Both the position numbers and the translations under genes were made by a program. A DNA stretch of 64,000 nucleotides from Oscillospiraceae bacterium (lineage in GTDB: Bacteria > Bacillota > Clostridia > Oscillospirales > Ruminococcaceae). The first letter of the stretch is position 1. Every line of letters begins with the position of its first letter. The stretch covers positions 26,542 through 90,541 of the forward strand of contig JAAWDH010000040.1 in assembly GCA_022793675.1 (NCBI GenBank), in the 5' to 3' direction. This document shows positions 1-64,000 of this stretch, in pieces. The notes under the pieces are model-generated. The model was given only the letters and a program-made list of their open reading frames with translations. It made no database searches and was not told the origin of the DNA.

Positions 1-1361
1 AGCATGGCCATTGGGTCGCGGCGGACTACGCCGACAGCGCCCGCAGCGGCTGCGGTGGTTTCGGAAGCCATGATGGAGCCGACAAAGGTACCATGGCGCC
101 AGTCAAAGGACTGGTAGACCAGCGGGGCAGTCTTAGCGCGGCGGCCGCCGAAGACAATGGCAGAGATCGGCACGCCGTTGGGGTTGTTGAACTCGGGGCT
201 GACGCAGGGGCAGTTCTCAGCCGGCGCGGTAAAGCGGGAGTTGGGATGGGCCAGCTTGTTGCCTTCGGCGATAAACTCGGGGCCGTTGACCTCGGAACCC
301 TTCCATTCGATGGCGTCGACAGGGGGGTTCTTGTCCAGGCTCTCCCACCACACGGTCATATTGGCCTTGTTGATGGCGACGTTGGTGAAGATAGTGCCCT
401 TCATTGTGGTGTGGAGGGCGTTGGGGTTGGACTTCTCGTTGGTGCCGGGGGCAACGCCGAAGAAGCCGTTTTCGGGGTTGATGGCGTAGAGACGGCCATC
501 GGGGCCGGGACGCAGCCAAGCGATATCGTCGCCGACCGTCCAGACCTTATAACCTTTTTCACGGTAGATGGCGGGTGGGATCAGCATAGCCAGGTTGGTC
601 TTGCCGCAGGCAGAGGGGAAAGCTGCGCAGATATATTTGGTTTCGCCCTGGGGATTTTCGATGCCCAGGATCAGCATATGCTCGGCCATCCAGCCTTCGT
701 TCTTGCCCTGGTAGGAAGCGATGCGCAGGGCAAAGCACTTCTTGCCCAGCAGCACGTTGCCGCCGTAAGCGGAGTTGATGGAGCAGATGGTGTTTTCCTC
801 GGGGAAGTGGACGATATAGCGGTTTTCGGGGTCGACGTTTGCCTTGGAGTGCAGGCCGCGGACGAAGTCGTTGGAGGTTTCGCCCAGGTTTTCAAAGGCC
901 TGTTTGCCCATACGGGTCATGATGTCCATGTTCAGCACGACGTAGATGGAGTCGGTGACTTCAACGCCGACCTTAGCCAGAGGCGAGCCGATCGGGCCCA
1001 TCGAATAGGGGATTACGTACATAGTGCGGCCCTTCATGACGCCGTCGTACATGGGGTCGAGCTTGGCGTGCATTTCAGCGGGGGCCATCCAGTTATTGGT
1101 GGGGCCTGCGTCTTCTTTTTTGGAAGAGCAGATGAAGGTGCGGTCTTCCACGCGGGCCACGTCGTTGACGGCAGTACGGTGGTAGAGGCAGCCAGGCAGC
1201 TTTTCCTGGTTAAGGAGGATCATTTCGCCGGTTTTGACAGCCTCGTCGCGCAGCGACTGGAGCTGTTCGTCGCTGCCGTCGATCCAGACGACCTCTGCGG
1301 GTTTGCAGAGCGCGACCATTTCGTCCACCCAGGTGAGGACGTTCTTGTTGTTGGTAAGCAT
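1..1361 (-). CDS. pckG: Phosphoenolpyruvate carboxykinase (GTP), 3' end outside window
   Basis: Interconverts oxaloacetate plus GTP and PEP plus CO2 plus GDP in the cytoplasm; anaerobes often run it anaplerotically. About 453 N-terminal residues are visible and the family is about 590-620, so the C-terminus lies beyond base 1. The diagnostic PEPCK-GTP loop FPSACGKTNLAM is at about residues 248-259 with the active-site Cys, and the substrate-site text FGGRRAKTAPLVYQSFDW follows further on. The ATG is chosen because GAAAGGGGA lies about 8 nt upstream. It has its own sigma-A-type promoter and a short leader with an inverted repeat. A long open frame on the opposite strand is only a shadow of this GC-rich gene. 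Family assignment is very secure. Confidence 0.97.
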   Translation of the reverse strand, partial: MLTNNKNVLTWVDEMVALCKPAEVVWIDGSDEQLQSLRDEAVKTGEMILLNQEKLPGCLYHRTAVNDVARVEDRTFICSSKKEDAGPTNNWMAPAEMHAKLDPMYDGVMKGRTMYVIPYSMGPIGSPLAKVGVEVTDSIYVVLNMDIMTRMGKQAFENLGETSNDFVRGLHSKANVDPENRYIVHFPEENTICSINSAYGGNVLLGKKCFALRIASYQGKNEGWMAEHMLILGIENPQGETKYICAAFPSACGKTNLAMLIPPAIYREKGYKVWTVGDDIAWLRPGPDGRLYAINPENGFFGVAPGTNEKSNPNALHTTMKGTIFTNVAINKANMTVWWESLDKNPPVDAIEWKGSEVNGPEFIAEGNKLAHPNSRFTAPAENCPCVSPEFNNPNGVPISAIVFGGRRAKTAPLVYQSFDWRHGTFVGSIMASETTAAAAGAVGVVRRDPMAM

Positions 1362-1390
1362 TTTAAGAGTTCCCCTTTCAATGGTATTCT

Positions 1391-1415
1391 TTTGAATCTC
1401 AGCAAGGGATTCAAA
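1391..1415 (-). promoter_or_regulatory. Inverted repeat in pckG leader
   Basis: An 8-bp perfect inverted repeat (TTTGAATC, 9-nt gap, GATTCAAA) lies between the pckG -10 box and its ribosome binding site. It could be an operator or an mRNA hairpin; no regulator can be named from the sequence. Confidence 0.35.
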
Positions 1416-1430
1416 CTTTCCACATCTACT

Positions 1431-1459
1431 ATTATAGAGCGCCCTTGTCAAAAAATCAA
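1431..1459 (-). promoter_or_regulatory. pckG promoter
   Basis: Read on the minus strand: TTGATT, 17-nt spacer, TATAAT. A tempting TTGACA inside the spacer is only 9 nt from the -10 and is not used here. The -35 flank is nearly repeated in front of the next leftward gene at 2076-2118. Confidence 0.75.
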
Positions 1460-1530
1460 TGGCTAAATTGTTAACTTTCTGTCAGGCGGATGATTGGCTG
1501 CGCGGCTGTTCCCTTATTTAATATATGGGG

Positions 1531-1560
1531 AAACCGCCCTATTTCCCTTTAGGGCGGTTT
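1531..1560 (-). terminator. Terminator downstream of the small exported-protein gene
   Basis: AAACCGCCCT and its complement AGGGCGGTTT form a 10-bp stem with a 10-nt loop just past the stop codon at 1568. It ends leftward transcription before the pckG promoter. The T run is short, so it may act in either direction. Confidence 0.65.
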
Positions 1561-1567
1561 CCGGCGG

Positions 1568-2029
1568 TTACGGCGTATCGAGTTCGTAGCGTTCGCAGAC
1601 GGCTTGGTAGAATGGTTCTGAGGAATAGAAGGTTGCGTAGGGTTCCATGGTAAAGGCTAGTTCGTCAAATGAATCGTCAAAATAAAAGGTTGCTATCGCT
1701 GCGGAATTTACCCATGGGACATAGACATAGGCCGTTGAAAAATGAGGGTCAATCCGTTTAAACATATGGCCATTGTATTTGGCGCGGAAGTATTCCTCGT
1801 TATTTTCGTTTAGATAAATCGTGATATTTCCGTTAATTGCCTGCCGAATTATCCGATGGAAATTGTTGCTTTTCAGCACAAGTTGTGCTTCGACTGGCTC
1901 TTTGCCTTGCTGAATGAGTATTCCTTTATAAGAAAGGCGTTGAGAACAGCAAAAAAACACAAAAACTCCGCAAAATAAGAGGACAAGCGCCGTAATACCA
2001 AGTCGTTTGAGCGGGATTTTCTTTTGCAT
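1568..2029 (-). CDS. Small membrane-anchored or exported protein, unknown
   Basis: 153 residues from the ATG preceded by GGAAAGG about 11 nt upstream; a GTG four codons earlier is possible but sits on the ribosome site. The N-terminus is basic (KKIPLKR), followed by one hydrophobic segment of about 20 residues ending FFCCSQ, so it is a signal-anchor or possibly a lipoprotein. The remainder is a soluble, aromatic-rich extracytoplasmic domain. I do not recognise the family. Its base composition is clearly more AT-rich than the flanking pckG and choline genes, suggesting a later acquisition. It is a single-gene unit with its own promoter and terminator. Confidence 0.7.
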   Translation of the reverse strand: MQKKIPLKRLGITALVLLFCGVFVFFCCSQRLSYKGILIQQGKEPVEAQLVLKSNNFHRIIRQAINGNITIYLNENNEEYFRAKYNGHMFKRIDPHFSTAYVYVPWVNSAAIATFYFDDSFDELAFTMEPYATFYSSEPFYQAVCERYELDTP

Positions 2030-2075
2030 TTTCGTCAGCACCTTTCCGCGGCAGTTTTAGGATGTTCTAATTAAT

Positions 2076-2103
2076 ATTATAAGATAATTTGTCAAAAAAT
2101 CAA
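2076..2103 (-). promoter_or_regulatory. Promoter of the small exported-protein gene, near-copy of pckG's
   Basis: Minus strand TTGATT, 16-nt spacer, TATAAT. Bases 2089-2118 match 1445-1474 at 29 of 30 positions, so the promoter region of pckG appears to have been duplicated here. Confidence 0.7.
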
Positions 2104-2179
2104 TGTCTAAATTGTTAATTTTCCGCCATATCCATCTAGAGGATGGTTTTTTGTTTATTTATTTGGAATTTATAAGGAT

Positions 2180-2554
2180 GGAGCGGCTGCGGCCGCTCCT
2201 TCATTAAAATCGGGTTTCGCCCCGATATGACGACCTACTCTGTTGTCACGCGACAACAGAGTAGGCAGAAAAACGCGCCCGAGGGAAGTGTCCCTCAGGG
2301 CTCCCTCAGACGAACGGGGCGTTTATGCGGCCTGTTTTGTGATACCCCGCTGCCGTTTTGCTGCGGAAGCTGATGGCGCTTACCTCCCCGCTAGGGGATT
2401 GTACGGATTTTAGCAGGCGGGCGGCCGCGCCTTACTTGGCTCCGGAAGTACGGATGCGTCCTTAGGGGAGGTTGGCGGGGAATCGGGAAAGGCCGTGCGC
2501 ACGGCCTTCGCGCTGCTTACGCAGCGCGTCATAGCGGGGCGCTTCGCGCCCCGC
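2180..2554 (+). repeat. 375-bp structured intergenic element, copy 1
   Basis: A non-coding block packed with perfect stems: 2180-2187/2192-2199 (8 bp), 2209-2214/2221-2226, 2234-2247/2252-2265 (14 bp), GAGGG/CCCTC near 2281, GGCCGTG/CACGGCC near 2491, GCGCTGC/GCAGCGC near 2510, and GCGGGGCG/CGCCCCGC at 2534-2554. A second copy of the same length lies at 33716-34090 on the other strand, at roughly 90 percent identity, and two stems differ by paired compensatory changes. Weaker similarity continues about 35 bp upstream of both copies. No protein reading frame is conserved. Function unknown: structured RNA or mobile palindromic element. Confidence 0.85.
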
Positions 2555-2764
2555 CCGCGTAAAGGTGAAGCTGGGTATAAAAACGGAAATTAGAAACGTG
2601 AAGGGGGAAATCCGATGCGCACGGACGTTGTGCCATGGGGAAGCGACGGCGTAATTTGCCTAATGCGGCGAATAAAGCGGAACGGAGCATTCTGCCCGAC
2701 GGTAGGACGTATCTGTGGGAACTCGCATTTCCCCTTTGGGCAAATGCGAGTCGCAAAAAAAGGG

Positions 2765-2793
2765 TTGACAAATGGGAAATGATGGTGTATAAT
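2765..2793 (+). promoter_or_regulatory. Promoter of choline-kinase fusion operon
   Basis: Consensus TTGACA, exactly 17 nt, TATAAT. About 75 nt of leader separate it from the ATG at 2869. A 10-bp stem (ACTCGCATTT/AAATGCGAGT) lies just upstream at about 2719-2749. Confidence 0.85.
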
Positions 2794-2795
2794 GA

Positions 2796-2819
2796 GTTCA
2801 TAAATTGAACGTTCATAAA
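2796..2819 (+). promoter_or_regulatory. Possible operator at the start of the choline operon
   Basis: TTCATAAA occurs twice (2796-2803, 2812-2819) around a palindrome TGAACGTTCA (2806-2815), at and just after the expected transcription start. This is a plausible binding site, possibly for the winged-helix domain of the first gene itself; that link is inference. Confidence 0.4.
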
Positions 2820-2868
2820 ATGAGCGGTTTTTATGGCCGCTGCAAACCATTCCTGATGAGGTGATTAC

Positions 2869-4761
2869 ATGGAACAGCTATTCCATCTGCTGAAAGCGGC
2901 CGGGGAGGCCCAGACCATCAACCAGCGCGGCTTGGCGGCGGCCTGCGGCATCTCTGTCGGCAAGGTCAACGCGCTGCTCCGCCGGGCGGAGGGGGAAGGG
3001 TACCTGACGATAACCCGTGAAGGCAAGCGTTCCCGCTATGCCTTGACCCGGAGGGGCGTTGATTTCCTTGAGCATACGCTGCGGCGGAGGCAGGGCCAAA
3101 AGCTGCCGCTGAAGGCTGCGCCCCGGCCCAAGACGGCGGTGGTGCTGGCGGCGGGGCGGATGTTCGACCAGAAACGCCCGGCGGCGCTGCAGCCGCTCGA
3201 CGATGTAACCATTCTTGACCGCACAGTGGAGGTGCTGAAGGCCAGCGGCATTGAGCGGGTCATTATTACGGCGGGCAGCTGCGCGGATGAGTTTAAGCAG
3301 AAATTCGCTGGGCGCACCGACATCCGGCTGGTTGAAAACAGCCGCTACAAATGGACGGGCAGCATGGCGAGCTTGGCGCTGGCGGCGGGTACGCTGACCC
3401 CCGGGGAGGCCGGGGGCGGGCTGCTGATTGTCAAAGGCAGCACCGTTTTCGAGCGGCGGGCGGTGTCGGCGCTGCTGGAAAGCGACGCCCCCTTTTCGGT
3501 GCTGCTGACGCCGCTTTCCGGCACTGGCGTGGAAATCCTGGTGGAGCTGGACGAGTTGGGAGAGGTGTTCCGTTTTACCCAGGACCTGCGGCAGGTCAAC
3601 CGGGTGGAAGGCGAGTTCGCCGGCTTGGCTAGGGTCTCGGGCGAAGTGCTGGAGATGATGCAGGAGTATTACCAGAAAAATAGCAACCCGATGCTCAATT
3701 TTGAGTATGTGCTGGAAAATATTGGCAGACTTTATCCGCTGATGGGGATCAAGGTTGACGATTTGATCTGGGGGCAGGTCTGGGACGGGCAGAGCTATCA
3801 GCGAATGCTGAATACGGTTTATCCCCGGATTCTGCGTCAGGAGCGGGAGCTGCGGCAGAAAATGGCAGCCGAGGCTGCGGTGCGGATTTTGGAGCTGGAA
3901 GAGGATGAACTGGAAGAAATTTCTTTTGCCGGCGGCATTACCAACACCAATTTCCTGGTCTGCGCTCGTGGGAAAAAGTACATCCTGCGGCTGCCGGGGC
4001 TGATGACCGAGACGCTGATCAATCGTATCAACGAGAAGTTCAACGCTCAGGTCGCTTCCGACCATGGCTTCAACTGCCGGATTATCTACTGCAACGCTGA
4101 AACAGGCATCAAGCTAAGCGAGTACATCGAGGGGGCCGAGACGATGACGCCGCGTACCATCCGGTTGGATGAGAATATGAAGAAGGCGGCGGATATCTTT
4201 AGGCGGCTGCACCGTTCGGATTTTAAAATGAACAATACGTTTGATATTTTTGAACAGGGCGAGGAATACGAGCGGATGATGGAAGACCCTGCCGCCCAAA
4301 TGTACGAAGGCTATATGGAAATGCGCCCGAAGGTCATGGGCGAGGTCCGGGGGCGGCTGCGGGAGTTGGGGTATGACCTGACCCGTCCCTGCCACTGCGA
4401 CGGCGTTGCGGCTAATTGGGTCAAGGATAAGGACGGGCGGCTATATCTGATCGACTGGGAGTACTCCGCCCAGAGCGAGCCGCTGCTGGATTTGGCCTAT
4501 TTCCTGATGGAGAACGAGTACACGCCAGAAGAGGAAGAGCTGTTTGTCCAGTATTATTTAGATGGCGAGCCGGAACCCCCTGAGTTCCAGGAAAAGCTGC
4601 TGCTGATGAAAATCGCCACCGATTTCGTCTGGAGTATGTGGGCGCTGCTGCGCGACCTGGGCGGCGACCGCCTTGGCAGCTACGGCCCCGACCGCCTCGC
4701 CCGTGCGGCAAGGAATTATGAGGTTTGGAGCGCGGGCCGGAAATCCGGAAATTTTGTGTGA
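2869..4761 (+). CDS. Winged-helix / nucleotidyltransferase / choline kinase fusion (LicC-LicA-like)
   Basis: 630 residues in three parts. Residues 1-75 are a winged helix. Residues about 88-315 are a sugar-phosphate nucleotidyltransferase fold related to LicC (CTP:phosphocholine cytidylyltransferase). Residues about 335-620 are a LicA-type choline/ethanolamine kinase with GGITNTNFLV, the KYILRLPG strand, the catalytic HCDGVAANW and LIDWEY. Together with the downstream BCCT transporter this suggests choline uptake and conversion to phosphocholine and CDP-choline for surface decoration; no licD transferase is in view. Oddity: the nucleotide-binding loop, normally GxGxR followed by PK, reads AAGRMFDQKRPAALQ, so the transferase part may be altered or inactive. 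AGGTGA sits 5 nt before the ATG. Confidence 0.85.
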   Translation: MEQLFHLLKAAGEAQTINQRGLAAACGISVGKVNALLRRAEGEGYLTITREGKRSRYALTRRGVDFLEHTLRRRQGQKLPLKAAPRPKTAVVLAAGRMFDQKRPAALQPLDDVTILDRTVEVLKASGIERVIITAGSCADEFKQKFAGRTDIRLVENSRYKWTGSMASLALAAGTLTPGEAGGGLLIVKGSTVFERRAVSALLESDAPFSVLLTPLSGTGVEILVELDELGEVFRFTQDLRQVNRVEGEFAGLARVSGEVLEMMQEYYQKNSNPMLNFEYVLENIGRLYPLMGIKVDDLIWGQVWDGQSYQRMLNTVYPRILRQERELRQKMAAEAAVRILELEEDELEEISFAGGITNTNFLVCARGKKYILRLPGLMTETLINRINEKFNAQVASDHGFNCRIIYCNAETGIKLSEYIEGAETMTPRTIRLDENMKKAADIFRRLHRSDFKMNNTFDIFEQGEEYERMMEDPAAQMYEGYMEMRPKVMGEVRGRLRELGYDLTRPCHCDGVAANWVKDKDGRLYLIDWEYSAQSEPLLDLAYFLMENEYTPEEEELFVQYYLDGEPEPPEFQEKLLLMKIATDFVWSMWALLRDLGGDRLGSYGPDRLARAARNYEVWSAGRKSGNFV

Positions 4762-4830
4762 GAAGCAAACATCTGCGCAGCGGGGGTTCCTGCTGCATCT
4801 GATAAGTCATAATAAGAAAGGGGCTTTCCC

Positions 4831-6438
4831 ATGACATCTCCAAAATCCCAGAAGCAGAAAATCAGCGTCGATTGGGGGATTACGATTATCCCGCTGCTGG
4901 CAGTGCTGGCGCTTGCGGTGTTCCTCATCTTTTTCCCCGACCGTGCTACGGCCAGCATCGAGCTGCTGCGCGGGTTCGTCATCAACAATACAGGGTTTAC
5001 CTTCTCGCTTGTCGCAATTGGTATGTTTATCCTGTCGTTTTACCTCTCTTTTTCCAAATTCGGCAATATCAAGCTGGGGAAGCTGGAAAAACCCCGCTAT
5101 TCCAACCTAAGCTGGATGGCAATGATCCTTACATCCTGTATGGCGGTCGATTTCATCTTCTGGGGGACGCTGGAATGGGCCTATTATTTCGTCGAAAGCC
5201 CGTTGGGGATGGAAAATATGACCCTTGCACAGCGGGCGGACTGGGCGGCAGCTTATCCGCTGTTCCACTGGGGGCCGATGCCCTGGATGATGTACACGGT
5301 GCCGGCGGCGGCGCTGGGATATATGATGTTCGTCAAAAAGCGCCCCAAACAGCGCGCCAGCGAGGCCTGCCGCAGCGTTTTGGGCAGCCGGGTTGACGGC
5401 GTGCTGGGCAAGGCCATCGACATTTTCGTCATTGTCGCGCTGCTTGCCTCTACCTCCATCAGCTTCGCGCTGGGGACGCCGGTACTGACCGAGGTTATCT
5501 CCGAGGTTACGGGGATCCCTTCGTCGCAGGGGATGTCGGTGGTGATGCTGCTGATGATCGGCGTGCTGTTTACGCTGGCAGTGCTGTTCGGCATCAAAGG
5601 CATTTCCAAGCTTTCCAATGTGGCGTTCACCTTCTATGGGCTGCTGCTGGCAATTTTCCTTGTACTGGGGCCGACCCGCTATATCATCGAAACCGGCATT
5701 ACGGCTTTTGGCCACAGCTTGCAGAACCTGGTCTCCATGTCGACTTGGCTTGACCCGCTCCGGGTCACCAGCGCCGACGGCACGATGGGCTTCCCCCAGA
5801 CTTGGACAGTCTTCTATTACGCCTGGTGGGTCGCTTGGTCGATTGCCGCCCCCTTCTTCATCGCCAAAATCAGCGAAGGCCGCACCATCCGCCAGACCAT
5901 TATGGGCGGCTGTTTGGCCGGTACGGCGTCGACGCTGGTCAGCTTTATCATCTTCGGCAACTTCGGCCTCCATATCCAAACCAGCGGTAAAATCGACCTG
6001 GCGGGGATGCTGGCAAGCGGCAGCGCTACCCCCGGCGAGCTGTTCGTGATGATTTACAACGAGCTGCCGATGAGCAAAATTATGATGGTCGTGGCCATTA
6101 TCACAATGGTTACCCTCTGCGCTTCCACTTTCGACGCGATGAGCCTGACAATTTCTTCCTATTCGCTGAAAAACCCCAAGGAAGGCGAGGAGTCCGACTG
6201 GAAGCTGCGCGTCTTCTGGAGCCTTGTGCTGATTCTGCTGCCAATGGCACTGATTTTTACCGAAGCGCCGTTAAGCACACTGCAGGCGCTGACGATCCTG
6301 GGTGCGGTGCCGATTATGGTCATCCTGATTATCGTCATCGTTGGGTTTGTGCGCGACCTCAAGCGGGATACCTTGCAGGCTGTGCCGGCTGAAACGCCGG
6401 CAGAGGAGGCAGCGCCCGTCTCTGAAGAAACAGAGTGA
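4831..6438 (+). CDS. BCCT-family choline/betaine/carnitine transporter
   Basis: 535 residues with about twelve hydrophobic segments. The family signature is plain: TWTVFYYAWWVAWS followed by FIAKISEGRTIRQ around residues 325-360. BCCT carriers import quaternary ammonium compounds using sodium or proton gradients. It starts 69 bp after the choline-kinase fusion gene with an AAGAAAGGGG ribosome site, so the two form an operon, and choline is the likeliest substrate. The tail is acidic (PAEEAAPVSEETE). A hairpin terminator follows directly. Confidence 0.93.
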   Translation: MTSPKSQKQKISVDWGITIIPLLAVLALAVFLIFFPDRATASIELLRGFVINNTGFTFSLVAIGMFILSFYLSFSKFGNIKLGKLEKPRYSNLSWMAMILTSCMAVDFIFWGTLEWAYYFVESPLGMENMTLAQRADWAAAYPLFHWGPMPWMMYTVPAAALGYMMFVKKRPKQRASEACRSVLGSRVDGVLGKAIDIFVIVALLASTSISFALGTPVLTEVISEVTGIPSSQGMSVVMLLMIGVLFTLAVLFGIKGISKLSNVAFTFYGLLLAIFLVLGPTRYIIETGITAFGHSLQNLVSMSTWLDPLRVTSADGTMGFPQTWTVFYYAWWVAWSIAAPFFIAKISEGRTIRQTIMGGCLAGTASTLVSFIIFGNFGLHIQTSGKIDLAGMLASGSATPGELFVMIYNELPMSKIMMVVAIITMVTLCASTFDAMSLTISSYSLKNPKEGEESDWKLRVFWSLVLILLPMALIFTEAPLSTLQALTILGAVPIMVILIIVIVGFVRDLKRDTLQAVPAETPAEEAAPVSEETE

Positions 6439-6465
6439 TACAGGGGGAGCTCCCGCAAAAATTTG

Positions 6466-6496
6466 CGCCGGCAGTCGAAAGGCTGCCGGCGTTTTA
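6466..6496 (+). terminator. Terminator of the choline operon
   Basis: CGCCGGCAG and CTGCCGGCG form a 9-bp stem with an 8-nt loop followed by TTTT, 28 bp after the transporter stop codon. Confidence 0.85.
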
Positions 6497-6604
6497 GGCT
6501 CGCTTATTAGAATCGGAAAGTAGTTCCTCCATCATCTGGTCAACATCTGTATAAGTTTTTCCAAGGGATGGGTCGGCTTTCATGCGTTCCACTTCCTGAA
6601 TGGC
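6494..6604 (-). pseudogene. RelB/DinJ-type antitoxin remnant
   Basis: Leftward frame encoding AIQEVERMKADPSLGKTYTD followed by VDQMMEELLSDSNKRA and a stop that lies inside the neighbouring terminator's tail. This is the typical C-terminal half of a RelB/DinJ antitoxin (short acidic helix, sveEl-like toxin-binding tail). The frame is broken at 6605 exactly where a mosaic repeat begins, so the DNA-binding N-terminus and any toxin gene are gone. Confidence 0.65.
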
Positions 6605-6875
6605 TCAGCCGTTCCGGAGTCGCGGCTGGTTAGTGGTATCGACGCAGTAGGCGGCTATAGCAGAGCAGACGACTACCCTGGCGATTAAAAGTTTTTGCAG
6701 CTTAGCTTTGTTAAGCTACAGCTTGTCGAAAAAACTCCATGTTTTCCTAAGATTGACAAGGATTGGGATTCTCAAGGGGCGCGCCCCTTGAGCGGGTCCA
6801 GGGCAGCGCCCTGGTCGCCCTCCTCAGAGGGCGAAATCCCTTCAAAAAGCGCGTACTCTCCGTACTCCCGTCCCC
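6605..6875 (-). repeat. Mosaic repeat block (core plus GTAC tract)
   Basis: Reads as the reverse of the family core: TATCGACGCAGTAGG near 6638, then TACCCTGGCGATTAAAAGTT near 6675, AGCTTAGC-type arms, and after an inserted palindrome cluster, TTTTTGAAGGG/AAAAAGCG and GTACTC tracts at 6841-6872. It fills the gap between the choline operon and the HAD gene and truncates the antitoxin remnant. Confidence 0.75.
6771..6834. repeat. Three consecutive perfect palindromes
   Basis: A 22-bp gapless palindrome (6771-6792), then CCAGGGC/GCCCTGG (6798-6814), then TCGCCCTC/GAGGGCGA (6815-6834). They sit inside the mosaic repeat block and are not followed by a T run. Confidence 0.8.
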
Positions 6876-6886
6876 CCGCGCTGCGG

Positions 6887-6914
6887 TTGACAAAAATAGA
6901 GGCTGTGCTATAAT
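6887..6914 (+). promoter_or_regulatory. Promoter of HAD hydrolase gene
   Basis: TTGACA, 16 nt, TATAAT, ending 33 bp before the ATG. Confidence 0.8.
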
Positions 6915-6947
6915 TAGACAAGGATGACATAGAAAAGGAGCTTTGCC

Positions 6948-7613
6948 ATGCGCTTTGGTTTGCTGCGCCCCTTTGACGGGGTTATTTTTGATTTAGATGG
7001 GACGCTGCTGGATTCGCTGGGGATGTGGAGCCAGGTCGACCAGGACTTCCTGTCCAAGCGGGGCATTCCGGTGCCTGACGACTACATGGAAGCGTTAAAT
7101 CCGCTGGGGCTTCAGGAGGCCGCCGTTTACACCATCCGGCGCTTTGGGCTTCCTGAAACGCCGGAAGCGGTGCTGGCCGAATGGCGGGGGATGGTCAAGG
7201 CACATTACCTGGAGGATATCCGCCCCAAGCCGGGTGCTAGGCAGCTGCTGGCGCAGCTTGAACTGATGGGTGCGCCGATGGCTGTGGCGACGGCGCTTTC
7301 CGAGGAAATGGCGCTGCCTTGCCTGGAACGCTGCGGGCTGCGGCAGTTTTTCGGCGCAGTGGTTACCGCCAATGCGCCGGGCATGGCCAAGCACCTGCCG
7401 GCTATCTGGCAGAAGGCGGCGGCAGCGGTTTCGCTGCCGGCGGAGCGCTGCGTAGCCCTTGACGACACCGCCCCATCCATTTTGGGGGCCAAGGCCGCCG
7501 GGATGCAGGTAGTCGGGATATTCGACCCCCTTTCCAGTTCCCGCGAGGCGTTGGAAAAAGCCGCCGACGCGGTTGTCGACGGCTTTGGCAGGCTGATGGC
7601 CGGTATCCATTAG
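6948..7613 (+). CDS. HAD-superfamily phosphatase, beta-phosphoglucomutase-like
   Basis: 221 residues, cytoplasmic. Motif I FDLDGTLLDS is at residues 14-23 with both catalytic Asp residues; a helical cap follows (about 25-85). The TALSEE region corresponds to motif II, the conserved Lys is near MAKHLPA, and the motif IV acids are in ALDDTAPSILGAKAAG. This arrangement fits subfamily I phosphatases/phosphomutases acting on small sugar phosphates; the substrate cannot be told. It is transcribed alone from a strong promoter and faces the convergent spoIIE gene, with only 7 bp between the two stop codons. AAAGGAG precedes the ATG by 8 nt. Confidence 0.9.
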   Translation: MRFGLLRPFDGVIFDLDGTLLDSLGMWSQVDQDFLSKRGIPVPDDYMEALNPLGLQEAAVYTIRRFGLPETPEAVLAEWRGMVKAHYLEDIRPKPGARQLLAQLELMGAPMAVATALSEEMALPCLERCGLRQFFGAVVTANAPGMAKHLPAIWQKAAAAVSLPAERCVALDDTAPSILGAKAAGMQVVGIFDPLSSSREALEKAADAVVDGFGRLMAGIH

Positions 7614-7620
7614 CAGGCGG

Positions 7621-9954
7621 TCAGACCACGGTCAGGCGCATAACCGCCGTGGTGATGTCGTCCCCAGGCAGCCCGTTCTGCCGCCTTGCGCCGCTGGCGA
7701 GCCGTTTGGCGGCGGCTTCGGCGGTCATACCGCTGCAGGCAGCGACTTCTTCCCGCATCCAGCTTTCATCGACAGCCATTGCGCCGTCGGTGACCATGAC
7801 CACCATGTCCCCGGCCTTCAGATGCACCATCTGCCGGTCGTAGCGCACCCCTTGGAGGATGCCCATCGGCAGCGAGCGCCCGCCGACGACAGTTACTTTT
7901 CCTTCACGGCAGAGGAAGGAGCTGACGGCCCCCGCCTTTAAAAATTCCATCCGCCCAGTGTAAAGGTCGATGCAGCCGATGTCCAGCGTCGCCAGCGTTT
8001 CGTCGCCGGCCTTGCAGAGCAGGGCGCTGTTGATCAGCTTTAAAGCTGCTTCAAAGCCAAAGCCCGCCTTTAAAAGCTTCATCACGAAACTGCAGGTCAT
8101 GATGGAATCGACGGCGGCCCGCCCGCCGCTGCCCATGCCGTCGCTGAGGACAAGGTGGAAGTAGCCGCGGCTGTCGGTAAAGGTGTCGCAGCAGTCGCCG
8201 GAAATACGGCCGTCGCCGGCGTTTAGCTGGGCGGTCCCCATTTCGATGGCAAACCGCGCCCGTTCGCAGAAGGTAATCCGCGTTTCTTCGCCGGCGGTAA
8301 CCGCGCTGGGCAGGGCAAAGGGCCGTTCCAGCAGCACCGACAGCAGCTTTGCAATGCCTGCGCCGTCCCCTTTGAGAGGTGTTTTCTGTACGACTTCCAC
8401 CCGCATCCGGTCATATTGGTCGACTAGGCACCAGACTTCCTCTGGGCGTTCGCCTTCTTCCAGCAGCAGCGCCATCGCTTCCCCAGCCTTTTCGCTGTCT
8501 AAGCGGCGGATGCCTGCCATTTCCTCGCCCAGCTCCAAGAGCAGCTCCGCCACCCCTTCCAGCTGCTCGGAGGCGACTTGTTTGGCTTCCATCACCTTGC
8601 GGCTGGCCGCCTCGCGGGAGGTGTACTCCTGGTAATAGCTGTTGACAGTGCGCAGGATTTCGTCCGACTTGGGACATTTGCCGGAAAAATAAGCCGGCAA
8701 ATCGTCCTTGGCAGCGTAACCTTTTTGCTTCAGCACCGGCGTAAAGCGCCCAAAGGCATCCATTGTCTGGCTGTAGGCAGTCTCCCAGCAGAACAGCTTC
8801 AGCCCGCATTTGCGGCAGACCCGGTCGGCTGTACGGTCGTAGACGTTCTCCATGCTGCACACGCCTGTTGCGTAAAGTTTTTGCGACACGGCGTCCACCG
8901 CCCCGCGGATATCCTCCAAGGTTTCGGCCGAGAACCGCAGCCTGGCAGCCATCCGTGCAGCGTCGGCAGGGTCCTTTTTTATTTTCTCCTCAGATTTTTG
9001 AGGGATCAGCGTCAGCGCCCCCTCGGGCAGCAGCAGAAAGATTGCCGTCCCGAATAGCTGCCCCAGCGCGCCCTGCAAGGCTGCGCCGCCGGTGAGCATC
9101 GCGCCGGCCAGCCCAATCAGCAGGCAGAGGATGCCTTGGCGCACCCGGCCCGCTTTGGCAAACTGCCCTGACCAGAAGGCGGATGCGCCGTATATCCCGG
9201 CGCTGACGGTCAGGCTGGGGTCGGAAAGGGTCATCGCTGCGCCGCAGCAGGCGGCGGCCGACAAGGCGCTTTGCGGCCCGCGGCGGGCCGCAATAGCGGG
9301 CAGCAGCAGGCAGACCAGCACCTGGCCAAGGTTTACCGCCGAAAGCTCCAATTGGCAAAGCCCTGTGAGAAAAGTCAGCGAGAGCAAAATAAGGCTCATC
9401 CGCTGGACAGCGCCAGTGCTGCCGCTGCTGAAGCTCCGCCGCGTCCCGGAATAGGGGCTGCCCAGTAAAAAATTCCCGGCATGGAAGGCAAAATAGCAAA
9501 GCGCCCCCCCAAGCGCGGCCTCGGCTAGGCAGAACACTAGGTCAACTGTACCAAAGCCGCCCAAAATGCTGCGGGCCGATAGGCAAGCCCCCAGCACCAG
9601 CGCCGCCGATGCCGAAAGGAAGGTCGTGCTGCTGCGGAACCGCGGCAGGTCGCTGACCAGCAGCTTGACCCCCAGCGCGCAGATCAGCGCCACCATCCGC
9701 GCCAGGTTCTCTTCAAACCCGCCTAGCAGGCAGTACCCTGCAAGGCTGCCGCCGAACGCCGCCAGCGAAAAGTTCCCCGGCAGCGCCAGCGTCAGCGCCG
9801 TGCCAAAGGGCGAAAGCCCCCCCGGCAGCCGGATGCCGCAGGCCAGCATGGCCGCTGCAAAGGCGGTCCCCAGCCGCAGCCCTGCCGCGATGCTCTGCCT
9901 GGGCAGCTGCCGTTCGATTGCTTGTCCGATCCGAGCAAATATTGGTCCTCGCAT
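7621..9954 (-). CDS. spoIIE: Stage II sporulation protein E, PP2C-type phosphatase
   Basis: 777 residues. The N-terminal about 320 residues are a multi-pass membrane domain (about ten hydrophobic segments), followed by a regulatory linker and a C-terminal PP2C/SpoIIE phosphatase domain with the acidic metal-site text LVLSDGMGSGGRA and later VMVTDGA. In spore formers SpoIIE helps place the polar septum and dephosphorylates the anti-anti-sigma factor SpoIIAA, releasing sigma-F in the forespore. Length is slightly below the Bacillus protein (827). GGAG lies 4 nt before the ATG. No clear sigma-A promoter was found; in relatives it is Spo0A-controlled. Confidence 0.95.
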   Translation of the reverse strand: MRGPIFARIGQAIERQLPRQSIAAGLRLGTAFAAAMLACGIRLPGGLSPFGTALTLALPGNFSLAAFGGSLAGYCLLGGFEENLARMVALICALGVKLLVSDLPRFRSSTTFLSASAALVLGACLSARSILGGFGTVDLVFCLAEAALGGALCYFAFHAGNFLLGSPYSGTRRSFSSGSTGAVQRMSLILLSLTFLTGLCQLELSAVNLGQVLVCLLLPAIAARRGPQSALSAAACCGAAMTLSDPSLTVSAGIYGASAFWSGQFAKAGRVRQGILCLLIGLAGAMLTGGAALQGALGQLFGTAIFLLLPEGALTLIPQKSEEKIKKDPADAARMAARLRFSAETLEDIRGAVDAVSQKLYATGVCSMENVYDRTADRVCRKCGLKLFCWETAYSQTMDAFGRFTPVLKQKGYAAKDDLPAYFSGKCPKSDEILRTVNSYYQEYTSREAASRKVMEAKQVASEQLEGVAELLLELGEEMAGIRRLDSEKAGEAMALLLEEGERPEEVWCLVDQYDRMRVEVVQKTPLKGDGAGIAKLLSVLLERPFALPSAVTAGEETRITFCERARFAIEMGTAQLNAGDGRISGDCCDTFTDSRGYFHLVLSDGMGSGGRAAVDSIMTCSFVMKLLKAGFGFEAALKLINSALLCKAGDETLATLDIGCIDLYTGRMEFLKAGAVSSFLCREGKVTVVGGRSLPMGILQGVRYDRQMVHLKAGDMVVMVTDGAMAVDESWMREEVAACSGMTAEAAAKRLASGARRQNGLPGDDITTAVMRLTVV

Positions 9955-10177
9955 TTTTCTCCGTCCTTTTTGTCCCGATTATCCTGATTGTATAGAAAAG
10001 CTTTTGTTTCAGTATAATCCAGGTCAAATGCGGATACTGTCGCCTTCTGACTATACGCTCTGTTTTTTAAATGGATAGGAAAAGACAAAAGATACGGAAG
10101 ATATGACAATTTTTGACTGGCTGCCGACTGAAAAAGCCGTATCATTTTGCCTCGTCAAAAGGACCTAATCCGTCAAA

Positions 10178-10262
10178 ATAAAAGATAACCTGCTAAGCCT
10201 GCCCAGGCCCAGTCAGGTTATCTTTTCCTATTTGTGCAGCGTTCGTCTATTTACGACGCCCT
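10178..10262 (-). ncRNA. Small RNA 1 of an antitoxin-like family
   Basis: A leftward transcript of about 85 nt is predicted from a consensus promoter to a strong terminator (AAAAGATAACCTG paired with CAGGTTATCTTTT, 21-nt loop). Its 5' head (AATAAAAATAGGGCGTCG) resembles those of small RNAs 2-4 in this window. No open frame. Upstream on the plus strand a short frame ending DLIRQNKR faintly resembles the toxin tail described at 52761, too weak to call. Confidence 0.6.
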
Positions 10263-10268
10263 ATTTTT

Positions 10269-10296
10269 ATTGTACCTGCCCGCGTCGATTTGTCAA
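10269..10296 (-). promoter_or_regulatory. Promoter of small RNA 1
   Basis: Minus strand TTGACA, 16 nt, TACAAT. Confidence 0.7.
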
Positions 10297-10352
10297 GCTA
10301 TTTTCAGTGTTTTGTCGGGGCAGCAGCATTTAAAAAATCTGGAAGAGTACGG

Positions 10353-10433
10353 GTCGCTTTTGAAAAAGCTCCGCAAAACTTTTAATCGCCAGGGTAGCTG
10401 TCAGCACAGATTGGCACGCCTACTGCGTCGATA
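10353..10433 (+). repeat. Mosaic repeat core, copy
   Basis: GTCGCTTTTGAAAAAGCTCC ... CTACTGCGTCGATA, 81 bp. Repeated almost exactly at 10532-10611, about 100 bp further on. Confidence 0.85.
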
Positions 10434-10479
10434 GCTATTACTGACCAGCCGCGACAGAAACGCTGTGGGTTTTTATGTC

Positions 10480-10611
10480 AGAAATCCGGCTTGCTGGATT
10501 TCCGGCGCGAATTGTCTGCCGGCACAACCGGCCGCTTTTGAAAAAGCTCCGCAAAACTTTTAATCGCCAGGGTAGCTGTCAGCACAGATTGGCACACCTA
10601 CTGCGTCGATA
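10480..10611 (+). repeat. Mosaic repeat: hairpin module plus core
   Basis: Begins with AAATCCGGCTTGCTGGATTT and CGCGAATTGTCTGCCGGC modules also seen near 29.1, 43.0 and 46.8 kb, then a second core copy at 10532-10611 that differs from the first at two positions. Confidence 0.8.
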
Positions 10612-10709
10612 AATTCTACCATTTTTATATGCTGTTGCCCTGAGCGTTTTGTTATCGCAGGAAATCTGTTTTCTTCGGAAAGCTAGCCCTCAAAAGGAAG
10701 CGTTGCGAT

Positions 10710-10757
10710 GTTGCCATCATCCTCACAGAATTTCTCGTGGCAACCAATAAAAAATGA
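10710..10757 (+). pseudogene. Frameshifted toxin-peptide remnant
   Basis: Codons read V-A-I-I-L-T-E-F-L-V-A-T-N-K-K-stop. Ten of 15 residues match the C-terminal part of the hydrophobic peptide at 52761-52838 (LLIILTDFLVKINKK). A ribosome site AAAAGGAAG and an ATG lie directly in front, but the ATG shares its last base with the first codon, so it is one base out of frame: the gene looks inactivated by a single-base loss. Its 3' end overlaps the convergent small RNA 2, the arrangement of a type I toxin-antitoxin pair. Confidence 0.6.
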
Positions 10758-10830
10758 TGACCCGCTGAACCGACCAAAGTGACGCGGGCCATCATTTCCA
10801 AATCACGGAGGCGACATTGGTACGCCTTAT
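10748..10830 (-). ncRNA. Small RNA 2 of an antitoxin-like family
   Basis: About 83 nt, from a perfect promoter to a terminator made of GATGGCCCGCGTCAC and its complement with a T6 tail. The 5' head AATATAAGGCGTACC is shared with small RNAs 3 and 4. Small RNA 3 at 11262-11346 is its close homologue; the last 60 bases are nearly identical. Converges with, and overlaps, the broken toxin frame at 10710-10757. Confidence 0.7.
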
Positions 10831-10836
10831 ATTTTT

Positions 10837-10865
10837 ATTATAACCTGAAAATGTCAATTTGTCAA
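10837..10865 (-). promoter_or_regulatory. Promoter of small RNA 2
   Basis: Minus strand TTGACA, 17 nt, TATAAT: full consensus. It lies back to back with the plus-strand promoter at 10885-10913. Confidence 0.85.
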
Positions 10866-10884
10866 GCTATTTTCAACATTTTGT

Positions 10885-10913
10885 TTGACAAAATTCAGGA
10901 AATCTGCTATAAT
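10885..10913 (+). promoter_or_regulatory. Promoter of the AT-rich 101-residue gene
   Basis: TTGACA, 17 nt, TATAAT: full consensus, 44 bp before the ATG. Confidence 0.85.
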
Positions 10914-10957
10914 AAAGGCGGACAGGACGTACCTTTATATGAATCAGGATTTCGAGG

Positions 10958-11263
10958 ATGGGCATTACAATCGACGAGGCTAAACGGATAAGCCAAAAAA
11001 TATCTTTGGCAAATGGCGTACCGGATGATACCCTAAGCGAAGATATCGCTGAAATCGCCTACCGTACCGATGTATTTGAATGCGGCGATACACCGGTAAT
11101 TGACCGGCATATCGATATTGATTATTCTTTCGGCGACCACTACGAAGTCCATGAAGACGATCCCTTGTTCCAATTTATTTGTACATTGTGCAGCCTATCA
11201 TCCGCACAGGCAGAGGAAGAAGAAATAATCCTTTATCAAAATGAAGGGACAATAGGGGAATAA
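10958..11263 (+). CDS. Small acidic protein, unknown
   Basis: 101 residues, acidic, no membrane segment or signal peptide, with two Cys near the C-terminal third (FICTLCSLSS). I do not recognise the family. AGGA lies 8 nt before the ATG and a strong promoter is just upstream. It is more AT-rich than the host genes and sits between two homologous small RNAs (10748-10830 and 11262-11346), which act as direct repeats around it. Its stop codon abuts the terminator stem of small RNA 3. This looks like an inserted cassette whose cargo is unknown. Confidence 0.65.
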   Translation: MGITIDEAKRISQKISLANGVPDDTLSEDIAEIAYRTDVFECGDTPVIDRHIDIDYSFGDHYEVHEDDPLFQFICTLCSLSSAQAEEEEIILYQNEGTIGE

Positions 11264-11346
11264 AAATGATGACCCGCTAAACCGACCAAAGTGACGCGGG
11301 CCATCATTTCCAAGTCACGGAGGCGGCCGTCTGTTGGCGCGCCTTA
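11262..11346 (-). ncRNA. Small RNA 3 of an antitoxin-like family
   Basis: About 85 nt and a close homologue of small RNA 2: 5' head AAGGCGCGCC, then CCGCCTCCGTGACTTGGAAA, and the same terminator stem (GATGGCCCGCGTCAC...GCGGGTCATC, T5). The only plus-strand frame meeting its 3' end is the 101-residue gene, not a toxin peptide. Confidence 0.7.
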
Positions 11347-11352
11347 TGCTTT

Positions 11353-11381
11353 TATATAGCCTAAAGGCACCGATTTGTCAA
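11353..11381 (-). promoter_or_regulatory. Promoter of small RNA 3
   Basis: Minus strand TTGACA, 17 nt, TATATA. Confidence 0.75.
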
Positions 11382-11406
11382 GGTTTTTTGCGCAAGGGAG
11401 GCGGTT

Positions 11407-11562
11407 GTGCTGGCGGCCTTAACGAACTATCCGGCAATAGCAGGGAAGACGGCTGCCGGCGGCAACCAGAACCTGTTTTCCCAAAAAAGCTTGCAGTTAT
11501 GCGGCTGCGGCATTGTGGCGGCGCTGGAGGGCGGCAGGCTGCAAATACAAAAACAGCCATGA
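11407..11562 (+). CDS. Possible short ORF or gene fragment, unknown
   Basis: A 51-residue frame from GTG with GGGAGG 5 nt upstream, containing GGNQNLFSQKSLQLCGCGIV then AALEGG. The text resembles the start of a longer globular protein rather than a finished small protein, so it may be a 5' fragment of a lost gene. No promoter was found. The rest of 11380-11585 shows nothing else. Confidence 0.25.
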   Translation: MLAALTNYPAIAGKTAAGGNQNLFSQKSLQLCGCGIVAALEGGRLQIQKQP

Positions 11563-11585
11563 TATGCGTTGGCTGCGCCAGAGGG

Positions 11586-11996
11586 TCAGGGCTGCCCGGC
11601 GGTTAAAAGGGTAATGTCCACCCGCTTGACTTGGACGCCCTTGACGGGGTGGGCGTCCAGATAATCCCGCACAAGCTGCAACAGCTCGCCGTCGTCGTAG
11701 TCGGCGACAGCGCGGGTGGCGGCGTCGCAGAGGTGGACGTGCTCATAGGTATTGATGTCGTAAATCACCGGTTCGCCGGCGGCGCTGACCCGGCTGACGA
11801 TGCCGCAGCGCTCGAAAAGATTCAAGGTATTATAAATGCTGGCGGAGGTCATGCTTACCTGCCGTGCGGCGAGTTCGGCCCCGAGCTCTTCGGCGGTAAG
11901 GTGGGTATTCAGCTCCATCAGCAGCCGCAGGATTTCCAGCCGCGGCTTGGTAACGCGAAGGTTGTTTTTGACAAGGATCGAGGCGGTCTGATCCAT
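11586..11996 (-). CDS. Fur/PerR-family metal-dependent repressor
   Basis: 136 residues from the ATG with AAAGGAG 10 nt upstream. A winged helix spans residues about 1-80 (KPRLEILRLL, then the recognition helix SMTSASIYNTLNLFERCGIV) and a dimerisation domain follows with YEHVHLCDAATRAVADYDD. Fur-type regulators sense iron, zinc or peroxide. The two CXXC pairs that hold structural zinc in PerR and Fur are missing: the usual HLxCxxCG is HLCDAAT. The promoter overlaps an AATTC-T-GAATT inverted repeat, which would fit autoregulation. It is divergent from the RibD-C gene. Confidence 0.88.
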   Translation of the reverse strand: MDQTASILVKNNLRVTKPRLEILRLLMELNTHLTAEELGAELAARQVSMTSASIYNTLNLFERCGIVSRVSAAGEPVIYDINTYEHVHLCDAATRAVADYDDGELLQLVRDYLDAHPVKGVQVKRVDITLLTAGQP

Positions 11997-12029
11997 GGCT
12001 GTCCACGCTCCTTTTATCCTTTTTAAAAT

Positions 12030-12070
12030 AATTCTGAATTTATTATACCGTAAAAACCGCTTCCTGTCAA
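12030..12070 (-). promoter_or_regulatory. Promoter and probable operator of the Fur-family gene
   Basis: Minus strand TTGACA (12065-12070), 17 nt, TATAAT (12042-12047), directly followed by the palindrome AATTCTGAATT (12030-12040). The AT-rich palindrome at the start site is a plausible Per/Fur-box variant. Confidence 0.7.
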
Positions 12071-12096
12071 GTAAAAGTTCAACCCCTCTTTTATTT

Positions 12097-12126
12097 TTGG
12101 CATGGGCGGGAAAAATACCAGATAAT
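12097..12126 (+). promoter_or_regulatory. Possible promoter of the RibD-C reductase gene
   Basis: TTGGCA, 18 nt, GATAAT, 33 bp before the ATG; imperfect at both boxes. Confidence 0.4.
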
Positions 12127-12159
12127 AACAGTTCCACAAACTGGGATTTGGAGGAAAAA

Positions 12160-12840
12160 ATGGATAGGCCAATTACAACGCTATTTATGCTTATGTCGGT
12201 TGACGGGAAAATCAGCACCGGCGCGACGGACGATTTGGACGTCGATAAAGACTTCCCTCAAATCGCAGGCGTGAGGGAGGGCCTGCACCAATATTATGAG
12301 ATAGAGCAGACAACGGACCTGTGGTCGCTCAACTCTGGCAGGGTACAGGAGAAGATGGGCGTCAATGCCAAGGGAATGCCGGATAAAACCCCTGTTTCCT
12401 TTGTGCTAGTTGACAACAGCCATTTGACCGAACAGGGTATCCGCTATTTCTGCGCGCTGTCAAAGGAATTCGTGCTGCTCACATCCAATGCACGCCATCC
12501 GGCGTTTCAGGTGGATGAAGGCAACCTTCACATTCTCTATCAAAGCGAGCTGTCTTTGGCGGACGCCCTTGCAAAGCTCAAGTCGGAGTTTGGATGCCAA
12601 AGGCTCACCATACAAAGCGGCGGCACGTTAAACGGGCTGTTCCTTCGGGAAAAACTGTTCGACTATGTTGATATTGTCGTTGCCCCCGTTTTAATTGGCG
12701 GCAAGGATACGGCCACCCTGATTGACGGGAAACCCTTGCTGTCAAACAGCGAGTTATCACAGTTAGGGGTGCTGGAATTACAAGAATGTACGGTTTTAGA
12801 GGAATCGTATATCAGGTTACGCTACAAGGTAGTCCATTAA
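12160..12840 (+). CDS. RibD C-terminal-domain (dihydrofolate reductase-like) protein
   Basis: 226 residues, the size of a free-standing RibD_C domain. The start TTLFMLMSVDGKISTG is the NADPH-binding first strand of this fold; TIQSGGTLNGLFLREKLFDY and VAPVLIGGKD are the conserved glycine-rich region and the C-terminal substrate loop. Members are pyrimidine reductases of riboflavin synthesis or related NADPH reductases. No other rib gene is nearby, so the substrate is open. GGAGG is 7 nt before the ATG. It ends 23 bp before the next gene, so the two may be co-transcribed. Confidence 0.85.
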   Translation: MDRPITTLFMLMSVDGKISTGATDDLDVDKDFPQIAGVREGLHQYYEIEQTTDLWSLNSGRVQEKMGVNAKGMPDKTPVSFVLVDNSHLTEQGIRYFCALSKEFVLLTSNARHPAFQVDEGNLHILYQSELSLADALAKLKSEFGCQRLTIQSGGTLNGLFLREKLFDYVDIVVAPVLIGGKDTATLIDGKPLLSNSELSQLGVLELQECTVLEESYIRLRYKVVH

Positions 12841-12863
12841 GTATATGTTGCGGAGGGATGGCG

Positions 12864-13502
12864 ATGCACAATCAACAGGGGCAGGACGGGGCGCGGCAGC
12901 TGTTCCAGTTTGAAAAGATACTGGCTGAAAGCTGCGGTTTCTCCAAAACCCGTTTCCATCGGGTCGGGAGCGGGCGCTGGCAGGGCATCTATTGCCAGAT
13001 CACCGAAAAATTCGCCGACAAGACCCGTACCTGGAAAAACGGCTTGCACTGGGCCAACACAAACGGCTACAGCCCAAAAGCGATGGAAGAATTGCAGGGC
13101 TGCTTTTCAGCCGACCCTGAAAACTGGTTCCGTCTGCTGCCGGAGATGCTGCCGGAAAGCGGCGACGGGATGGTCTATTTCCTGCTGGATCTAGGCGGCG
13201 ATTGGTACAGCGGTGAAAATTTCTGGCTTTTTGAGGTTGGCGTGCCAGAGCTTGTCAAAGCGCTGGATGTGCTGAACAAAAACCATTTCCTGGGCCTAGG
13301 CTGGCCAGATTATTATATTGCGTCCAAGAAATTTGACTGGATAATCGGCTATAACCACCACGACATAGCATCCATCATCGGCAAGGGCGTCGCTGTTCCG
13401 GAAGATCCGGCGGCTTTCCTTAGCAAAACGGCCCAAAGCTGCCAGCGCGAGGGCTTTTCACAACTGGTGACAGAGGGGGATTTCGCAACCTGCGGGCCGT
13501 GA
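12864..13502 (+). CDS. Conserved-looking cytoplasmic protein, unknown
   Basis: 212 residues from the second of two close ATGs, which has GGAGGG 6 nt upstream. Soluble, aromatic-rich, no signal peptide. Text such as WFRLLPEMLPESGDGMVYFL and KKFDWIIGYNHHDIASIIG suggests a small immunity-like or SMI1-like alpha/beta protein, but I cannot assign a family. It follows the RibD-C gene closely and ends at a hairpin terminator. Confidence 0.75.
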   Translation: MHNQQGQDGARQLFQFEKILAESCGFSKTRFHRVGSGRWQGIYCQITEKFADKTRTWKNGLHWANTNGYSPKAMEELQGCFSADPENWFRLLPEMLPESGDGMVYFLLDLGGDWYSGENFWLFEVGVPELVKALDVLNKNHFLGLGWPDYYIASKKFDWIIGYNHHDIASIIGKGVAVPEDPAAFLSKTAQSCQREGFSQLVTEGDFATCGP

Positions 13503-13545
13503 CCAGAGCCGCTTTCCATAGGAAAGCTTCGATCTGTTGAGAAAC

Positions 13546-13579
13546 GCAAGTTTAAGCAAAAGCGAAACTTGCATTTTTT
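13546..13579 (+). terminator. Terminator after the unknown 212-residue gene
   Basis: GCAAGTTT / AAACTTGC stem with an 11-nt loop and ATTTTTTC tail. The remaining bases 13580-13969 hold only the phage-operon promoter and an untranslated leader. Confidence 0.85.
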
Positions 13580-13723
13580 CGTATTCTCGTGAAAAGGAAA
13601 TAAAACCCCGAAAACATAAAAATTCGTTCGGCATTCTTGCAGGGTTTGGCACTTTTTGGGTAAGAACTTTTATTCAATATAGAGAAAGCCCTCCATTTAC
13701 TATGGAATAATACTCAAACAATG

Positions 13724-13752
13724 TTGACAAAGGAATTATTTTCGTGTATATT
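13724..13752 (+). promoter_or_regulatory. Probable promoter of the phage-like operon
   Basis: TTGACA, 17 nt, TATATT, followed by a leader of about 215 nt before the first gene. It is the only convincing promoter seen ahead of the structural genes. Confidence 0.7.
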
Positions 13753-13969
13753 ATAGGCATAAGCAAAACAAAAGAGCGAATCGGGTGAGCTAAAGGGCAG
13801 CTTTACATAACAAGCGATAAGCAAAAACGTCTCATTACAAAGAATAAACATTCGTTTATATGTAGCGCACTTCCGTTTGCCAGAGGATGCTTTTTGATTT
13901 GCGAATGCCCCGGGAAACTGTTTCCTTGAAAAGAAAAAATATTTGGTCGAAATGTGAAAGGATAGTGGA

Positions 13970-14248
13970 ATGTTGTATCGGGTAGAACTCTGGCAGGATG
14001 GCCGGCGTATCCAAAGTAAAGATTTTGATTCGCTGGCGGAAACAAGGCGTTATTACCGATGCTTTTTCCAGGACGATAGCCTTGGGGTAGAGCTTTATGA
14101 AAATGACTGCCGGTTACGGTACGTCGAGGCTTGGCGGCTGATGGGAGTCGGGCTGCGGCCTATGCGGTTCGGAAAGGGGAGAGGGTATGTCACGGAAAAA
14201 ACTGACCCGCAAGCGGGTGGTGGATGCGATTGCCGATATCGCGTTTGA
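13970..14248 (+). CDS. Small first gene of the phage-like operon, unknown
   Basis: 92 residues with GAAAGG 8 nt upstream of the ATG. The body MLYRVELWQDGRRIQSKDFD onward reads like a compact alpha/beta domain with Asp and Tyr repeats. I do not recognise it. The last third overlaps the next gene by 62 bp in another frame and reads poorly (CDCRYRV end), so the original 3' end may have been lost. Its position ahead of terminase suggests a late-gene regulator or packaging accessory; this is inference only. Confidence 0.5.
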   Translation: MLYRVELWQDGRRIQSKDFDSLAETRRYYRCFFQDDSLGVELYENDCRLRYVEAWRLMGVGLRPMRFGKGRGYVTEKTDPQAGGGCDCRYRV

Positions 14249-14540
14249 CGACATCGGCCGCTATCTTGGTTATGAAACCGACGAGGAAGGCAAGGTGGTA
14301 CTACGGGTGCGGGACAGCGCGGAGGTCGATACCCGCAACATCCAGGAAGTCAGCGTGGGCCGGGATGGCCGCCTGAGCTTTAAGCTCTACAGTCGGGAAC
14401 GCGCCCTATATAAACTCCTAGACCTGGTGGAGCCAGACCGCGCGCCGGCAAAAAATGGGCTGTTGGCGGCGCTGCGGCAGTCAATGGAAGCCGATGCCGA
14501 CAGCGGGGAGGATGAGCTTGAATTTCCTTTGTTTCAGTAA
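14187..14540 (+). CDS. Terminase small-subunit-like protein lacking the DNA-binding domain
   Basis: 117 residues. The text VVDAIADIAFDDIGRYLGYE and, later, FKLYSRERALYKLLDL correspond to the C-terminal oligomerisation half of the terminase_2 family (XtmA of PBSX). The family normally carries about 60 or more N-terminal residues with a helix-turn-helix that recognises the pac site; here the protein begins directly at the second half. It overlaps the large subunit in the usual way. Loss of the DNA-recognition part would fit non-specific packaging, as in gene-transfer agents, or decay. Confidence 0.7.
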   Translation: MSRKKLTRKRVVDAIADIAFDDIGRYLGYETDEEGKVVLRVRDSAEVDTRNIQEVSVGRDGRLSFKLYSRERALYKLLDLVEPDRAPAKNGLLAALRQSMEADADSGEDELEFPLFQ

Positions 14541-15726
14541 AAAGCAGCTGCGGGTGATGAACTGGTGGCTGGACGGCCGGTACGAGGCGCTGATCTGCGA
14601 CGGCGCGGTGCGTTCGGGCAAAACAACCGTGATGGCCCTTTCCTTCGCCCTTTGGGCAATGGAACGCTTTGACGGCAAGGATTTCGCCCTTTGCGGACGC
14701 ACAATCGGCGCGGTGCGGCGCAATATCGTCGAGCCAATGAAAGGCCTCTTAGGTTCCCTCTATGCCTTTAAGGAAAAACGCGGCGAAAATTGTTTCTTCC
14801 TCAGCGACGGCGGACGCCAAAACCGCTTTTATTTATTCGGCGGCCGCGATGAGAACAGCGCAGGGCTGATCCAGGGGATGACCCTTGGCGGGGTGCTGAT
14901 GGACGAAACCGTGCTGATGCCCCGTTCCTTCGTCGAGCAGGCGCTGGCGCGATGTTCTGAACCAGACGCGAAGTTCTGGTTCAACTGCAACCCCCAAGGG
15001 CCTGGGCACTGGTTTTACCAAGAATGGATCAAAAAGGCCGGCGAGAAAGGGGCGCTGCGGCTCCATTTTACGATGGCGGACAACCCCTCGCTGACGCCGG
15101 CGGTGCGTGCCCGTTACGAAAAGCTCTACAGCGGCATTTTCTATGACCGTTATATCAAAGGCGAATGGGCGGCCGCGGAAGGGCTAGTCTATCCCATGTT
15201 CGACCCAGCAAAACACGTCCTCCAGGCCCTGCCCCCGTGCAGCCGGTACTGGATCAGCTGTGATTACGGTACCCTCAACCCAATGTCTATGGGCCTTTGG
15301 GGCGAGGCAGCCGGAAAGTGGGTGCGCCTTCGCGAGTATTATCACGACGGGCGTGTCCAGGGCCAGAAAACCGATGAAGAGTACTACGCGGCGCTTTCTG
15401 CGCTGGCGGACGGGCTGCCGGTCAAAAGCGTGGTGGTCGACCCGTCGGCCGCCAGCTTTATCCAATGTATCCGCCGGCATGGCCAGTTTTTAGTAAAGCC
15501 GGCAAAAAATGCGGTGCTGCCTGGGATTAGGCAGGTGGCCGGGCTGCTGGGGGAAGGGAAACTGCTGTTCAGCGCCGAATGCGTCAACACGCTGCGTGAA
15601 TTTTCAGAGTATGTCTGGGAGGACGGCGGGCTGCGTGAGCAGCCTAAAAAGGAACACGACCACGCGATGGATGAGATCCGTTACTTTGCGGCAACCATCG
15701 TTTACGGAAGCGAAAGTTTCTTTTGA
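14518..15726 (+). CDS. Phage terminase large subunit (PBSX XtmB type)
   Basis: Packaging ATPase/nuclease that drives DNA into the prohead through the portal. Walker A is CDGAVRSGKTT; Walker B is GVLMDETVLM; the C-terminal nuclease domain has the acidic runs CDYGTLNP and VVDPSAASFI. About 402 residues, close to family length. The start is uncertain: TTG at 14518 has GGGGAGG at ideal spacing (6 nt), whereas the ATG at 14512 touches that ribosome site. It overlaps the small-subunit gene. A mosaic repeat of about 550 bp separates it from the portal gene, which is unusual for a packed phage operon. Confidence 0.93.
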   Translation: MNFLCFSKKQLRVMNWWLDGRYEALICDGAVRSGKTTVMALSFALWAMERFDGKDFALCGRTIGAVRRNIVEPMKGLLGSLYAFKEKRGENCFFLSDGGRQNRFYLFGGRDENSAGLIQGMTLGGVLMDETVLMPRSFVEQALARCSEPDAKFWFNCNPQGPGHWFYQEWIKKAGEKGALRLHFTMADNPSLTPAVRARYEKLYSGIFYDRYIKGEWAAAEGLVYPMFDPAKHVLQALPPCSRYWISCDYGTLNPMSMGLWGEAAGKWVRLREYYHDGRVQGQKTDEEYYAALSALADGLPVKSVVVDPSAASFIQCIRRHGQFLVKPAKNAVLPGIRQVAGLLGEGKLLFSAECVNTLREFSEYVWEDGGLREQPKKEHDHAMDEIRYFAATIVYGSESFF

Positions 15727-15739
15727 GGATTTGATAGAA

Positions 15740-16290
15740 GTTAGGAACTGATTCTTCTTATGCCCGGACAATTCACTGGATTGTCCGGAGAAATGAAAAG
15801 TTCTGTTCTGTCGTATTATGGAGCTACGCTCCATACGAGGACCCCTCGGGAGGGTCCTCGAGCTCTCCTGCCCTTTTTTTGGAAGGAGAATTTCGCCCTC
15901 GGCGGAGGGCGACCAGGGGGCTCTGCCCCCGGCCCCCGCGATTTTTTGAAAAAAATCGAGTAAAACTTTTTTCGCCCGGGCCACTATGTGCAAAGCCATA
16001 AATTCCTACTGCGTCGATAAATGTTTCTGGTTCTGCGCATCGACGCAGTAGGCGGCCGGCTGTGCCGGCAGACAATTCGCGTTTGCCGCCTAGCTCTGCT
16101 CGGCGGCTTGTGAGCGAAAAACATCGCGTGAGATGTCGCGGCTGGTCAGTGGTACCGACGCAGTAGGCGGCTATAGTGAGGTAGGCGAGTACCCTGGCGA
16201 TTAAAAGTTTTTGCTAAGCTTTTTTCAAAAAGCGCGTACTCCCGTACTCCTCGTAACTCCCGTACCCTTCGTACCCCCGTACTCCATCTG
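15740..16290 (-). repeat. Mosaic repeat block inside the phage-like operon
   Basis: Reverse-orientation copy of the hairpin-rich module (GCCCGGACAATTCACTGGA near 15762, GAGGACCCT/AGGGTCCTC near 15837-15860, CGATTTTTTGAAAAAAATCG near 15940), then CTACTGCGTCGATA with its inverted partner, the CGGCTGTGCCGGCAGACAAT module, a core copy and GTACTC tracts to 16285. No gene is present in this 580-bp gap. Confidence 0.85.
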
Positions 16291-16307
16291 AAGAAAGGGA
16301 ATGAGAA

Positions 16308-17696
16308 ATGACGGAAACACAACGAATCGTGAAACGCATCGAACAAGCTGCGCGCACCGCCCCTTCCGAAGAAGAAGTGCTGGCGGCCCATATCACCGAA
16401 TGGCTGCGCGGCCCGAAACGGCAGGAAATGCTCACTGGCGCCCGCTACTATGCCAACGATAACGACATCAACTACCGCCAACGGCTGACGGTCGGCGAGG
16501 GCGGGCGGCTCTTGGAGGATACCGCTTTGCCTAACCGCAAGGTCAGCCACGGCTTTGTCCGCAAACTGGTCGACCAGAAAACCCAGTACCTCTTCGGCCG
16601 GCCTTTTACAGTCAGTACCGATAACGCGGCTTTCGGCCGGATTTTGCAGCAGACCTTCGACGGGGCGCTGCGGGAACGGGTCAAAAACCTCTGCCGCGAG
16701 GCCGTTAACAAGGGCATTGCCTGGCTGCAGGTCTGGCCGGAGGATGGCAGGCTCTGTTTCCGTAAACTCCCTTCGGAGGAGGTCTGCCCCGTCTGGGCCG
16801 ACGGCGAGCATACCAGCCTTAACGGGCTGGCGCGGGTCTGGCAGATGGAGTGCTGGGAAGGCAGCGGCCGCCGCATGGTTACCCAGGTGGAGTATTGGGA
16901 CAGGGAAAGGGTGCGCTTTTATGAGCTGAAGGACGGGCGGCTGGTACCCGACCCCTTCTGCCCCGAACGCCCCCACTTGACGGTTGACGGCCTGCCGCAG
17001 ACCTTAAAAACGCTGCCGTTTGCCGCCTTCAAATACAACGAAGAGGAGCTGCCGCTGATCCGCTTTATCAAACCGCTGGTAGATGATTACGACCTGCTTA
17101 AATCGGAGGATTCTTCTAACCTCTCGGATACGTCCGGGGCGATTATGGTGCTGCAAAATTATGACGGCACCGATCTGGGCGAGTTCCGGCAAAACCTCCA
17201 GCGCTACCGCGCGGTTAAGGTTTCCGATAACGGCGGGCTGGCGGTCAGGGAAGTGCCGGTACACACCGCCGACATCACCGCCCATCTGGCGCAGGATCGC
17301 CGCGACCTTTACGAAATCGGCCGCGGCGTGGATACCCAGAACGAACGCCTGGGGCAGGCGTCCGGCGTGGCGATGCGCTTCCTTTACGCCGACCTCGACC
17401 TTGATTGCAGCGGCATCGAGACCCAGTTTGCGGCCGGTTTTGCCCAGCTTGTCCGGCTGGCGGCGGAGCTTCTGCTGCTGATGGGGCAGGGCGACTTTAC
17501 CGGCGAAAATGTCCGGTTTATCATCAACCGGGACATGATTATCAACGAGTCTGACGCGATTGACGGCTGTGTCCGTTCGGCGGGGATCCTGTCCCAGCAG
17601 ACAATACTCGAAAACCACCCTTGGGTGGTGGACGCGGCGGCGGAAACAGCGCGGCTTGAAGCGGAGGCTGGACATAAAAAGGAGGATTCTGAATGA
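16308..17696 (+). CDS. Phage portal protein, SPP1 gp6-like (XkdE position)
   Basis: 462 residues; forms the dodecameric vertex channel through which terminase pumps DNA and to which the tail connects. Matches the phage_prot_Gp6 pattern: early AHITEWLRG, YYANDNDINYR, KVSHGFVRKLVDQKTQYLFG, a long helical stem, and a C-terminal LNENP-like segment. AAAGGGA lies 7 nt before this ATG, which was chosen over an out-of-frame ATG at 16301. Its stop overlaps the next start (ATGA), so the two are translationally coupled. Confidence 0.92.
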   Translation: MTETQRIVKRIEQAARTAPSEEEVLAAHITEWLRGPKRQEMLTGARYYANDNDINYRQRLTVGEGGRLLEDTALPNRKVSHGFVRKLVDQKTQYLFGRPFTVSTDNAAFGRILQQTFDGALRERVKNLCREAVNKGIAWLQVWPEDGRLCFRKLPSEEVCPVWADGEHTSLNGLARVWQMECWEGSGRRMVTQVEYWDRERVRFYELKDGRLVPDPFCPERPHLTVDGLPQTLKTLPFAAFKYNEEELPLIRFIKPLVDDYDLLKSEDSSNLSDTSGAIMVLQNYDGTDLGEFRQNLQRYRAVKVSDNGGLAVREVPVHTADITAHLAQDRRDLYEIGRGVDTQNERLGQASGVAMRFLYADLDLDCSGIETQFAAGFAQLVRLAAELLLLMGQGDFTGENVRFIINRDMIINESDAIDGCVRSAGILSQQTILENHPWVVDAAAETARLEAEAGHKKEDSE

Positions 17697-18145
17697 TTGA
17701 TTTTTTGCGGGCGCATCTGGACGAGGGGCTTTTTGGGGAGGTCGCGGCGGCGCTTTCCGGCCTGCAGCTGCCTTCCCTTCAGGAGGCGGCGGACGAAATC
17801 GCGGCGCTGCGGGCGGCGCTTGAGGCGGAAAAGCATGGCCGCGCCCTCTCGGAGCTGTTTTTGGCAGCGGGGGCGGCCGACGAGGCTTATTTCTGCGACA
17901 AGTTCGCCGGCAAGGCCCGGTGGGGTGAGGACGGGGAGCTGCTTAACGGCGGCGAGCTTGTCGAGATGGCTAAAGGGCAGCATCCGGCGCTGTTCCCGCT
18001 GCCAAAGGTAGAAGGGGTTAAGCCTGCGGACGCGCAGCCGTCAGCCCCGTTTGCAGCGGAAACCCCGCTCGCGGCGCTGACGCTGACCGAACGGCTGAAG
18101 CTGTTCCAGTGCGACCCAGCGGCGTATGGCCGGCGCAGGCGCTGA
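17693..18145 (+). CDS. Probable capsid scaffold protein
   Basis: 150 residues, rich in Ala, Leu and Glu. Residues about 30-60 (QEAADEIAALRAALEAEKHG) form a predicted coiled coil followed by a short C-terminal basic tail (YGRRRR). Small coiled-coil proteins directly before the major coat gene are usually internal scaffolds. This is the XkdF position, where PBSX carries a larger protease/scaffold; no protease motif is visible here. It starts with AAGGAGG at 8 nt and overlaps the portal stop codon by 4 bases. Confidence 0.6.
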   Translation: MIDFLRAHLDEGLFGEVAAALSGLQLPSLQEAADEIAALRAALEAEKHGRALSELFLAAGAADEAYFCDKFAGKARWGEDGELLNGGELVEMAKGQHPALFPLPKVEGVKPADAQPSAPFAAETPLAALTLTERLKLFQCDPAAYGRRRR

Positions 18146-18215
18146 ACCGTTTTCCCGCCCGGCGGGAGGCTGGGCATAAGCATAAATAGATGTCTTATAT
18201 CGAAAGGAGAACAAT

Positions 18216-19058
18216 ATGGCTGAAACTTCTACGCTAACAAAACTCGCTTCCCTTTTGAACCCCCAGGTGATGGGTGACTGGGTGACCGACCATCTGACGG
18301 CCCAGATGCGTTTTTCGCCGCTGTGCATGGTCGATACCTCGCTGCAGGGCCGCGCCGGCGATACCGTTTCGGTGCCGCGGTGCAGCTATATCGGCGACGC
18401 GGCGGTGGTTGCGGAAGGCGCGGCGCTGCCGATTGCCGTGCTGAACGCCTCCGCCCAGGAAGTGCAGGTCAAGAAGGCCGGCAATGGCGTCGAGCTGACC
18501 GACGAGGCCCTATACGGCGGCTATGGCAGCCCGCTTGAACAGGCGGTAGAGCAGCTGACGCTGTCTATTGCGGGCAAGGTCGACAGCGACGTGTTGGCGG
18601 CGCTGTCGGATATCGGCGCTGAGATGACGGTTACGTCGGAATTGCCGCTCTCCGCCGACGCAGTCGCCGACGCGCTGGTCAAATTCGGTGAAAAAGCCGG
18701 GGAGGAAAAAGTGCTGTTTATCGCACCGGCCCAGCTGGCGGCGCTGCGCAAGTCGGAGGGGTGGCTGAAAAACACCGAAACCGGGGCCCAGATGCTGGTG
18801 ACCGGCGCAGTGGGGATGATCCACGGCTGCCAGGTGGTGCTGTCGGACAAAATTGCCAAGACCGACGCCGGCTATACCAACTATATCGTCATGCCAGGGG
18901 CGGTCGGCCTTTATCTGAAACGTGACACGGCGGTTGAAACCAGCCGCGACATTGTGCGCAAAGTGACGGTGTTGACGGCGGACAAGCATTATGCGGTGTC
19001 GCTGCGGGATACCGCCCGCGCGGTCAAGCTGGTCTGTCCGGAAGCTGCCAAAGCTTAA
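18216..19058 (+). CDS. Phage major capsid protein, N4-gp56-like (XkdG position)
   Basis: 280 residues forming the HK97-fold shell subunit. Recognisable text of this coat family: NPQVMGDWVTDHLTAQMRFS near the N-terminus, the strand region GDTVSVPRCSYIGDAAVVAEG, VKKAGNGVELTDEA, the P-domain around VLAALSDIGAEMT, and the C-terminal KVTVLTADKHYAVSL. No N-terminal cleavage peptide is evident. AAAGGAG precedes the ATG. The gene is intact, so heads could be built if the operon is expressed. Confidence 0.9.
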   Translation: MAETSTLTKLASLLNPQVMGDWVTDHLTAQMRFSPLCMVDTSLQGRAGDTVSVPRCSYIGDAAVVAEGAALPIAVLNASAQEVQVKKAGNGVELTDEALYGGYGSPLEQAVEQLTLSIAGKVDSDVLAALSDIGAEMTVTSELPLSADAVADALVKFGEKAGEEKVLFIAPAQLAALRKSEGWLKNTETGAQMLVTGAVGMIHGCQVVLSDKIAKTDAGYTNYIVMPGAVGLYLKRDTAVETSRDIVRKVTVLTADKHYAVSLRDTARAVKLVCPEAAKA

Positions 19059-19080
19059 CGGATTGCGGGAGGGATGTAAA

Positions 19081-19389
19081 ATGGATAGCATCAAAAAGGC
19101 CGCCGGCCCCAACGCCCCGGATTTTGATCCGGAGGCACTGATGGACGATTGTATGGACGCGGCGACTGAAGAGGCCCTTGCCTGGTGCAACCTGCCTGAC
19201 GACAGCTTCGTCACAATGGGCCTGCAGCAGGTCATCAGCCGCCGGGCCGAGACGCTGTATGAGCGCGCTTTCAGCGGCGCCGCCGCCGCCGTAAAGCGCG
19301 GCGACTTTTCGGTGACTTACCGGCCGGAGGGCGACGCCGACGACGCCTTCCATAAGGCGCTGCTGCCCTACCGGAGGATGCGGTTTTGA
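19081..19389 (+). CDS. Head-tail connector-like protein (XkdH region)
   Basis: 102 residues, acidic in the first half (DFDPEALMDDCMDAATEEAL) with helices, then SVTYRPEGDADDAFHKALLP. Size and position between coat and tail genes match the small adaptor that docks on the portal. Family assignment is from context; sequence signals are weak. GGGAGG lies 8 nt upstream of the ATG. Confidence 0.55.
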   Translation: MDSIKKAAGPNAPDFDPEALMDDCMDAATEEALAWCNLPDDSFVTMGLQQVISRRAETLYERAFSGAAAAVKRGDFSVTYRPEGDADDAFHKALLPYRRMRF

Positions 19390-19736
19390 GCGGGCGGCGG
19401 GAAGCGGCCGTGTTTTTGCGGCACTGCGACGGCCGGATGGATCTTTTTAGGCGGGAACGCCGGGAGATAGACGGCGTTTCGGAGGAAATCCTCCTGCCGG
19501 CGGGGGAGAACCTGCCCTGCGCCTATATCCCCGGCGGGCAGGCCCTGCCGGAGGGCGACGCTGCGGCGCTGCGGTTTGCGGGGCGGGTGTTCGCCCCGCC
19601 GGAGCCGCCGCTGGAGCCGGGGATGGCGGTTATTCTGCGCCAGCGGGGCCAGGAGCTGCGCTTTATCACCTGCGGGCTGCCGGCGGCCTATCCCTGCCAC
19701 CAGGAAATTCCGGTGCAGATGGACGAACGGCTTTGA
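19386..19736 (+). CDS. Head closure or tail-connector protein (XkdH/YqbH-like)
   Basis: 116 residues, probably beginning at a TTG that overlaps the previous stop (TTGA). Predicted mostly beta (DLFRRERREIDGVSEEILLP, then LEPGMAVILRQRGQELRFI), consistent with a beta-barrel head-closure stopper. Overlapping start and stop codons point to translational coupling with the connector gene. The identity of the start codon is uncertain, but the reading frame is securely coding from its match in composition and position. Confidence 0.55.
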   Translation: MSGRREAAVFLRHCDGRMDLFRRERREIDGVSEEILLPAGENLPCAYIPGGQALPEGDAAALRFAGRVFAPPEPPLEPGMAVILRQRGQELRFITCGLPAAYPCHQEIPVQMDERL

Positions 19737-19762
19737 GCCTGGGCGGAAAGCGAGGTGAAAGG

Positions 19763-20161
19763 ATGCGGACGATCCTGACGGAAATGCTGCTGGAGTCGCT
19801 GAAACCGGCGTTGCCAGGCGTGATGCTGGCGGTGGGGGAAATCAAGAAAGGGCTTTCCCGCCCCTGTTTGCAGCTGCTGCCGGAGGCGCTGTCGCTGAAG
19901 CAGGAGCTTTCCCGGCGGTGGCGCTGGGGGGAGGAGATGACGCTGAACTGGTACCCGCCTGCCGGCGAGCCGCCGGAGGAGGCTGGCGGGCGGCTGATGC
20001 TGCTGGCCAAAAAGGCTGCGCCGTCGGCGGCGGTTACAGCGGAAACAGAAGGGGATCATTTGAAGCTGCATATCGAATGGGAACAGCTCTATTTCCTGGA
20101 CGGGCAGGAAGCAGAGCGGATGAAGCGGATGGTGCTTGGCTTTAACCAGCCTGGCGGATAA
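19763..20161 (+). CDS. Tail-completion or neck protein (XkdI/XkdJ position)
   Basis: 132 residues from the ATG with AGGTG 6 nt upstream. N-terminal helix MRTILTEMLLESLKPALPGV is followed by alpha/beta text with the aromatic run RRWRWGEEMTLNWYPPAGEP. In PBSX-like clusters two small neck proteins separate the connector from the sheath; this one fits that slot. It overlaps neither neighbour. Function is inferred from order only. Confidence 0.55.
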   Translation: MRTILTEMLLESLKPALPGVMLAVGEIKKGLSRPCLQLLPEALSLKQELSRRWRWGEEMTLNWYPPAGEPPEEAGGRLMLLAKKAAPSAAVTAETEGDHLKLHIEWEQLYFLDGQEAERMKRMVLGFNQPGG

Positions 20162-20186
20162 TTGGGCAAAGGGAGGAATGCAAGAT

Positions 20187-21482
20187 ATGGCAGGAGGAAC
20201 TTTTACGGTGCAGAACAAGGTGCGGCCGGGGGCCTATATCAACTTTACGTCGGCTGCGGCGGCGCTGGGGACGGCGGGCGAGCGCGGGACGGCGCTGCTG
20301 CCGCTGATGCTGCCGTTCGGGCCGTCCGGCAGGGCGGTAAAGGTGGATAAGGACACCGATGTGCTGCCGCTTTTCGGGGCGAGGGAAAACGACCCTTGCC
20401 TGCTGATGCTGCGGGAGTGCGCCAAGCGGGCGCAGACGGTGCTGGTCTGGCGGCTGGACGGCGGCGCTAAGGCCAGCTGCACCGACAAGGGGCTGACGGT
20501 GACGGCCCGCTACGGCGGCGAGGGCGGCAACAAGCTGGCGGTCAAAATTGCGGCGGAGGGGGAAAAATTCCGCGTCGAGACCTGGCTTGACGGCCTGCTG
20601 TACGACAGCCAGACAGCCGGCGACATCGCCGGGCTACAGGATAACGCGCTGGTAGAGTTTTCCGGGGAAGGCCCCCTTTCTATCCACGCGGGGCTGGCGC
20701 TCTCGGGCGGCGACAGCGGCGGCGAGGCCGATTACGACGGCTTTTTTGCAGCGGCGGCGCTGCTGGACTTCAACACGATGGCGGTCCCGTCGGAAGACGA
20801 GGCGGTCAAAGGGAAGGCCGTCGCGCTGGTGAAGCGGCTGCGCGAGGAGGAGGGCCGCAAAATCCAAGCGGTTTTGGCGGATAGCGAGGCCGATTACGAA
20901 GGCGTCATTTCGGTGAAAAACGGCGTGACCCTTGCCGACGGCACGGAAGTGGGCAAGGTTGCCGCGACGGCCTATGCGGCGGGCATGACCGCCGGCGCGG
21001 CGGTCAACAAGTCCTGCACCTACGACACCTACGACGGCGCGGTCGACGCCAGCCCGCGGTTTACCGAAAGCGGGATCGTCGCGGCGCTGAAGGCGGGGCA
21101 TATGGTCTTTACGCCGCGCGCGGGCAGAGTGATCATCGAGCAGGACCAGAACACCCTCGTCTCGTTCACGCCGGATAAGGGCCGCGCCTTCCATAAGAAC
21201 CGCACGGTCCGGGTGCTGGACCAGCTGGCGGAGGATGTCAGGCGGATTTTTGAGGACTATTACCTCGGGAAAGCGTCCAACAATGCCGACGGGCGGCGGC
21301 TGTTCCAGGCAGAGCTTTTAAGCTATCTGCGCACGCTGGCGGATATTTCGGCGATTGAGCCGCCGGAAAACGGGGACGTAACGGTAGCGGCCGGCGCGGA
21401 GCCGGATACGGTAGTCGTGACGCTGGGGGTCAAGCCCGTGGACAGCATGGAAAAACTCTACATGACCGTTACCGTAGGATAA
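20187..21482 (+). CDS. Phage tail sheath protein (XkdK)
   Basis: 431 residues from the ATG 10 nt after GGGAGG. The N-terminus TFTVQNKVRPGAYINF is the conserved start of the Firmicutes contractile sheath family, and the C-terminal domain (RTVRVLDQLAEDVRRIFEDY, then MEKLYMTVTVG) is the part that handshakes between subunits. The sheath contracts to drive the inner tube through a target envelope. Length is close to PBSX XkdK (466). Its presence makes this a myovirus-type contractile particle. Confidence 0.93.
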   Translation: MAGGTFTVQNKVRPGAYINFTSAAAALGTAGERGTALLPLMLPFGPSGRAVKVDKDTDVLPLFGARENDPCLLMLRECAKRAQTVLVWRLDGGAKASCTDKGLTVTARYGGEGGNKLAVKIAAEGEKFRVETWLDGLLYDSQTAGDIAGLQDNALVEFSGEGPLSIHAGLALSGGDSGGEADYDGFFAAAALLDFNTMAVPSEDEAVKGKAVALVKRLREEEGRKIQAVLADSEADYEGVISVKNGVTLADGTEVGKVAATAYAAGMTAGAAVNKSCTYDTYDGAVDASPRFTESGIVAALKAGHMVFTPRAGRVIIEQDQNTLVSFTPDKGRAFHKNRTVRVLDQLAEDVRRIFEDYYLGKASNNADGRRLFQAELLSYLRTLADISAIEPPENGDVTVAAGAEPDTVVVTLGVKPVDSMEKLYMTVTVG

Positions 21483-21493
21483 AGGAGGAAAAT

Positions 21494-21937
21494 ATGGAAG
21501 CAGGGAATCTGATCAGCGGGCAGGAAGGAAGGGCCTACTGCAAGGTCGGCGGCCGGAACCAGGAGCTGATGTACCTGAAGGATGTGACGGCGTCCATCCA
21601 AAAGCGCAAAACGGCGGTGCGGACGCTGGGCAAGCGCGGCGAACAGTACAAATCGGCGGGCTTTTCCGGCAGCGGTACGATGCGCGTTTACTATGTCAGC
21701 AGCTTTTTCCGCGAACAGGCAATCGCCTATATGAAAAGCGGCATCGATACCTACTTCGACTTGGTCGTTATCAACGACGACCCCCAGAGCGGGCTGGGGA
21801 GCCAGACAGTGGTGCTGAAAAACTGCAACCTCAACAAGGTGACGTTGGCAAAGCTGGACGTTGGGGCCGATTTCCTCGACGAGGAGCTGTCCTTTACCTT
21901 TGAGGACGCGGAACTGCTGGACAAATTTACGATTTAG
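21494..21937 (+). CDS. Phage tail tube protein (XkdM)
   Basis: 147 residues, the typical length of XkdM. Text such as ISGQEGRAYCKVGGRNQELM at the start, KTAVRTLGKRGEQYKSAGFS in the middle, and DEELSFTFEDAELLDKFTI at the end matches the tube protein of contractile Firmicutes phages. Subunits stack as hexameric rings inside the sheath. AAAGGAGG lies 7 nt before the ATG, 11 bp after the sheath stop codon. Confidence 0.92.
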   Translation: MEAGNLISGQEGRAYCKVGGRNQELMYLKDVTASIQKRKTAVRTLGKRGEQYKSAGFSGSGTMRVYYVSSFFREQAIAYMKSGIDTYFDLVVINDDPQSGLGSQTVVLKNCNLNKVTLAKLDVGADFLDEELSFTFEDAELLDKFTI

Positions 21938-21945
21938 GAGGGGCT

Positions 21946-22353
21946 ATGGATCTTCAAGGGTTTCTGATGGAGGATGTGCTGCCGCCGAGGGAGGAAACGC
22001 TCATCCTTTCCGAGCGCTTCGGCGGGCCGTTTAAGGTGGCGGGCGTCAGCGAAGAGGAGAACGCGGCGCTGCGGGCGGCCTGCCGCCGGCGGAGCGAAAA
22101 TGGGGTAGCGTTCGACCGCGAGCGTTACCTGAAAAAACTGGCTGCGGCGGCAGTGCGGGAACCGGACCTGAAAGATGCGGCGCTGCAGCAGTCCTGGGGC
22201 GTGCTGGGGGAGGAGGCGCTGCTCTCGAAAATGCTCACGGCGGGGGAGTTTGCCAAGCTCCTTGCGGCGGTGGAACGGGTCTGCGGCTTTGGCGCCCCCG
22301 ATGGGAGGAAAAACGCCTTAAAAAAAGTATCCGCCGGGGAGACGGCGAGCTGA
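21946..22353 (+). CDS. Tail assembly chaperone, short form (XkdN-like)
   Basis: 135 residues in the zero frame, starting 7 nt after AGGAGGGG. Acts during assembly, coating the tape measure before tube polymerisation. Order (after the tube, before the tape-measure slot) and text such as LILSERFGGPFKVAGVSEEE fit XkdN. The zero-frame product ends NALKKVSAGETAS. A slippery A AAA AAA heptamer near the end (22320-22326) with a hairpin 5 nt downstream would shift a fraction of ribosomes into the -1 frame, making the longer form listed separately. Confidence 0.85.
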   Translation: MDLQGFLMEDVLPPREETLILSERFGGPFKVAGVSEEENAALRAACRRRSENGVAFDRERYLKKLAAAAVREPDLKDAALQQSWGVLGEEALLSKMLTAGEFAKLLAAVERVCGFGAPDGRKNALKKVSAGETAS

Positions 22354-22490
22354 ACCTGGCGTTTTGGCTTTTTTGCCGCCATGGGATTCTCCCGTCCCAG
22401 GCGGCGGCGATGTCCCGCAATGAAAAGGCACTGGTGGCGGCGATGATTGAATTGCAGGCAGAGGAGGAGAGACGGCATGAGGGCGGCTGA
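21946..22490 (+). CDS. Tail assembly chaperone, -1 frameshift fusion form
   Basis: Predicted 181-residue product: 127 codons in the zero frame to base 22326, then 54 codons in the -1 frame (SIRRGDGELNLAFWLFCRHG ... EERRHEGG) to the TGA at 22488-22490. The extension is helical, open, and otherwise has no ribosome site or sensible start of its own. Two-form chaperones made by frameshifting at this place are general in long-tailed phages; here the slippery site and hairpin are directly visible. The frameshift itself is inferred. Confidence 0.75.
22320..22347 (+). other. Programmed -1 frameshift signal
   Basis: In the zero frame TTA AAA AAA G, giving a perfect X XXY YYZ heptamer of seven A (22320-22326), a 5-nt spacer and a CGCCG/CGGCG hairpin (22332-22347). 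Confidence 0.78.
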
Positions 22491-23355
22491 CGCATTGGCG
22501 TATTGGCTGGGCGGCCCGGCGGAGCTGGCGGCGGATGCGCTGGCGCTCTGGGAAGAAGGGGAAGGGCTGACGTTAGCATTGCCGCTGCGGCCTTTCGGCG
22601 CCGCCGCCCAAGGGGCGGCGGCTGGCCGGCTGCGCCCTGCGGCGCAGCCGGGGACGGCCTTGGCTGTAACGGGGCCTGCTGCAGCAGATCCGGCTGCGGC
22701 GGGTGGCTGGGCTGGTTTACACGGCGAAACTGCCCAGCAAAGCGCGGCTGCTCCGGCTTTGACTGGTATGGTTTTTGACAGCGCTGCTGCGGATGCTGCC
22801 GAAGCACTGCTGGGGGCTATGGCGCTGGCAGGCCCTGGCGAAGCGGCTGGCGTTTTAGCAGACGGTTTTCCAGCTGGGGCGGCGGATATGCCGGCGCTGC
22901 ACTGGGCGGGCGGGCAGGCTGCGGAAAATGGGCTGCCTATTGCCGGCAAGGAAGCTGCGGCGGAGGATGATTTTGCTTTTGATGGGTTTGACGGGGCGTT
23001 TGCAGAGCCGCCTTTTGCGGATGCGGGACGGGCGGCAGTGTCCTGGCGGGCGGCGTTGGCGGGCGGGCCTATAGCTGCCCAGCCTGCGGTTGGTCAGCCT
23101 GCGGTTGGTCAGCCCGCGGTTGGTCAGCCCGCGGCTGGTCAGCCTGCGGCTGGTCAGCCTGCGGCTGCGTCGGAAGTCGGCGCTTTCCCGAAAGCTGGTT
23201 ACGCAGCGGATTTTTGGCCGGCTGCCGGGAAAGAGAGCGGCAGCGCTGTGGAAAAAGGCAGGACGGGGCAAATTTCAATCGATGCTTTGATAGACGCGCT
23301 TGAACAGCGGCTTTTGCAGGAGATGCAGGGCGAGACCGAGGGGGTGTATGGATGA
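22477..23355 (+). CDS. Ala/Gly-rich tail protein in the tape-measure slot (XkdO position)
   Basis: 292 residues, starting 6 nt after GAGGAGGAGA and overlapping the frameshifted chaperone end. Very rich in Ala, Gly and Pro, with six tandem QPAVG/QPAAG pentapeptides at about residues 204-235 and an ordinary C-terminal helix (SIDALIDALEQRLLQEM). PBSX XkdO in this slot has over 1300 residues; no other long gene exists here. Either this is an extreme short tape measure, giving a very short tail, or the tape measure was lost and this is a remnant or unrelated protein. No transmembrane segments typical of tape measures are obvious. Confidence 0.5.
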   Translation: MRAADALAYWLGGPAELAADALALWEEGEGLTLALPLRPFGAAAQGAAAGRLRPAAQPGTALAVTGPAAADPAAAGGWAGLHGETAQQSAAAPALTGMVFDSAAADAAEALLGAMALAGPGEAAGVLADGFPAGAADMPALHWAGGQAAENGLPIAGKEAAAEDDFAFDGFDGAFAEPPFADAGRAAVSWRAALAGGPIAAQPAVGQPAVGQPAVGQPAAGQPAAGQPAAASEVGAFPKAGYAADFWPAAGKESGSAVEKGRTGQISIDALIDALEQRLLQEMQGETEGVYG

Positions 23356-23963
23356 CGGCGATTTATTTGGGGACGCTGCAGTTCCCGGTGCCGCCGGAAC
23401 AGCTGACGCTGCGGGGGGAGGCCGGGCACCGGCGGGTGACGCTTTGGGAAACGGGCGAGGTCACCCAGCTGCGGTCGGCAAAACAGCGGGTAATTGAATT
23501 TTCCAGCTTTTTCCCGCCGGAAGGCTCGCGGCTGCTTCCCCAGGGCGGCGCGCCGGCGGCTGCGGGCGGCAAGGCGCTGCTGGGGATGCTCCAGGACAAA
23601 AAGCCGCAGCTTTTTGTGGCGGCGGGGGTCGCAAACCCAATTTCGATGCAGGTGACAGTGGAGGGGCTGCGGCTCTGGGAGGATGCCGGCGATCCCGGCA
23701 GCGTTGGCTTTTGGCTGCGGCTGCAGGAGTACCGGCAGGCCGCGGCGTCGGTGCAGCCTGCCGCGTCGGGCAGCGCTTTGCAGGGCACGCCCCGCGAGAT
23801 TGCCCGCGAGACGCCGGAAGCCTATACCGTTGTGAAGGGCGATACCCTTTGGGGGATTGCCAAGCGGTTCCTCGGCAGCGGCGGCAGGTACAAGGAGCTG
23901 GCGGCAAAAAATAAGCTGGCGAACCCGAACCTGATTTTCCCAGGGCAGAAGATTATCCTATAA
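23352..23963 (+). CDS. LysM-domain tail protein (XkdP)
   Basis: 203 residues. N-terminal about 125 residues (TAIYLGTLQFPVPPEQLTLR...) resemble the tail-spacer domain of XkdP; the C-terminal LysM motif is at about 155-203 (EAYTVVKGDTLWGIAKRFLG ... NPNLIFPGQKIIL) and would bind peptidoglycan or help position the hub. The start ATGA overlaps the preceding stop codon. Order before XkdQ matches PBSX exactly. Confidence 0.9.
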   Translation: MTAIYLGTLQFPVPPEQLTLRGEAGHRRVTLWETGEVTQLRSAKQRVIEFSSFFPPEGSRLLPQGGAPAAAGGKALLGMLQDKKPQLFVAAGVANPISMQVTVEGLRLWEDAGDPGSVGFWLRLQEYRQAAASVQPAASGSALQGTPREIARETPEAYTVVKGDTLWGIAKRFLGSGGRYKELAAKNKLANPNLIFPGQKIIL

Positions 23964-23987
23964 ATTGCCGTTTCCAAAGGAGGGTTT

Positions 23988-24905
23988 ATGATAGAATTAA
24001 CGGTGAATGGGCAAAAGCTGCCGCTGGGGGAGCTGCGGATGAAGACGCGGCGGACGGGCGGGGCGGGGATGGTGACGGCATTTACGCCGGATCTGGGCGT
24101 CCCGCTTGCGTTGGGGAGCAGGGTTAGGCTGTCCCGCGGCGGCGAGGGGGTTTTTGCGGGGTACCTCTTTTGCCTGGAAGAGAACGGGGACGGGCGGGTG
24201 CTGACCGCTTATGACCAGCTGCGCTATCTGCTCTACCGCGACACCAAGGTCTTTTCCGGCAAAACTGCCGGCGAAATCGTCCGAGAAATCTGCGGTGAGC
24301 GGGGGCTTGCGCTGGGGGAGGCGGCCGGGAGCTACCGCATCCCTTCGCTGATTGCCGACAACCGGCCGCTTTTGGATATTATCCGCACGGCTATCGAACG
24401 GACCGCCGCCGCGACGGGCGAGCGGCTTTGTTTTTACGACGGCTGCGGGACGCTGCAATTAAAGCCCGAAAGCGCGATGGCGCTGCCCCTTAAAATCGAC
24501 GGCGGCGGGCTTTTATGCAGCTACAGCCTAACGGCCGATATCGGCCGCGACAGTTACAACCGCGTCCAGATTGTGCGCAAAAATCGCAAAAGCGGGCGGC
24601 GCGACATCTTCGTCCGCGAGGACCGCGAATCCATCGCCCGATGGGGGACGCTGCAATACTGCGCGCAGGCGGCCGCAAACGCCACCGACGGCGAAATCGC
24701 GGCCCGAATGGAGGCGCTGCTGCAGCAGAAAAACCGCGCGCTGGAAGCTTTGACGCTCCAATGCGCCGGCGATCTGCGGTTCCAGGCCGGACGCATTGCC
24801 GGCGTCAGCCTTCCCGGCCGGGAAGGCAGGTGGCGCATCGAGGAAGCCGAGCACTTGCTGAGCGACGGCGCGGCGGAAATGAAGCTGAAGCTGACCCATC
24901 TTTGA
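23988..24905 (+). CDS. Baseplate hub protein (XkdQ, gpD-like)
   Basis: 305 residues with AAAGGAGG 6 nt before the ATG. The sequence IVREICGERGLALG and DNRPLLDIIRTAIERTAAAT is the family signature of the XkdQ hub, the trimer at the tip of the tube around which the baseplate forms. C-terminal RIEEAEHLLSDGAAEMKLKL is also typical. It is the counterpart of T4 gp27 and P2 gpD. Intact and in canonical order. Confidence 0.9.
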   Translation: MIELTVNGQKLPLGELRMKTRRTGGAGMVTAFTPDLGVPLALGSRVRLSRGGEGVFAGYLFCLEENGDGRVLTAYDQLRYLLYRDTKVFSGKTAGEIVREICGERGLALGEAAGSYRIPSLIADNRPLLDIIRTAIERTAAATGERLCFYDGCGTLQLKPESAMALPLKIDGGGLLCSYSLTADIGRDSYNRVQIVRKNRKSGRRDIFVREDRESIARWGTLQYCAQAAANATDGEIAARMEALLQQKNRALEALTLQCAGDLRFQAGRIAGVSLPGREGRWRIEEAEHLLSDGAAEMKLKLTHL

Positions 24906-24920
24906 CAAGGGAGTGATAGG

Positions 24921-25271
24921 ATGTTGACCGATATGATCCGCCAGCTGGCGGCGGGCGCTTATGCTGCGCCTGAGTTCCTTTTCGGCACGGTAAAGACGGC
25001 GTCGCCCCTTTCGGTGGCGGTTGATCAGCGCTTCACCCTTCCGGAAGAGGCGCTGCTGCTGCCGGAACATTTGGAAACGCTGACTTTACGGGTGGAACAC
25101 CGGCTGGCCGGGGAGCCAAGCCTTGACGAAACGTTTACCCTGCAGCCTGGCCTTGCCGCCGGCGACCGGGTCATGCTGCTGGCGGCGGGCGGGGTATACC
25201 TGATTCTCGACCGCGTGGGTACGCCAGGGCGCGTGCGCGCTGCAATAGGGGGTGAAGACAATGCCGGCTGA
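24921..25271 (+). CDS. Baseplate protein, DUF2577 (XkdR)
   Basis: 116 residues. LTDMIRQLAAGAYAAPEFLF at the start and the OB-like middle KTASPLSVAVDQRFTLPEEA are typical of XkdR, with the C-terminal GDRVMLLAAGGVYLILDRVG strand. In PBSX it sits between hub and gp25-like wedge proteins and is thought to form the small central spike/OB-fold piece. Its last codons overlap the next start. Confidence 0.85.
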   Translation: MLTDMIRQLAAGAYAAPEFLFGTVKTASPLSVAVDQRFTLPEEALLLPEHLETLTLRVEHRLAGEPSLDETFTLQPGLAAGDRVMLLAAGGVYLILDRVGTPGRVRAAIGGEDNAG

Positions 25272-25677
25272 AGGCTTGCTGCCGCAGGGCGGCGGCGTTT
25301 CCGCTGTCAAGATGGGCGGCAGAACCTGGCGGCTGGACCTTGGGCGCGGCAGGCTGGGCGGGATGATCGACGGCGACGAAGCCGCCAAACAGGCTGTTTT
25401 GGTTGCCCTTTCAGTGCCGCGGTACCAGCACCTGATTTTTTCCGATGATTTTGGCGAGGAGGTCACAGCGCTGCTGGGGCGGGATTATGATTATTTCTGC
25501 GCAGCTGCGCCAGCGATGATCCGCGATGCGCTGAGCCTGGATAACCGCGTCAAGTCGTTGGAGGGCTTCCGCTTTGCAAAGTTCGGCGACGGCGCGGAAG
25601 TATTTTTCACGGTGACGCTGGACAGCGGCGCTTCTTACCAGGACAGCGTGAGGCTGTCGCAGCACAAGAGGGAGTGA
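25261..25677 (+). CDS. Baseplate wedge protein, gp25-like DUF2634 (XkdS)
   Basis: 138 residues from the ATG 8 nt after AGGGGGTG; a GTG three codons upstream is the alternative. Family text: TWRLDLGRGRLGGMIDGDEA, AVLVALSVPRYQHLIFSDDF, GAEVFFTVTLDSG. gp25-like proteins start sheath assembly at the baseplate. Overlaps the XkdR-like gene and is closely followed by the baseplate J gene. Confidence 0.9.
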   Translation: MPAEGLLPQGGGVSAVKMGGRTWRLDLGRGRLGGMIDGDEAAKQAVLVALSVPRYQHLIFSDDFGEEVTALLGRDYDYFCAAAPAMIRDALSLDNRVKSLEGFRFAKFGDGAEVFFTVTLDSGASYQDSVRLSQHKRE

Positions 25678-25682
25678 GGCAA

Positions 25683-26762
25683 ATGGATATTCCGGATTAT
25701 CAGGATCTGATGGACGCCTGCCTGGCGGCGCTGCCGGAGGAGGTGGACAAGCGGGAAGGGAGCCTGATCCAGATGGCGCTGGGGCCTGTCTGCCTGCGGC
25801 TGGCAGAGGCTTACGCGATGCTGGAGGGGTTTTACGACCTGGTTTTTTCCGACACGGCGGCCGGCGGGTACCTTGACCGGCTAGCGGGGCAGTACGGGGT
25901 AACGCGCAAGGCAGCCAGCAGGGCGCTGCGGCTGGGGAAGTTTACCAACCAGGCTGGGGGAGCGGCCGTGCCGCCGCTTGGCAGCCGCTTTTACCAGGAC
26001 CAGCTGTTTTTTGTGGCGGAGGAGCTGTTGGCGGACGGCCAGTGCGCGCTGCGCTGCGAGACGGCGGGAAGCGTTGGCAACCGCGGCGGCGGGGAACTGC
26101 TGCCGGCGGAGTATCTGGCGGATTTTGGCACGGCGGAGCTTTTGGGCGTGCTGATCCCCGGCGAGGATGAGGAAAGCGACGCTTCGCTGCGGGAGCGGCT
26201 GGGCGAGCGGCTGTCTGCGCCGGCCTTCGGCGGCAATGTCGCCGACTATCGTGAAAAGGTGCGGGCAATCCCCGGCGTTGGCGCGGTCAGGGTGGTGCCG
26301 GCGGCTTCGGGCGGCGGTACGGTCAAGCTTATCCTGCTGGACGGCAGGCTGCTGCCGCCGGAGGAAACGCTCCTTGCGGTGGTAGAGGAGAAAATCTGCG
26401 GCGGCGGCAACGGCCTAGGGCTGGCTCCAATCGGCCATACGGTGGAGATCAGCGGGGCCGAGGCGGTCCCGGTTAAGCTTACGGCGTCGGTGACCCGCCG
26501 CAAAGAAAGCACGGCGGAGGCGGCGGAGGCGGCGGTCTGGGCGGCAGCGGAACGGCAGCTCGAACTGCTGCGCCGCCAGTTCGAGGAAGAACCCGCCGTG
26601 GTGCGGCTGAGTGCGATGGTGTCCGGGGTCCTCGCGGCTGAAGGGATTGCGGATGTGCAGGATCTGCGCATCAACGGCGAGGCGGCCAACTTAACGCTGG
26701 AGGCGGGGCAAGCGCCGGTGCTGGACAAGGACGGTTCCCGGCTTAGCTGGGGCGTGATCTAG
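25683..26762 (+). CDS. Baseplate J family protein (XkdT)
   Basis: 359 residues. Starts MDIPDYQDLMDACLAALPEE, with GGYLDRLAGQYGVTRKAASR and later DASLRERLGERLSAPAFGGN and VRAIPGVGAVRVVPA, all standard for gpJ-like wedge proteins that form the baseplate ring and trigger sheath contraction. Length fits PBSX XkdT (348). GAGGGAGTGAGG lies upstream and the frame is intact. Confidence 0.93.
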   Translation: MDIPDYQDLMDACLAALPEEVDKREGSLIQMALGPVCLRLAEAYAMLEGFYDLVFSDTAAGGYLDRLAGQYGVTRKAASRALRLGKFTNQAGGAAVPPLGSRFYQDQLFFVAEELLADGQCALRCETAGSVGNRGGGELLPAEYLADFGTAELLGVLIPGEDEESDASLRERLGERLSAPAFGGNVADYREKVRAIPGVGAVRVVPAASGGGTVKLILLDGRLLPPEETLLAVVEEKICGGGNGLGLAPIGHTVEISGAEAVPVKLTASVTRRKESTAEAAEAAVWAAAERQLELLRRQFEEEPAVVRLSAMVSGVLAAEGIADVQDLRINGEAANLTLEAGQAPVLDKDGSRLSWGVI

Positions 26763-26769
26763 GGGGGAA

Positions 26770-27282
26770 ATGATGGCATATTTGGATGACCTGCCTTTAT
26801 TGGTGCGGGGGATTGCGGAGTACAAAGCGCTTGGTGCGGCGGTTGACCCGCTGCTTGGCGGTTTGCAGCAGAAAATCCGCCAGTTCCCGTTAGAGACCCT
26901 CCCGGGCGAGTCCCAAGGCGAGCTTTTGGCGCGGTGGGAGAAAATGACCGGCCTGCCTTCCGACGGCAGCCTCGCCCAGCGCCGTTTCCGGCTGATGTCG
27001 CGGCTGGGCTGCCTGCGGCCCTACACCCTTTCCCAGCTTAAACGCCAGCTGGCGGCGGCATTCGGCCGCGAGGACAGTTTCCTTGTCCAGTTAGACCCGG
27101 CGGCGTTCTCGCTGTCGGTCGAGGTCGACGCCGCCGGCCAGGCGGTGCTTGCCGACCTGACGGCGGAGCTGCGCCGGATGATCCCGGCCAACCTTACGCT
27201 CTATACTGGCGTCAGCCAGGCCGAGGAAACCTGCGTCTTCGCCGGCGTCGCGCTGCAAGTGACAGTAAAGCACGTTTTTTGA
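26770..27282 (+). CDS. Baseplate/tail protein, DUF2313 (XkdU, gpI-like)
   Basis: 170 residues, starting just after GGGGGG in an ATGATG context. Text WEKMTGLPSDGSLAQRRFRL and LSVEVDAAGQAVLADLTAEL then RRMIPANLTLYTG is characteristic of XkdU, which links baseplate to fibres. Its stop is followed directly by a GTACGAGG-tract repeat rather than the fibre gene. Confidence 0.9.
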   Translation: MMAYLDDLPLLVRGIAEYKALGAAVDPLLGGLQQKIRQFPLETLPGESQGELLARWEKMTGLPSDGSLAQRRFRLMSRLGCLRPYTLSQLKRQLAAAFGREDSFLVQLDPAAFSLSVEVDAAGQAVLADLTAELRRMIPANLTLYTGVSQAEETCVFAGVALQVTVKHVF

Positions 27283-27560
27283 GTACGAGGGGTACGAGGA
27301 GTACGAGGGGTACGGGAGTACGGTCGCTTTTGAAAAAGCTCCGCAAAACTTTTAATCGCCTGGGTACACGTCAGCATAGATTTGCACGCCTACTGCGTCG
27401 ATACGCAGAACCAGAAGACTTGTCGATGCAGTAGAATTTAATGATAAGATACGCGCGTGTCCTGGCGAAAAAAGTTTTACTCGATTTTTTCAAAAAATCG
27501 CGGGGGCGAGCTTTCCACAGCAAGCGAAATCCCTCTTCAAAACATTCCGCGTAGGTGAAG
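27283..27560 (+). repeat. Mosaic repeat block between baseplate and fibre genes
   Basis: Tandem GTACGAGG-type octamers (27283-27322), core copy GTCGCTTTTGAAAAAGCTCC to CTACTGCGTCGATA (27323-27403), a degenerate inverted partner, then CGATTTTTTCAAAAAATCG (27482-27500). The rest of the 376-bp gap to 27658 shows no gene. Confidence 0.85.
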
Positions 27561-27658
27561 GCAATGCCTTCACAAAAACGAACCCACCTCTCCCGCCCCA
27601 AGAAACAGCAGATGTAGACCTGGATATAAAAATAATAATTAATGAAAGAAGGAATATT

Positions 27659-29095
27659 GTGGCAGGATTTCAGATAACCATCACAGAAGCCGGCCTGGGC
27701 CTTCTCGCTGAGGGCCTTTCGGGCGGCAGTATCACTTTTACCGGCATCCATCTGGGCGATGGCGTCCATAGCGGCAGCCTTCAGAACGTTCCGGCACTGC
27801 ACGCGCTGCGGGCTTCGCTGCCGATCAGCCGGCTGTTCCGCAGGGGGAACCAAGTCACCCTGAAGGGGACGCTGCGGTTCGGCCAGGTCGAGGACGGGTT
27901 CTATTGGCGGGAGCTGGGGCTTACGGCCAAAGGGGAAAACGGCGCCGAGGTGCTTTATGCTTACGGCATAAGCGGCAGCAATGCGGATTACATCCCCGGC
28001 GCTTCGGAGGCGACGCTTGACGAACGCGTCATTCAGCTGACGGTAGCGGTGGCCGGGACTGGGCAGGTAACGGCGGTACTGGATCCGAGCGCCCTCTATG
28101 TGGAAAAAGAAGAGCTGGAGGAAACGCTTGCACCAGTCTGGACAGGGCTTACGCGAACCCTTTCCTGCGTCAAAAATGGCGGTAGGTTTGCCCTTAGCGG
28201 GCTTTCCGGCGCGGAAGGGCTTGTCAGCTGCCAGTTCGCGGCGGACGCGGCGTTTGAAGAGGGCGACAGCTTTACGGTGGACGGTGCAGTTTACACAGCC
28301 CGCACCCAGAACGGCGAGCCGCCCGGGAAGGGGCTGTTTGCAGCGGGGGCGGCTGTAGCGGTTTTGGTCGACACAGCCGGCAAAACGGTAAATTTTAAGG
28401 CGGCCGGGGGCGGGAAATCCCCGTTCCCGGCGGGCACGACGGCGCTGTGCAGGGCGTTCCGCCAGTCGGGAAGCTGGACGGCCCCCTTTGCGGGGAAGTA
28501 CCGTTTTATCTGTGTTGGGCGCGGCGGCGTCGGCTCGCTTTGCCAGTACAGCGCCAGCAGGCCGGCGGTCAGCGGCGGGGGCGGCGGCAGCGGCTCCTGG
28601 TGCGAAAAGGTCGTGGAACTGCAGGGCGGCGAACAGTTTACGATCCAGCTTGGGGCCTCCGACACCAAGCTGCTGCGCGGCAGCGAGGAAATCATGGTCG
28701 CCGGAAAAGGCCAGAACGGCAGCGGCGGTTTTAACGGCGTTGTCGGCAAAGGCGGAGCCGGCGGCATCGCTTCCGGCGGCGATATCAACCATAACGGGCT
28801 GGACGGCGGCAACGGCGTAACGGCTGCCAACGGCGCAAACGGCCCTGGCGGCGACGGCGGGCAGGCCCCTGATTGGCAGCAGCTGCGGCTTTATTTAAGC
28901 GGCATCTACGGCTTGGGCGGCTTTTCAAACGGAAACCCTTCTGAAAACGGCCTTACTGCCAGCGAATCGTCGCTGTTTGGCCAGACGCTTTGCTGCGGCG
29001 GTGGGGGCGGCGGCTTGTCGGCGGACCGCGCCAAGGCCGGGAAAGGCGGCTCTGGGGGACAGGGGGCGGTACTGATTGAATATGTGTTAGCATGA
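27659..29095 (+). CDS. Tail fibre protein with glycine-rich tip
   Basis: 478 residues starting at GTG, 5 nt after AAGGA. Residues 1-150 (AGFQITITEAGLGLLAEGLS, FYWRELGLTAKGENGAEVLY) are the phage tail-collar/DUF3751 N-terminal domain that attaches to the baseplate. The C-terminal half is glycine-rich (GGGGGSGSW, GKGGAGGIASGG, CCGGGGGGLS), the kind of polyglycine-loop tip seen in receptor-binding adhesins of T-even and R-type tails. Last structural gene; no chaperone, holin or lysin follows. Confidence 0.85.
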   Translation: MAGFQITITEAGLGLLAEGLSGGSITFTGIHLGDGVHSGSLQNVPALHALRASLPISRLFRRGNQVTLKGTLRFGQVEDGFYWRELGLTAKGENGAEVLYAYGISGSNADYIPGASEATLDERVIQLTVAVAGTGQVTAVLDPSALYVEKEELEETLAPVWTGLTRTLSCVKNGGRFALSGLSGAEGLVSCQFAADAAFEEGDSFTVDGAVYTARTQNGEPPGKGLFAAGAAVAVLVDTAGKTVNFKAAGGGKSPFPAGTTALCRAFRQSGSWTAPFAGKYRFICVGRGGVGSLCQYSASRPAVSGGGGGSGSWCEKVVELQGGEQFTIQLGASDTKLLRGSEEIMVAGKGQNGSGGFNGVVGKGGAGGIASGGDINHNGLDGGNGVTAANGANGPGGDGGQAPDWQQLRLYLSGIYGLGGFSNGNPSENGLTASESSLFGQTLCCGGGGGGLSADRAKAGKGGSGGQGAVLIEYVLA

Positions 29096-29099
29096 CCGG

Positions 29100-29335
29100 C
29101 TGTGCCGGCAGACAGTTCGCGGCGGCGTGTCGCCGCAGACAATTCGCGTTTGCCGCCTGGCGCTGCTCGGCGGCTTGTAAGCGAAAAACATGACGTTTGG
29201 TGTCGCGGTTGGTAACAGCTTTCGACGCAGTAGGCGGGTAAAGCTGTGCTGCCAAGTACCCTAGCGATTAAAAGTTTTTGCTAAGCTTTTTTCAAAAAGC
29301 GCGTACTCTCGTACCCCCGTACTTCCGTACTCCTG
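29100..29335 (-). repeat. Mosaic repeat block after the phage-like operon
   Basis: CCGGCTGTGCCGGCAGACAG, CGGCGGCGTGTCGCCGCAGAC, a core copy in reverse orientation (CGACGCAGTAGG near 29222, TACCCTAGCGATTAAAAGTT near 29255) and GTACTC tracts. It fills the gap to the next promoter; no terminator with a T run is visible. Confidence 0.8.
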
Positions 29336-29336
29336 C

Positions 29337-29365
29337 TTGACGTTTTGCGGCGGGAGGAGTATAAT
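29337..29365 (+). promoter_or_regulatory. Promoter of the EEP-family gene
   Basis: TTGACG, 17 nt, TATAAT, 32 bp before the ATG. Confidence 0.75.
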
Positions 29366-29397
29366 AGAGGCAGCAAAACGAAAGCGAGGATTTTGCG

Positions 29398-30204
29398 ATG
29401 AAAATTGTCAGTTACAACATCAAGTGCGACCTGCCGGAAGGGGCGCTGGAACAGCATCCGGAACATTTTCCGGAACCGATGCGGCGCAACACTTTTGCGG
29501 CGCGGTCGGCGCTGATCCGCGAGGTTCTGGAACGCGAAAAGCCTGATATCGTCGGGTTCCAGGAGCTTCAGCCGCATATGGTCCGCTGGATGAAGGAGAA
29601 CCTTCCAGAATACGCCTTTGTCGGGCACGGCCGCGAAAAGGCGCTTGACGGCGAGCATATGCTTTTAGGCTACCGTCGGGACAAGCTTGACTTATGGGGG
29701 CTTGAGACCTTCTGGCTCTCGCCGGACCCTTACGTCCCGGGGAGCCGCTACGAGGACCAGAGCATCTGCCCGCGCGTCTGCACGACGGCGCTGCTGCACG
29801 GCGGCGAGTTCCCATTCCCGTTCCGGGTCTACCTGACCCATCTTGACCATGAAAGCGTTTCGGCGCGGATGAAGGGGCTTTCGCAGATCCTGCGCAAGAT
29901 GGAGGACGACACCGACCGGCTGCTGACGCCTTGTTTCCTGATGGGGGACTTCAACGCCCAGCCTGGGGATGTGGAGCTGTCGCCTATCAAGGATTTCCCG
30001 TCCTTGGGGCTTCGCGACCTGACCGAGAACGTCGGGCCTACCTTCCATAATTTCGGCCAGATGGATCCCATCAAAATCGACTATATTTTTGCAACCGCGC
30101 CTTTTGAGCTGAAGGGGGCGGGCCGCTGGCATGAAGACAGGGAAGGCATCTATCTTTCTGATCACGATCCGGTGTACGCTGAGGTGACCGTTTCGCAGCG
30201 CTGA
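29398..30204 (+). CDS. Endonuclease/exonuclease/phosphatase (EEP) family hydrolase
   Basis: 268 residues, cytoplasmic. Metal and catalytic motifs of the EEP fold are all present: MKIVSYNIKC (Asn), VGFQELQPH (Glu), YLTHLDHES (His), LMGDFNAQPGD (Asp/Asn), KIDYIFA, and LSDHDPVYAEV (Asp-His). The set resembles small bacterial proteins annotated as metal-dependent hydrolases or DNases; substrate could be nucleic acid or a phosphodiester lipid or sugar. It is a single-gene unit with a good promoter. Confidence 0.9.
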   Translation: MKIVSYNIKCDLPEGALEQHPEHFPEPMRRNTFAARSALIREVLEREKPDIVGFQELQPHMVRWMKENLPEYAFVGHGREKALDGEHMLLGYRRDKLDLWGLETFWLSPDPYVPGSRYEDQSICPRVCTTALLHGGEFPFPFRVYLTHLDHESVSARMKGLSQILRKMEDDTDRLLTPCFLMGDFNAQPGDVELSPIKDFPSLGLRDLTENVGPTFHNFGQMDPIKIDYIFATAPFELKGAGRWHEDREGIYLSDHDPVYAEVTVSQR

Positions 30205-30263
30205 GGCTGAATAAAAATAAATAGAACGCGCATTTTCGGAATTGTACGGGGGAATGGCTGTCT

Positions 30264-30644
30264 ATGGATGTCAAAAAGACACAGGATTACTATGAAAAGT
30301 TAAGCTATGATGAATTGTGCAGCTGTGCTTATTGTCAAAATTACATTAGGCAAGTCAAGTATGAATATCCGGAAATTGCAGAATATCTGCAAAAATTTGG
30401 CGTTGATATTGAGAAGCCTTTTGAAGCGATGCCTTTGGAGCCGGATGAAGACGGATATATCGAATATATAGCTGTTCAGTATATCGTTTGCGGAGAATCT
30501 TTAGGATTTGAAAAGGCAGCGGTAAATTCTGTGAATATCGATATTGCTGACTCGCATCCGGCAGCAAGGATTAAAGAAGAATACTTTGTGATAGAAATCT
30601 ATCCAATTCGTTTAAAATGGGTAATGCCGCCAATTTCCGGCTAG
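30264..30644 (+). CDS. Small acidic protein, unknown
   Basis: 126 residues, AT-rich DNA. N-terminal MDVKKTQDYYEKLSYDELCS with a CSCAYCQNY cysteine cluster, then EYLQKFGVDIEKPFEAMPLE. The pattern looks like a small conserved domain of unknown function found in Firmicutes; I cannot name it. Ends before a shared hairpin terminator. The ribosome site is weak (GGGGGA about 11 nt from the ATG). Confidence 0.65.
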   Translation: MDVKKTQDYYEKLSYDELCSCAYCQNYIRQVKYEYPEIAEYLQKFGVDIEKPFEAMPLEPDEDGYIEYIAVQYIVCGESLGFEKAAVNSVNIDIADSHPAARIKEEYFVIEIYPIRLKWVMPPISG

Positions 30645-30696
30645 TTCGGCATTCTATTTTAAACTTTGCGCTGCGAAAACAAATTTATAAAAAAGT

Positions 30697-30733
30697 AAAA
30701 CGCCGCTCTGATTTTTCATCAAGGCGGCGTTTT
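30697..30733. terminator. Bidirectional terminator
   Basis: AAAACGCCGC and GCGGCGTTTT stem with a 17-nt loop, flanked by A and T runs, between two converging genes. Confidence 0.8.
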
Positions 30734-30750
30734 TGTGCTGTTATAAAAGT

Positions 30751-31275
<525 letters not shown>

Positions 31276-33672
31276 TTACTGGCGTAAAGTGACGTTGATT
31301 GCCGCTAACGCCTTCATCACCTTGGCGACAGCCTCATCGCATTCCTCAACGGTCAGGGTGCGGTCGGGCGCGCGCAGCGTAATCGAATAGGCAACGCTCT
31401 TTTTGCCGTCGGGCACCTGTTTGCCCTGGTAGACGTCGAACAGCTCGATCTTCTCCAACAGCTTGGGGATTGCGCCGGCAATCGCTTTTTCCATCTCCGC
31501 CGCCGGCAGGCCAGCGTCGGCAAGCAGCGCCAGATCCCGCACGGAAGCCGGGTGACGGGGCAGAGGCTGGTAAATGGTCTGCTGTTCGGAAAGCGCTTTA
31601 TAAAGCGGCAAAGCCTCTAACTCGGCCAGGTAGGCCCGGCCCTCAATGCCGAACCTTTCGGCAGCCAGCGGGTGCACCTCGCCCAGCGTCCCTAAAAGCC
31701 CGCCGTCCGCCGTGCGGATCTCGGCCTGGCGTCCAGGATGCAGGTACGGCTCCGCCGAACGGGCAAACTCAGCTTTCAAGCCGCAGCGGCCAAGCAGCTG
31801 CTCAATAACGCCCTTCAGTGTGAAAAAGTCCTCGTCCGGGCCGTAAACCCCCAGCGCCAGCACTGGGATTTCGTCGGGCTGTTCGGCCAGCGGCAGCGCC
31901 TTCGGCACAAACCGCTTGCTCAGCTCGAAGAACCGCCCCGCCGGGATCTTGCGGGAAATGTTGGTGGCCATCACCGTCAGCATACTCGACGCCAGCTGGG
32001 TGCGCATGACGGCGTATTCCTCGCCAAGGGGGTTGATCAGCGGCACTGCGGCGCGGCGGCCGTCGTCTTCGGTAAGCCCCAATAGCTCCGCCGCCTTGGC
32101 GCTGATGAAGGAATAGGTAGAAATTTCCCGCATCCCATGCGCGCAGAGCTGCCGCTTCAAAAGGTCGCCGTAAACGCGCTCGGGCAGCTTGCGCCCGCGG
32201 ACGACCTCGCCTTCCATCGGCGTCGAGACGACGTGCTCATAGCCGTAAATACGCATGACTTCCTCGGCCAGGTCGGCGCGGCTCTCCAAATCCTCGCGGA
32301 AGGTGGGGGCGACGCTGCGCAGCGTGCGGCCCTCCAGCGTTGTCCGAATCTCCAACCGGTTCAGAATATCAACAATCGCTTCATCAGGCACTGCTACCCC
32401 CAAAAGGGCGCAGATTGCCTCCGGCGTCGTCTCGATCACCCGGCCGGTTGGCAGGCCGCCGTTGCAGTCGATAACCCCATCAATGATATCGCCAGCGTCC
32501 AGCTCCTCAATCAGCTGCAGCGCGCGGTCCATTGCAAAGGCGCAGCCAGCCGCGTCGACGCCTTTTTCAAAGCGGGCGCTGGATTCGGTGCGCATCCCCA
32601 GTGTACGGGCGGTGCGGCGGACGTTGTCGCGGCGGAACTTGGCGCATTCCAGGAATAAGTCCTCCGTCGTGTCTTCAATCTCGCTTTCCAGGCCCCCCAT
32701 AATCCCCGCCAGACAGGAAGGCTTTTCGGCATCGGCAATGACCAACATTTCCGGCGTCAGCGTGTGTTCCTTACTGTCTAAGGTCGTCATCTTCTCGCCG
32801 TCCTTGGCATGACGGACGATAATCTGGCGTCCAGCGACCTGGTTCAGGTCGAAAGCGTGCATGGGCTGGCCGGTTTCCAGCATAACAAAATTGGTAATAT
32901 CAACAATATTATTAATGCTGCGCACGCCGGCGCTTTTCAAGCATTGGCGCATCCACTCCGGCGAAGGGCCAATGCGCAGGTTTTTGACTACCCGGCCCAG
33001 ATAGCGCGGGCAAAGCTCAAAATCCTCAACGGTAACGGCGATATGCTCGCGGACATCGCCGCCCTTGGGGGCGTAGGCGGGGACGGGCGGGCAGAACTTT
33101 TTGCCCAGCACCACGGCGGCTTCCCTCGCCAAACCCAATACGCTGTTGCAGTCGGGGCGGTTGGAAAGGATAGAAAAATCGATAATCACATCGTTAAGCC
33201 CCAACAGCTCCCGCATATCGGTACCCGGCGCGGGTTCGCCTTCCAAAATCAGGATGCCGTGGACTTCCGCGCCAGGGTAATCGCCTTCTTTCAGCCCCAG
33301 TTCCATGCCGGAACACATCATGCCGTCAGAGGGCAGGCCGCGCAGCTTGCCGCGTTTGATATGGGTGCCATCGGGCAGGCGGGAATCGTGGAGGGCGACG
33401 GGGACAAAGGCCCCCTCAAAGATATTGTCGGCCCCAGTGATAATCTGGATAGGCGCGCCGCTGCCGACGTCCAGCTGGCAGACGGTCAGCTTGTCGGCAT
33501 CGGGATGCTTTTCAGTTTTAAGGATTTTGGCGGCAACGACATTGCTCATCGATTCGGAAAGGTCTTCCACCCCGTCGACCTCGAAGCCGCTCATGGTCAT
33601 TTTGTCGCAGAAGGCCTGGAGCGGCAGGTCTATTTCGACGTATCGCTTCAGCCAGTTTAATGAAACTTTCAC
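31276..33672 (-). CDS. pheT: Phenylalanyl-tRNA synthetase beta subunit
   Basis: 798 residues, full length. Domains in order: N-terminal tRNA-binding/EMAP-like region (KILKTEKHPDADKLTVCQLD), B3/4 editing domain, B5, the catalytic-like core, and the C-terminal anticodon-binding ferredoxin fold (YQPLPRHPASVRDLALLADA). It pairs with PheS as an alpha2beta2 enzyme charging tRNA-Phe. GTG start with AGGTG 9 nt upstream. It is separated from pheS by 468 bp, far more than the usual few bases, because the 375-bp element occupies the gap. Confidence 0.97.
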   Translation of the reverse strand: MKVSLNWLKRYVEIDLPLQAFCDKMTMSGFEVDGVEDLSESMSNVVAAKILKTEKHPDADKLTVCQLDVGSGAPIQIITGADNIFEGAFVPVALHDSRLPDGTHIKRGKLRGLPSDGMMCSGMELGLKEGDYPGAEVHGILILEGEPAPGTDMRELLGLNDVIIDFSILSNRPDCNSVLGLAREAAVVLGKKFCPPVPAYAPKGGDVREHIAVTVEDFELCPRYLGRVVKNLRIGPSPEWMRQCLKSAGVRSINNIVDITNFVMLETGQPMHAFDLNQVAGRQIIVRHAKDGEKMTTLDSKEHTLTPEMLVIADAEKPSCLAGIMGGLESEIEDTTEDLFLECAKFRRDNVRRTARTLGMRTESSARFEKGVDAAGCAFAMDRALQLIEELDAGDIIDGVIDCNGGLPTGRVIETTPEAICALLGVAVPDEAIVDILNRLEIRTTLEGRTLRSVAPTFREDLESRADLAEEVMRIYGYEHVVSTPMEGEVVRGRKLPERVYGDLLKRQLCAHGMREISTYSFISAKAAELLGLTEDDGRRAAVPLINPLGEEYAVMRTQLASSMLTVMATNISRKIPAGRFFELSKRFVPKALPLAEQPDEIPVLALGVYGPDEDFFTLKGVIEQLLGRCGLKAEFARSAEPYLHPGRQAEIRTADGGLLGTLGEVHPLAAERFGIEGRAYLAELEALPLYKALSEQQTIYQPLPRHPASVRDLALLADAGLPAAEMEKAIAGAIPKLLEKIELFDVYQGKQVPDGKKSVAYSITLRAPDRTLTVEECDEAVAKVMKALAAINVTLRQ

Positions 33673-33715
33673 AATATATCACACCTTTTTTATGTTTACT
33701 TTGTTGTAGATTGCG

Positions 33716-34090
33716 GCGGGGCGCGAAGCGCCCCGCTATGACGCGCTGCGTAAGCAGCGCGAAGGCCGTGTGCACGGCCTTTCCCGGTTCCGCGCCAACC
33801 TTCCCTAAGGGCACATCCGTACTTCCGGAGCCAAGTAAGGCGCGGCCGCCCGCCTGCTAAAGTCCGTACAATTTCCTAGCGGGGAGGTAAGCGTCGCGGG
33901 CTTCCGCAGCAAAACGACAGCGGGGTACTGTGGGACAGGCCGCATAAACGCCCCGTTCGTCTGAGGGAGCCCTGAGGGATACTTCCCTCGGGCGCGTTTT
34001 TTTGCCTACTTTGTTGTCGCGTGACAACAAAGTAGGTCGTCATATCGGGGCGAAACCCGATTTTGATGGGGGAGCGCCCGCAGGCGCTCC
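33716..34090 (-). repeat. 375-bp structured intergenic element, copy 2
   Basis: Same length and same order of stems as 2180-2554, in the opposite genomic orientation but in the sense of pheST transcription. Stem GGAGCGCC/GGCGCTCC replaces GGAGCGGC/GCCGCTCC of copy 1 (a G-C pair flipped to C-G), and CCTACTTTG/CAAAGTAGG replaces CCTACTCTG/CAGAGTAGG (C-G to T-A). Located within the pheS-pheT intercistronic gap, so it should be transcribed with the operon. Bases 34091-34140 and 33673-33715 hold nothing else recognisable apart from the pheT ribosome site. Confidence 0.88.
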
Positions 34091-34140
34091 TTCCTTATTA
34101 TTCCAATCAAAAAACCAAACAATAAGGAAACCAGAAACAA

Positions 34141-35163
34141 TTATTTAAACTGCGTCAAAAACCGCATATCATTTTCAAACAAAAGCCGGATATCACTGAT
34201 CTTATAACGGGTGGTCGTCAACCGGTCAAGCCCAATGCCGAAGGCAAACCCAGAATACACCTCAGGATCAATGCCGCATAGCCGCAGCACGTTGGGATGC
34301 ACCATCCCCGCCCCCAAAATCTCAATCCAGCCCGCGCCCTTGCATACCCGGCAGCCCTTGCCGCCGCAGGCTGTGCAGCTTACGTCAACCTCAACGCTCG
34401 GTTCAGTGAAGGGGAAGAAGGAGGGGCGGAAACGGATTTTTGTCTCTGGGCCGTAGATTTCGTGGGCAAACTGCTCCAAACAGCCCTTTAAATCGCAAAG
34501 GGTAATATTTTTATCGACCACCAGCCCTTCAACCTGATGGAATACCGGCGAATGGGTGGCGTCAACCTCGTCCGCGCGATAAACCCGACCGGGGCAGATG
34601 ATGCGGATAGGCGGCTTGCGGTTCTCCATCACCCGGATCTGCGCCGCGGAAGTCTGGGTGCGCAGCACCAAATTTTCCCCTAAATAGAAGGTATCCTGCA
34701 TATCGCGGGCAGGGTGGTCTTTGGGGACGTTCAGCGCTTCAAAGCAGTAATAGTCCGTCTCAACCTCGGGGCCGTCCAATATGTCAAAGCCCATCGACTG
34801 GAAAATGTCAATCATGTCGTCCAGCACAATGCTCAGCGGGTGCAGCCCGCCTTCCGTCACAGTTTTGCCCGGCATCGTCACATCCAGCGCTTCCTCCTGC
34901 AAGCGGCTTGCCAGTGCGCTGCCCTTCAAAGCTTCCTGCCGCGCAGCCAGCGCCGCTTCCAGCGCCTCGCGCACCTCGTTGGCCTTTTGGCCGATAACCG
35001 GCCGTTCCTCCGGCGAAAGCTTGCCCATCTGCTTTAAGATAGCGGTAAGCTCCCCTTTTTTGCCCAGGTAACGCACCCGCAGCGCGTCCAGCGCCTTGGC
35101 GTCGCCGCAGCCTTCCAGCGCGTCCAGCGCCTGGGCTTTGATTTGTTCCAGTTGTTCTCGCAT
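34141..35163 (-). CDS. pheS: Phenylalanyl-tRNA synthetase alpha subunit
   Basis: 340 residues, full length. An N-terminal coiled coil (1-85) is followed by the class II catalytic core: motif 1 region [19 protein letters not shown], motif 2 [19 protein letters not shown], and motif 3 [18 protein letters not shown], plus a [16 protein letters not shown] cysteine insert that varies among bacteria. Expression is controlled by the T-box leader directly upstream: uncharged tRNA-Phe prevents termination. AAAGGAT lies before the ATG. Confidence 0.97.
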
Positions 35164-35203
35164 AAAGCCAAATCCTTTCTAGTTGTTTCTGGGGCGAGGA
35201 CAC

Positions 35204-35467
35204 AAAAAGGCCTCCGTCCCCAATTGGGACGAAGGCCAGAAACGGCATCCGTGGTACCACCCAAATTTTCCCTGTACAAAAAGCGCACAGAAAACACTCG
35301 CTGCCCCATAACGGAGGCGATCCGTCGCCCCCTACTCCTATCGTTCAGGGACGCCGCTCACAAGGGAAATTTCACCGTTTCCGGTCAGCGGGACGGGCTT
35401 TCAGCCGGTGGCCTGTCTTCTCTGACGCCCCGGAAGGGCTACTGTACTTGGTCGTCGCGTTTTATTA
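35204..35467 (-). promoter_or_regulatory. T-box leader of pheST (tRNA-Phe responsive)
   Basis: Minus-strand leader with the conserved T-box GGTGGTACCACGGAT (35247-35262) directly before a terminator hairpin GGCCTTCGTCCC...GGGACGGAGGCC (35209-35237) and a T run (35204-35208). Antiterminator and terminator are mutually exclusive as in classic T-boxes. A UUC triplet in the upstream stem region (35366-35368) is a candidate Phe specifier; this placement is less certain. Confidence 0.92.
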
Positions 35468-35473
35468 CCCCAT

Positions 35474-35502
35474 AGTATAGCATAGGATACGCTGTTTGGC
35501 AA
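35474..35502 (-). promoter_or_regulatory. pheST promoter
   Basis: Minus strand TTGCCA, 17 nt, TATACT, a few bases ahead of the T-box leader. Confidence 0.8.
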
Positions 35503-35553
35503 TCCTCTTTTTTGCCAAATTTTCCGCCGTATCCTTCCTATACTTTATCAATT

Positions 35554-35760
35554 TTACAGATTTTGCGGCAAACTTCCGCCGGCCCCAAGCCGTGAAAGAT
35601 AGACCTGCAGCTCGCCGCTGCCTTCCGGCGCAGCGTCAACAGCGCGCTGCTGCTCCAACGGCGAAAGTTTTGCGAAAACGTCGGCGGCGTGGGCGTCCTG
35701 CGCCAAAGCTGCCGCAAAAGGCAGCGGGAGCACCGGCCCGTTTGTTAAGTGTTTGAGCAT
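35554..35760 (-). CDS. Small protein, unknown
   Basis: 68 residues with an excellent ribosome site (AAAGGAGGG, 6 nt before the ATG), which is why I accept it. Helical, Ala-rich: PFAAALAQDAHAADVFAKLS then PLEQQRAVDAA. The Lsp-x-eqr pattern recalls the C-terminal helices of YdeI/OmpD-associated proteins, but the match is too short to name. It ends 52 bp before the pheST promoter, in the same direction. Confidence 0.6.
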   Translation of the reverse strand: MLKHLTNGPVLPLPFAAALAQDAHAADVFAKLSPLEQQRAVDAAPEGSGELQVYLSRLGAGGSLPQNL

Positions 35761-35799
35761 AATCAACCCTCCTTTTATGGGTAGTATGCCCCATTTTCA

Positions 35800-36110
35800 T
35801 CGACGGAGGTACGAGGGGTACGGGGAGTATGGTCGCTTTTGAAGAAAGCCAAGCTTAGCTTTGCTAAGCTCGCTTTGCTAAGCTCGCAAAACTTTTAATC
35901 GCAAGGGTACTAGCTGGCACAGATTTGCACGCCTGCTGCGTCGATAGGGTTTAACCCTCAGGCGCTGCGTCGACAGCGTTTTCGAAAAAAAAGGGGAGGC
36001 GGCTCCGCAGAGCCAGAGGGGTTCAAAGGATGAATATAATGCCACATACATTCAGCGCCTTCATGCTGAATGCTAGGATAACTCCAATGAATTGTCCGGG
36101 CCTAAGAGGT
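35800..36110 (+). repeat. Mosaic repeat block
   Basis: GTACGAGGGG tract, core (GTCGCTTTTGAA, GCAAAACTTTTAATCGC near 35890, CTGCGTCGATA near 35937), AGCTTAGC arms, then the module ending TGCTGAATGCTAGGATAACT and AATTGTCCGGGC (36063-36102). No gene between 35761 and 36166. Confidence 0.8.
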
Positions 36111-36166
36111 AAATTTTACGCTAGACCACCTTCCGACAAATCTGCGCACTCGCCAGGAAAAAGGGG

Positions 36167-36195
36167 TTGCAAAAAAGGGGAAAGTATGGTATGAT
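36167..36195 (+). promoter_or_regulatory. Promoter of the pilus-like operon
   Basis: TTGCAA, 17 nt, TATGAT, about 90 bp before the first gene. Confidence 0.7.
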
Positions 36196-36287
36196 AAGAA
36201 AAAAGCCGGCTGTTCCTAGTATAGGAAAATGTGCGGCGCTTACATAGGCAAATTGACCATTTTATTATTACAACGCAGGAGATCTTT

Positions 36288-37304
36288 ATGAAAACAACTT
36301 TTTCTCCCCAACAAACTGCCGATTTTTGCCTTTCCCTTTCTATGCTCCTCCACGCTGGCATCGGCACCGGCGACGCCGTCGCGCTGATGGCGGAAGAGGA
36401 TTCTTCCCTCCATAGCATGACCGCCCTACTTGACGAGGGCGTGACCCTGTCGGACGCCATGCGCCAAAGCGGCCTTCCCAATTACGCTTGGAGCTTGACC
36501 GAGGTGGGCGAGCGTACCGGGCGCACCGAGGAAGCGCTGGCAGCCCTTTCCACCTATTACGAGAACCGCGTTCGCCTGCAAAAGCGCGTCCGCAGCGCAG
36601 TGCTCTACCCAGCGGTAATGCTGGCGGTAATGCTGGTGGTCATCGGCGTGCTGCTGGTGCGGGTATTGCCAATTTTTGACAGTGTCTACGCTTCGTTGGG
36701 CGGGCGGCTGACGGGCGCTGCCGGCGGCCTTTTGGTGGTCGGCAAATGGCTGGACGGCGCAATGCCGGTGCTGTGGGTAATTTTGGCGTTGGCGGTGGCT
36801 GCGGCAGCGGTGTTTTCGCTCGCCGAACCGCTGCGGGCAAAAGTGACCCTTTTTTGGCGGACGAAGTTCGGCGACAAAGGCATTAACAAAAAGCTTGGCG
36901 CGGCGCGGCTTGCCCAGGCGTTGGCCATGGGCCTGAGCAGCGGCCTGCCGGTGGAAGAGGCGGTCGAGCTGGCAGCGAAGCTGTCGGAAGGGGCGGCGAA
37001 GGAACGCTGTGTCGACTGTCAGAAGCGGCTGGGCGACGGCGCAGGCATCAGCCTTGCGTTTAAAGAAAGCGGCGTGCTGCCTGCGGCGGCCTGCCGGCTG
37101 CTGGAGCTGGGGCAGCGCAGCGGCTCGGTCGATGTATCGATGGAAAAAATTGCCAACGACCTCACGGAGGAAGGCGAAACAGCGCTGGATGAGCTGGTCA
37201 GCCGGGTGGAACCGACACTGGTGTTGGTCTGTTCGGTGCTGGTGGGCCTGATTCTGCTGTCGGTGATGCTGCCGCTGATGAATATCATGGCGGCAATCGG
37301 GTGA
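36288..37304 (+). CDS. Type IV pilus/type II secretion inner-membrane platform protein (GspF/PilC)
   Basis: 338 residues with the duplicated T2SSF domain: first copy about 5-125 (LSMLLHAGIGTGDAVALMAE, NRVRLQKRVRSAVLYPAVML), second about 205-325 (RLAQALAMGLSSGLPVEEAV, LLELGQRSGSVDVSMEKIAN). Three hydrophobic spans, near 105-130, 150-185 and 310-335. It anchors the ATPase and recruits pilins. AGGAG lies 6 nt before the ATG. It is the first gene of a six-gene operon whose members overlap or nearly touch. Confidence 0.9.
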   Translation: MKTTFSPQQTADFCLSLSMLLHAGIGTGDAVALMAEEDSSLHSMTALLDEGVTLSDAMRQSGLPNYAWSLTEVGERTGRTEEALAALSTYYENRVRLQKRVRSAVLYPAVMLAVMLVVIGVLLVRVLPIFDSVYASLGGRLTGAAGGLLVVGKWLDGAMPVLWVILALAVAAAAVFSLAEPLRAKVTLFWRTKFGDKGINKKLGAARLAQALAMGLSSGLPVEEAVELAAKLSEGAAKERCVDCQKRLGDGAGISLAFKESGVLPAAACRLLELGQRSGSVDVSMEKIANDLTEEGETALDELVSRVEPTLVLVCSVLVGLILLSVMLPLMNIMAAIG

Positions 37305-37310
37305 CCGGCG

Positions 37311-37622
37311 ATGAAGGGGCGGATTTTTGGGTTTGCCCGGGCGCTCTGCTTCATCGGGGCGGCGGCGCTGGCGGTGGCAGCCTTTCAATACGCGCTGGAC
37401 AGCCTGGAAAATGGGCAGTCTGAGGAAAATCTCCGCCAGCTGGAGGAGACGCTGCGGCGCGCCGCTGTGGCCTGCTATGCGGCCGAGGGGGCTTACCCTG
37501 CGACGCTGGAGGATCTGGTCGGGCGCTACGGCATCCAGATCAGCGACGACTACACGGTCCATTACACCAGTTTCGCCGAGAACCTGGTGCCGGATATTAC
37601 TGTTTTGGAGAACACGCCATGA
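37311..37622 (+). CDS. Pilin-like protein 1
   Basis: 103 residues. One N-terminal hydrophobic helix (FARALCFIGAAALAVAAFQY) followed by a helical stalk, and CYAAEGAYPATLEDLVGRYG, the typical pilin region after the stalk. The canonical class III cleavage site (Gly then Phe-Thr-Leu-x-Glu) is absent, so it may be an uncleaved minor pilin or a pilin-interacting subunit. It overlaps the next gene by 4 bases. Confidence 0.65.
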   Translation: MKGRIFGFARALCFIGAAALAVAAFQYALDSLENGQSEENLRQLEETLRRAAVACYAAEGAYPATLEDLVGRYGIQISDDYTVHYTSFAENLVPDITVLENTP

Positions 37623-38098
37623 AAAAACGCGCACAACATCATATTGACGGCTTGCTGGCGCTGCTCCTGTTTGGGGTGTTCGCCTCCTGCCTGCTGGCGG
37701 TGCTGCTGGGCGGGGCGGGGGCTTACCGCCGCCTGACTGACCGCGACAACACCGCTTTTACCCGCCGGACGGCGATACAGTATATCTCTGCCCGTGTGCG
37801 GCAGGCGGACAGCGACGGCGCAGTTTCCGTAGAGCCTTTTGGGGACTGCACGGCGTTGGCGCTGACCGATTCTGCGGGCTATGTTACCCGTGTTTACTGC
37901 CTTGACGGGCACTTGATGGAGCTTTACACATCGGCCGAGACCGAGCTTCAGCCGGAGGACGGCGAAAAGATCCTGGCGGCGGAAGCGCTTGAGCTGTCCC
38001 TCGTGGACGGACTGCTGACGATGGTGCTGACCGGCGACGACGGCGTCCAGAGCCGCCTTAGCCTGTCTCTTCGCAGCGGAGAGGGGGCGGCGGCATGA
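37619..38098 (+). CDS. Pilin-like protein 2 (DUF4860-like)
   Basis: 159 residues. MKKRAQHHIDGLLALLLFGV has a hydrophobic helix near the N-terminus; the soluble part contains YISARVRQADSDGAVSVEPF and repeated short beta strands, resembling DUF4860 minor pilins of Clostridia. Start and stop overlap with both neighbours (ATGA), so it is made with them. The Gly/Phe prepilin site is absent. Confidence 0.65.
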   Translation: MKKRAQHHIDGLLALLLFGVFASCLLAVLLGGAGAYRRLTDRDNTAFTRRTAIQYISARVRQADSDGAVSVEPFGDCTALALTDSAGYVTRVYCLDGHLMELYTSAETELQPEDGEKILAAEALELSLVDGLLTMVLTGDDGVQSRLSLSLRSGEGAAA

Positions 38099-38529
38099 GA
38101 AGCAAGGCCCCTTTGGTGCTGATTGAACAGATGGTGATGCTGCTGGTGTTTGCGCTGGCGGCAGCCCTTTGCCTGCAGGCTTTTGTCCTTTCCGACCAAC
38201 GCTCCCATCGGAGCGAAGCGAGGGATTTTGCGGCGTCGGCGGCCCAATCGGCGGCGGAGACGGTCCGCAGCTGCGGCGGGGGAGTGCAGGATGCTTTTGC
38301 GGCGGCAGCGGGTTTGCTGGACGGCAGCGTTGAAGATGGCGTCCTTGTTGTAGAATATGACGAAGATTGGCAGCCGGCAGCCGACGGCGTTTATTTGCTG
38401 ACGGCCACGGACGCCCCGAGCGGCCAGCCCGGCCTGGCGTCGGCGGAGGTCTTGGTGAGCGAAAAAAATGGCGGCGAGCCGTTGTTTGCGGTTACGGTGG
38501 CATGGCAGGAGGTGGGCGGCAATGGCTGA
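38095..38529 (+). CDS. Pilin-like protein 3
   Basis: 144 residues with VLIEQMVMLLVFALAAALCL as its hydrophobic helix; the Glu five residues into the segment (LIEQM) mimics the pilin Glu5. A soluble domain follows with SAAQSAAETVRSCGGGVQDA. Overlaps both neighbours. Probably a minor pilin of the same apparatus; assignment is from context and shape. Confidence 0.62.
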   Translation: MRSKAPLVLIEQMVMLLVFALAAALCLQAFVLSDQRSHRSEARDFAASAAQSAAETVRSCGGGVQDAFAAAAGLLDGSVEDGVLVVEYDEDWQPAADGVYLLTATDAPSGQPGLASAEVLVSEKNGGEPLFAVTVAWQEVGGNG

Positions 38530-38938
38530 ACCTAAGGCCAAAAAGGAGCGGTTTTCGCCGCCGGCGGTGGGGGGCATCTCGCTGCTGGCTGTGTTTGCAG
38601 TGCTTTGCCTGACGATTTTTGCGCTGCTGAGCTTAGCGACGGTCGGCGCGGACGTGCGGCTGGCCGACGCGTCGGTCAAAGCGGTGACAGATTATTACAA
38701 AGCGGATTATGAGGCCCAGGAAATCCTTGCAAAGCTCCGGGCGGGCGAGTTCCCGTCCGGCGTAACCCAATCGGGGGATATTTACCGCTACAGCTGCCCT
38801 GTTTCGGAGATCCAGAACCTGGAAGTTTCGGTGCAGGTAGCGTCGGATGGCAGCTATCATGTCCTTGAATGGAAGACAGTTCCTGCCCAGCTTTGGGAGC
38901 TGGACGAGGAGATGGAGCTGTGGGACGGGACATTTTAG
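38522..38938 (+). CDS. Pilin-like protein 4
   Basis: 138 residues from the ATG with AGGAGG 10 nt upstream. PAVGGISLLAVFAVLCLTIF then ALLSLATVGADVRLAD is a single-helix anchor, then a small domain with ILAKLRAGEFPSGVTQSGDI. Overlaps the previous gene by 8 bases. No prepilin peptidase site. Likely a membrane-anchored pseudopilin. Confidence 0.62.
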   Translation: MAEPKAKKERFSPPAVGGISLLAVFAVLCLTIFALLSLATVGADVRLADASVKAVTDYYKADYEAQEILAKLRAGEFPSGVTQSGDIYRYSCPVSEIQNLEVSVQVASDGSYHVLEWKTVPAQLWELDEEMELWDGTF

Positions 38939-38948
38939 GAGGACAGCT

Positions 38949-40013
38949 ATGGCTGGAATTTTGGAATATCTGACAAAGGCATACGAGCATCAGGCTTCTG
39001 ACTTATTTATTGTGGCAGGCGCGCCGGTCTGCGCCAAAGAGGATAACCAGCTGCGGCCGCTGGAGGAGCAGAAGGTGCTCCCGGACGACACAGCGCGGCT
39101 GGTGCAGGAGCTTTACGAGCTGGCGGGGCGGCCGATGGACGAGTTTTTCGAGCGTGGGGACGATGATTTTTCCTTCTCGGTCAAAGGCTTGGCGCGTTTT
39201 AGGGTCAACACCTATCGGCAGCGCGGCTCCCAGGCGGCGGTCATCCGGGTGGTGTCGTTTAGTATCCCTGACTGGCGGACACTTTCGATCCCAGAATCGG
39301 TTATCCGGCTCTCGGAGGAGACCCACGGCATGGTGCTGGTGACCGGTACGGCGGGCAGCGGCAAATCGACGACGCTGGCCTGCATCATCAATGAAATCAA
39401 TTGCAGCAGGGCCTGCCATATTATTACGTTGGAGGATCCCATCGAGTACCTGCACCGCAACCAGAAGAGCATCGTCAGCCAGCGTGAGATTGCCATTGAT
39501 ACCGAGGATTATCTGGCGGCGCTGCGGGCTTGCCTGCGCCAGGCTCCTGATGTTATCCTGCTTGGCGAGATGCGCGACGCCGAGACCATCCACACGGCGA
39601 TGACCGCTGCAGAAACCGGGCATTTGGTGCTGGCGACGCTGCACACCCGCGGCGCGGTCAATACCATCGACCGTATTGTCGACACCTTCCCGGGGAGCCA
39701 GCAGGACCAGATTCGCACCCAGCTGAGCATGGTGCTGCGCACCGTCGTTTCCCAGCAGCTGCTGCCTGGCACGAACGGCGAGCTGCTCCCGGCCTTTGAG
39801 GTCATGAAGGTCAACAACGCCATCCGCAGCATGATCCGCGATAAGAGCAAGACGATGCAGATTGACAATGCGATTACCTCCGGCGGCAGCGAGGGCATGG
39901 TCAGCATGGACCAGTCGATCGTCGCCCTTTATCAGAAGGGCCTGATTGCCAAGCAGACGGCGCTTGACTACGCCTCCAGCGAGGAAAACATGAAACGCAA
40001 AATTGGCGGCTGA
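38949..40013 (+). CDS. pilT: PilT-type pilus retraction/secretion ATPase
   Basis: 354 residues, hexameric ATPase. N-terminal PAS-like domain, Walker A VTGTAGSGKSTTLACII (about 130-146), Asp box IITLEDPIEYLH, Walker B PDVILLGEMRDAETI, His box TGHLVLATLHTRGAVNTIDR, and the PilT C-terminal region SMDQSIVALYQKGLI. The AIRNLIREGK-like element reads AIRSMIRDKSKTMQI. It is the only ATPase in the operon; no PilB-type extension ATPase, prepilin peptidase or secretin-like gene is nearby. AGGAGGACAG precedes the ATG. Confidence 0.92.
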   Translation: MAGILEYLTKAYEHQASDLFIVAGAPVCAKEDNQLRPLEEQKVLPDDTARLVQELYELAGRPMDEFFERGDDDFSFSVKGLARFRVNTYRQRGSQAAVIRVVSFSIPDWRTLSIPESVIRLSEETHGMVLVTGTAGSGKSTTLACIINEINCSRACHIITLEDPIEYLHRNQKSIVSQREIAIDTEDYLAALRACLRQAPDVILLGEMRDAETIHTAMTAAETGHLVLATLHTRGAVNTIDRIVDTFPGSQQDQIRTQLSMVLRTVVSQQLLPGTNGELLPAFEVMKVNNAIRSMIRDKSKTMQIDNAITSGGSEGMVSMDQSIVALYQKGLIAKQTALDYASSEENMKRKIGG

Positions 40014-40026
40014 CAGCAATAACAAG

Positions 40027-40061
40027 ACGGCGGGCCTAGGAAGCAGGCGTCCGCCGTTTTT
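40027..40061 (+). terminator. Terminator of the pilus-like operon
   Basis: ACGGCGG / CCGCCGT stem with a 17-nt loop and TTTTT. Confidence 0.8.
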
Positions 40062-40069
40062 GATTTATC

Positions 40070-40732
40070 TTATTGCGGCAGCAGGATTTCGGTTGTGAAA
40101 GCGCCTGCTTCGCTGTTGCGGGACAGGTAGCCGCCGTATTTTTCCACAATATGGTCAATGCGCACCAGCCCAAAGCCATGGCCAGCGCCTTTTGTGCTTT
40201 TGAAAAGGCCCTGTTCTTTGGGCTTTTTGCCGTCAGAGGTGAAGTTTGTAAAGGAAATATACAACTGCCGGGAGTCCTTGACTTCCATGTAAATGCGGAT
40301 CAGCCGCTGGTCTTCGGGCAGTTTAAGGCTCGCTTCAATAGCATTGTCAAAAAGGTTGCCCAAAATTGCACAGAGGTCAAGGGGCGGCGTTGTCAGCGCC
40401 ACTGGGATATTGGCGTCGCTGCGGACGTTGATGTGTTTGGCGCGGGCGAGGGAAATTTTGCTGTTGAGGATGGCGTCGGTCATTGGATTGCCGGTTTTGA
40501 CCACCATATCCACCGCCGACAGCTCAGTATCCAGCGCATCGAGGTATCCGTCGATGGCAGCCAGGTCGCCGCTGGCAGCGAAAGCCTTCATGGCTTGGAT
40601 GTGGTTCTTGTAATCGTGCCGCCAGGCCCGCATCTGGCGGTACATATTTTCCACCTCGACGAAGTGGGTTTCGATCAGTTCCTGCTGGTAGGCGGCGATC
40701 CGGCTGTCAATGAGTTTTGTCAAAAATGACAT
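40070..40732 (-). CDS. Cytoplasmic GHKL sensor histidine kinase (AgrC-like core)
   Basis: 220 residues, containing only the catalytic part: RHDYKNHIQAM with the phospho-acceptor His, then LCAILGNLFDNAIEASLKLP (N box) and GHGFGLVRIDHIVEKYGGYL (G box). The membrane sensor domain that AgrC-type kinases carry is absent, so the input must come from a partner or a cytoplasmic cue. It is last in a leftward operon with a LytTR regulator and a double acetyltransferase; GGAGGAAAT precedes the ATG only 8 bp after the previous stop. Confidence 0.88.
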   Translation of the reverse strand: MSFLTKLIDSRIAAYQQELIETHFVEVENMYRQMRAWRHDYKNHIQAMKAFAASGDLAAIDGYLDALDTELSAVDMVVKTGNPMTDAILNSKISLARAKHINVRSDANIPVALTTPPLDLCAILGNLFDNAIEASLKLPEDQRLIRIYMEVKDSRQLYISFTNFTSDGKKPKEQGLFKSTKGAGHGFGLVRIDHIVEKYGGYLSRNSEAGAFTTEILLPQ

Positions 40733-40740
40733 ATTTCCTC

Positions 40741-41679
40741 CTACAGCTGGATCCAGTAGCGCTGGATTAGGCCCGTCCCGTCCGGCCCGAGCAGCTTTTC
40801 TTCGTCAGGCACTTCATTTTCCAGGATGCCGCCGTTTTTGAGGATCACGCGGCGGGAAGCTTCGTTTTCCTTGTCGCAGGTCAGCAGCACCCGGTCGTTC
40901 CCGGCAGCCTTGCATTTGGGGAGCAGCAGCCGCAGCATCTCCGAGCCGTAGCCCTTTTTCCGCTCCGAGGGGCGGACGCTGTAGCCGATGCTGCCGCCGT
41001 ATTTGAGCAAAAATTCCGACAGCTGGGGGCGGAAATCCATAATCCCGATCAGCCGGCCGTCCTTTTCCCGGATAGCCAGCCAGACGTCCGCCGGCATCGC
41101 GCCGTTTTTCGGGTGCTGGTAGTTATAGGCCCATTGGCTGAAGCTTTCAGCTTTCCTCAGCCCAGCGCAGCCGTCGAAGTCGTCGCCGTTTTCGAGCATT
41201 TCCTCCCGGCAGTCCATGACCTGTTCGGCGTAGCGGGCCTCTGGGCGCACCAGGGTCAGGATGTCGACGGTAATGTCCAGCTCTTTCCAGAAAAAGAACT
41301 GGCTGTAGGGGCCAAGGCAGGGGGAGACCTGGAAAAGCTGGCGGTAGCCCTGGGCCTGGTAGAAGTCGGGGGCTTGGAAGCTGTAGGTGTTCAGCAGCAC
41401 ATAGCGAATGCCGTCCTTTGCAGCCCGGCTTTCAGCTTCCCGCAGCAGCTTTGCGCCAAGGCCCCGTCCGCGGAACTCTTCCTCAACGAATAAGTACTCG
41501 ACTTCCAGCGTCGAAAAGGTTGAAGCGGCCACAATCCCCGCCGCCATCATGCCGTCAATCTCGATATGGAGGCTATAGTCCCGGTGGCTGCCGAAAAAGG
41601 CTTGGTTGAACTGCTTTAAACGGCGGTGCAGCTCCTCGCTCTGGGCGGCGGTGTTGGGCTTTATTAAATAGTTTTCCAT
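40741..41679 (-). CDS. Tandem GNAT-family N-acetyltransferase
   Basis: 312 residues with two acetyltransferase domains. The first (about 1-140) has the acetyl-CoA loop EEEFRGRGLGAKLLREAESR and the ending YQAQGYRQLFQ. The second (about 150-312) has SIGYSVRPSERKKGYGSEML and VLLTCDKENEASRRVILKNG. Substrates unknown. Placement between a response regulator and its histidine kinase, with short spacers, implies co-production and perhaps a role in the same response. GGAGGGAATATC precedes the ATG. Confidence 0.9.
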   Translation of the reverse strand: MENYLIKPNTAAQSEELHRRLKQFNQAFFGSHRDYSLHIEIDGMMAAGIVAASTFSTLEVEYLFVEEEFRGRGLGAKLLREAESRAAKDGIRYVLLNTYSFQAPDFYQAQGYRQLFQVSPCLGPYSQFFFWKELDITVDILTLVRPEARYAEQVMDCREEMLENGDDFDGCAGLRKAESFSQWAYNYQHPKNGAMPADVWLAIREKDGRLIGIMDFRPQLSEFLLKYGGSIGYSVRPSERKKGYGSEMLRLLLPKCKAAGNDRVLLTCDKENEASRRVILKNGGILENEVPDEEKLLGPDGTGLIQRYWIQL

Positions 41680-41696
41680 GATATTCCCTCCTACTT

Positions 41697-42404
41697 TTAG
41701 TGATAGTTGATAATGGCCCGGTTCAAAGGTTCGTACATCCCCCGCGGCAGCGGCAAAGATGTGCCGTCGGAAAGGGTGACGTCCCGCCTTCCGACCTGGC
41801 GGACGGCGGCCAGGTTGAGGATGAAGGAGCGCCCGGTGCGGAAAAAGCGCTCGTCCAGTTCTTTCTCCAGCTCCGACAGCGGGCGTCGGACGGTGTAGTC
41901 CTTCTCGGCGTGGATGATAACGTAATTTTGCTGCGCCTCCAAAAAGCGGATTTCCCGCAGCGGCAGCCGGCACAGGTTCCCGCCGTTTTCGGCGGTCAGG
42001 ATGGCTAGGAAACGGTCGGCGCGCTGCAGCCGGTCCTTGGCCCGGCTCAGCACCTCGAAAAGCTTTTCCTGCGAAGCTGGCTTCAGCAGGTAGTGCAGCG
42101 CGGAAACGTCGTAACCATCGGCTATGTAGTCGGCGAACCCGGTGACAAAAATAATTTGCAGCAGGTCGTTTTTCTGCCGCAGCGTTTTGGCCAGTGCCAC
42201 GCCGTCCATCTCTCCCATTTCGATGTCCAGCAGCAGCATATCCAGCGGGGGCGCATCGCCGCAGCGGAATAGGAAAGCCTCCGCAGAGGGAAAGGCTTCC
42301 AACGAAACGGCGACATGGGACGCTGCGGCCCATTCCTCCACCAGCCCGGTCAGATAAGCCGCGTCGGCTGGGTTGTCGTCGCAGATGGCGATTTGGTATA
42401 GCAT
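41697..42404 (-). CDS. LytTR response regulator (AgrA-like)
   Basis: 235 residues: receiver domain 1-120 with QIAICDDNPADAAYLTGLVE and the phospho-acceptor Asp in LDMLLLDIEMGEMDGV, then a LytTR DNA-binding domain (about 135-235) with REIRFLEAQQNYVIIHAEKD and DERFFRTGRSFILNLAAVRQ. It would bind pairs of imperfect direct repeats upstream of target genes. First gene of its operon, under a 17-nt spaced promoter. Confidence 0.93.
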   Translation of the reverse strand: MLYQIAICDDNPADAAYLTGLVEEWAAASHVAVSLEAFPSAEAFLFRCGDAPPLDMLLLDIEMGEMDGVALAKTLRQKNDLLQIIFVTGFADYIADGYDVSALHYLLKPASQEKLFEVLSRAKDRLQRADRFLAILTAENGGNLCRLPLREIRFLEAQQNYVIIHAEKDYTVRRPLSELEKELDERFFRTGRSFILNLAAVRQVGRRDVTLSDGTSLPLPRGMYEPLNRAIINYH

Positions 42405-42433
42405 TTCTCTCCCCCAAACTAAAGTTTAGCTAT

Positions 42434-42462
42434 ATTATATCATAGTTCAATTTTTTTTGCAA
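42434..42462 (-). promoter_or_regulatory. Promoter of the LytTR operon
   Basis: Minus strand TTGCAA, 17 nt, TATAAT, about 30 bp before the ATG. Confidence 0.72.
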
Positions 42463-42464
42463 GG

Positions 42465-43092
42465 CACGGAGGTACGGGGGTACGGAGAGTACGAGAGTAC
42501 GCGCTTTTTGAAAGAAAGCCTAGCTTAGCAGAGCTAAGCTGCAAAAACTTTTAATCGCCCGGGTAGTCGTCTGCTCCGCTATAGCTACCTACTGCGTCGA
42601 TACGCAGAACCAGAAACACTTATCGACGCAGTAGGATTTAATGGTGAGATACGCACGTCCCCTGGCGAAAAAAGTTTTACTCGATTTTTTTCAAAAAATC
42701 GCGAGTCCTAGCTTTCGTCAAGCCGAAAGCTGGCAGAGCCCTCGGTCGCTTGCCGCAGCAAGCGAAACCTCCTTCCAAAAAAAGGGCAGGAGAGCTCGAG
42801 GACCCTCCCGAGGGGTCCTCGTATGGGCTCACAAACGTTATGGAGGAGCAACCACGCAAAAGAATGCGAAGCATTCTTTCAGCATTCAGCACCTTAGTGC
42901 TGAATGCTAGGACAACTCCGGTGAATTGTCCGGACATAAAGAGTAAAAACGCATTGTTTTTATTTGGAACCACCTACCCGTAACCGCGAGAGAACCGGCC
43001 ATGTCTATCCGAAGCAGAAATCGGGCTTGCTCGATTTCCGGCGCGGACAGTCTGCGGGCACAGCCCGTCGCGAATAGTCTGCGGCGACACGC
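42465..43092 (+). repeat. Large mosaic repeat block
   Basis: GTACGGGG tracts, core, CCTACTGCGTCGATA with its perfect inverted partner (about 42588-42632), then a run of hairpins: CGATTTTTTTC/GAAAAAATCG, AGCTTTCG/CCGAAAGCT, GCTTGC/GCAAGC, GAGGACC/GGTCCTC, AGAATGC/GCATTCT, CAGCATTCAGCAC/GTGCTGAATGC, and the CGGCGACACGCCG module at the end. Much of it recurs near 15.8 and 57.8 kb. No gene in 42405-43196. Confidence 0.85.
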
Positions 43093-43134
43093 CGTGTAAA
43101 TTAACGAATTCTTCTTACCTTTTTGGGAGGGTTG

Positions 43135-43143
43135 TGGTATAAT
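43135..43143 (+). promoter_or_regulatory. Extended -10 promoter of the M16 pair
   Basis: TGG-TATAAT; no good -35 at 17 nt. 53 bp before the ATG. Confidence 0.5.
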
Positions 43144-43196
43144 AAAATGAGAAGGCGGGCTGCGCCTGTTTTTGCAAAGTGAAAGGTTGTATTAAT

Positions 43197-44474
43197 ATGT
43201 CGGAAATTCCTGTGCGTATGCCAATAGGCGACGGCGTACATTTTTCCCATCTGAAGATGGGGCGTTTTAAAGTCAATTACCTTGCGGCTAACCTGGTGCT
43301 GCCGCTGACAAGGGAAACCATTACAGAAACGGTGCTGGTGGCGATGATGCTGGAAAAAAGCACCAAGGACTATCCTACCTACCAGCTTTTTTCCAAAAAG
43401 CTGGGGCGGATGTATGGCGCAAGCGCTGGCAGTACCGTCCAGAAAATCGGCGACAGGCTAATCGTGACGCTGAACATCTCGGCGCTGGACGACAGCTTTG
43501 CGCTGGCGGGGGAAGCGCTCCTTGACCAGTCGGCCGAGGTGCTCTGTTCGATGCTTTTGAACCCTATGGTGGAAGGCGGCGCTTTTGACGCTACGACTCT
43601 CGCGCTGCAGCGGCTGGCGCTGCAAGACGCCATTGAAGCGGAAATCAACGAAAAGCGGCGCTATGCCATCGGCAAAACCGTGCAGCTGATGCTTGCGGGG
43701 GAGCCGGGCGGGCTGTCCCGGCTGGGGTACCTGGAAGACCTGGAAACCCTGACGCCGGAACGGGCCGCAAAAGCCTGGGAGCGGATGCTGCGCACGGCCC
43801 AGATCGAAATTTTCCAGGTTGGGATGGGGGAAAAGGACGCCGCCGTCCGCCGTTTTGAGCGGGCATTTGCGGGCATCCAGCGGCAGCCGCTGCCGCCGGC
43901 GGAAACCGTCATCCGCCGCAGGGGCGGGGAGCTGCGCCGCCCGGTCGAGCACTTCGAGGTGGCCCAGTCCAAGCTCTGCCTGGGGCTGCGCACCGATATC
44001 CGCCCGGAAGAGCCTGCCGTCAACGCTATGCGTATGCTGAACGCGGTCTTAGGCGGGCCGCCGACTTCCAAGCTGTTCCAAAAAGTGCGGGAGGAGATGG
44101 GGCTTTGCTACTACAGCGCCTCGCAGTATAACCGCACCAAGGGCATTTTGCTGATTGACTGCGGGGTGGCCCACGAGGATATCGCCGCCGCCGAAAAAGC
44201 GATTTTGCAGCAGGTCGACGATTTGCGGGCGGGGGCGTTTACGGACGAGGAAATGGAGTATGCAAGGCTTAGCCTGCAAAACGACTTCCATTCGCTGGGC
44301 GAGTCGCCCTATAGCTTAGCCGGCTACTATCTGGGACAGGCCCTGCAGGGGACTGCGCGCACCCCCGAGGAGGAATGCGCCGCCATTTCGGCGGTCGGCA
44401 GGGAAGATATTGCGGCGGCTGCGGCGCGGCTGGAGCTGGACACAATCTATCTGCTTACCGCCAAAGAGGCATAG
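43197..44474 (+). CDS. M16-family protein lacking the catalytic motif (YmfF-like)
   Basis: 425 residues with the two-domain M16B fold (RLIVTLNISALDDSFALAGE; LCLGLRTDIRPEEPAVNAMR; EEMGLCYYSASQYNRTKGIL). The zinc motif HxxEH is absent, so it is the inactive partner that forms a clamshell with the active protease next door, as in YmfF/YmfH pairs. ATG chosen with AAAGG 10 nt upstream; a GTG six codons earlier lacks a ribosome site. Processes or degrades small peptides; substrate unknown. Confidence 0.88.
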   Translation: MSEIPVRMPIGDGVHFSHLKMGRFKVNYLAANLVLPLTRETITETVLVAMMLEKSTKDYPTYQLFSKKLGRMYGASAGSTVQKIGDRLIVTLNISALDDSFALAGEALLDQSAEVLCSMLLNPMVEGGAFDATTLALQRLALQDAIEAEINEKRRYAIGKTVQLMLAGEPGGLSRLGYLEDLETLTPERAAKAWERMLRTAQIEIFQVGMGEKDAAVRRFERAFAGIQRQPLPPAETVIRRRGGELRRPVEHFEVAQSKLCLGLRTDIRPEEPAVNAMRMLNAVLGGPPTSKLFQKVREEMGLCYYSASQYNRTKGILLIDCGVAHEDIAAAEKAILQQVDDLRAGAFTDEEMEYARLSLQNDFHSLGESPYSLAGYYLGQALQGTARTPEEECAAISAVGREDIAAAAARLELDTIYLLTAKEA

Positions 44475-44511
44475 CCGTCCCGCTCGCCAGATATAATAAG
44501 GAAGGGATTTC

Positions 44512-45789
44512 ATGGAAAAACAGATTTTAGAAAGCAAGCGCTTGGGGGAACGCTATATCCGGGTGGCGCACCCTTCCGGCTTGACCATCCTCCTTTATCC
44601 AATGCCGGAATTTTCCACCGTCCAGGCGATGTTTGCTGCCAATTACGGTTCGGTGGATAATTGTTTTAAAACGCCTGATGACCCAGATTTTGTCCAGGTG
44701 CCCGATGGCATCGCCCATTTTTTGGAGCACAAGCTTTTCGAGAGCGAAGACGGCGACGCCTTTACCCTTTTTGCGGCCACCGGCGCGGACGCCAACGCTT
44801 ACACATCGTTTGACAAGACTTGTTATTATTTTTCTTGCAGCGATAAATTTGAGGAGTCGCTCTCGGCGCTGCTGGGGTTTGTCCAAACGCCCTATTTTAC
44901 CCAGGAAACCGTTGAAAAGGAACAAGGTATCATCGGCCAGGAAATCCGGATGTACGACGACTCGCCCAGCTGGCAGGTCATGGTCGGCCTGTTACAGTGC
45001 CTTTACCATCGAAACCCGGTGCGGGTGGACATTGCTGGCACAGCCGAAAGCATCGCGCAGATTGACGCGGCGCTGCTCCACCGCTGCTACCGTGCCTTCT
45101 ATAACCTTTCCAATATGACGTTGGCCATCGCCGGAAATTTTGACCCCGACCGGACGCTGGAGCTGATTGAAAGCAGCCTCAAGCCCGGCAAGCCGGCAAA
45201 GGTTGCCTGCGCGCCGTATGACGAGCCGGACAGCCTAGCAAGCAAACGGGCCGAACGCAGGATGGAGGTGTCGCTGCCGTTGTTCTACTTTGGCTGCAAG
45301 CTCCGTCCAGAGGAAAACGCGGCCGGTTTTCTGCGCCAACAGTACGAGCTGGAGATTTTGCTTGACCTGCTGGGCGGCAGCACCAGCGATTTTTACGAGG
45401 AAATGGTGCGGGAAGGGCTGCTCAACAACGGTTTCAGCAGCGAGGTTTTCGCCGGGCGCGGGTTCCTCTCGCTGATCTGCGGCGGCGAGTCCCGCGACCC
45501 CGATCGGGTGATGAACCGGTTCCTGGAGGTGCTCGCCGCCGCCCAGCAAAACGGCCTTTCCGAGGAAGATTTCCTAAGCTGCAAGAACGCCTTTTACGGC
45601 CGGATGGTGCGCGCCTTGAATAATGTCGACAACACAGCCTCGGCGCTGCTCGGGTCGGAAATGTCCGGCCTGGGCCTGTTCGACAGCGTCGAGCTTCTCG
45701 CCGACGTCACCCTCGAAGGCGTAACCGCCCGCCTGGCCGGCCTGTCAACAGACAGCTTCGCCCTTTCCTTGGTCCTGTCCCAGGGGTGA
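44512..45789 (+). CDS. M16-family zinc protease (YmfH-like)
   Basis: 425 residues. The active site is present: PDGIAHFLEHKLFESEDGDA with HFLEH, and a downstream Glu in VEKEQGIIGQEIRMYDD. The remainder gives two M16 halves with YASR-type text (LYHRNPVRVDIAGTAESIAQ). Located 37 bp after its inactive partner with AAGGAAGGG before the ATG. In Bacillus and other Firmicutes the pair lies near competence and sporulation genes and cleaves peptides. Confidence 0.92.
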   Translation: MEKQILESKRLGERYIRVAHPSGLTILLYPMPEFSTVQAMFAANYGSVDNCFKTPDDPDFVQVPDGIAHFLEHKLFESEDGDAFTLFAATGADANAYTSFDKTCYYFSCSDKFEESLSALLGFVQTPYFTQETVEKEQGIIGQEIRMYDDSPSWQVMVGLLQCLYHRNPVRVDIAGTAESIAQIDAALLHRCYRAFYNLSNMTLAIAGNFDPDRTLELIESSLKPGKPAKVACAPYDEPDSLASKRAERRMEVSLPLFYFGCKLRPEENAAGFLRQQYELEILLDLLGGSTSDFYEEMVREGLLNNGFSSEVFAGRGFLSLICGGESRDPDRVMNRFLEVLAAAQQNGLSEEDFLSCKNAFYGRMVRALNNVDNTASALLGSEMSGLGLFDSVELLADVTLEGVTARLAGLSTDSFALSLVLSQG

Positions 45790-45912
45790 CGAGAGGTTAC
45801 GGGAGTACGGTCGCTTTTGAAGAAAGCCAAGCTTAGCAGGGCTAAGCTCGCAAAACTTTTAATCGCCAGGGTAGTCGTCAGCACCAATTTACACGTCTAC
45901 TGCGTCGGACAC
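45785..45912 (+). repeat. Mosaic repeat, core copy
   Basis: GGTTACGGGAGTACG tract, GTCGCTTTTGAAGAAAGCC, AGCTTAGC arms, GCAAAACTTTTAATCGCCAG, CTACTGCGTCGGA. Confidence 0.85.
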
Positions 45913-45932
45913 GTTTTCTATGGAGGTGTCAA

Positions 45933-46766
45933 ATGGATAGGAAAGCAATGGCCAGGGAAACGCTGGCGATTATGGAACAGGGATATTACGAGCTTGGCAG
46001 CTCCGGCCAACGGATTGCCGTCAAAGAGGATATGGAGCGGTCGCTTAAAGGCAGCCGGCTGATTTCCCCAACAGAAGGGGAGGAGCTCCTTGGAAAGTAC
46101 CGCGTATGCGCAGGCTGCCGCCAGCCAGAGTCGCGGGTCGGGAACCTGCCCACTGTCGAGGCTGTTCGGACGCTTGCGGCAGAAGGGAAGGAGGGCATCG
46201 GCGTGCTGAACTTTGCCAGCGCGAAAAACCCGGGCGGCGGGTTCCTGAACGGGGCGATGGCCCAGGAGGAAAGCCTTGCCGTTTCCAGCACCCTTTACCC
46301 CACCTTGACGGCGCACGAGGAATATTACCGCGAAAATCGCGCCCACAGCTCGATGATGTATCTGGACTATGCGATTTATTCGCCGGAGGTCGTGTTTTTC
46401 CGCGACGGGGCTTTCCAGCTGACAGAAAAGCCCGTAAAAGCGTCTGTGCTAACGCTTCCGGCGGTTAATATGGGCCAGGTAATCCTGAAAAAGGAAAATG
46501 CTGCGGAGGCCAAAAAGGTTATGCGCCGCCGGATGAAGCTGGCGTTGGGGATTTTTGCCGAACAGCAGGCCAAACATCTGGTGCTTGGGGCGTATGGCTG
46601 CGGCGTTTTCGGAAACGACCCCCAAGAGATTGCGGCCTGGTGGAAAGGGCTTCTTACAGAGGGGATGGGGCAGTATTTCGATTCCGTCTTTTACGCCGTT
46701 TTAGACCATTCCAGAAGCCAGAGCTGTATAAAAGCTTTCCAGAAGGCCGGCTATGCCGGCAGATAA
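45933..46766 (+). CDS. Bacterial-type poly(ADP-ribose) glycohydrolase-like macrodomain protein (TIGR02452 family)
   Basis: 277 residues. The PARG catalytic signature GGG-(6-8)-QEE is explicit in NPGGGFLNGAMAQEESL (about residues 98-114), with the macrodomain strands VGVLNFASAKN before it and LVLGAYGCGVFGNDPQEIA after it. Bacterial PARGs remove ADP-ribose from proteins or nucleic acids. No ADP-ribosyltransferase gene is next to it. GGAGG lies 6 nt before the ATG. The last codons (GYAGR) run into the mosaic repeat, so the natural C-terminus may have been replaced. Confidence 0.88.
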   Translation: MDRKAMARETLAIMEQGYYELGSSGQRIAVKEDMERSLKGSRLISPTEGEELLGKYRVCAGCRQPESRVGNLPTVEAVRTLAAEGKEGIGVLNFASAKNPGGGFLNGAMAQEESLAVSSTLYPTLTAHEEYYRENRAHSSMMYLDYAIYSPEVVFFRDGAFQLTEKPVKASVLTLPAVNMGQVILKKENAAEAKKVMRRRMKLALGIFAEQQAKHLVLGAYGCGVFGNDPQEIAAWWKGLLTEGMGQYFDSVFYAVLDHSRSQSCIKAFQKAGYAGR

Positions 46767-46855
46767 TTCGCGGCGGCGTGTCGCCTCAGACAATTCGCGG
46801 CGGCGTGTCGCCTCAGACAATTCGCGGCGGCGTGTCGCCGCTGACAATTCGCGTC
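46762..46855 (+). repeat. 27-bp tandem repeat, about 3.5 units
   Basis: Units at 46762-46788, 46789-46815 and 46816-46842 plus a partial. Each is GACAATTCGCGGCGGCGTGT then CGCCTCA. Single-unit relatives occur in the repeat blocks near 29.1 and 43.0 kb. No spacers, so not CRISPR. Confidence 0.9.
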
Positions 46856-46859
46856 GGAA

Positions 46860-47040
46860 ATCCAGCAGGCCGGATTTCTGGCATAAAAACCACAACGTTT
46901 CTGTCGCGGCTGGCAGCGTTTTCGACGCAGTAGGCGGGCTAATTTGTGCTGGCAGGTACCTTGGCGATTAAAAGTTTTGCGAGCTTAGCTCTGCTAAGCT
47001 TGGCTTTCTTCAAAAGCGACCGTACTCCCGTACCCCCGTA
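46860..47040 (-). repeat. Mosaic repeat, core copy in reverse
   Basis: AATCCAGCAGGCCGGATT module, CGACGCAGTAGGCGGG, TACCTTGGCGATTAAAAGTT, AGCTTAGC arms, then GTACTCCC tracts to the lgt promoter. Confidence 0.8.
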
Positions 47041-47046
47041 CCCCTC

Positions 47047-47075
47047 TTGACAAGTTGGGCATAAAGGGATATAAT
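47047..47075 (+). promoter_or_regulatory. Promoter of lgt-folD
   Basis: TTGACA, 17 nt, TATAAT, 54 bp before the ATG. Confidence 0.82.
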
Positions 47076-47129
47076 CGATAAGCAGTCATTTTTTGGGCAA
47101 TGGTGAGTTTAAAAAAGAGGTAGTTGAAT

Positions 47130-48257
47130 ATGCATACTGTAAGCTTCCCCAATCTGGGGCTGGAGTTTCATTTAAACGCGGTGGCGTTCCAGATTGGGAA
47201 TTTCCGCCTAAACTGGTACAGCCTGATTATCGGCGTTGGGCTTTTGCTGGCGATGTGGATGGCATTCAAAAACTGCGCCCGTTTTGGCGTGATCGGCGAT
47301 AAGCTGGTGGACGTGGTTTTGGGCGGCGTGGTCGGCGGCATTATCGGCGCGCGGATTTACTACGTCATTTTTAGCTGGGACGACTACAAAGACAATTTGT
47401 CGCTGATTTTTAAGACCTGGGAGGGCGGGCTTGCCATCTATGGCGGCATTATCGGCGCTTTCCTTGTGGGCGGCTTGGTGGCGAAGCTCCGTAAAGTCAA
47501 GGTTCTGGCGGTGATGGATCTGGCGGCGATGGGCTTCCTGATTGGCCAGGGGATCGGCCGCTGGGGGAATTTCGTCAACGGCGAGGCTTTCGGCAGCAAC
47601 ACGACGCTGCCTTGGGGGATGACAGGCGACCGCATTGTCGGCTACTTGCTTAGTTCGCCGCACGTCACGGGGGCCAATATCGACCCGTATGGGCTGGTAC
47701 ATCCCTGTTTCCTTTACGAGTCTATCTGGTGCCTTGTCGGGTTTGGGCTTTTATTCTGGTACAGCTTTCACCGGCGGTTCGACGGCGAGGTGTTCATCAT
47801 GTACCTGGGTTGGTACGGCCTGGGGCGGGTGATGATCGAAGGGCTGCGCACCGACAGCCTGATGCTGGGCAACCTGCGGGTGTCGCAGCTGCTGGCCGGG
47901 CTTTTGACGGTGGCATCGGTGATTGTGTGGCTGCTGCTGCGTTCGCGCATCAAGGCCAGCAACGATCCCGAATACCTGAAATGTTACGGCTATACCAGCG
48001 CTTTCCAGGAAGAGGCGGCGGCCTATGCGGCGGAGCTGAAACGGAAAGCGAAGAAAATCGGCGCATCCGAAATCGGCGCATCCGAAATCGGCTCAGCCGC
48101 GCCGGAGGCGGTTGAAGAGACGGCGGAGGCTGGGACAGCAGAGGTTGCGCTGGCAGAGGCCGAAACGGCAGCTGTTGAGGCTGAGGAAGATGAAATTGAT
48201 AAAATTTTAGCGGAGCAAGCAGCTGGGGAGGCTGAAGGAAATGGCGGTGCTGATTGA
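47130..48257 (+). CDS. lgt: Prolipoprotein diacylglyceryl transferase, with acidic C-terminal extension
   Basis: 375 residues. Seven membrane spans and the Lgt signature [13 protein letters not shown] (about residues 148-160); also [12 protein letters not shown] and the [10 protein letters not shown] region. It attaches diacylglycerol to the lipobox Cys of prolipoproteins. Ordinary Lgt is about 260-290 residues; here about 75 extra residues follow, beginning with [13 protein letters not shown] and then a long Glu/Ala-rich acidic tail ending EGNGGAD. The extension was presumably acquired by repeat expansion. AGAGGT is 8 nt before the ATG; a TTG two codons upstream is less likely. Overlaps folD by 17 bp. 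Confidence 0.95.
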
Positions 48258-49086
48258 CGGCAAGGCCCTGGCGGCCAAGGTAAAAGCCGAGGTTAGGCTG
48301 GAGGTTGACGCGCTGCGGGCGCAGGGGGTCGAGCCTGGGTTGGCGGTGGTGATTGTGGGGGACGACCCGGCGTCCCGCATCTATGTCAATGCCAAGAAAA
48401 AGGCCTGCGAGGCCTGCAATATCCGTTCGTTCGAGTATGCGCTGCCGGCAGGGACGGCCGAAGGCGACCTGCTTGCGCTGGTGGCGAAGCTCAACGCCGA
48501 CCCGCAGGTAAGCGGGATTTTGGTGCAGCTGCCGCTGCCGCCCCAGATTGACGAGGGAAAGGTGATTGCAGCGGTTGCGCCGGAAAAGGATGTCGATGCG
48601 TTCCACCCTGTCAATGTTGGCAGAATTATGGTCGGCAATTACGGTTTCCTGCCTTGTACGCCGGCGGGCTGTCTCGAACTGATTGATTCGGCCGGCGTAG
48701 AAATTGCCGGCAAGCGCTGCGTAGTCATTGGCCGCAGCAACATCGTCGGCAAGCCAATGGCAATGCTGCTGCTGCACCGCCACGGCACGGTTACGGTCTG
48801 CCATTCCCGCACCCAAAACCTCGCGGAAATCGCCCGTGGGGCGGATATCTTGGTGGCGGCGGTCGGCAAGGCCCGTTTCGTTACAGCGGAGATGGTCAAA
48901 GAGGGCGCGGCGGTCATCGACGTGGGCATGAACCGGGAAGACGGCAAGCTCTGCGGCGACGTCGATTTTGAGGCTGTCGCTTTAAAAGCGGGGTATATCA
49001 CGCCGGTGCCGGGCGGTGTCGGGCCGATGACGATTGCGATGCTGATGAAAAATACCCTTCGGGCTGCGAAGGGCTGCGTTAGATAA
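48241..49086 (+). CDS. folD: Bifunctional methylenetetrahydrofolate dehydrogenase/cyclohydrolase
   Basis: 281 residues, full length. Catalytic text [14 protein letters not shown] (active-site Tyr and Lys), [26 protein letters not shown], the NADP loop [20 protein letters not shown], and C-terminal [19 protein letters not shown]. Makes formyl-THF from methylene-THF for purines and initiator tRNA. Its start lies inside the end of lgt, so the two are translationally linked. Confidence 0.97.
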
Positions 49087-49119
49087 AACCGGCTGTGCCG
49101 GCCAGTGGGAGGCGAGGGA

Positions 49120-50937
49120 ATGTTTGAAAACCTTTGTATGGGCTGCATGGAAGACAAGGGGACGGAGGAAATCTGCCCTTTTTGCGGCTATGCCGAGTCC
49201 GCCCCCCGCATCCATACCTGCCTGCCGCCGCGGACGATGGTCGGGGAGCGCTACCTGGTGGGGCGGGTGCTTTCCTATAACGGCGAGGGCGTCAGCTACC
49301 TGGGCTACGACAGTATTTCCCGCCAAAAGGTCGAGGTGAGGGAATATTTCCCCGACACGCTGGCTGTCCGCGGCGAGGACGGCCAGAAGGTAACCGCCAA
49401 GCCGGGCTGCCAGATCCCTTTCAAGGCCAATATGAGCGATTTTGTTGAGTTGATGCAGCGCCTTTCGCGGCTGCGGTCGCTGAGCTGCCTTTGCCATGTA
49501 CTGGGCCTTGAAGAGCAGAACGACACCTTTTACGCTATTTTGGAGCATCCGGAGGGCGGCACGCTGCAGGAATACCTTGACCGCTGGGGGATGATGATGA
49601 CCTGGGGCGAGGCGGCCCAGATGCTGATGCCGGTGATGAAGACGCTGGAGCTTCTCCACGAAGCTGGGATTATCCACCGCGGCATTTCCGCCAGCACCAT
49701 CTACCGCACCAAAGACGGGCTTTTGAAGCTGGGCGGGTTTGGCATCAGTGCTGTCCGCGCTTCTCGGACCGAGCTGGCGGCGGAGCTGTTCCCGGGGTTT
49801 TCCGCGCCGGAACAGTATTCTGCGGTCAGCCCGCACGGCCCTTGGACGGATGTCTATGGGATGTCCGCCCTCCTTTACACCTGCGTCACCGGCGGGTGCC
49901 CGCCCGAGGCGCTGATCCGTTCCGCCGCCAGGGAGCTGCCGCCCCCCAGGGAGCTGAACGAAACCGTCCCGCCGCGGGTTTCGCTGGCCATTTTGCAGGG
50001 CCTTTCCTTGCAGCCCGAAAACCGTATCCAGTCGCTGCGCGACCTTGCGGCCCGGGTCGGCGGTTCGGAATCCGGGGCCGGCGGCGATTCGCCGACCATC
50101 TCAATGCCGGCTGCCAAACAGCCTGTACCGGAAAAACAAACTGCCGTTCGGCCGCAGCCGCCTAAAAGGACCGTCCGCGCCGAACCGGTCCGCGAGGAAC
50201 GCCGCCCTAGGCTGGTGCAGGGCACCAGCGACCGCCGGCTGCTGTTTACCAGTATGCTGGTGACGCTGCCGATTTTGCTGCTGATCCTGATTTTCACCTT
50301 CTGGTATTTGTTTGGCAATAAGCAGCGCGGCAATGGGGGTTCCTCCGACCCGTTTGATACCCCCAGCCTTCCTGTCGCCGCCAGCTCCAGCAGCAGCAGC
50401 GACCCCTGGGACGATTGGGGCAGCAGCGGGAGCCTGCCGGAATCCTCCCTGCCGGAAGAATCTTCCGAGCCTTTGGAGGAGTCTTCCGAGCCGCTCGACG
50501 AGGAATCCTCCGAGCTGGACGACGGCTTGGTGCCGATGGTTAATCTGGTGGGGCAGCAATACGACGCCGTTGTGAAAAACCCGGCGTTCCTTGTCGTCTG
50601 TACCCTTGAGGAGCCGGAGTATATCTACAGCGAGGTGAGCGCCGCCGGCATCATCCTTTGGCAGAGCGTCGCCGCCGATACCCCGGTCGAGCCGGGCAGC
50701 CCGGTGCGGATCAAGGTGAGCAAAGGCTCGCAGTATGTCCGTATCCCTTCCTATGAAAAGCGGCTGCAAGAGGATTATCTGGCCGAGTTGGAAAAGCTGG
50801 GGATCCTCTATGCTGTCGAGCAGCGTTCGGATTCCCCGTATCCTGCGGGGTATGTAGTGGGGCTTAGCCAGATGGAAGGCAGCAAGTACGATCTGGAGAA
50901 CAAGTCTGTGCTGACGGTTTACGTGTCAGATAAATAG
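49120..50937 (+). CDS. Membrane-anchored zinc-ribbon pseudokinase with PASTA-like tail
   Basis: 605 residues. Order: zinc ribbon CMGCMEDKGTEEICPFCG (6-23), protein-kinase fold about 42-310, a Pro/Arg-rich linker, one membrane span about 374-398, a Ser/Glu-rich stalk, and PASTA-like repeats about 470-605. All three key catalytic residues are gone: the ATP Lys is Arg (KVEVREYFP), HRD is HRG (IIHRGISAS) and DFG is GFG (KLGGFGIS). The glycine loop GEGVSYLGY is kept. PASTA domains of PknB/PrkC bind peptidoglycan fragments, so this may sense the wall but should not phosphorylate. GGGAGGCGAGGG precedes the ATG. Its last 65 bp are repeated at 52643-52707. Confidence 0.88.
   Translation: MFENLCMGCMEDKGTEEICPFCGYAESAPRIHTCLPPRTMVGERYLVGRVLSYNGEGVSYLGYDSISRQKVEVREYFPDTLAVRGEDGQKVTAKPGCQIPFKANMSDFVELMQRLSRLRSLSCLCHVLGLEEQNDTFYAILEHPEGGTLQEYLDRWGMMMTWGEAAQMLMPVMKTLELLHEAGIIHRGISASTIYRTKDGLLKLGGFGISAVRASRTELAAELFPGFSAPEQYSAVSPHGPWTDVYGMSALLYTCVTGGCPPEALIRSAARELPPPRELNETVPPRVSLAILQGLSLQPENRIQSLRDLAARVGGSESGAGGDSPTISMPAAKQPVPEKQTAVRPQPPKRTVRAEPVREERRPRLVQGTSDRRLLFTSMLVTLPILLLILIFTFWYLFGNKQRGNGGSSDPFDTPSLPVAASSSSSSDPWDDWGSSGSLPESSLPEESSEPLEESSEPLDEESSELDDGLVPMVNLVGQQYDAVVKNPAFLVVCTLEEPEYIYSEVSAAGIILWQSVAADTPVEPGSPVRIKVSKGSQYVRIPSYEKRLQEDYLAELEKLGILYAVEQRSDSPYPAGYVVGLSQMEGSKYDLENKSVLTVYVSDK
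50873..50937 (+). repeat. 65-bp direct repeat, left copy
   Basis: The 3' end of the pseudokinase gene through its stop codon. The right copy at 52643-52707 differs at two of 65 positions. Together they bracket the AT-rich lipoprotein gene. Confidence 0.92.
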
Positions 50938-50943
50938 GAAAAG

Positions 50944-50981
50944 AAGCGCAGCACGTCTTTATAGGGCGTGCTGCGCTTTTG
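50944..50981 (+). terminator. Terminator after the pseudokinase gene
   Basis: AAGCGCAGCACG / CGTGCTGCGCTT, 12-bp stem with an 11-nt loop and T tail. Confidence 0.85.
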
Positions 50982-51018
50982 TAATTTGAACCCAGAGAGA
51001 AGTTTGTGAAAGCTGCTA

Positions 51019-51156
51019 AAAAGTATACTTTTCGGTAAGGCTTCGCCACTCTTCTCTACGACTATGATTTTACCATAAAACGTAAAATTTTGCAAGAGGT
51101 AGGCGAGAAAAACATGTACAAAAATCCGAATTACCGAAAAGTATACTTTTTGGTAA
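51019..51156. promoter_or_regulatory. Two copies of an AAAAGTATACTTTT palindrome
   Basis: Left copy 51019-51032 followed by CGGTAA; right copy is a 26-bp near-perfect palindrome 51131-51156 (TTACC...GGTAA, one mismatched pair). They lie 112 bp apart in the leader region of the lipoprotein gene and may be operator sites for an unknown regulator. Confidence 0.55.
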
Positions 51157-51196
51157 TTTCTCACCGTACTTTGTCTGACTGGAAAGGAAGGATAAA

Positions 51197-52624
51197 ATGA
51201 AGAAAATATTATTGCTGTTGCTCGCGTTTTGTTTCTCTGTTTCTCTTGTTGCTTGTGGCAATGACACTGGCATCGAAAATCTTACAAAAAGTCAGCAGCA
51301 GACCGAAAACAGTAGCGTTGAAACTACGCTGCCAAGTGATGGAGTGGAGCAGTCTAATGATAAATCGGAGCAATCCAATGAGGAATTAGGGGCATTCAAC
51401 AAAAACGCTTCACTCGCTGAAACGGTGCTGGTTGATGAAGGCGGCGTAAAGATTACTGCAACGGGTTTGAATTATACAAACTACTCTGTAGAGCTGGAAC
51501 TCGCCATTGAGAATAGCAGCGGCAAAGACCTGTCGTTCATTAGCGGTTCTATGGGATATAGCTGTAACTCTATCAATGGGTATATGGTGAGCGGCGGTTA
51601 TCTGAACTGTGATGTTGCAGACGGTAAGAAAGCAAATGACTCTATCGGCTTTGACTATGATGAACTAATGCTTTTTGGGATCAATGAAATTTCTGATATG
51701 GAGATTGGTTTCGATATGTCAGATAAGGATTATAATCATACGTACTCTGGCCCCCGGCAGGTGAAAACATCTGCGTTTGATGCTCATGATTACAGCAAGG
51801 ATTACTATCAGGAAACTATTGCAAGTCGTGCTGCGATGGACACTTATCATTATGACATTACCCATTTCTCGCAGGATGCGCTTTACGATGTGAACGGCGT
51901 AAAATTGCTTTCAAGTGGCGTGATGATAAATCGTGATGGTGAGACTGCTTTGCTTTTAGAATTGGAGAACACCACGAGCGATATGGTGTATGTATCTACT
52001 TCTGATATTGCAATCAATGGTTTGGTTGTGAGCAACTCCATCTGGTCAACTGATGCAATTAATCCAGGCAAACATGGCATTATTAATGTTGAGCTTTCTT
52101 CTGTTTTTAATTCGGAATATTGGGATATTTATGGAATCAAAGATGTCGGCTCTGTTACTCTTTCTTTAAGTCAGCGTGACTCTGAGGGAAATGACATTAC
52201 GGACAAGTCTTCGGTTGAGGTCGTTGTCCCTGACGTAAAAGCTGAGTATGATGCGACTGGCAAAGAAGTTTATAATAATGGCGGTTTGCGAATTGTGGCC
52301 AAAACCCTTCTTGAAGATCCGTCTGAATACAGTTCGGATGTATATGTATTACTGCTTGCAGAAAATAAAAGCGGAAAAACACTTTCTATTGACGATGTGT
52401 ATAATTCGCTTTTTGTAAATAATTTTATGACGAGCTATTTCTACTCTGGCAGAGAGCTTGCCGATGGAGAATGTGCTGCTCTTGAAATTGAGCTGAGGGG
52501 AAATTCTTTGGAAGAAAATAAGATAGCTTCTGCTTCCGAAATAAAGGAGATTGAGGTTAAATTTGAAATCAAAGAGGGGCGCACTACTATTGATGAACCT
52601 ACGGTAAAGATTTCATTCGAATAA
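51197..52624 (+). CDS. AT-rich lipoprotein, unknown
   Basis: 475 residues. Signal peptide and lipobox are clear: KKILLLLLAFCFSVSLVACG, with Cys about residue 20, then a Ser/Gln/Asn-rich linker and about three repeated beta-sandwich-like segments (VKITATGLNYTNYSVELELA; VKLLSSGVMINRDGETALLL; LRIVAKTLLEDPSEYSSDVY), so probably three Ig-like domains on the cell surface. Codon use and AT content are quite unlike the neighbours. AAAGGAAGGA precedes the ATG. The gene sits in an insert bounded by 65-bp direct repeats, so it is a recent cargo gene. Function unknown. Confidence 0.85.
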   Translation: MKKILLLLLAFCFSVSLVACGNDTGIENLTKSQQQTENSSVETTLPSDGVEQSNDKSEQSNEELGAFNKNASLAETVLVDEGGVKITATGLNYTNYSVELELAIENSSGKDLSFISGSMGYSCNSINGYMVSGGYLNCDVADGKKANDSIGFDYDELMLFGINEISDMEIGFDMSDKDYNHTYSGPRQVKTSAFDAHDYSKDYYQETIASRAAMDTYHYDITHFSQDALYDVNGVKLLSSGVMINRDGETALLLELENTTSDMVYVSTSDIAINGLVVSNSIWSTDAINPGKHGIINVELSSVFNSEYWDIYGIKDVGSVTLSLSQRDSEGNDITDKSSVEVVVPDVKAEYDATGKEVYNNGGLRIVAKTLLEDPSEYSSDVYVLLLAENKSGKTLSIDDVYNSLFVNNFMTSYFYSGRELADGECAALEIELRGNSLEENKIASASEIKEIEVKFEIKEGRTTIDEPTVKISFE

Positions 52625-52642
52625 TACGATTTTCGTAACGGC

Positions 52643-52707
52643 TGGAGGGCAGCAAGTACGATCTGGAGAACAAGTCTGTGCTGACGGTTTATGTGTCAGA
52701 TAAATAG
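52643..52707 (+). repeat. 65-bp direct repeat, right copy
   Basis: Copy of the end of the pseudokinase gene; see left copy at 50873-50937. Not a functional frame here: it has no upstream coding sequence. Confidence 0.92.
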
Positions 52708-52720
52708 AAAAAACAAAAGT

Positions 52721-52756
52721 AATCCGTTCCCGGCAAAGGGGGCGGATTCCTTTTTG
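52721..52756 (+). terminator. Terminator after the right repeat
   Basis: AATCCG / CGGATT stem around CCCGG/GGG pairs, then CCTTTTTG. Possibly the ancestral terminator of the pseudokinase gene. Confidence 0.6.
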
Positions 52757-52760
52757 GGTT

Positions 52761-52838
52761 ATGAGCGAGATGGTCTATATCCTTGTACTCCTTATCATTT
52801 TGACCGATTTCCTCGTGAAAATCAATAAAAAAGGATAA
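52761..52838 (+). CDS. Hydrophobic toxin-like peptide (type I TA candidate)
   Basis: 25 residues, MSEMVYILVLLIILTDFLVK then INKKG: a single membrane-spanning helix with a lysine-rich C-terminus, the form of type I toxins such as those paired with antisense RNAs in C. difficile and B. subtilis. Its 3' end overlaps the convergent small RNA 4 by 13 bases, the usual geometry. A homologous remnant occurs at 10710-10757 beside small RNA 2. Weak points: no clear promoter and no good ribosome site, so it may be silent or read from upstream. Confidence 0.55.
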   Translation: MSEMVYILVLLIILTDFLVKINKKG

Positions 52839-52919
52839 ATCCGCCACCCCTCAGTAAAGCGTTGGCGGATTTATCTGTAAACACTTGAGGGCCAAACCGC
52901 CTATCGCGGTATGCCTTAC
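52826..52919 (-). ncRNA. Small RNA 4, candidate antitoxin RNA
   Basis: About 94 nt, from a perfect promoter to a terminator stem (GATAAATCCGCCA / TGGCGGATTTATC, T6). The 5' head AATAAAACCGTAAGGCATACC matches small RNAs 2 and 3 (AAGGCGTACC, AAGGCGCGCC). Its terminator overlaps the stop codon region of the toxin-like peptide, so it is antisense to the 3' end of that message. Confidence 0.7.
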
Positions 52920-52925
52920 GGTTTT

Positions 52926-52954
52926 ATTATAAGCTTTTTCTGCGGGGTTGTCAA
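52926..52954 (-). promoter_or_regulatory. Promoter of small RNA 4
   Basis: Minus strand TTGACA, 17 nt, TATAAT: full consensus. Confidence 0.85.
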
Positions 52955-52974
52955 GCTGTCAATTATTATCGGAT

Positions 52975-53454
52975 TTAGCTGAACAGATGCCCCAGCGCGC
53001 CGAAAACCCCGGCGCTGGCTGCGCCCATAATCAGCCCGGCCATCAACACCCCCAGCGTCACTGCCAGCACGCTCGATTTAAAGTCCATGTCCAAAAGGCT
53101 GGCTGCCAGCGTGCCTGTCCAGGCCCCCGTCCCAGGGATGGGGATACCCACAAAGAGCATCAGCGCGATAAAAAGGCCGCGGCCCGCCTTGCGCTTGAGC
53201 CTTTGCCCGGCGTGCTCGCCCTTGACGAGGAACCAGGAGAAAAGCTTGCCGATATAGGGCTTTTTCGCGCCCCATTCTAGGATCTTGCGGGCAAAGAGGA
53301 AAATAAACGGCACCGGGATCATGTTGCCGACAATCGCCACCGCGTAGGAAGCCGGCAGCGGCAGCTCCATCAGCTGGGAATAGGGGATAGCAAAACGAAG
53401 CTCCAAAAGCGGAACCATGGATACCAGCAGCACCAGCAGGTATTTCTGAAACAC
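52975..53454 (-). CDS. Small membrane protein, COG2426 (Sm_multidrug_ex) family
   Basis: 159 residues with four to five membrane spans. Family text: VSMVPLLELRFAIPYSQLME, NMIPVPFIFLFARKILEW, LMLFVGIPIPGTGAWTGTLA. Annotated as putative small multidrug export protein by homology, but the function has not been shown. Starts at GTG with GGAGGG 7 nt upstream. Same direction as the VOC gene 36 bp upstream; likely co-transcribed. Confidence 0.88.
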   Translation of the reverse strand: MFQKYLLVLLVSMVPLLELRFAIPYSQLMELPLPASYAVAIVGNMIPVPFIFLFARKILEWGAKKPYIGKLFSWFLVKGEHAGQRLKRKAGRGLFIALMLFVGIPIPGTGAWTGTLAASLLDMDFKSSVLAVTLGVLMAGLIMGAASAGVFGALGHLFS

Positions 53455-53490
53455 AGGCAGACCCTCCAGCTTTTCGTGATTGGTCAGGTT

Positions 53491-53880
53491 TTACTTTTCG
53501 TGGAAAAACTCCAGCAGCTCGCCGTTAAGGCCCCGTACAAAGGCGATCCGTACCGGCAGCGGCGCGGGGGTGGACTCGATGGTCAGGTCTGTCGGGGGCA
53601 TATGGGAGGAAGCGCCGGCTTTGAGGGCGGCTTCGTAGGCGGCGTCGGTGTCGTCGACGGAGAAAGCGATGTGCAGCCATTTTTCAGTTTCGGGGACGGC
53701 TGTATCGCCGCCGGAGAAAATCTCCAGCATCCCGCCGTCGCCGATGTCGATCATGCAGGCTTTTTTCTGGTCGGTGCTCCAGTCGCGGACAAGCGTAAAA
53801 CCCAGGCCTTTGATGTAGAAATCGAGCGTTTTGTCAAAATCGGCAGCGTTGATTGCTGCATGGTGGAAGCCCATTTTCAT
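53491..53880 (-). CDS. VOC-family (glyoxalase-like) protein
   Basis: 129 residues with the paired beta-alpha-beta-beta-beta modules: FHHAAINAADFDKTLDFYIK (first metal His), WLHIAFSVDDTDAAYEAALK (second), ending GLNGELLEFFHEK with the metal Glu. Could be a lactoylglutathione-lyase relative, isomerase or resistance protein; the substrate is not evident. AAGGGA lies about 11 nt before the ATG. Confidence 0.88.
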   Translation of the reverse strand: MKMGFHHAAINAADFDKTLDFYIKGLGFTLVRDWSTDQKKACMIDIGDGGMLEIFSGGDTAVPETEKWLHIAFSVDDTDAAYEAALKAGASSHMPPTDLTIESTPAPLPVRIAFVRGLNGELLEFFHEK

Positions 53881-54056
53881 GATGTTTTGTCCCTTTCTTT
53901 GTTGGAATTCATGGGGGCGTCGGCCCGCTTTCCCTTATTGTACCGTAAAAGCTGCAAAGATGCAAGGGGTTTTTTGTTAAATTTTACGGAAGAAAAGCTT
54001 AGCGGGCGCTGGGGAAAGGTTTTTCTGAAAAAAAGTGAAAAAAATCCAAAAAAGGC

Positions 54057-54085
54057 TGGACGTTTTCCGGAAAATAGTGTACAAT
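54057..54085 (+). promoter_or_regulatory. nagB promoter with embedded palindrome
   Basis: TGGACG, 17 nt, TACAAT, with the palindrome TTTTCCGGAAAA (54063-54074) filling the spacer: a likely operator for repression. Confidence 0.55.
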
Positions 54086-54141
54086 AGCTTTAGAGGGCTG
54101 CCCGGCGGGCAGCTCACGCGACATTGAAAGGATGATTAAAC

Positions 54142-54879
54142 ATGAAGCTGATTGTTTCTAAGGACTATGCCGAGATGTGCCAGAAGGTAGCGAGGCTTTT
54201 TGCAGCCCAGATTACCCTCAAACCCGCGTCGGTGCTGGGCCTGGCCACAGGGTCTACGCCGGTGGGGATGTATGCCGAGCTGGTGACCAAATATAAAGAG
54301 GGCCGGCTGGATTTCAGCGCGGTCCGTACGGTGAACCTTGACGAATATGTGGGGCTGACTGGCGACAACGACCAGAGCTACCGCTATTTCATGAACCACA
54401 ACCTGTTTGACCTGGTCAATATCGATAAGGCAAATACCCATGTCCCTAACGGCATGGCGGCGGACCCCGCGGCCGAGTGCGCGGCTTACGACCAGGTTGT
54501 CGAGTCGATGGGCGGCGTGGATATCCAGCTGTTGGGCATCGGCAACAATGGGCACATCGGCTTTAACGAGCCTTGCGGCCATTTCCCGGTGGATACCCAT
54601 TTGGTGGATCTGACTGAGAGCACGATTACAGCGAACGCCCGGTTCTTTGCTACGATGGACGAGGTGCCGCGCCAGGCGCTGACGATGGGGATCGGCACGA
54701 TTATGAAGGCCAAGAAGGTAGTGCTGATGGCCAGCGGCAAGGCCAAGGCCCAGATTATCCGCGATACGATGTTCGGGCCGGTTACTCCGAACGTCCCGGC
54801 GTCGGTATTGCAGCTGCACCCAGACGCCCTGGTTTTTGTGGACGAGGAAGCCTATTCGGTCATTGCGGCTGAAAAGTAA
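54142..54879 (+). CDS. nagB: Glucosamine-6-phosphate deaminase
   Basis: 245 residues. Converts glucosamine-6-phosphate to fructose-6-phosphate and ammonia. Signatures: LGLATGSTPVGMYAELV, VNLDEYVGLTGDNDQSYRYF (catalytic Asp), LLGIGNNGHIGFNEPCGHF (His/Glu of the active site), and ALTMGIGTIMKAKKVVLMAS. Length matches NagB of Firmicutes. It stands alone, without nagA or a PTS gene, under a promoter with an embedded palindrome and followed by a strong terminator. GAAAGGATG is upstream of the ATG. Confidence 0.96.
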   Translation: MKLIVSKDYAEMCQKVARLFAAQITLKPASVLGLATGSTPVGMYAELVTKYKEGRLDFSAVRTVNLDEYVGLTGDNDQSYRYFMNHNLFDLVNIDKANTHVPNGMAADPAAECAAYDQVVESMGGVDIQLLGIGNNGHIGFNEPCGHFPVDTHLVDLTESTITANARFFATMDEVPRQALTMGIGTIMKAKKVVLMASGKAKAQIIRDTMFGPVTPNVPASVLQLHPDALVFVDEEAYSVIAAEK

Positions 54880-54894
54880 GTTTTGCAGCGGCAG

Positions 54895-54933
54895 AAGACC
54901 CGCACGCTGGCTAACGCCAACGTGCGGGTCTTT
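54895..54933. terminator. Terminator between nagB and the hybrid kinase
   Basis: AAGACCCGCACG / CGTGCGGGTCTT with inner TGGC/GCCA pairs, T run on the plus side and A run on the other; serves both converging genes. Confidence 0.88.
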
Positions 54934-54934
54934 G

Positions 54935-57571
54935 CTATTCAATCAGCGTGCGGACGGTCTGTTCCAGTACGGCCATGTCTACCGGTTTGGCGACGTGGGC
55001 GTTCATCCCTGCCTCCAGCGCGTCGCGGATATCTTCGGCGAAGGCGTTGGCCGTCATTGCGATGATTGGGATTTTCAGCGCCAGCGCGTGCCCGGAATCG
55101 CGGACGGCGCGTGCGGCCTCATAGCCGTTCATAATCGGCATCTGCACGTCCATCAGGATTAGGCGGTACTGTCCAGGCGACGATTTTTCAAAAGCCTCCA
55201 GCACAAGCTCGCCGTTTTCGTAGATTTCGCAGGTGGCCCCGGCGATGTCTAGGAGTTCCCCGAGGATCTCGGCGTTGATTTCGTTGTCTTCGGCGACCAG
55301 GATGTGCATCCCGGCAAGGATGCTTTGTTCTTCCGGTTCCAGCGCCTCCGGTTCGCTGCCGCCCGCCAGCACCGCTTCGACCTTCTGGCGGAAGCTGGTG
55401 AGGAAAAAGGGCTTGGGGAGGAAGGCGTTGACCCCGGCGGCCTTGGCCTCCTCCTCGGCGTCCATCCAGTCATAGCTGGTGAGGATGATGATCGGCGGGT
55501 CGGGCATTTTGCTGATTTCCGCCGCAGCCGCCACGCCGTCCAGCCCGGGCATCTTCCAGTCCAGCAGCAGCACATGGTAGGGCTTGCCGGCGTCGGCGGC
55601 CTGTTTGGTTCGTTCGACGGCGCTTTTTCCGTCCAGCACATAGTCAACTGTGACGCCGGTGTCTTTCATCGTCATCTGGACATTCTGGCAGACGACCTCC
55701 TCGTCGTCCACTGACAGCATCCGGGTAATGCCGTGCTTTTCCCAGAAGCCCTGGTCGATATCGTGTTCGCTGATATGCAGTTCCAGGTCGACGGTGAATA
55801 CCGAGCCTTTGCCTTTTTCGCTTTCGACGGCGATGCTGCCGCCCATCAGCTCCAGCAGGTTTTTGGTGATGGCCATGCCCAGCCCGGTGCCCTGGATTTT
55901 GTTGGTAACGCTGTCCTCTTCGCGGGTAAAGGCGTGGAAAATTTTGCCGACGTATTCTTTGCTCATGCCGTAGCCGTTGTCGGCGACGGTAAAGCGGTAG
56001 CGGGCCAGCTGGCGGGTGTGCTGGGGCAGTTCCTGGACGGTCAGTGTGACCATGCCGCCGTCGGGGGTATATTTGACGGCGTTGGAGAGCAGGTTCAAAA
56101 GGATCTGGTCCAGGCGCAGTTTATCCATGACCACCCGCTCGTGCCGCAGGTCGCGGCTGTAGACCTCGAAGGTGTGGCCCTTGGCCTTCATCTGGGGGCG
56201 GATGATGGAATCAATGCCTTCGATCAGCTCCACGATGCTTTCGTCGGAGAGGTTGAGGGTCGTTTTCCCGGCCTCGATTTTGCTGATGTCCAAGATATCG
56301 TTGATCAGCCCCAGCAGGTGCTGGCTGGAGGCGGTGATTTTCCGGGTATATTCCCGGACCTTTTCGGGGGTTTCGGCGTCCCTTGCAAGCAGCGTCGAAA
56401 AGCCGAAAATGGCGTTCATCGGCGTGCGGATATCGTGGCTCATGTTGGAGAGGAAGGAGCTTTTGGCGCGGTTGGCCTCGGCGGCGATTTGCAGCGCCTG
56501 TTCCGCCGTTTCTTTGGAGCGGGCCAGCATCGCGTTGGTCTGGGCCAGGCGGCCGTTCAGGTCTTCCTGCCGGCGGAGGCTTTCCTGTTCCTGCAAAAAG
56601 AGCCTGGTGCTGGTCTGCTGCCGGATTACTGAAACCACCGCCAGCACCAGCATCGCGAAAAGGATAGCCGCCAGCAAAAGCAGCATCCTTATCACGGCGT
56701 TTACCATGCTGACGGTGCCCTCGGCGGCCGACGCCGCCGGGATTAGGAACAGCAGCAGCGTGTCGTACTGGGGCAGCGAGGTTAAGCAGTAGTAGTATTC
56801 GACGTTGTCATAAAAGAAGTTGGTACAGATGGTGCTGTTTTCCGCCAGGGCGGCTTCGATATCGGGGTAAGCCTGTCCCTCCAGCCCTTCCAGCTCGGTG
56901 AGGACGTTATAAGCGGTGATGCTGCCGTCGTCCTCGGCGTTGTCGTGCATCCGGGTGCCGTCGCCTTTGAGGATATAGCTTACGCTGCGGTTGCCATAGG
57001 CAGCGCTGTCATAGTAGTGGGCAAAGGCATGGATGTCTTTTAAAAGGATCAGATGGGTGAAGGTCTCGCCGGCGTTGGTATGCAGCGGCGCGTCGAGCTT
57101 CTGTACAAACACCCAGCAGCCGTTTTGGAAAAGGTAGCTGTTGGCGATGAAAGCGCAGCGTTCCTCCCCGCCGGCAATCTGGTCAAGGTTTTCCCAAACC
57201 CCATGCTGGCCGTTGATGTCATAGTAGACGCCCTGGCTGTCTAAAAGCACCAGCGAGGTATCGTAAGTGTCTGTTTTCAACAGGGTGTTCAGCGACGCAA
57301 CCGCTTTCCCCAGCGCCTGGACGTTCTCAAATTTTTGGCCTTTTAAGCTGCTGACCGCCGCCGCAAGATAACGCCAGTGGAAGTCGAGCGCGTTATTCAG
57401 GTTGGCCCGTACCTGGGCGGTAAGCTCGGTGAGCTGGGAGGTGCGTTCGATAAAGATTTGCTTTTGCAGGTAATGGTTGAAGCCAAGCCCGCCGCTTAGC
57501 AAAGCAAGTAGCAGCGCCGCCGTCAGCGCTGCTGAAAGCAGGATATTCCGTTTGCGTCCATGAAGTTTCAT
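54935..57571 (-). CDS. Membrane hybrid sensor histidine kinase with two receiver domains
   Basis: 878 residues. First span about 10-30, extracellular sensor region about 31-285 (PAS/Cache-like), second span about 290-315, coiled coil, HisKA with SSFLSNMSHDIRTPMNAIFG (His about 378), HATPase with NLLSNAVKYTPDGG and GTGLGMAITKNLLELMGGSI, then two receiver domains with VLLLDWKMPGLDGVA and RLILMDVQMPIMNGYE. No DNA-binding part, so output goes to a separate partner or through the second receiver. In Firmicutes such proteins often carry a Cache domain for small ligands. The cognate regulator is not adjacent. Confidence 0.93.
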   Translation of the reverse strand: MKLHGRKRNILLSAALTAALLLALLSGGLGFNHYLQKQIFIERTSQLTELTAQVRANLNNALDFHWRYLAAAVSSLKGQKFENVQALGKAVASLNTLLKTDTYDTSLVLLDSQGVYYDINGQHGVWENLDQIAGGEERCAFIANSYLFQNGCWVFVQKLDAPLHTNAGETFTHLILLKDIHAFAHYYDSAAYGNRSVSYILKGDGTRMHDNAEDDGSITAYNVLTELEGLEGQAYPDIEAALAENSTICTNFFYDNVEYYYCLTSLPQYDTLLLFLIPAASAAEGTVSMVNAVIRMLLLLAAILFAMLVLAVVSVIRQQTSTRLFLQEQESLRRQEDLNGRLAQTNAMLARSKETAEQALQIAAEANRAKSSFLSNMSHDIRTPMNAIFGFSTLLARDAETPEKVREYTRKITASSQHLLGLINDILDISKIEAGKTTLNLSDESIVELIEGIDSIIRPQMKAKGHTFEVYSRDLRHERVVMDKLRLDQILLNLLSNAVKYTPDGGMVTLTVQELPQHTRQLARYRFTVADNGYGMSKEYVGKIFHAFTREEDSVTNKIQGTGLGMAITKNLLELMGGSIAVESEKGKGSVFTVDLELHISEHDIDQGFWEKHGITRMLSVDDEEVVCQNVQMTMKDTGVTVDYVLDGKSAVERTKQAADAGKPYHVLLLDWKMPGLDGVAAAAEISKMPDPPIIILTSYDWMDAEEEAKAAGVNAFLPKPFFLTSFRQKVEAVLAGGSEPEALEPEEQSILAGMHILVAEDNEINAEILGELLDIAGATCEIYENGELVLEAFEKSSPGQYRLILMDVQMPIMNGYEAARAVRDSGHALALKIPIIAMTANAFAEDIRDALEAGMNAHVAKPVDMAVLEQTVRTLIE

Positions 57572-57669
57572 AACATCTGCTCTCTTTCCTTGTTTGTCCA
57601 GGTTTCCCAAGGGCCGACTGGCATTTTTGCTATTATAGCATACTTTATTAAAAAATGCAATGGTTAACA

Positions 57670-57985
57670 ATAAGAGAACGGGGGTACGAGGAGTACGGTC
57701 GCTTTTGAAAAAGCTCCGCAAAACTTTTAATCGCCAGGGTACCCGTCGGCATAGCTTTACCCGCCTACTGCGTCGATAGGGTTTAACCCCTCAGTCGCTG
57801 CGGCGGGCCCCAAGCTTTCGCAGAAAGCTGGGGAGGCTAAAGCTGCCCGAATGGGAACCAGTGAGCGTTGGAGAAGCCCCTGCCTCCCCTGAAAGGGGAG
57901 GTGGCTCCGCAGAGCCGGAGGGGTTCAAAACCTTAGTGCTGGATGCTAGGACAACTCCAGTGAATTGCCCAGGCATAAGAACACT
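57670..57985 (+). repeat. Mosaic repeat block
   Basis: GGGGGTACGAGGAGTACG tract, core (57695-57780, ending CCTACTGCGTCGATA), AGCTTTCGCAGAAAGCT hairpin, a CCCCTGCCTCCCCTGAAAGG hairpin, and the TGCTGGATGCTAGGACAACT/AATTGCCCAGGC module (57938-57975). No gene in the 580-bp gap. Confidence 0.82.
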
Positions 57986-58150
57986 CTAAACCTACTTTTC
58001 GCCAGCCCTACACACTCGCCGTCATAGCTGGCCGCAATAGAAATAATTAAGGAAAGCTTTAGGGGATCTATAACAACCAAAGGCGCTTTTATGCTACACT
58101 GGGAACATCGGGGCGGACAGTCCCTAAACCAATGTGGAAGGGGAATCTTA

Positions 58151-59029
58151 ATGGAGTTACAGATTGACAGCGTATCGATGTACTTTGGCGGCAAGAAAGC
58201 GCTTTCCAACGTCAGCTTAACCCTAACGCCCGGCGTCTGGAGCCTTTTGGGAGCCAATGGCGCTGGAAAAACGACGCTGATGCGGATTATCGCCGGGATC
58301 CTGCCGCCTAGCACCGGCAGGGTCGCCTATAACGGCGTCGGTATCGGGGAGCTTGGCGGGCAGTACCGCGCCGTTTTCGGCTATCTGCCGCAGGAGTTTG
58401 GCTTTGACCCCGCTTTTACGGCAGAAGAATACCTTTGCTACCTTGCGGCGCTGAAGGGCGTCCCTGAAAAGCTCGCCCGGCAGCGGATGGCTGCATTATT
58501 TGAAGAGCTTTCCCTAACGGAAGTGCGGCAAAAGCGCATCAAAAAGCTTTCCGGCGGTATGAAGCGCCGGGTAGGGATTGCAGGGGCGCTGCTGGGCGAT
58601 CCGGAGGTGCTGGTATTGGACGAACCAACCAGCGGCCTTGACCCCGGCGAGCGGGTGCGGCTGCGGAACCTGCTGGCCCGGTTCGCCGAGGGACGGATTG
58701 TACTGATTTCCACCCATATTGTACCCGATGTGGAGTTTATCGCCAGCCGCCACGCGCTGATTAAAAAGGGGAAGCTGCTGGCTGTCGGGACGACCGAAGA
58801 GCTGGTGCGGCAGGCCGAAGGGCTGGTGTGGCGGTGCCGCATCCCCGCTGGCGCAGTACCTGATTATGAGCGCCAGTATCAGATTGCCGGTTTGCAGCAC
58901 GAAGGGGACGGCACGGTCTCGCTGCGTTGTTTGGGTGAGAGGCCGTCGGAGGGGGCGGAGCCAGTCCCGCCGACGCTTGAAGACCTCTGCCTGCTGCTGT
59001 TTCCAAAAGAAGGGGGAAGGGATTTGTGA
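58151..59029 (+). CDS. ABC transporter ATP-binding protein
   Basis: 292 residues. Walker A LLGANGAGKTTLMR, Q-loop YLPQEFGF, signature LSGGMKRRVGIAGALL, Walker B VLVLDEPTSGLDPGER, H-loop ISTHIV, in the usual spacing of exporter ATPases (the DrrA/CcmA class). The C-terminal about 65 residues are a small accessory domain. Energises the membrane protein encoded next, whose start overlaps its stop. GAAGGGGAA lies before the ATG. Confidence 0.94.
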   Translation: MELQIDSVSMYFGGKKALSNVSLTLTPGVWSLLGANGAGKTTLMRIIAGILPPSTGRVAYNGVGIGELGGQYRAVFGYLPQEFGFDPAFTAEEYLCYLAALKGVPEKLARQRMAALFEELSLTEVRQKRIKKLSGGMKRRVGIAGALLGDPEVLVLDEPTSGLDPGERVRLRNLLARFAEGRIVLISTHIVPDVEFIASRHALIKKGKLLAVGTTEELVRQAEGLVWRCRIPAGAVPDYERQYQIAGLQHEGDGTVSLRCLGERPSEGAEPVPPTLEDLCLLLFPKEGGRDL

Positions 59030-60273
59030 TGGGAAGGATTTTACGGCTGGAATTGAAACGGGTGCTGAAGTCGGGGAGAAGCTGGGCTTTATTGGCGGCG
59101 GCGCTGCTGCTTACGCTGCTGATGGCCGGTTTGCCGGTTATGTATTGCTACAGCAGCGTCGACGAGCAAGGGCAGCCAGCTTCACTTACCGGCCTTGCTT
59201 CGATTGCCTGTGAAAAAACCAGGCAGGCCGCCGCCGCTGGGACGGCTTCGCCGGAGCGGGTAAAGGCGGCGGCAGCGCTTTATCGCGCCTGCCTTGAACG
59301 TTACGGCGTGTCCCAATCTTACGATTTGCCTGAGGGGGTCTATGAGCGGGAGATCCTGCCGATAGCGCCGCTGCTGCACGGCGTGAAAGAGGCTTTTGCC
59401 GACCCTGATACTGGTATCGCGCCGTCGCTGATGGAAATTGCGCCGGAAAAGATTGACGGCTTTTACGCGGCGTGCGAGGCGAGGCTCGCCTCTTTGATGG
59501 AGATGGAGGGCAACGGCGATGCGGCCAAAGCGCAGGCACTGTCGATGTATGGCCGCGTTGAAAAGCCTTTTGAGGTTTACCCTGGTTTTTCAACGGCGGC
59601 GATGGACTTTCAGAATATGGCAGGGTTCTTGGTGCTGCTGATTTGTGCTTGTATTGCTGCGCCGGTATTTTCAGCGGGCTATCAGTCGGGGGACGACGAT
59701 ATTCTGCGCTGTACCCGTTATGGCCGCGGGCAGCTCGGCGCAGCGCGGGTAATCGCGGTGCTGCTTGTCAGCGGCTGCACAGCGGCGCTTTGCGGTGCGG
59801 CCTACCTGCTGCTTTCCAACAGCATTTTCGGCTGGGGAGGGACGAAAACCTCGATCCAGATGGCCTATTCGGTCGTTACGCTGGCTGATTGGAACCTGGG
59901 CCAGCTGCAATGGGCCTTTGTCCTCGCGGGGGTGCTTTCGGTGCTGGCGACGGCGAGCTTGGCGCTGTTGGTCTCGGCTTGTTGCCGCAGCACTGCAGTT
60001 TCGCTGGGGGCGGCGCTGGCCTTCTGCCTTGCGCCGACGGTGGCTTTTATGGCGCTGCCTGAGCCGCTTTCGCTTTGGCTTTGCAGCCTGCTGCCTTCAA
60101 GCGGCGTCTGCATCCAGACCAGCTTCCTTTATGCGGTTACAGATTTTAATTTTCTCCAACTTGGGCCGCTGGCGGTTTGGACGCCTTACGCAATGGCCGG
60201 CGTTTGTTTGGTTGAAATCCCGCTCTTTTCAGCGCTCGCTGTCCGCAGCTACTGCCGGCATAAGGCAAAATAG
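59029..60273 (+). CDS. ABC transporter membrane protein (ABC-2 type)
   Basis: 414 residues: a first span about 15-40, a long extracytoplasmic loop about 45-190, then five hydrophobic spans (LVLLICACIAAPVFSAGYQS; AVLLVSGCTAALCGAAYLLL; and others) to a basic C-terminus. This is the ABC-2 permease layout of lantibiotic-immunity or Na+/peptide exporters; the substrate is unknown. AAGGGGGAAGG lies before the ATG, which overlaps the ATPase stop codon. A strong terminator follows. Confidence 0.85.
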   Translation: MGRILRLELKRVLKSGRSWALLAAALLLTLLMAGLPVMYCYSSVDEQGQPASLTGLASIACEKTRQAAAAGTASPERVKAAAALYRACLERYGVSQSYDLPEGVYEREILPIAPLLHGVKEAFADPDTGIAPSLMEIAPEKIDGFYAACEARLASLMEMEGNGDAAKAQALSMYGRVEKPFEVYPGFSTAAMDFQNMAGFLVLLICACIAAPVFSAGYQSGDDDILRCTRYGRGQLGAARVIAVLLVSGCTAALCGAAYLLLSNSIFGWGGTKTSIQMAYSVVTLADWNLGQLQWAFVLAGVLSVLATASLALLVSACCRSTAVSLGAALAFCLAPTVAFMALPEPLSLWLCSLLPSSGVCIQTSFLYAVTDFNFLQLGPLAVWTPYAMAGVCLVEIPLFSALAVRSYCRHKAK

Positions 60274-60288
60274 GCGCCGGATGTGGAA

Positions 60289-60317
60289 ACGCCCCCTGGC
60301 TTTTTGCCAGGGGGCGT
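60289..60317. terminator. Terminator shared by ABC operon and sigK
   Basis: ACGCCCCCTGGC / GCCAGGGGGCGT, a 12-bp perfect stem with a TTTTT loop. Confidence 0.85.
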
Positions 60318-60321
60318 CCGT

Positions 60322-61002
60322 CTAAAAGGCGCGCCGCAGCTTTTCCAGCGCCCGCTTTTCGATCCGGCTGACATAGGAACGGCTGATGTCCAGCTTTTTG
60401 GCAATCTCCCGCTGGGTCAGCGGCCGCCGGCCCCCAAGGCCGTAGCGCAGCGTCACAATCAGGCGTTCGCGCGAATCCAGTTCGGCTTTTACCGCCTGGT
60501 AAAGCCGTTCGCTGTCCAGCTTCAGGTCGATGGTGTCAGCGATGTTCTCTTCGTCGGCAATTAGGTCGAACAGCGTCAGCGGGTTGCCGTCGCGGTCGGT
60601 CTCGATCGGGTCGTTGATGGAAACGTCGCCGCTGCTTTTTTTCAGTGAGCGGAAGTACATCAGGATTTCGTTTTCGATACAGCGCGCCGCGTAGCTGGCA
60701 AAGCGGGTGTTCTTTTCCGGCGAGAAGGTCTCGACCGCTTTGATCAGCCCAATGGTGCCGATGGATTGCAAATCGTCCTGGTCGGCCGGCATTGCGGCGT
60801 ATTTTTTGACAATATGCGCCACCAGCCGAAGGTTGTGCTCAATCAGCCGGTTGCGGGCGGACATATCCCCCTTTGACGCCGCCTCAAAGCAGCCTTTTTC
60901 CTGCTCCCGCGACAGGGGCTTGGGGAAGCTGCCGAAGCGCTCGCTATGTAATGCAAAAAACCAGAATTTCGACGCTGCCAGCGCCAAAAGCTCCAACCAC
61001 AT
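60322..61002 (-). CDS. sigK: Sporulation sigma factor, sigma-K type
   Basis: 226 residues. Pro-region-like N-terminus (LAASKFWFFALHSERFGSFP) then sigma-70 region 2 (NRLIEHNLRLVAHIVKKYAA, DDLQSIGTIGLIKAVETFSP, TRFASYAARCIENEILMYFR) and region 4 (RLIVTLRYGLGGRRPLTQRE; helix-turn-helix ISRSYVSRIEKRALEKLRR). The FPKPLS start is the mark of SigK. The gene is continuous, without the skin insertion of Bacillus. Directs late mother-cell gene expression. ATG chosen with AAGGAG about 9 nt upstream; a TTG three codons earlier is also open. Confidence 0.93.
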   Translation of the reverse strand: MWLELLALAASKFWFFALHSERFGSFPKPLSREQEKGCFEAASKGDMSARNRLIEHNLRLVAHIVKKYAAMPADQDDLQSIGTIGLIKAVETFSPEKNTRFASYAARCIENEILMYFRSLKKSSGDVSINDPIETDRDGNPLTLFDLIADEENIADTIDLKLDSERLYQAVKAELDSRERLIVTLRYGLGGRRPLTQREIAKKLDISRSYVSRIEKRALEKLRRAF

Positions 61003-61137
61003 AAACCTCAACTCCTTACTTTCATTATATGCGCCAGAGGTTGACCAACGTGTCAGGGGACAGCCCGCTTTTTATCCGCTGGTGCGCCTGTCAGTATATC
61101 TTTGTGAAAATTAAATATCTTGGCAGGTAAAAAAGGC

Positions 61138-61166
61138 TTGACGAAAGGGAATTTTTGTGGTACAAT
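61138..61166 (+). promoter_or_regulatory. Promoter of the MarR-family gene
   Basis: TTGACG, 17 nt, TACAAT, about 72 bp before the ATG. Confidence 0.7.
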
Positions 61167-61237
61167 ACAATCAAATCATAAGACAGTCTGATTATTACAT
61201 TGGCGAATGCGGCTGTCAATTATCAGGAGGAATTGTT

Positions 61238-61699
61238 ATGACTGGTGAAGAAGCACGCAATTTAATGAGCGAGTACCGGCTGCTGCGGGATAAGCAGATG
61301 GCTGCCTGCGAGCGCTGCGCCAAGCGGCACGGCGTCAACGCAAGGGATCTGTCGGTGTTGGGAATTATTTGGTCGTCGCCCGAAGGCTGCCTGCAATCGG
61401 ATATCTGCACAAGGCTGTCGGTTTCGCGGCAGACTATCAGCGCCATCATTAAAAAATTCCGCAAGCGGGGCTATCTGTCGATGACAGAATCGGAAGGCGA
61501 TCTGCGCAATAAGATTATCCGCTTTACTGAAACTGGCAGGGAGTATGCCGAAAAGGTCGTCGCGCCGGCTATGGAAGCGGAAGTGCGCGCGATGGCGGTG
61601 CTTTCGACCGAAGAAGCCGAGACTTTGATCCGGATGACGTCGATGTTTGCCGGCTATGCCGAAGAAGAGTTGGACGCGGTGCGGAAGGAAAAGCCGTGA
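61238..61699 (+). CDS. MarR-family transcriptional regulator
   Basis: 153 residues with AGGAGG 7 nt before the ATG. Winged helix about 35-110: ARDLSVLGIIWSSPEGCLQS, recognition helix SVSRQTISAIIKKFRKRGYL, wing MTESEGDLRNKIIRFTETGR; dimer helices at both ends. MarR proteins respond to small phenolics, antibiotics or oxidants and usually control adjacent transporters; here the DMT transporter downstream is a reasonable target. Confidence 0.9.
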   Translation: MTGEEARNLMSEYRLLRDKQMAACERCAKRHGVNARDLSVLGIIWSSPEGCLQSDICTRLSVSRQTISAIIKKFRKRGYLSMTESEGDLRNKIIRFTETGREYAEKVVAPAMEAEVRAMAVLSTEEAETLIRMTSMFAGYAEEELDAVRKEKP

Positions 61700-61738
61700 A
61701 GGCCAGCTGCGTCTGTCAGCAGGGAGGGCGTATAAAAA

Positions 61739-61966
61739 ATGCCTGAACTGCCGGAAGTAGAGACTATCCGTCGGGTGCTGGAGCCTGCCCTTCAGGGCCG
61801 GGCAGTCCAATCCGCGGAGACGGCCCGTCCGGAGGTTGTCGCGCACCCCGACGCCGGGGGGTTCTGCCGCCTGCTTGCCGGGCGGCAGATTGTTTCTCTG
61901 GCGCGGCGGGGGCAGCGTATACTGTCCGAACTGTCAAAAATAAGCCGGTTATCCGGCAAGAGGTAA
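61739..61966 (+). pseudogene. mutM: Formamidopyrimidine-DNA glycosylase N-terminal fragment
   Basis: 75 residues beginning MPELPEVETIRRVLEPALQG, which is the exact start of MutM/Fpg (catalytic Pro1 and Glu2), and matching up to about residue 65 (RRGQRILSEL). The true protein has about 270 residues; the rest, including the helix-two-turn-helix and zinc finger, is missing and the frame ends in unrelated text (SRLSGKR). It keeps its ribosome site, so a short peptide may be made, but it cannot repair DNA. Confidence 0.8.
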
Positions 61967-61971
61967 TAACC

Positions 61972-62853
61972 ATGATACCAGTGTTCTTAATTCTGGCGGC
62001 GATATTGATGTTTGCCTTCCAGAGCACCGCCTTGAAAAAGGTAGAAGTTTCCTCGCTGGGCCAGAACCTGCTGGTCACTGGCGTCTCCTCTGGGCTGATT
62101 GCGGTCTGCCTGGGGGGCTGGGCGCTGGCTGCCGGCCAAAGCTTCAGCGTTTACACCCTTGGCTATGGGGTGCTGTTCGGGCTGATGTTCATCGTCACGC
62201 TGGCGGTATACCATTTTGCGATGCAGAGCGGGCCGCTCAGCTACACCGCTTTTTTCTTTTCAGCCAGTATGCTGATCCCATCGGCGGCGGGGCTGATCTT
62301 TTGGCAGGAACCGTTTACCTGGAATATTGGCGCGGGCATCCTGCTGTTCTTAGCCGCCTTTTATTTTATCAGCGTTTTCGGCGGCGAGCGGGGCCGCAAG
62401 GGCAGCCTCCGCTGGTTTCTGCTCTGTGCGCTGACCTGGCTGTTCAACGGCGGGCTGTCGGTGGTGATGAACCTCCAGCAGAAATCGCTGAAAGCAGCAG
62501 GGATGCCCGCCGAGCCGGGGCAGATGATGCTTGTTTCCTTTGCGGCCGCGTCGGCTGCGGCGCTTATCGCCTGGGCTGTCACAGCCAAAGGGAAATTCGC
62601 CGCCGGCGGGGAACTCCTCAAGAATTTCTGGCTGCCCATTTTGCTGGTGGGCGTTGGGACGGGCCTTGGCAACGTGCTGGTGGCTTATCTGACCGGCGTT
62701 GTGCCAAGCTCCTACCTCTTCCCGTTTGTACAGGGCGGGACGATGGTGGCGGTTACCCTTTATTCCTCGCTGGCGCTGAAGGAAAAGATCAACCGTTTCG
62801 GCCAGCTGGGGATCCTGCTGGGCGTTTTGGCCATCGTCATCATCAACCTGTAA
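61972..62853 (+). CDS. DMT-superfamily (EamA-like) transporter
   Basis: 293 residues in ten hydrophobic spans as two repeated halves, starting MIPVFLILAAILMFAFQSTA and ending LGILLGVLAIVIINL. Typical halves end LIFWQEPFTWNIGAGILL and ALKEKINRFGQLGILLGVLA, matching EamA ends (E near the eighth span). Substrate unknown: drugs, amino acids or metabolites. AGAGG precedes the ATG, five bases after the mutM fragment. Confidence 0.88.
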   Translation: MIPVFLILAAILMFAFQSTALKKVEVSSLGQNLLVTGVSSGLIAVCLGGWALAAGQSFSVYTLGYGVLFGLMFIVTLAVYHFAMQSGPLSYTAFFFSASMLIPSAAGLIFWQEPFTWNIGAGILLFLAAFYFISVFGGERGRKGSLRWFLLCALTWLFNGGLSVVMNLQQKSLKAAGMPAEPGQMMLVSFAAASAAALIAWAVTAKGKFAAGGELLKNFWLPILLVGVGTGLGNVLVAYLTGVVPSSYLFPFVQGGTMVAVTLYSSLALKEKINRFGQLGILLGVLAIVIINL

Positions 62854-62863
62854 AGGAGTCGTT

Positions 62864-63796
62864 ATGCAAAAAAGCGCTGAAATTTCAGCCCGCTTCTGGA
62901 ACCAGCCCGACAAGGGCGAGCGTGAGGCGGCTAGGGAAGGGACGTTTATTGACGATATTGTCCAAAAGTCCCATATCGAAAAGGCGCTGCGCCAGAACCT
63001 TGACAGCATTAGGACTGTCTTTGACGGCGGCGCGGGGAGCGGGCGGTTTTCGCTGCTGCTGGCGGAGCTGGGCCTAAAAGTGACCCATTTTGACATCTCT
63101 GCGCCGATGATTGAAAAGGCCAAAGCGTTGGCGGCAGAGCGCGGGCTGCTCGGCAATATCGCTTTTGTCCAGGGGAGCCTGGAAGACCTGTCGGCCTATG
63201 CCGACAGTGCCTTCGACCTGGTGGTTTCCTTTGATGCGCCGGTATCCTATACCTGGCCGCACCAGGAAAAAGCCATCGGCGAGCTGGTGCGCATCGCCAA
63301 AAAACGGGTGATGCTCAGCGTTTCGAGCAGGCTGGGGGCACTGCCATACCTTGCCAACCCGCTGCAGAAGCACCAGTTTTTCCTCGATCCCAATACCGCC
63401 GATGGCTGGGTGCAGTGGTGTATGGCCCACCGCGAGGAATTAGCAGCCAGCTTTGCTTTCCAAAAAGGGCCTTGCGACACCATGCTGCAAAGCGGGCTGA
63501 TGGGCAGCCCAGACGAGATCGAAGCTGCCTTTGGCCGCGGCGAGGCCCCTTGGCCAGTCAGCTACCACTTTATGCCTGACGAGCTGGCGCGGATCCTTGA
63601 GGGTTTTGGTGTCAAAAATATCCGGCTGGCGGGGCCGGGTGCGTTTGCCCGGACCATCCCCAATGAGCTCCTAGTCAAAATTATGAAGGATCCTGCTCAG
63701 CGGGCGGACTTTCTTGAGTTCTGCTATGGATATGACCAGAACCCCTATGTCTGCGGCATGGGGAAGGACAACCTGCTCGCCATCGGCGAAATCTAA
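62864..63796 (+). CDS. Class I SAM-dependent methyltransferase
   Basis: 310 residues. Motif I VFDGGAGSGRFSLLLAELGL (glycine loop), motif II VTHFDISAPMIEKA, motif III region NIAFVQGSLEDLSAYADSAF and motif IV DLVVSFDAPVSYTW. A substrate-binding C-terminal part contains HQFFLDPNTADGWVQW. Related to UbiE/Methyltransf_11-type small-molecule methylases. GGAGTCGTT precedes the ATG. Ten bp after the DMT gene, so the two are co-transcribed. Confidence 0.9.
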   Translation: MQKSAEISARFWNQPDKGEREAAREGTFIDDIVQKSHIEKALRQNLDSIRTVFDGGAGSGRFSLLLAELGLKVTHFDISAPMIEKAKALAAERGLLGNIAFVQGSLEDLSAYADSAFDLVVSFDAPVSYTWPHQEKAIGELVRIAKKRVMLSVSSRLGALPYLANPLQKHQFFLDPNTADGWVQWCMAHREELAASFAFQKGPCDTMLQSGLMGSPDEIEAAFGRGEAPWPVSYHFMPDELARILEGFGVKNIRLAGPGAFARTIPNELLVKIMKDPAQRADFLEFCYGYDQNPYVCGMGKDNLLAIGEI

Positions 63797-63876
63797 ATCA
63801 TTTTATATATTTAATCCCTTTTTAAGATGGCGGTTGCTAATTGTGTACCTATTAAAAATAAGCCTGTAAATATGCA

Positions 63877-63905
63877 TTGTGAGCGTGATTGAAATATATT
63901 ATAAT
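63877..63905 (+). promoter_or_regulatory. Promoter of the last, partial gene
   Basis: TTGTGA, 17 nt, TATAAT in an AT-rich stretch, 29 bp before an ATG. Confidence 0.7.
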
Positions 63906-63934
63906 CTATTTTATAAATCGAAATATGGAGATAA

Positions 63935-64000
63935 ATGCAAGTGGAAAAGTCCTTTCTTGTAAATGCTTATATGAGATATGGGGAAATCCAGGGATATAGC
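63935..64000 (+). CDS. Start of an unknown gene running off the window
   Basis: At least 22 codons from the ATG 5 nt after GGAG: MQVEKSFLVNAYMRYGEIQG, then YS. The region is AT-rich compared with the upstream genes. Too short to identify. Confidence 0.55.
   Translation, partial: MQVEKSFLVNAYMRYGEIQGYS

What the first reader, a model, noticed from the sequence alone, without database searches (positions are those of the whole stretch)
2180..2554. A 375-bp hairpin-rich element occurs twice with compensatory stem changes
Copies at 2180-2554 (+) and 33716-34090 (-) have the same length and order of about seven stems. One stem reads GGAGCGGC/GCCGCTCC in one copy and GGAGCGCC/GGCGCTCC in the other. 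Another reads CCTACTCTG/CAGAGTAGG versus CCTACTTTG/CAAAGTAGG. Both are double changes that keep pairing, so the fold itself appears to be under selection. No protein frame is shared. One copy is inside the pheS-pheT gap, sense to that operon; the other precedes the choline operon. It may be a structured RNA, an mRNA-processing or attenuation element, or a non-autonomous mobile element.
Basis: seen in the sequence. Interest (0 to 1): 0.85.

Follow-up and report, generated by a model that had tools for sequence, protein, structure and literature searches.

The report
Mobile repeat with triple-helix pseudoknot
This 375-base stretch is one of about twenty scattered copies in one bacterial genome, so it is likely a mobile element, and it carries a version of a hairpin, found also in distantly related bacteria, along whose stem the trailing bases are predicted to lie as a third strand.

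Summary
In detail: two 375-bp copies, 92% identical, both double stem changes real. They belong to a dispersed family: 20 left-part matches in this genome, orientation to genes even (9 sense, 9 antisense), no significant match in 13 congeners, and no element between pheS and pheT in 8 congeners. Stems vary far less than the rest (9/126 vs 83/250 columns).

Hairpin H3 (2234-2265) is a version of one found in distant bacteria. Across 55 deduplicated hairpins the 3' tail follows a mirror rule: G opposite a C-G pair, A opposite T-A (0 of 5000 permutations). Sequence after the tail tends to pair with the loop (30/55 with >=4 bp; permuted 7.2; reversed-tail control 19). This suggests an H-type pseudoknot with a third strand. 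Beyond those three bases this element's own tail does not follow the rule.

Most likely a non-autonomous mobile element whose pseudoknot would be a recognition handle. RNA versus single-stranded DNA, enzyme and function are not shown; attenuator or leader roles are not supported. No Rfam match.

The parts
2157..2554 (+). element copy A (type 1), with its AT-rich left end 2157-2179
33716..34106 (-). element copy B (type 1), between pheS and pheT
2180..2199 (+). hairpin H1; pair 2186:2193 differs on both sides between copies
2209..2226 (+). hairpin H2
2234..2265 (+). hairpin H3 (stem 2234-2247/2252-2265, loop 2248-2251); pair 2240:2259 changed on both sides in copy A
2266..2273 (+). tail of H3, predicted third strand; base 2268 changed together with 2240 and 2259
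2275..2277 (+). GCG, predicted to pair with loop bases 2249-2251 (pseudoknot helix); prediction for this copy, not tested within the family because both sides hardly vary
   Evidence: sequence; family-wide test
2277..2301 (+). hairpin H4; with the adjoining T-run terminator-like on the minus strand
2302..2488 (+). variable core with possible long-range pairing
2489..2554 (+). hairpins H5, H6, H7 (right end)
33991..34036 (-). H3 and tail in copy B (unchanged form at 34030, 34011, 34002)
2765..2793 (+). promoter-like site between copy A and the choline-type genes

Best explanation
The element is one of about twenty dispersed non-coding copies and is likely a non-autonomous mobile element, and its hairpin H3 with the adjoining tail is predicted to form an H-type pseudoknot with a third strand, which would serve as the recognition handle of an unidentified mobilising enzyme. 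Shown: dispersal, absence of close matches in the sampled relatives, even orientation, near-invariant stems, the cross-species tail rule, and an excess of loop-downstream complementarity. Inferred: that the tail physically lies in the groove of the stem; that this happens in RNA, most likely copied from the element's minus strand, where the tail becomes a 5' pyrimidine strand able to make U.A-U and C+.G-C triples across a one-base linker, as in telomerase RNA pseudoknots; and that an enzyme acting in trans uses the fold to copy or move the element. My split: dispersed mobile element 0.85; base-matched third strand 0.75; RNA rather than DNA 0.55; minus strand if RNA 0.65; handle for mobility rather than another role 0.5.
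For: 20 left-part matches in one genome, none significant in 13 congeners, pheS-pheT without element in 8 of 8 congeners read, even orientation. Stem columns 9/126 variable vs 83/250; double changes. H3 in other genera, plasmid records and IMG/VR contigs, multi-copy in G418 (17), G461 (17), G475 (7) with a backward-pattern control of at most 3 per genome. Tail rule: 156/222 vs 93.6 permuted, 0 of 5000; one hairpin per locus 0 of 20000; without CTT/TTT/TTC stems 61/110 vs 34.9, 0 of 5000. Triple change in copy A and variants in L444 and L261. Loop helix: 30/55 with >=4 bp vs 7.2 permuted. Gene orientation of the wider set even (20/20, 18/21).
Against: In this element the rule holds only for the three bases of the fixed triplet: the next stem base is G, where the family shows no rule (tail A in 9 of 9 such hairpins). 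The reversed-tail control of the loop helix is also high (19 of 55), so part of that excess is composition; in the own family the loop helix cannot covary, and one diverged copy (L197) breaks it. The hairpin set was gathered with patterns that fix TACTTT, AAAGTA and mostly CAAA. In one search three of six entries whose tail starts with C do not match. Linker base C in 15 of 19 hairpins, not all. No promoter inside copies A and B, and the minus strand holds terminator-like sites at the T-run, which speaks against a long minus-strand RNA. No mobilising gene found; no target duplication or terminal repeats recognised. No RNA data.
Confidence: 0.45

Rival explanations
1. The fold works in single-stranded DNA: a hairpin with a purine tail folding back as a mirror-repeat triplex, bound by a recombinase or replication protein when the strand is exposed.
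For: Mirror purine repeats are what DNA triplexes need (review passages); wobble pairs are rare with no strand bias; even orientation to genes; no promoter inside copies A and B.
Against: No Y1 transposase in the held genome; copies A and B lie in opposite orientation on one contig, so no strict replication-strand bias; a loop-downstream helix is more usual for RNA pseudoknots (recalled).
Confidence: 0.27
2. A structured RNA kept for a host function: a small RNA or an mRNA stability or termination element that happened to spread.
For: Strong predicted fold on both strands; terminator-like sites on the element's minus strand; stems conserved between diverged copies.
Against: Even orientation to genes; absence of close matches in congeners; copy A upstream of a promoter-like site; no Rfam family.
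Confidence: 0.15
3. A passive palindromic repeat: the double stem changes come from palindrome correction or exchange between copies, and the tail rule is a by-product of purine-rich sequence.
For: Both H1 alleles occur in both element types, pointing to exchange between copies; only two or three double changes exist in the own-genome set; tails are A-rich anyway.
Against: Palindrome correction cannot change the tail in mirror order, yet it changed in copy A and follows the stem in unrelated bacteria; 160 non-hairpin pattern hits show no rule; rarer stems alone still show it.
Confidence: 0.09

Closest known systems
Mobile/repeat sequence candidates (MRSC) of the 50-genome ncRNA survey, PMC11109978 (passages read)
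   Same: Structured, many copies per genome, inconsistent orientation to genes; the survey counts 250 and describes MRSC-65-2 (over 20,000 representatives, a single long stem, UYCCGG)
   Different: MRSC-65-2 has other conserved bases and no tail rule is mentioned in the passages; the other candidates are in a supplement I could not read, so this hairpin may be listed there
Bacillus cereus repeats bcr1-bcr18 (PMC6542083 and PMC3446304, passages)
   Same: 100-400 bp, intergenic, dispersed, lineage-restricted; some with conserved secondary structure; TTTAT motif tied to mobility
   Different: No sequence comparison made; H3 here recurs in other phyla
REP/REPIN with RAYT transposase (listings only)
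   Same: Dispersed intergenic palindromes
   Different: No Y1 transposase found in the held genome; the element is 375 bp with seven hairpins
ERIC, RUP, Correia and other small mobile sequences (PMC2229807 abstract and outline; PMC2267715 abstract and discussion)
   Same: Non-autonomous, hairpin-forming, mostly intergenic
   Different: No terminal inverted repeats recognised here
Telomerase RNA pseudoknots with a pyrimidine triple helix (PMC4689454 passages; details recalled)
   Same: H-type pseudoknot with a pyrimidine strand matched to the purine arm of a stem, if the minus strand is read
   Different: Inferred from sequence only; bacterial; no sequence relation claimed

Membership tests
any Rfam 15 family | covariance-model score at or above gathering | tested here: not met
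   none on the window; none on 13 relatives' loci; with lax E-values no family covering the hairpin reached its gathering score
REP/REPIN-RAYT and IS200/IS605-derived elements | Y1 (HUH) transposase in the genome | tested here: not met
   PF01797: 0 hits in the held genome, control rings in 5 of 14 genomes; the assembly is 98.8% complete and breaks at repeats, so a lost gene is possible
IS91/Helitron-like (Y2) | Y2 transposase in the genome | tested here: inconclusive
   PF04986: 0 hits, but no control rang either
MITE of a DDE transposon | terminal inverted repeats | tested here: not met
   left and right ends differ, judged by eye
MITE of a DDE transposon | target-site duplication | tested here: inconclusive
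   none recognised by eye in flanks; no empty site close enough to align
ORF-less group II intron | intron RNA domains | tested here: not met
   no intron family on the element, while the same library finds one on L228
mobile/repeat sequence candidate (MRSC) | multiple copies per genome and inconsistent orientation to genes | tested here: met
mobile/repeat sequence candidate (MRSC) | frequent association with transposase or integrase genes | not tested
   neighbouring genes were not annotated by family
H-type pseudoknot with base-matched third strand | third strand matches the purine arm (A with A-T, G with G-C; or T and C on the other strand) | tested here: met
   for the hairpin family; for this element only over the fixed triplet
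H-type pseudoknot with base-matched third strand | loop pairs with sequence beyond the third strand | tested here: inconclusive
   30/55 with >=4 bp vs 7.2 permuted, but reversed-tail control 19; in this element 3-4 bp predicted
H-type pseudoknot with base-matched third strand | fold shown by probing or structure | not testable with these tools
   -
bcr repeats | TTTAT at the insertion site | tested here: inconclusive
   TTTAT-like stretches in the left end of many copies; none noticed at the right end
5' leader attenuator or riboswitch | fixed position and sense orientation before genes | tested here: not met

The most novel reading that the evidence does not exclude
A pan-bacterial class of selfish elements is marked by a telomerase-like pyrimidine triple-helix pseudoknot in RNA and moves through that RNA: a bacterial counterpart of SINEs whose enzyme reads a base-triple code rather than a primary sequence.
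Probability: 0.16. Interest if true: 0.95.

Novelty: new variant of a known kind. Interest (0 to 1): 0.74.

Why it matters
Dispersed hairpin repeats are usually set aside as palindromes. Here a third strand shows up in plain sequence comparison: a mirror rule between hairpin and tail that holds in unrelated bacteria and that is met by a third change inside the window, in a copy that was not part of the statistics. If it is a real triple helix, it gives a searchable signature for a class of elements not found in Rfam 15 here, a way to look for the enzyme that recognises them, and a bacterial system in which triple-helix pseudoknots can be mutated and tested.

Tried and rejected
Rejected: riboswitch or attenuator (orientation, promoter position); group II intron remnant (no intron domains on the element; the one reverse-transcriptase hit of the genome is an intron elsewhere); REP-RAYT and IS200/IS605 as present driver; known RNA family; the tail as a direct repeat re-pairing with the 5' arm (my first idea, note; the mirror order and the slid controls fit better with a third strand).

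Led nowhere: Y2 transposase search; exact-pattern scans with the element's own H2-H3 sequence (0 hits); plasmids and phages with the whole element (no match); the hairpin in E. coli genomes (no match) and phage records (partial, weak); paper searches by topic and by sequence strings; two searches gave comparison papers. The strand test by wobble types stayed undecided. pheS-pheT gaps in named records: 51 of the 80 loci were measured, median 28 nt, 6 of 51 above 300 and not examined.

Selection behind the tail statistics: hairpins come from patterns that fix TACTTT and AAAGTA and, in all but one search, CAAA; searches also fix a purine in the tail, searches do not; 253 distinct pattern hits = 70 hairpins (at least 3 further perfect pairs), 160 controls (0-1) and 23 between; 70 reduced to 55 by equal stem and tail, from 49 loci; some loci are still related (for example L248, L253, L255; L233, L237). 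IMG/VR contigs may be host DNA. In one search, 10 plasmid records matched at E<=1; only three (Subdoligranulum, Caballeronia, Parabacteroides) were read in sequence. The ORF callers are simple and unverified.

Full report
1. The observation. Copy A folds better than all 100 shuffles on either strand. No Rfam family matches the window at its gathering score.

2. A family, not a pair. In the genome of the window (G000; 2.73 Mb, 58 contigs) BLAST with copy A gives 22 matches, one of them the palindrome against itself. The left 124 bases give 20 matches of 84 bases or more, besides that palindrome and one 25-base hit. Eight are near-full type 1 elements, three type 1 copies are cut by contig ends, and nine are of a second type that shares the AT-rich left end and H1-H3 but has another right part. 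The right part of type 2 and the region after copy A (2555-2766) recur elsewhere, so the genome is a mosaic of hairpin-rich intergenic repeats. In the 13 other genomes of the genus only stretches of 15-28 bases match at E<=1; in a looser search of 148 family genomes only the own one matched (few candidates per genome were scored). The closest named relatives by PheT are an Oscillospiraceae assembly (77%) and Candidatus Merdivicinus species (68-71%). In the 8 congeners whose pheS end was read, pheT follows within some tens of bases without the element (a ninth, partial hit was left out). Around the own copies the upstream neighbour is sense in 9, antisense in 9 and missing in 3 of 21 places. 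This fits a mobile element and not a leader.

3. Stems. On 8 near-full copies 9 of 126 stem columns vary against 83 of 250 others (Fisher p 5e-9), and against 18 of 63 loop and linker columns (p 2e-4). Of 63 pairs, 3 changed on both sides, 1 varies on one side and 1 is broken in one copy. In H1-H3 of 20 copies, 2 of 28 pairs changed on both sides; the one unpaired cell lies at the cut end of a truncated copy. The H1 change occurs in both element types, so it was exchanged between copies or arose more than once. RNAalifold finds 5 of 119 pairs with double changes but a covariation term of +1.18, that is no net support over the whole length, and breaks in the core; both strands score alike.

4. 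The hairpin is not confined to this species. A covariance model of H1-H3 (R1) finds 12 of 396 family genomes at E<=0.01, own included. Its E-values are rough and about four chance genomes are expected at that level, but G294 has 8, G335 3, G321 and G089 2 matches each. Many of these share H3: TACTTT or a near form, a stem, AAAGTA, two bases, CAAA; others (for example L236) do not look related. The hairpin was read in plasmid records of Subdoligranulum, Caballeronia and Parabacteroides and in IMG/VR contigs. In 391 genomes of the class the pattern TACTTTN{4,34}AAAGTANNCAAARA occurs in 31; many single hits have no real stem, but G000 has 19, G418 17, G461 17 and G475 7, and the same pattern read backwards gives at most 3 in a genome. 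The inner stem differs between species and stays complementary.

5. The tail rule. Counting once per genome or contig, the base after CAAA is G in 24 of 24 hairpins whose next stem base is C and A in 10 of 10 where it is T and 3 of 3 where it is G (tail limited to A or G in that set). With sets that leave the tail free added, 70 hairpins give C->G 39 of 39, T->A 20 of 21, G->A 9 of 9, A->A 1 of 1; 199 matches in the first five positions against 121.9 (sd 7.0) in permuted pairings, 0 of 2000 reaching it; 160 non-hairpin pattern hits show no such link. After deduplication to 55 hairpins from 49 loci: 156 of 222 against 93.6 (sd 6.3), 0 of 5000; sliding the tail by one to four bases gives 87, 54, 53 and 56 of 222. 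In positions 2-6 alone, C versus T predicts G versus A (Fisher p 1e-13), while G versus A predicts nothing (p 0.29). One hairpin per locus: 0 of 20000; without CTT/TTT/TTC stems (28 hairpins): 61 of 110 against 34.9 (sd 4.5), 0 of 5000. So the tail repeats the purine arm in mirror order where that arm is purine, and not where it is pyrimidine. That is the code of triple helices: a purine third strand, or on the other strand a pyrimidine third strand, both needing mirror symmetry (review passages). The linker base before AAA is C in 15 of 19 hairpins where it was left free.

6. The window supplies a separate case. Copy A is not in the statistics, because the patterns fixed TACTTT. A scan of the 3.69 million bases held for TAC...GTA hairpins with other triplets gave 30 entries, most of them palindromes read on both strands. 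Six have a tail that starts with C: L444 (5 of 5 mirror bases), L261 (4) and copy A (3) match, L309 minus and L136 on both strands do not; L309 plus, starting with T, matches 3. In this element the next stem base is G and the tail there does not mirror it, as in the 8 other G-stem forms.

7. The loop helix. The sequence after the tail is complementary to the hairpin loop: longest helix 3.62 bp on average against 2.61 (sd 0.11), and 30 of 55 with at least 4 bp against 7.2 (sd 2.5; maximum 16 in 1000 permutations). A reversed-tail control gives 3.13 and 19, so part of the excess is shared composition of loop and tail within a locus. L248 and L255 show a matched change (loop GCGT with AACG, loop GCAT with AATG), while a relative in L253 breaks it. 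With the stem this makes an H-type pseudoknot whose connecting strand is matched to the stem. In this element: stem 2234-2247/2252-2265, loop ACGC, tail 2266-2273, partner GCG 2275-2277; the diverged copy L197 has another loop and loses it.

8. Strand and molecule. On the plus strand the tail is a 3' purine strand; on the minus strand it is a 5' pyrimidine strand followed by one G and then the stem. The latter is, as I recall it, the topology of telomerase RNA pseudoknots, where a pyrimidine loop lies in the deep groove of the next stem; that a pyrimidine-rich triplex exists in K. lactis telomerase RNA was read. I therefore lean to RNA from the minus strand. Nothing here shows transcription. 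No promoter-like site is inside copies A or B, and the minus strand has terminator-like sites around the T-run, which could end such an RNA early. Wobble pairs are rare with no strand bias, and single-stranded DNA could fold the same way.

9. What it does. 46 of 55 hairpins of the wider set are intergenic and neighbours are sense and antisense alike (20/20 upstream, 18/21 downstream). With the multi-copy pattern this fits a handle of mobile elements better than a regulator. The enzyme is unknown: no Y1 transposase, an uninformative Y2 test, and one reverse-transcriptase hit, in a group II intron that carries a stop.

10. Novelty. Repeats of this general kind are well known; a 2024 survey counts 250 mobile/repeat sequence candidates (PMC11109978, passages). 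I found no description of the mirror-matched tail in the searches, nor a family in Rfam 15, but subscription papers and supplements were out of reach. I file it as a new variant of a known kind.

Noticed in passing
window 6637-6715, 10355-10611, 16046-16234, 27325-27403, 29098-29301, 35880-35948, 42536-42602, 42965-43078, 45844-45907, 46765-46986, 57700-57780; also L192-L211: A second, far more numerous repeat (module M): 36 matches of its 90-base part in 273 kb of stretches (not a random sample), often with a tail of CGTACTCC-like octamers of varying length and sometimes as head-to-head pairs. A 321-base form gives 59 matches in the own genome and none in 13 congeners.
   Followed up: partly
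L201-L207 (type 2 copies): Nine copies share the left end and H1-H3 but continue into another hairpin-rich right part, which is joined to module M in several places.
   Followed up: partly
window 2555-2766 (+): The region after copy A is itself repeated, with and without the element in front of it.
   Followed up: partly
window about 35222-35464 (-) (L003 3007-3249): T-box leader match before pheS, 92.6 bits against a gathering score of 93.
   Followed up: no
L228 (G000 contig C54): A group II intron with a TAG inside its reverse-transcriptase frame, the only RVT_1 hit in the genome.
   Followed up: partly
window 33697-33707 (-): Just outside the right end of copy B, ACAACAAAGTA repeats part of the 3' arm of H3; perhaps a remnant of another copy (by eye).
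   Followed up: no
L265, L266, L268 (IMG/VR contigs of about 179 kb): Before the hairpin lie short AT-rich near-tandem repeats, unlike the flanks elsewhere.
   Followed up: no
L548-L562 (G461, G418): Two other Clostridia genomes carry about 17 copies each of the hairpin with different stems, in one genome with both tail forms matched to their stems.
   Followed up: partly
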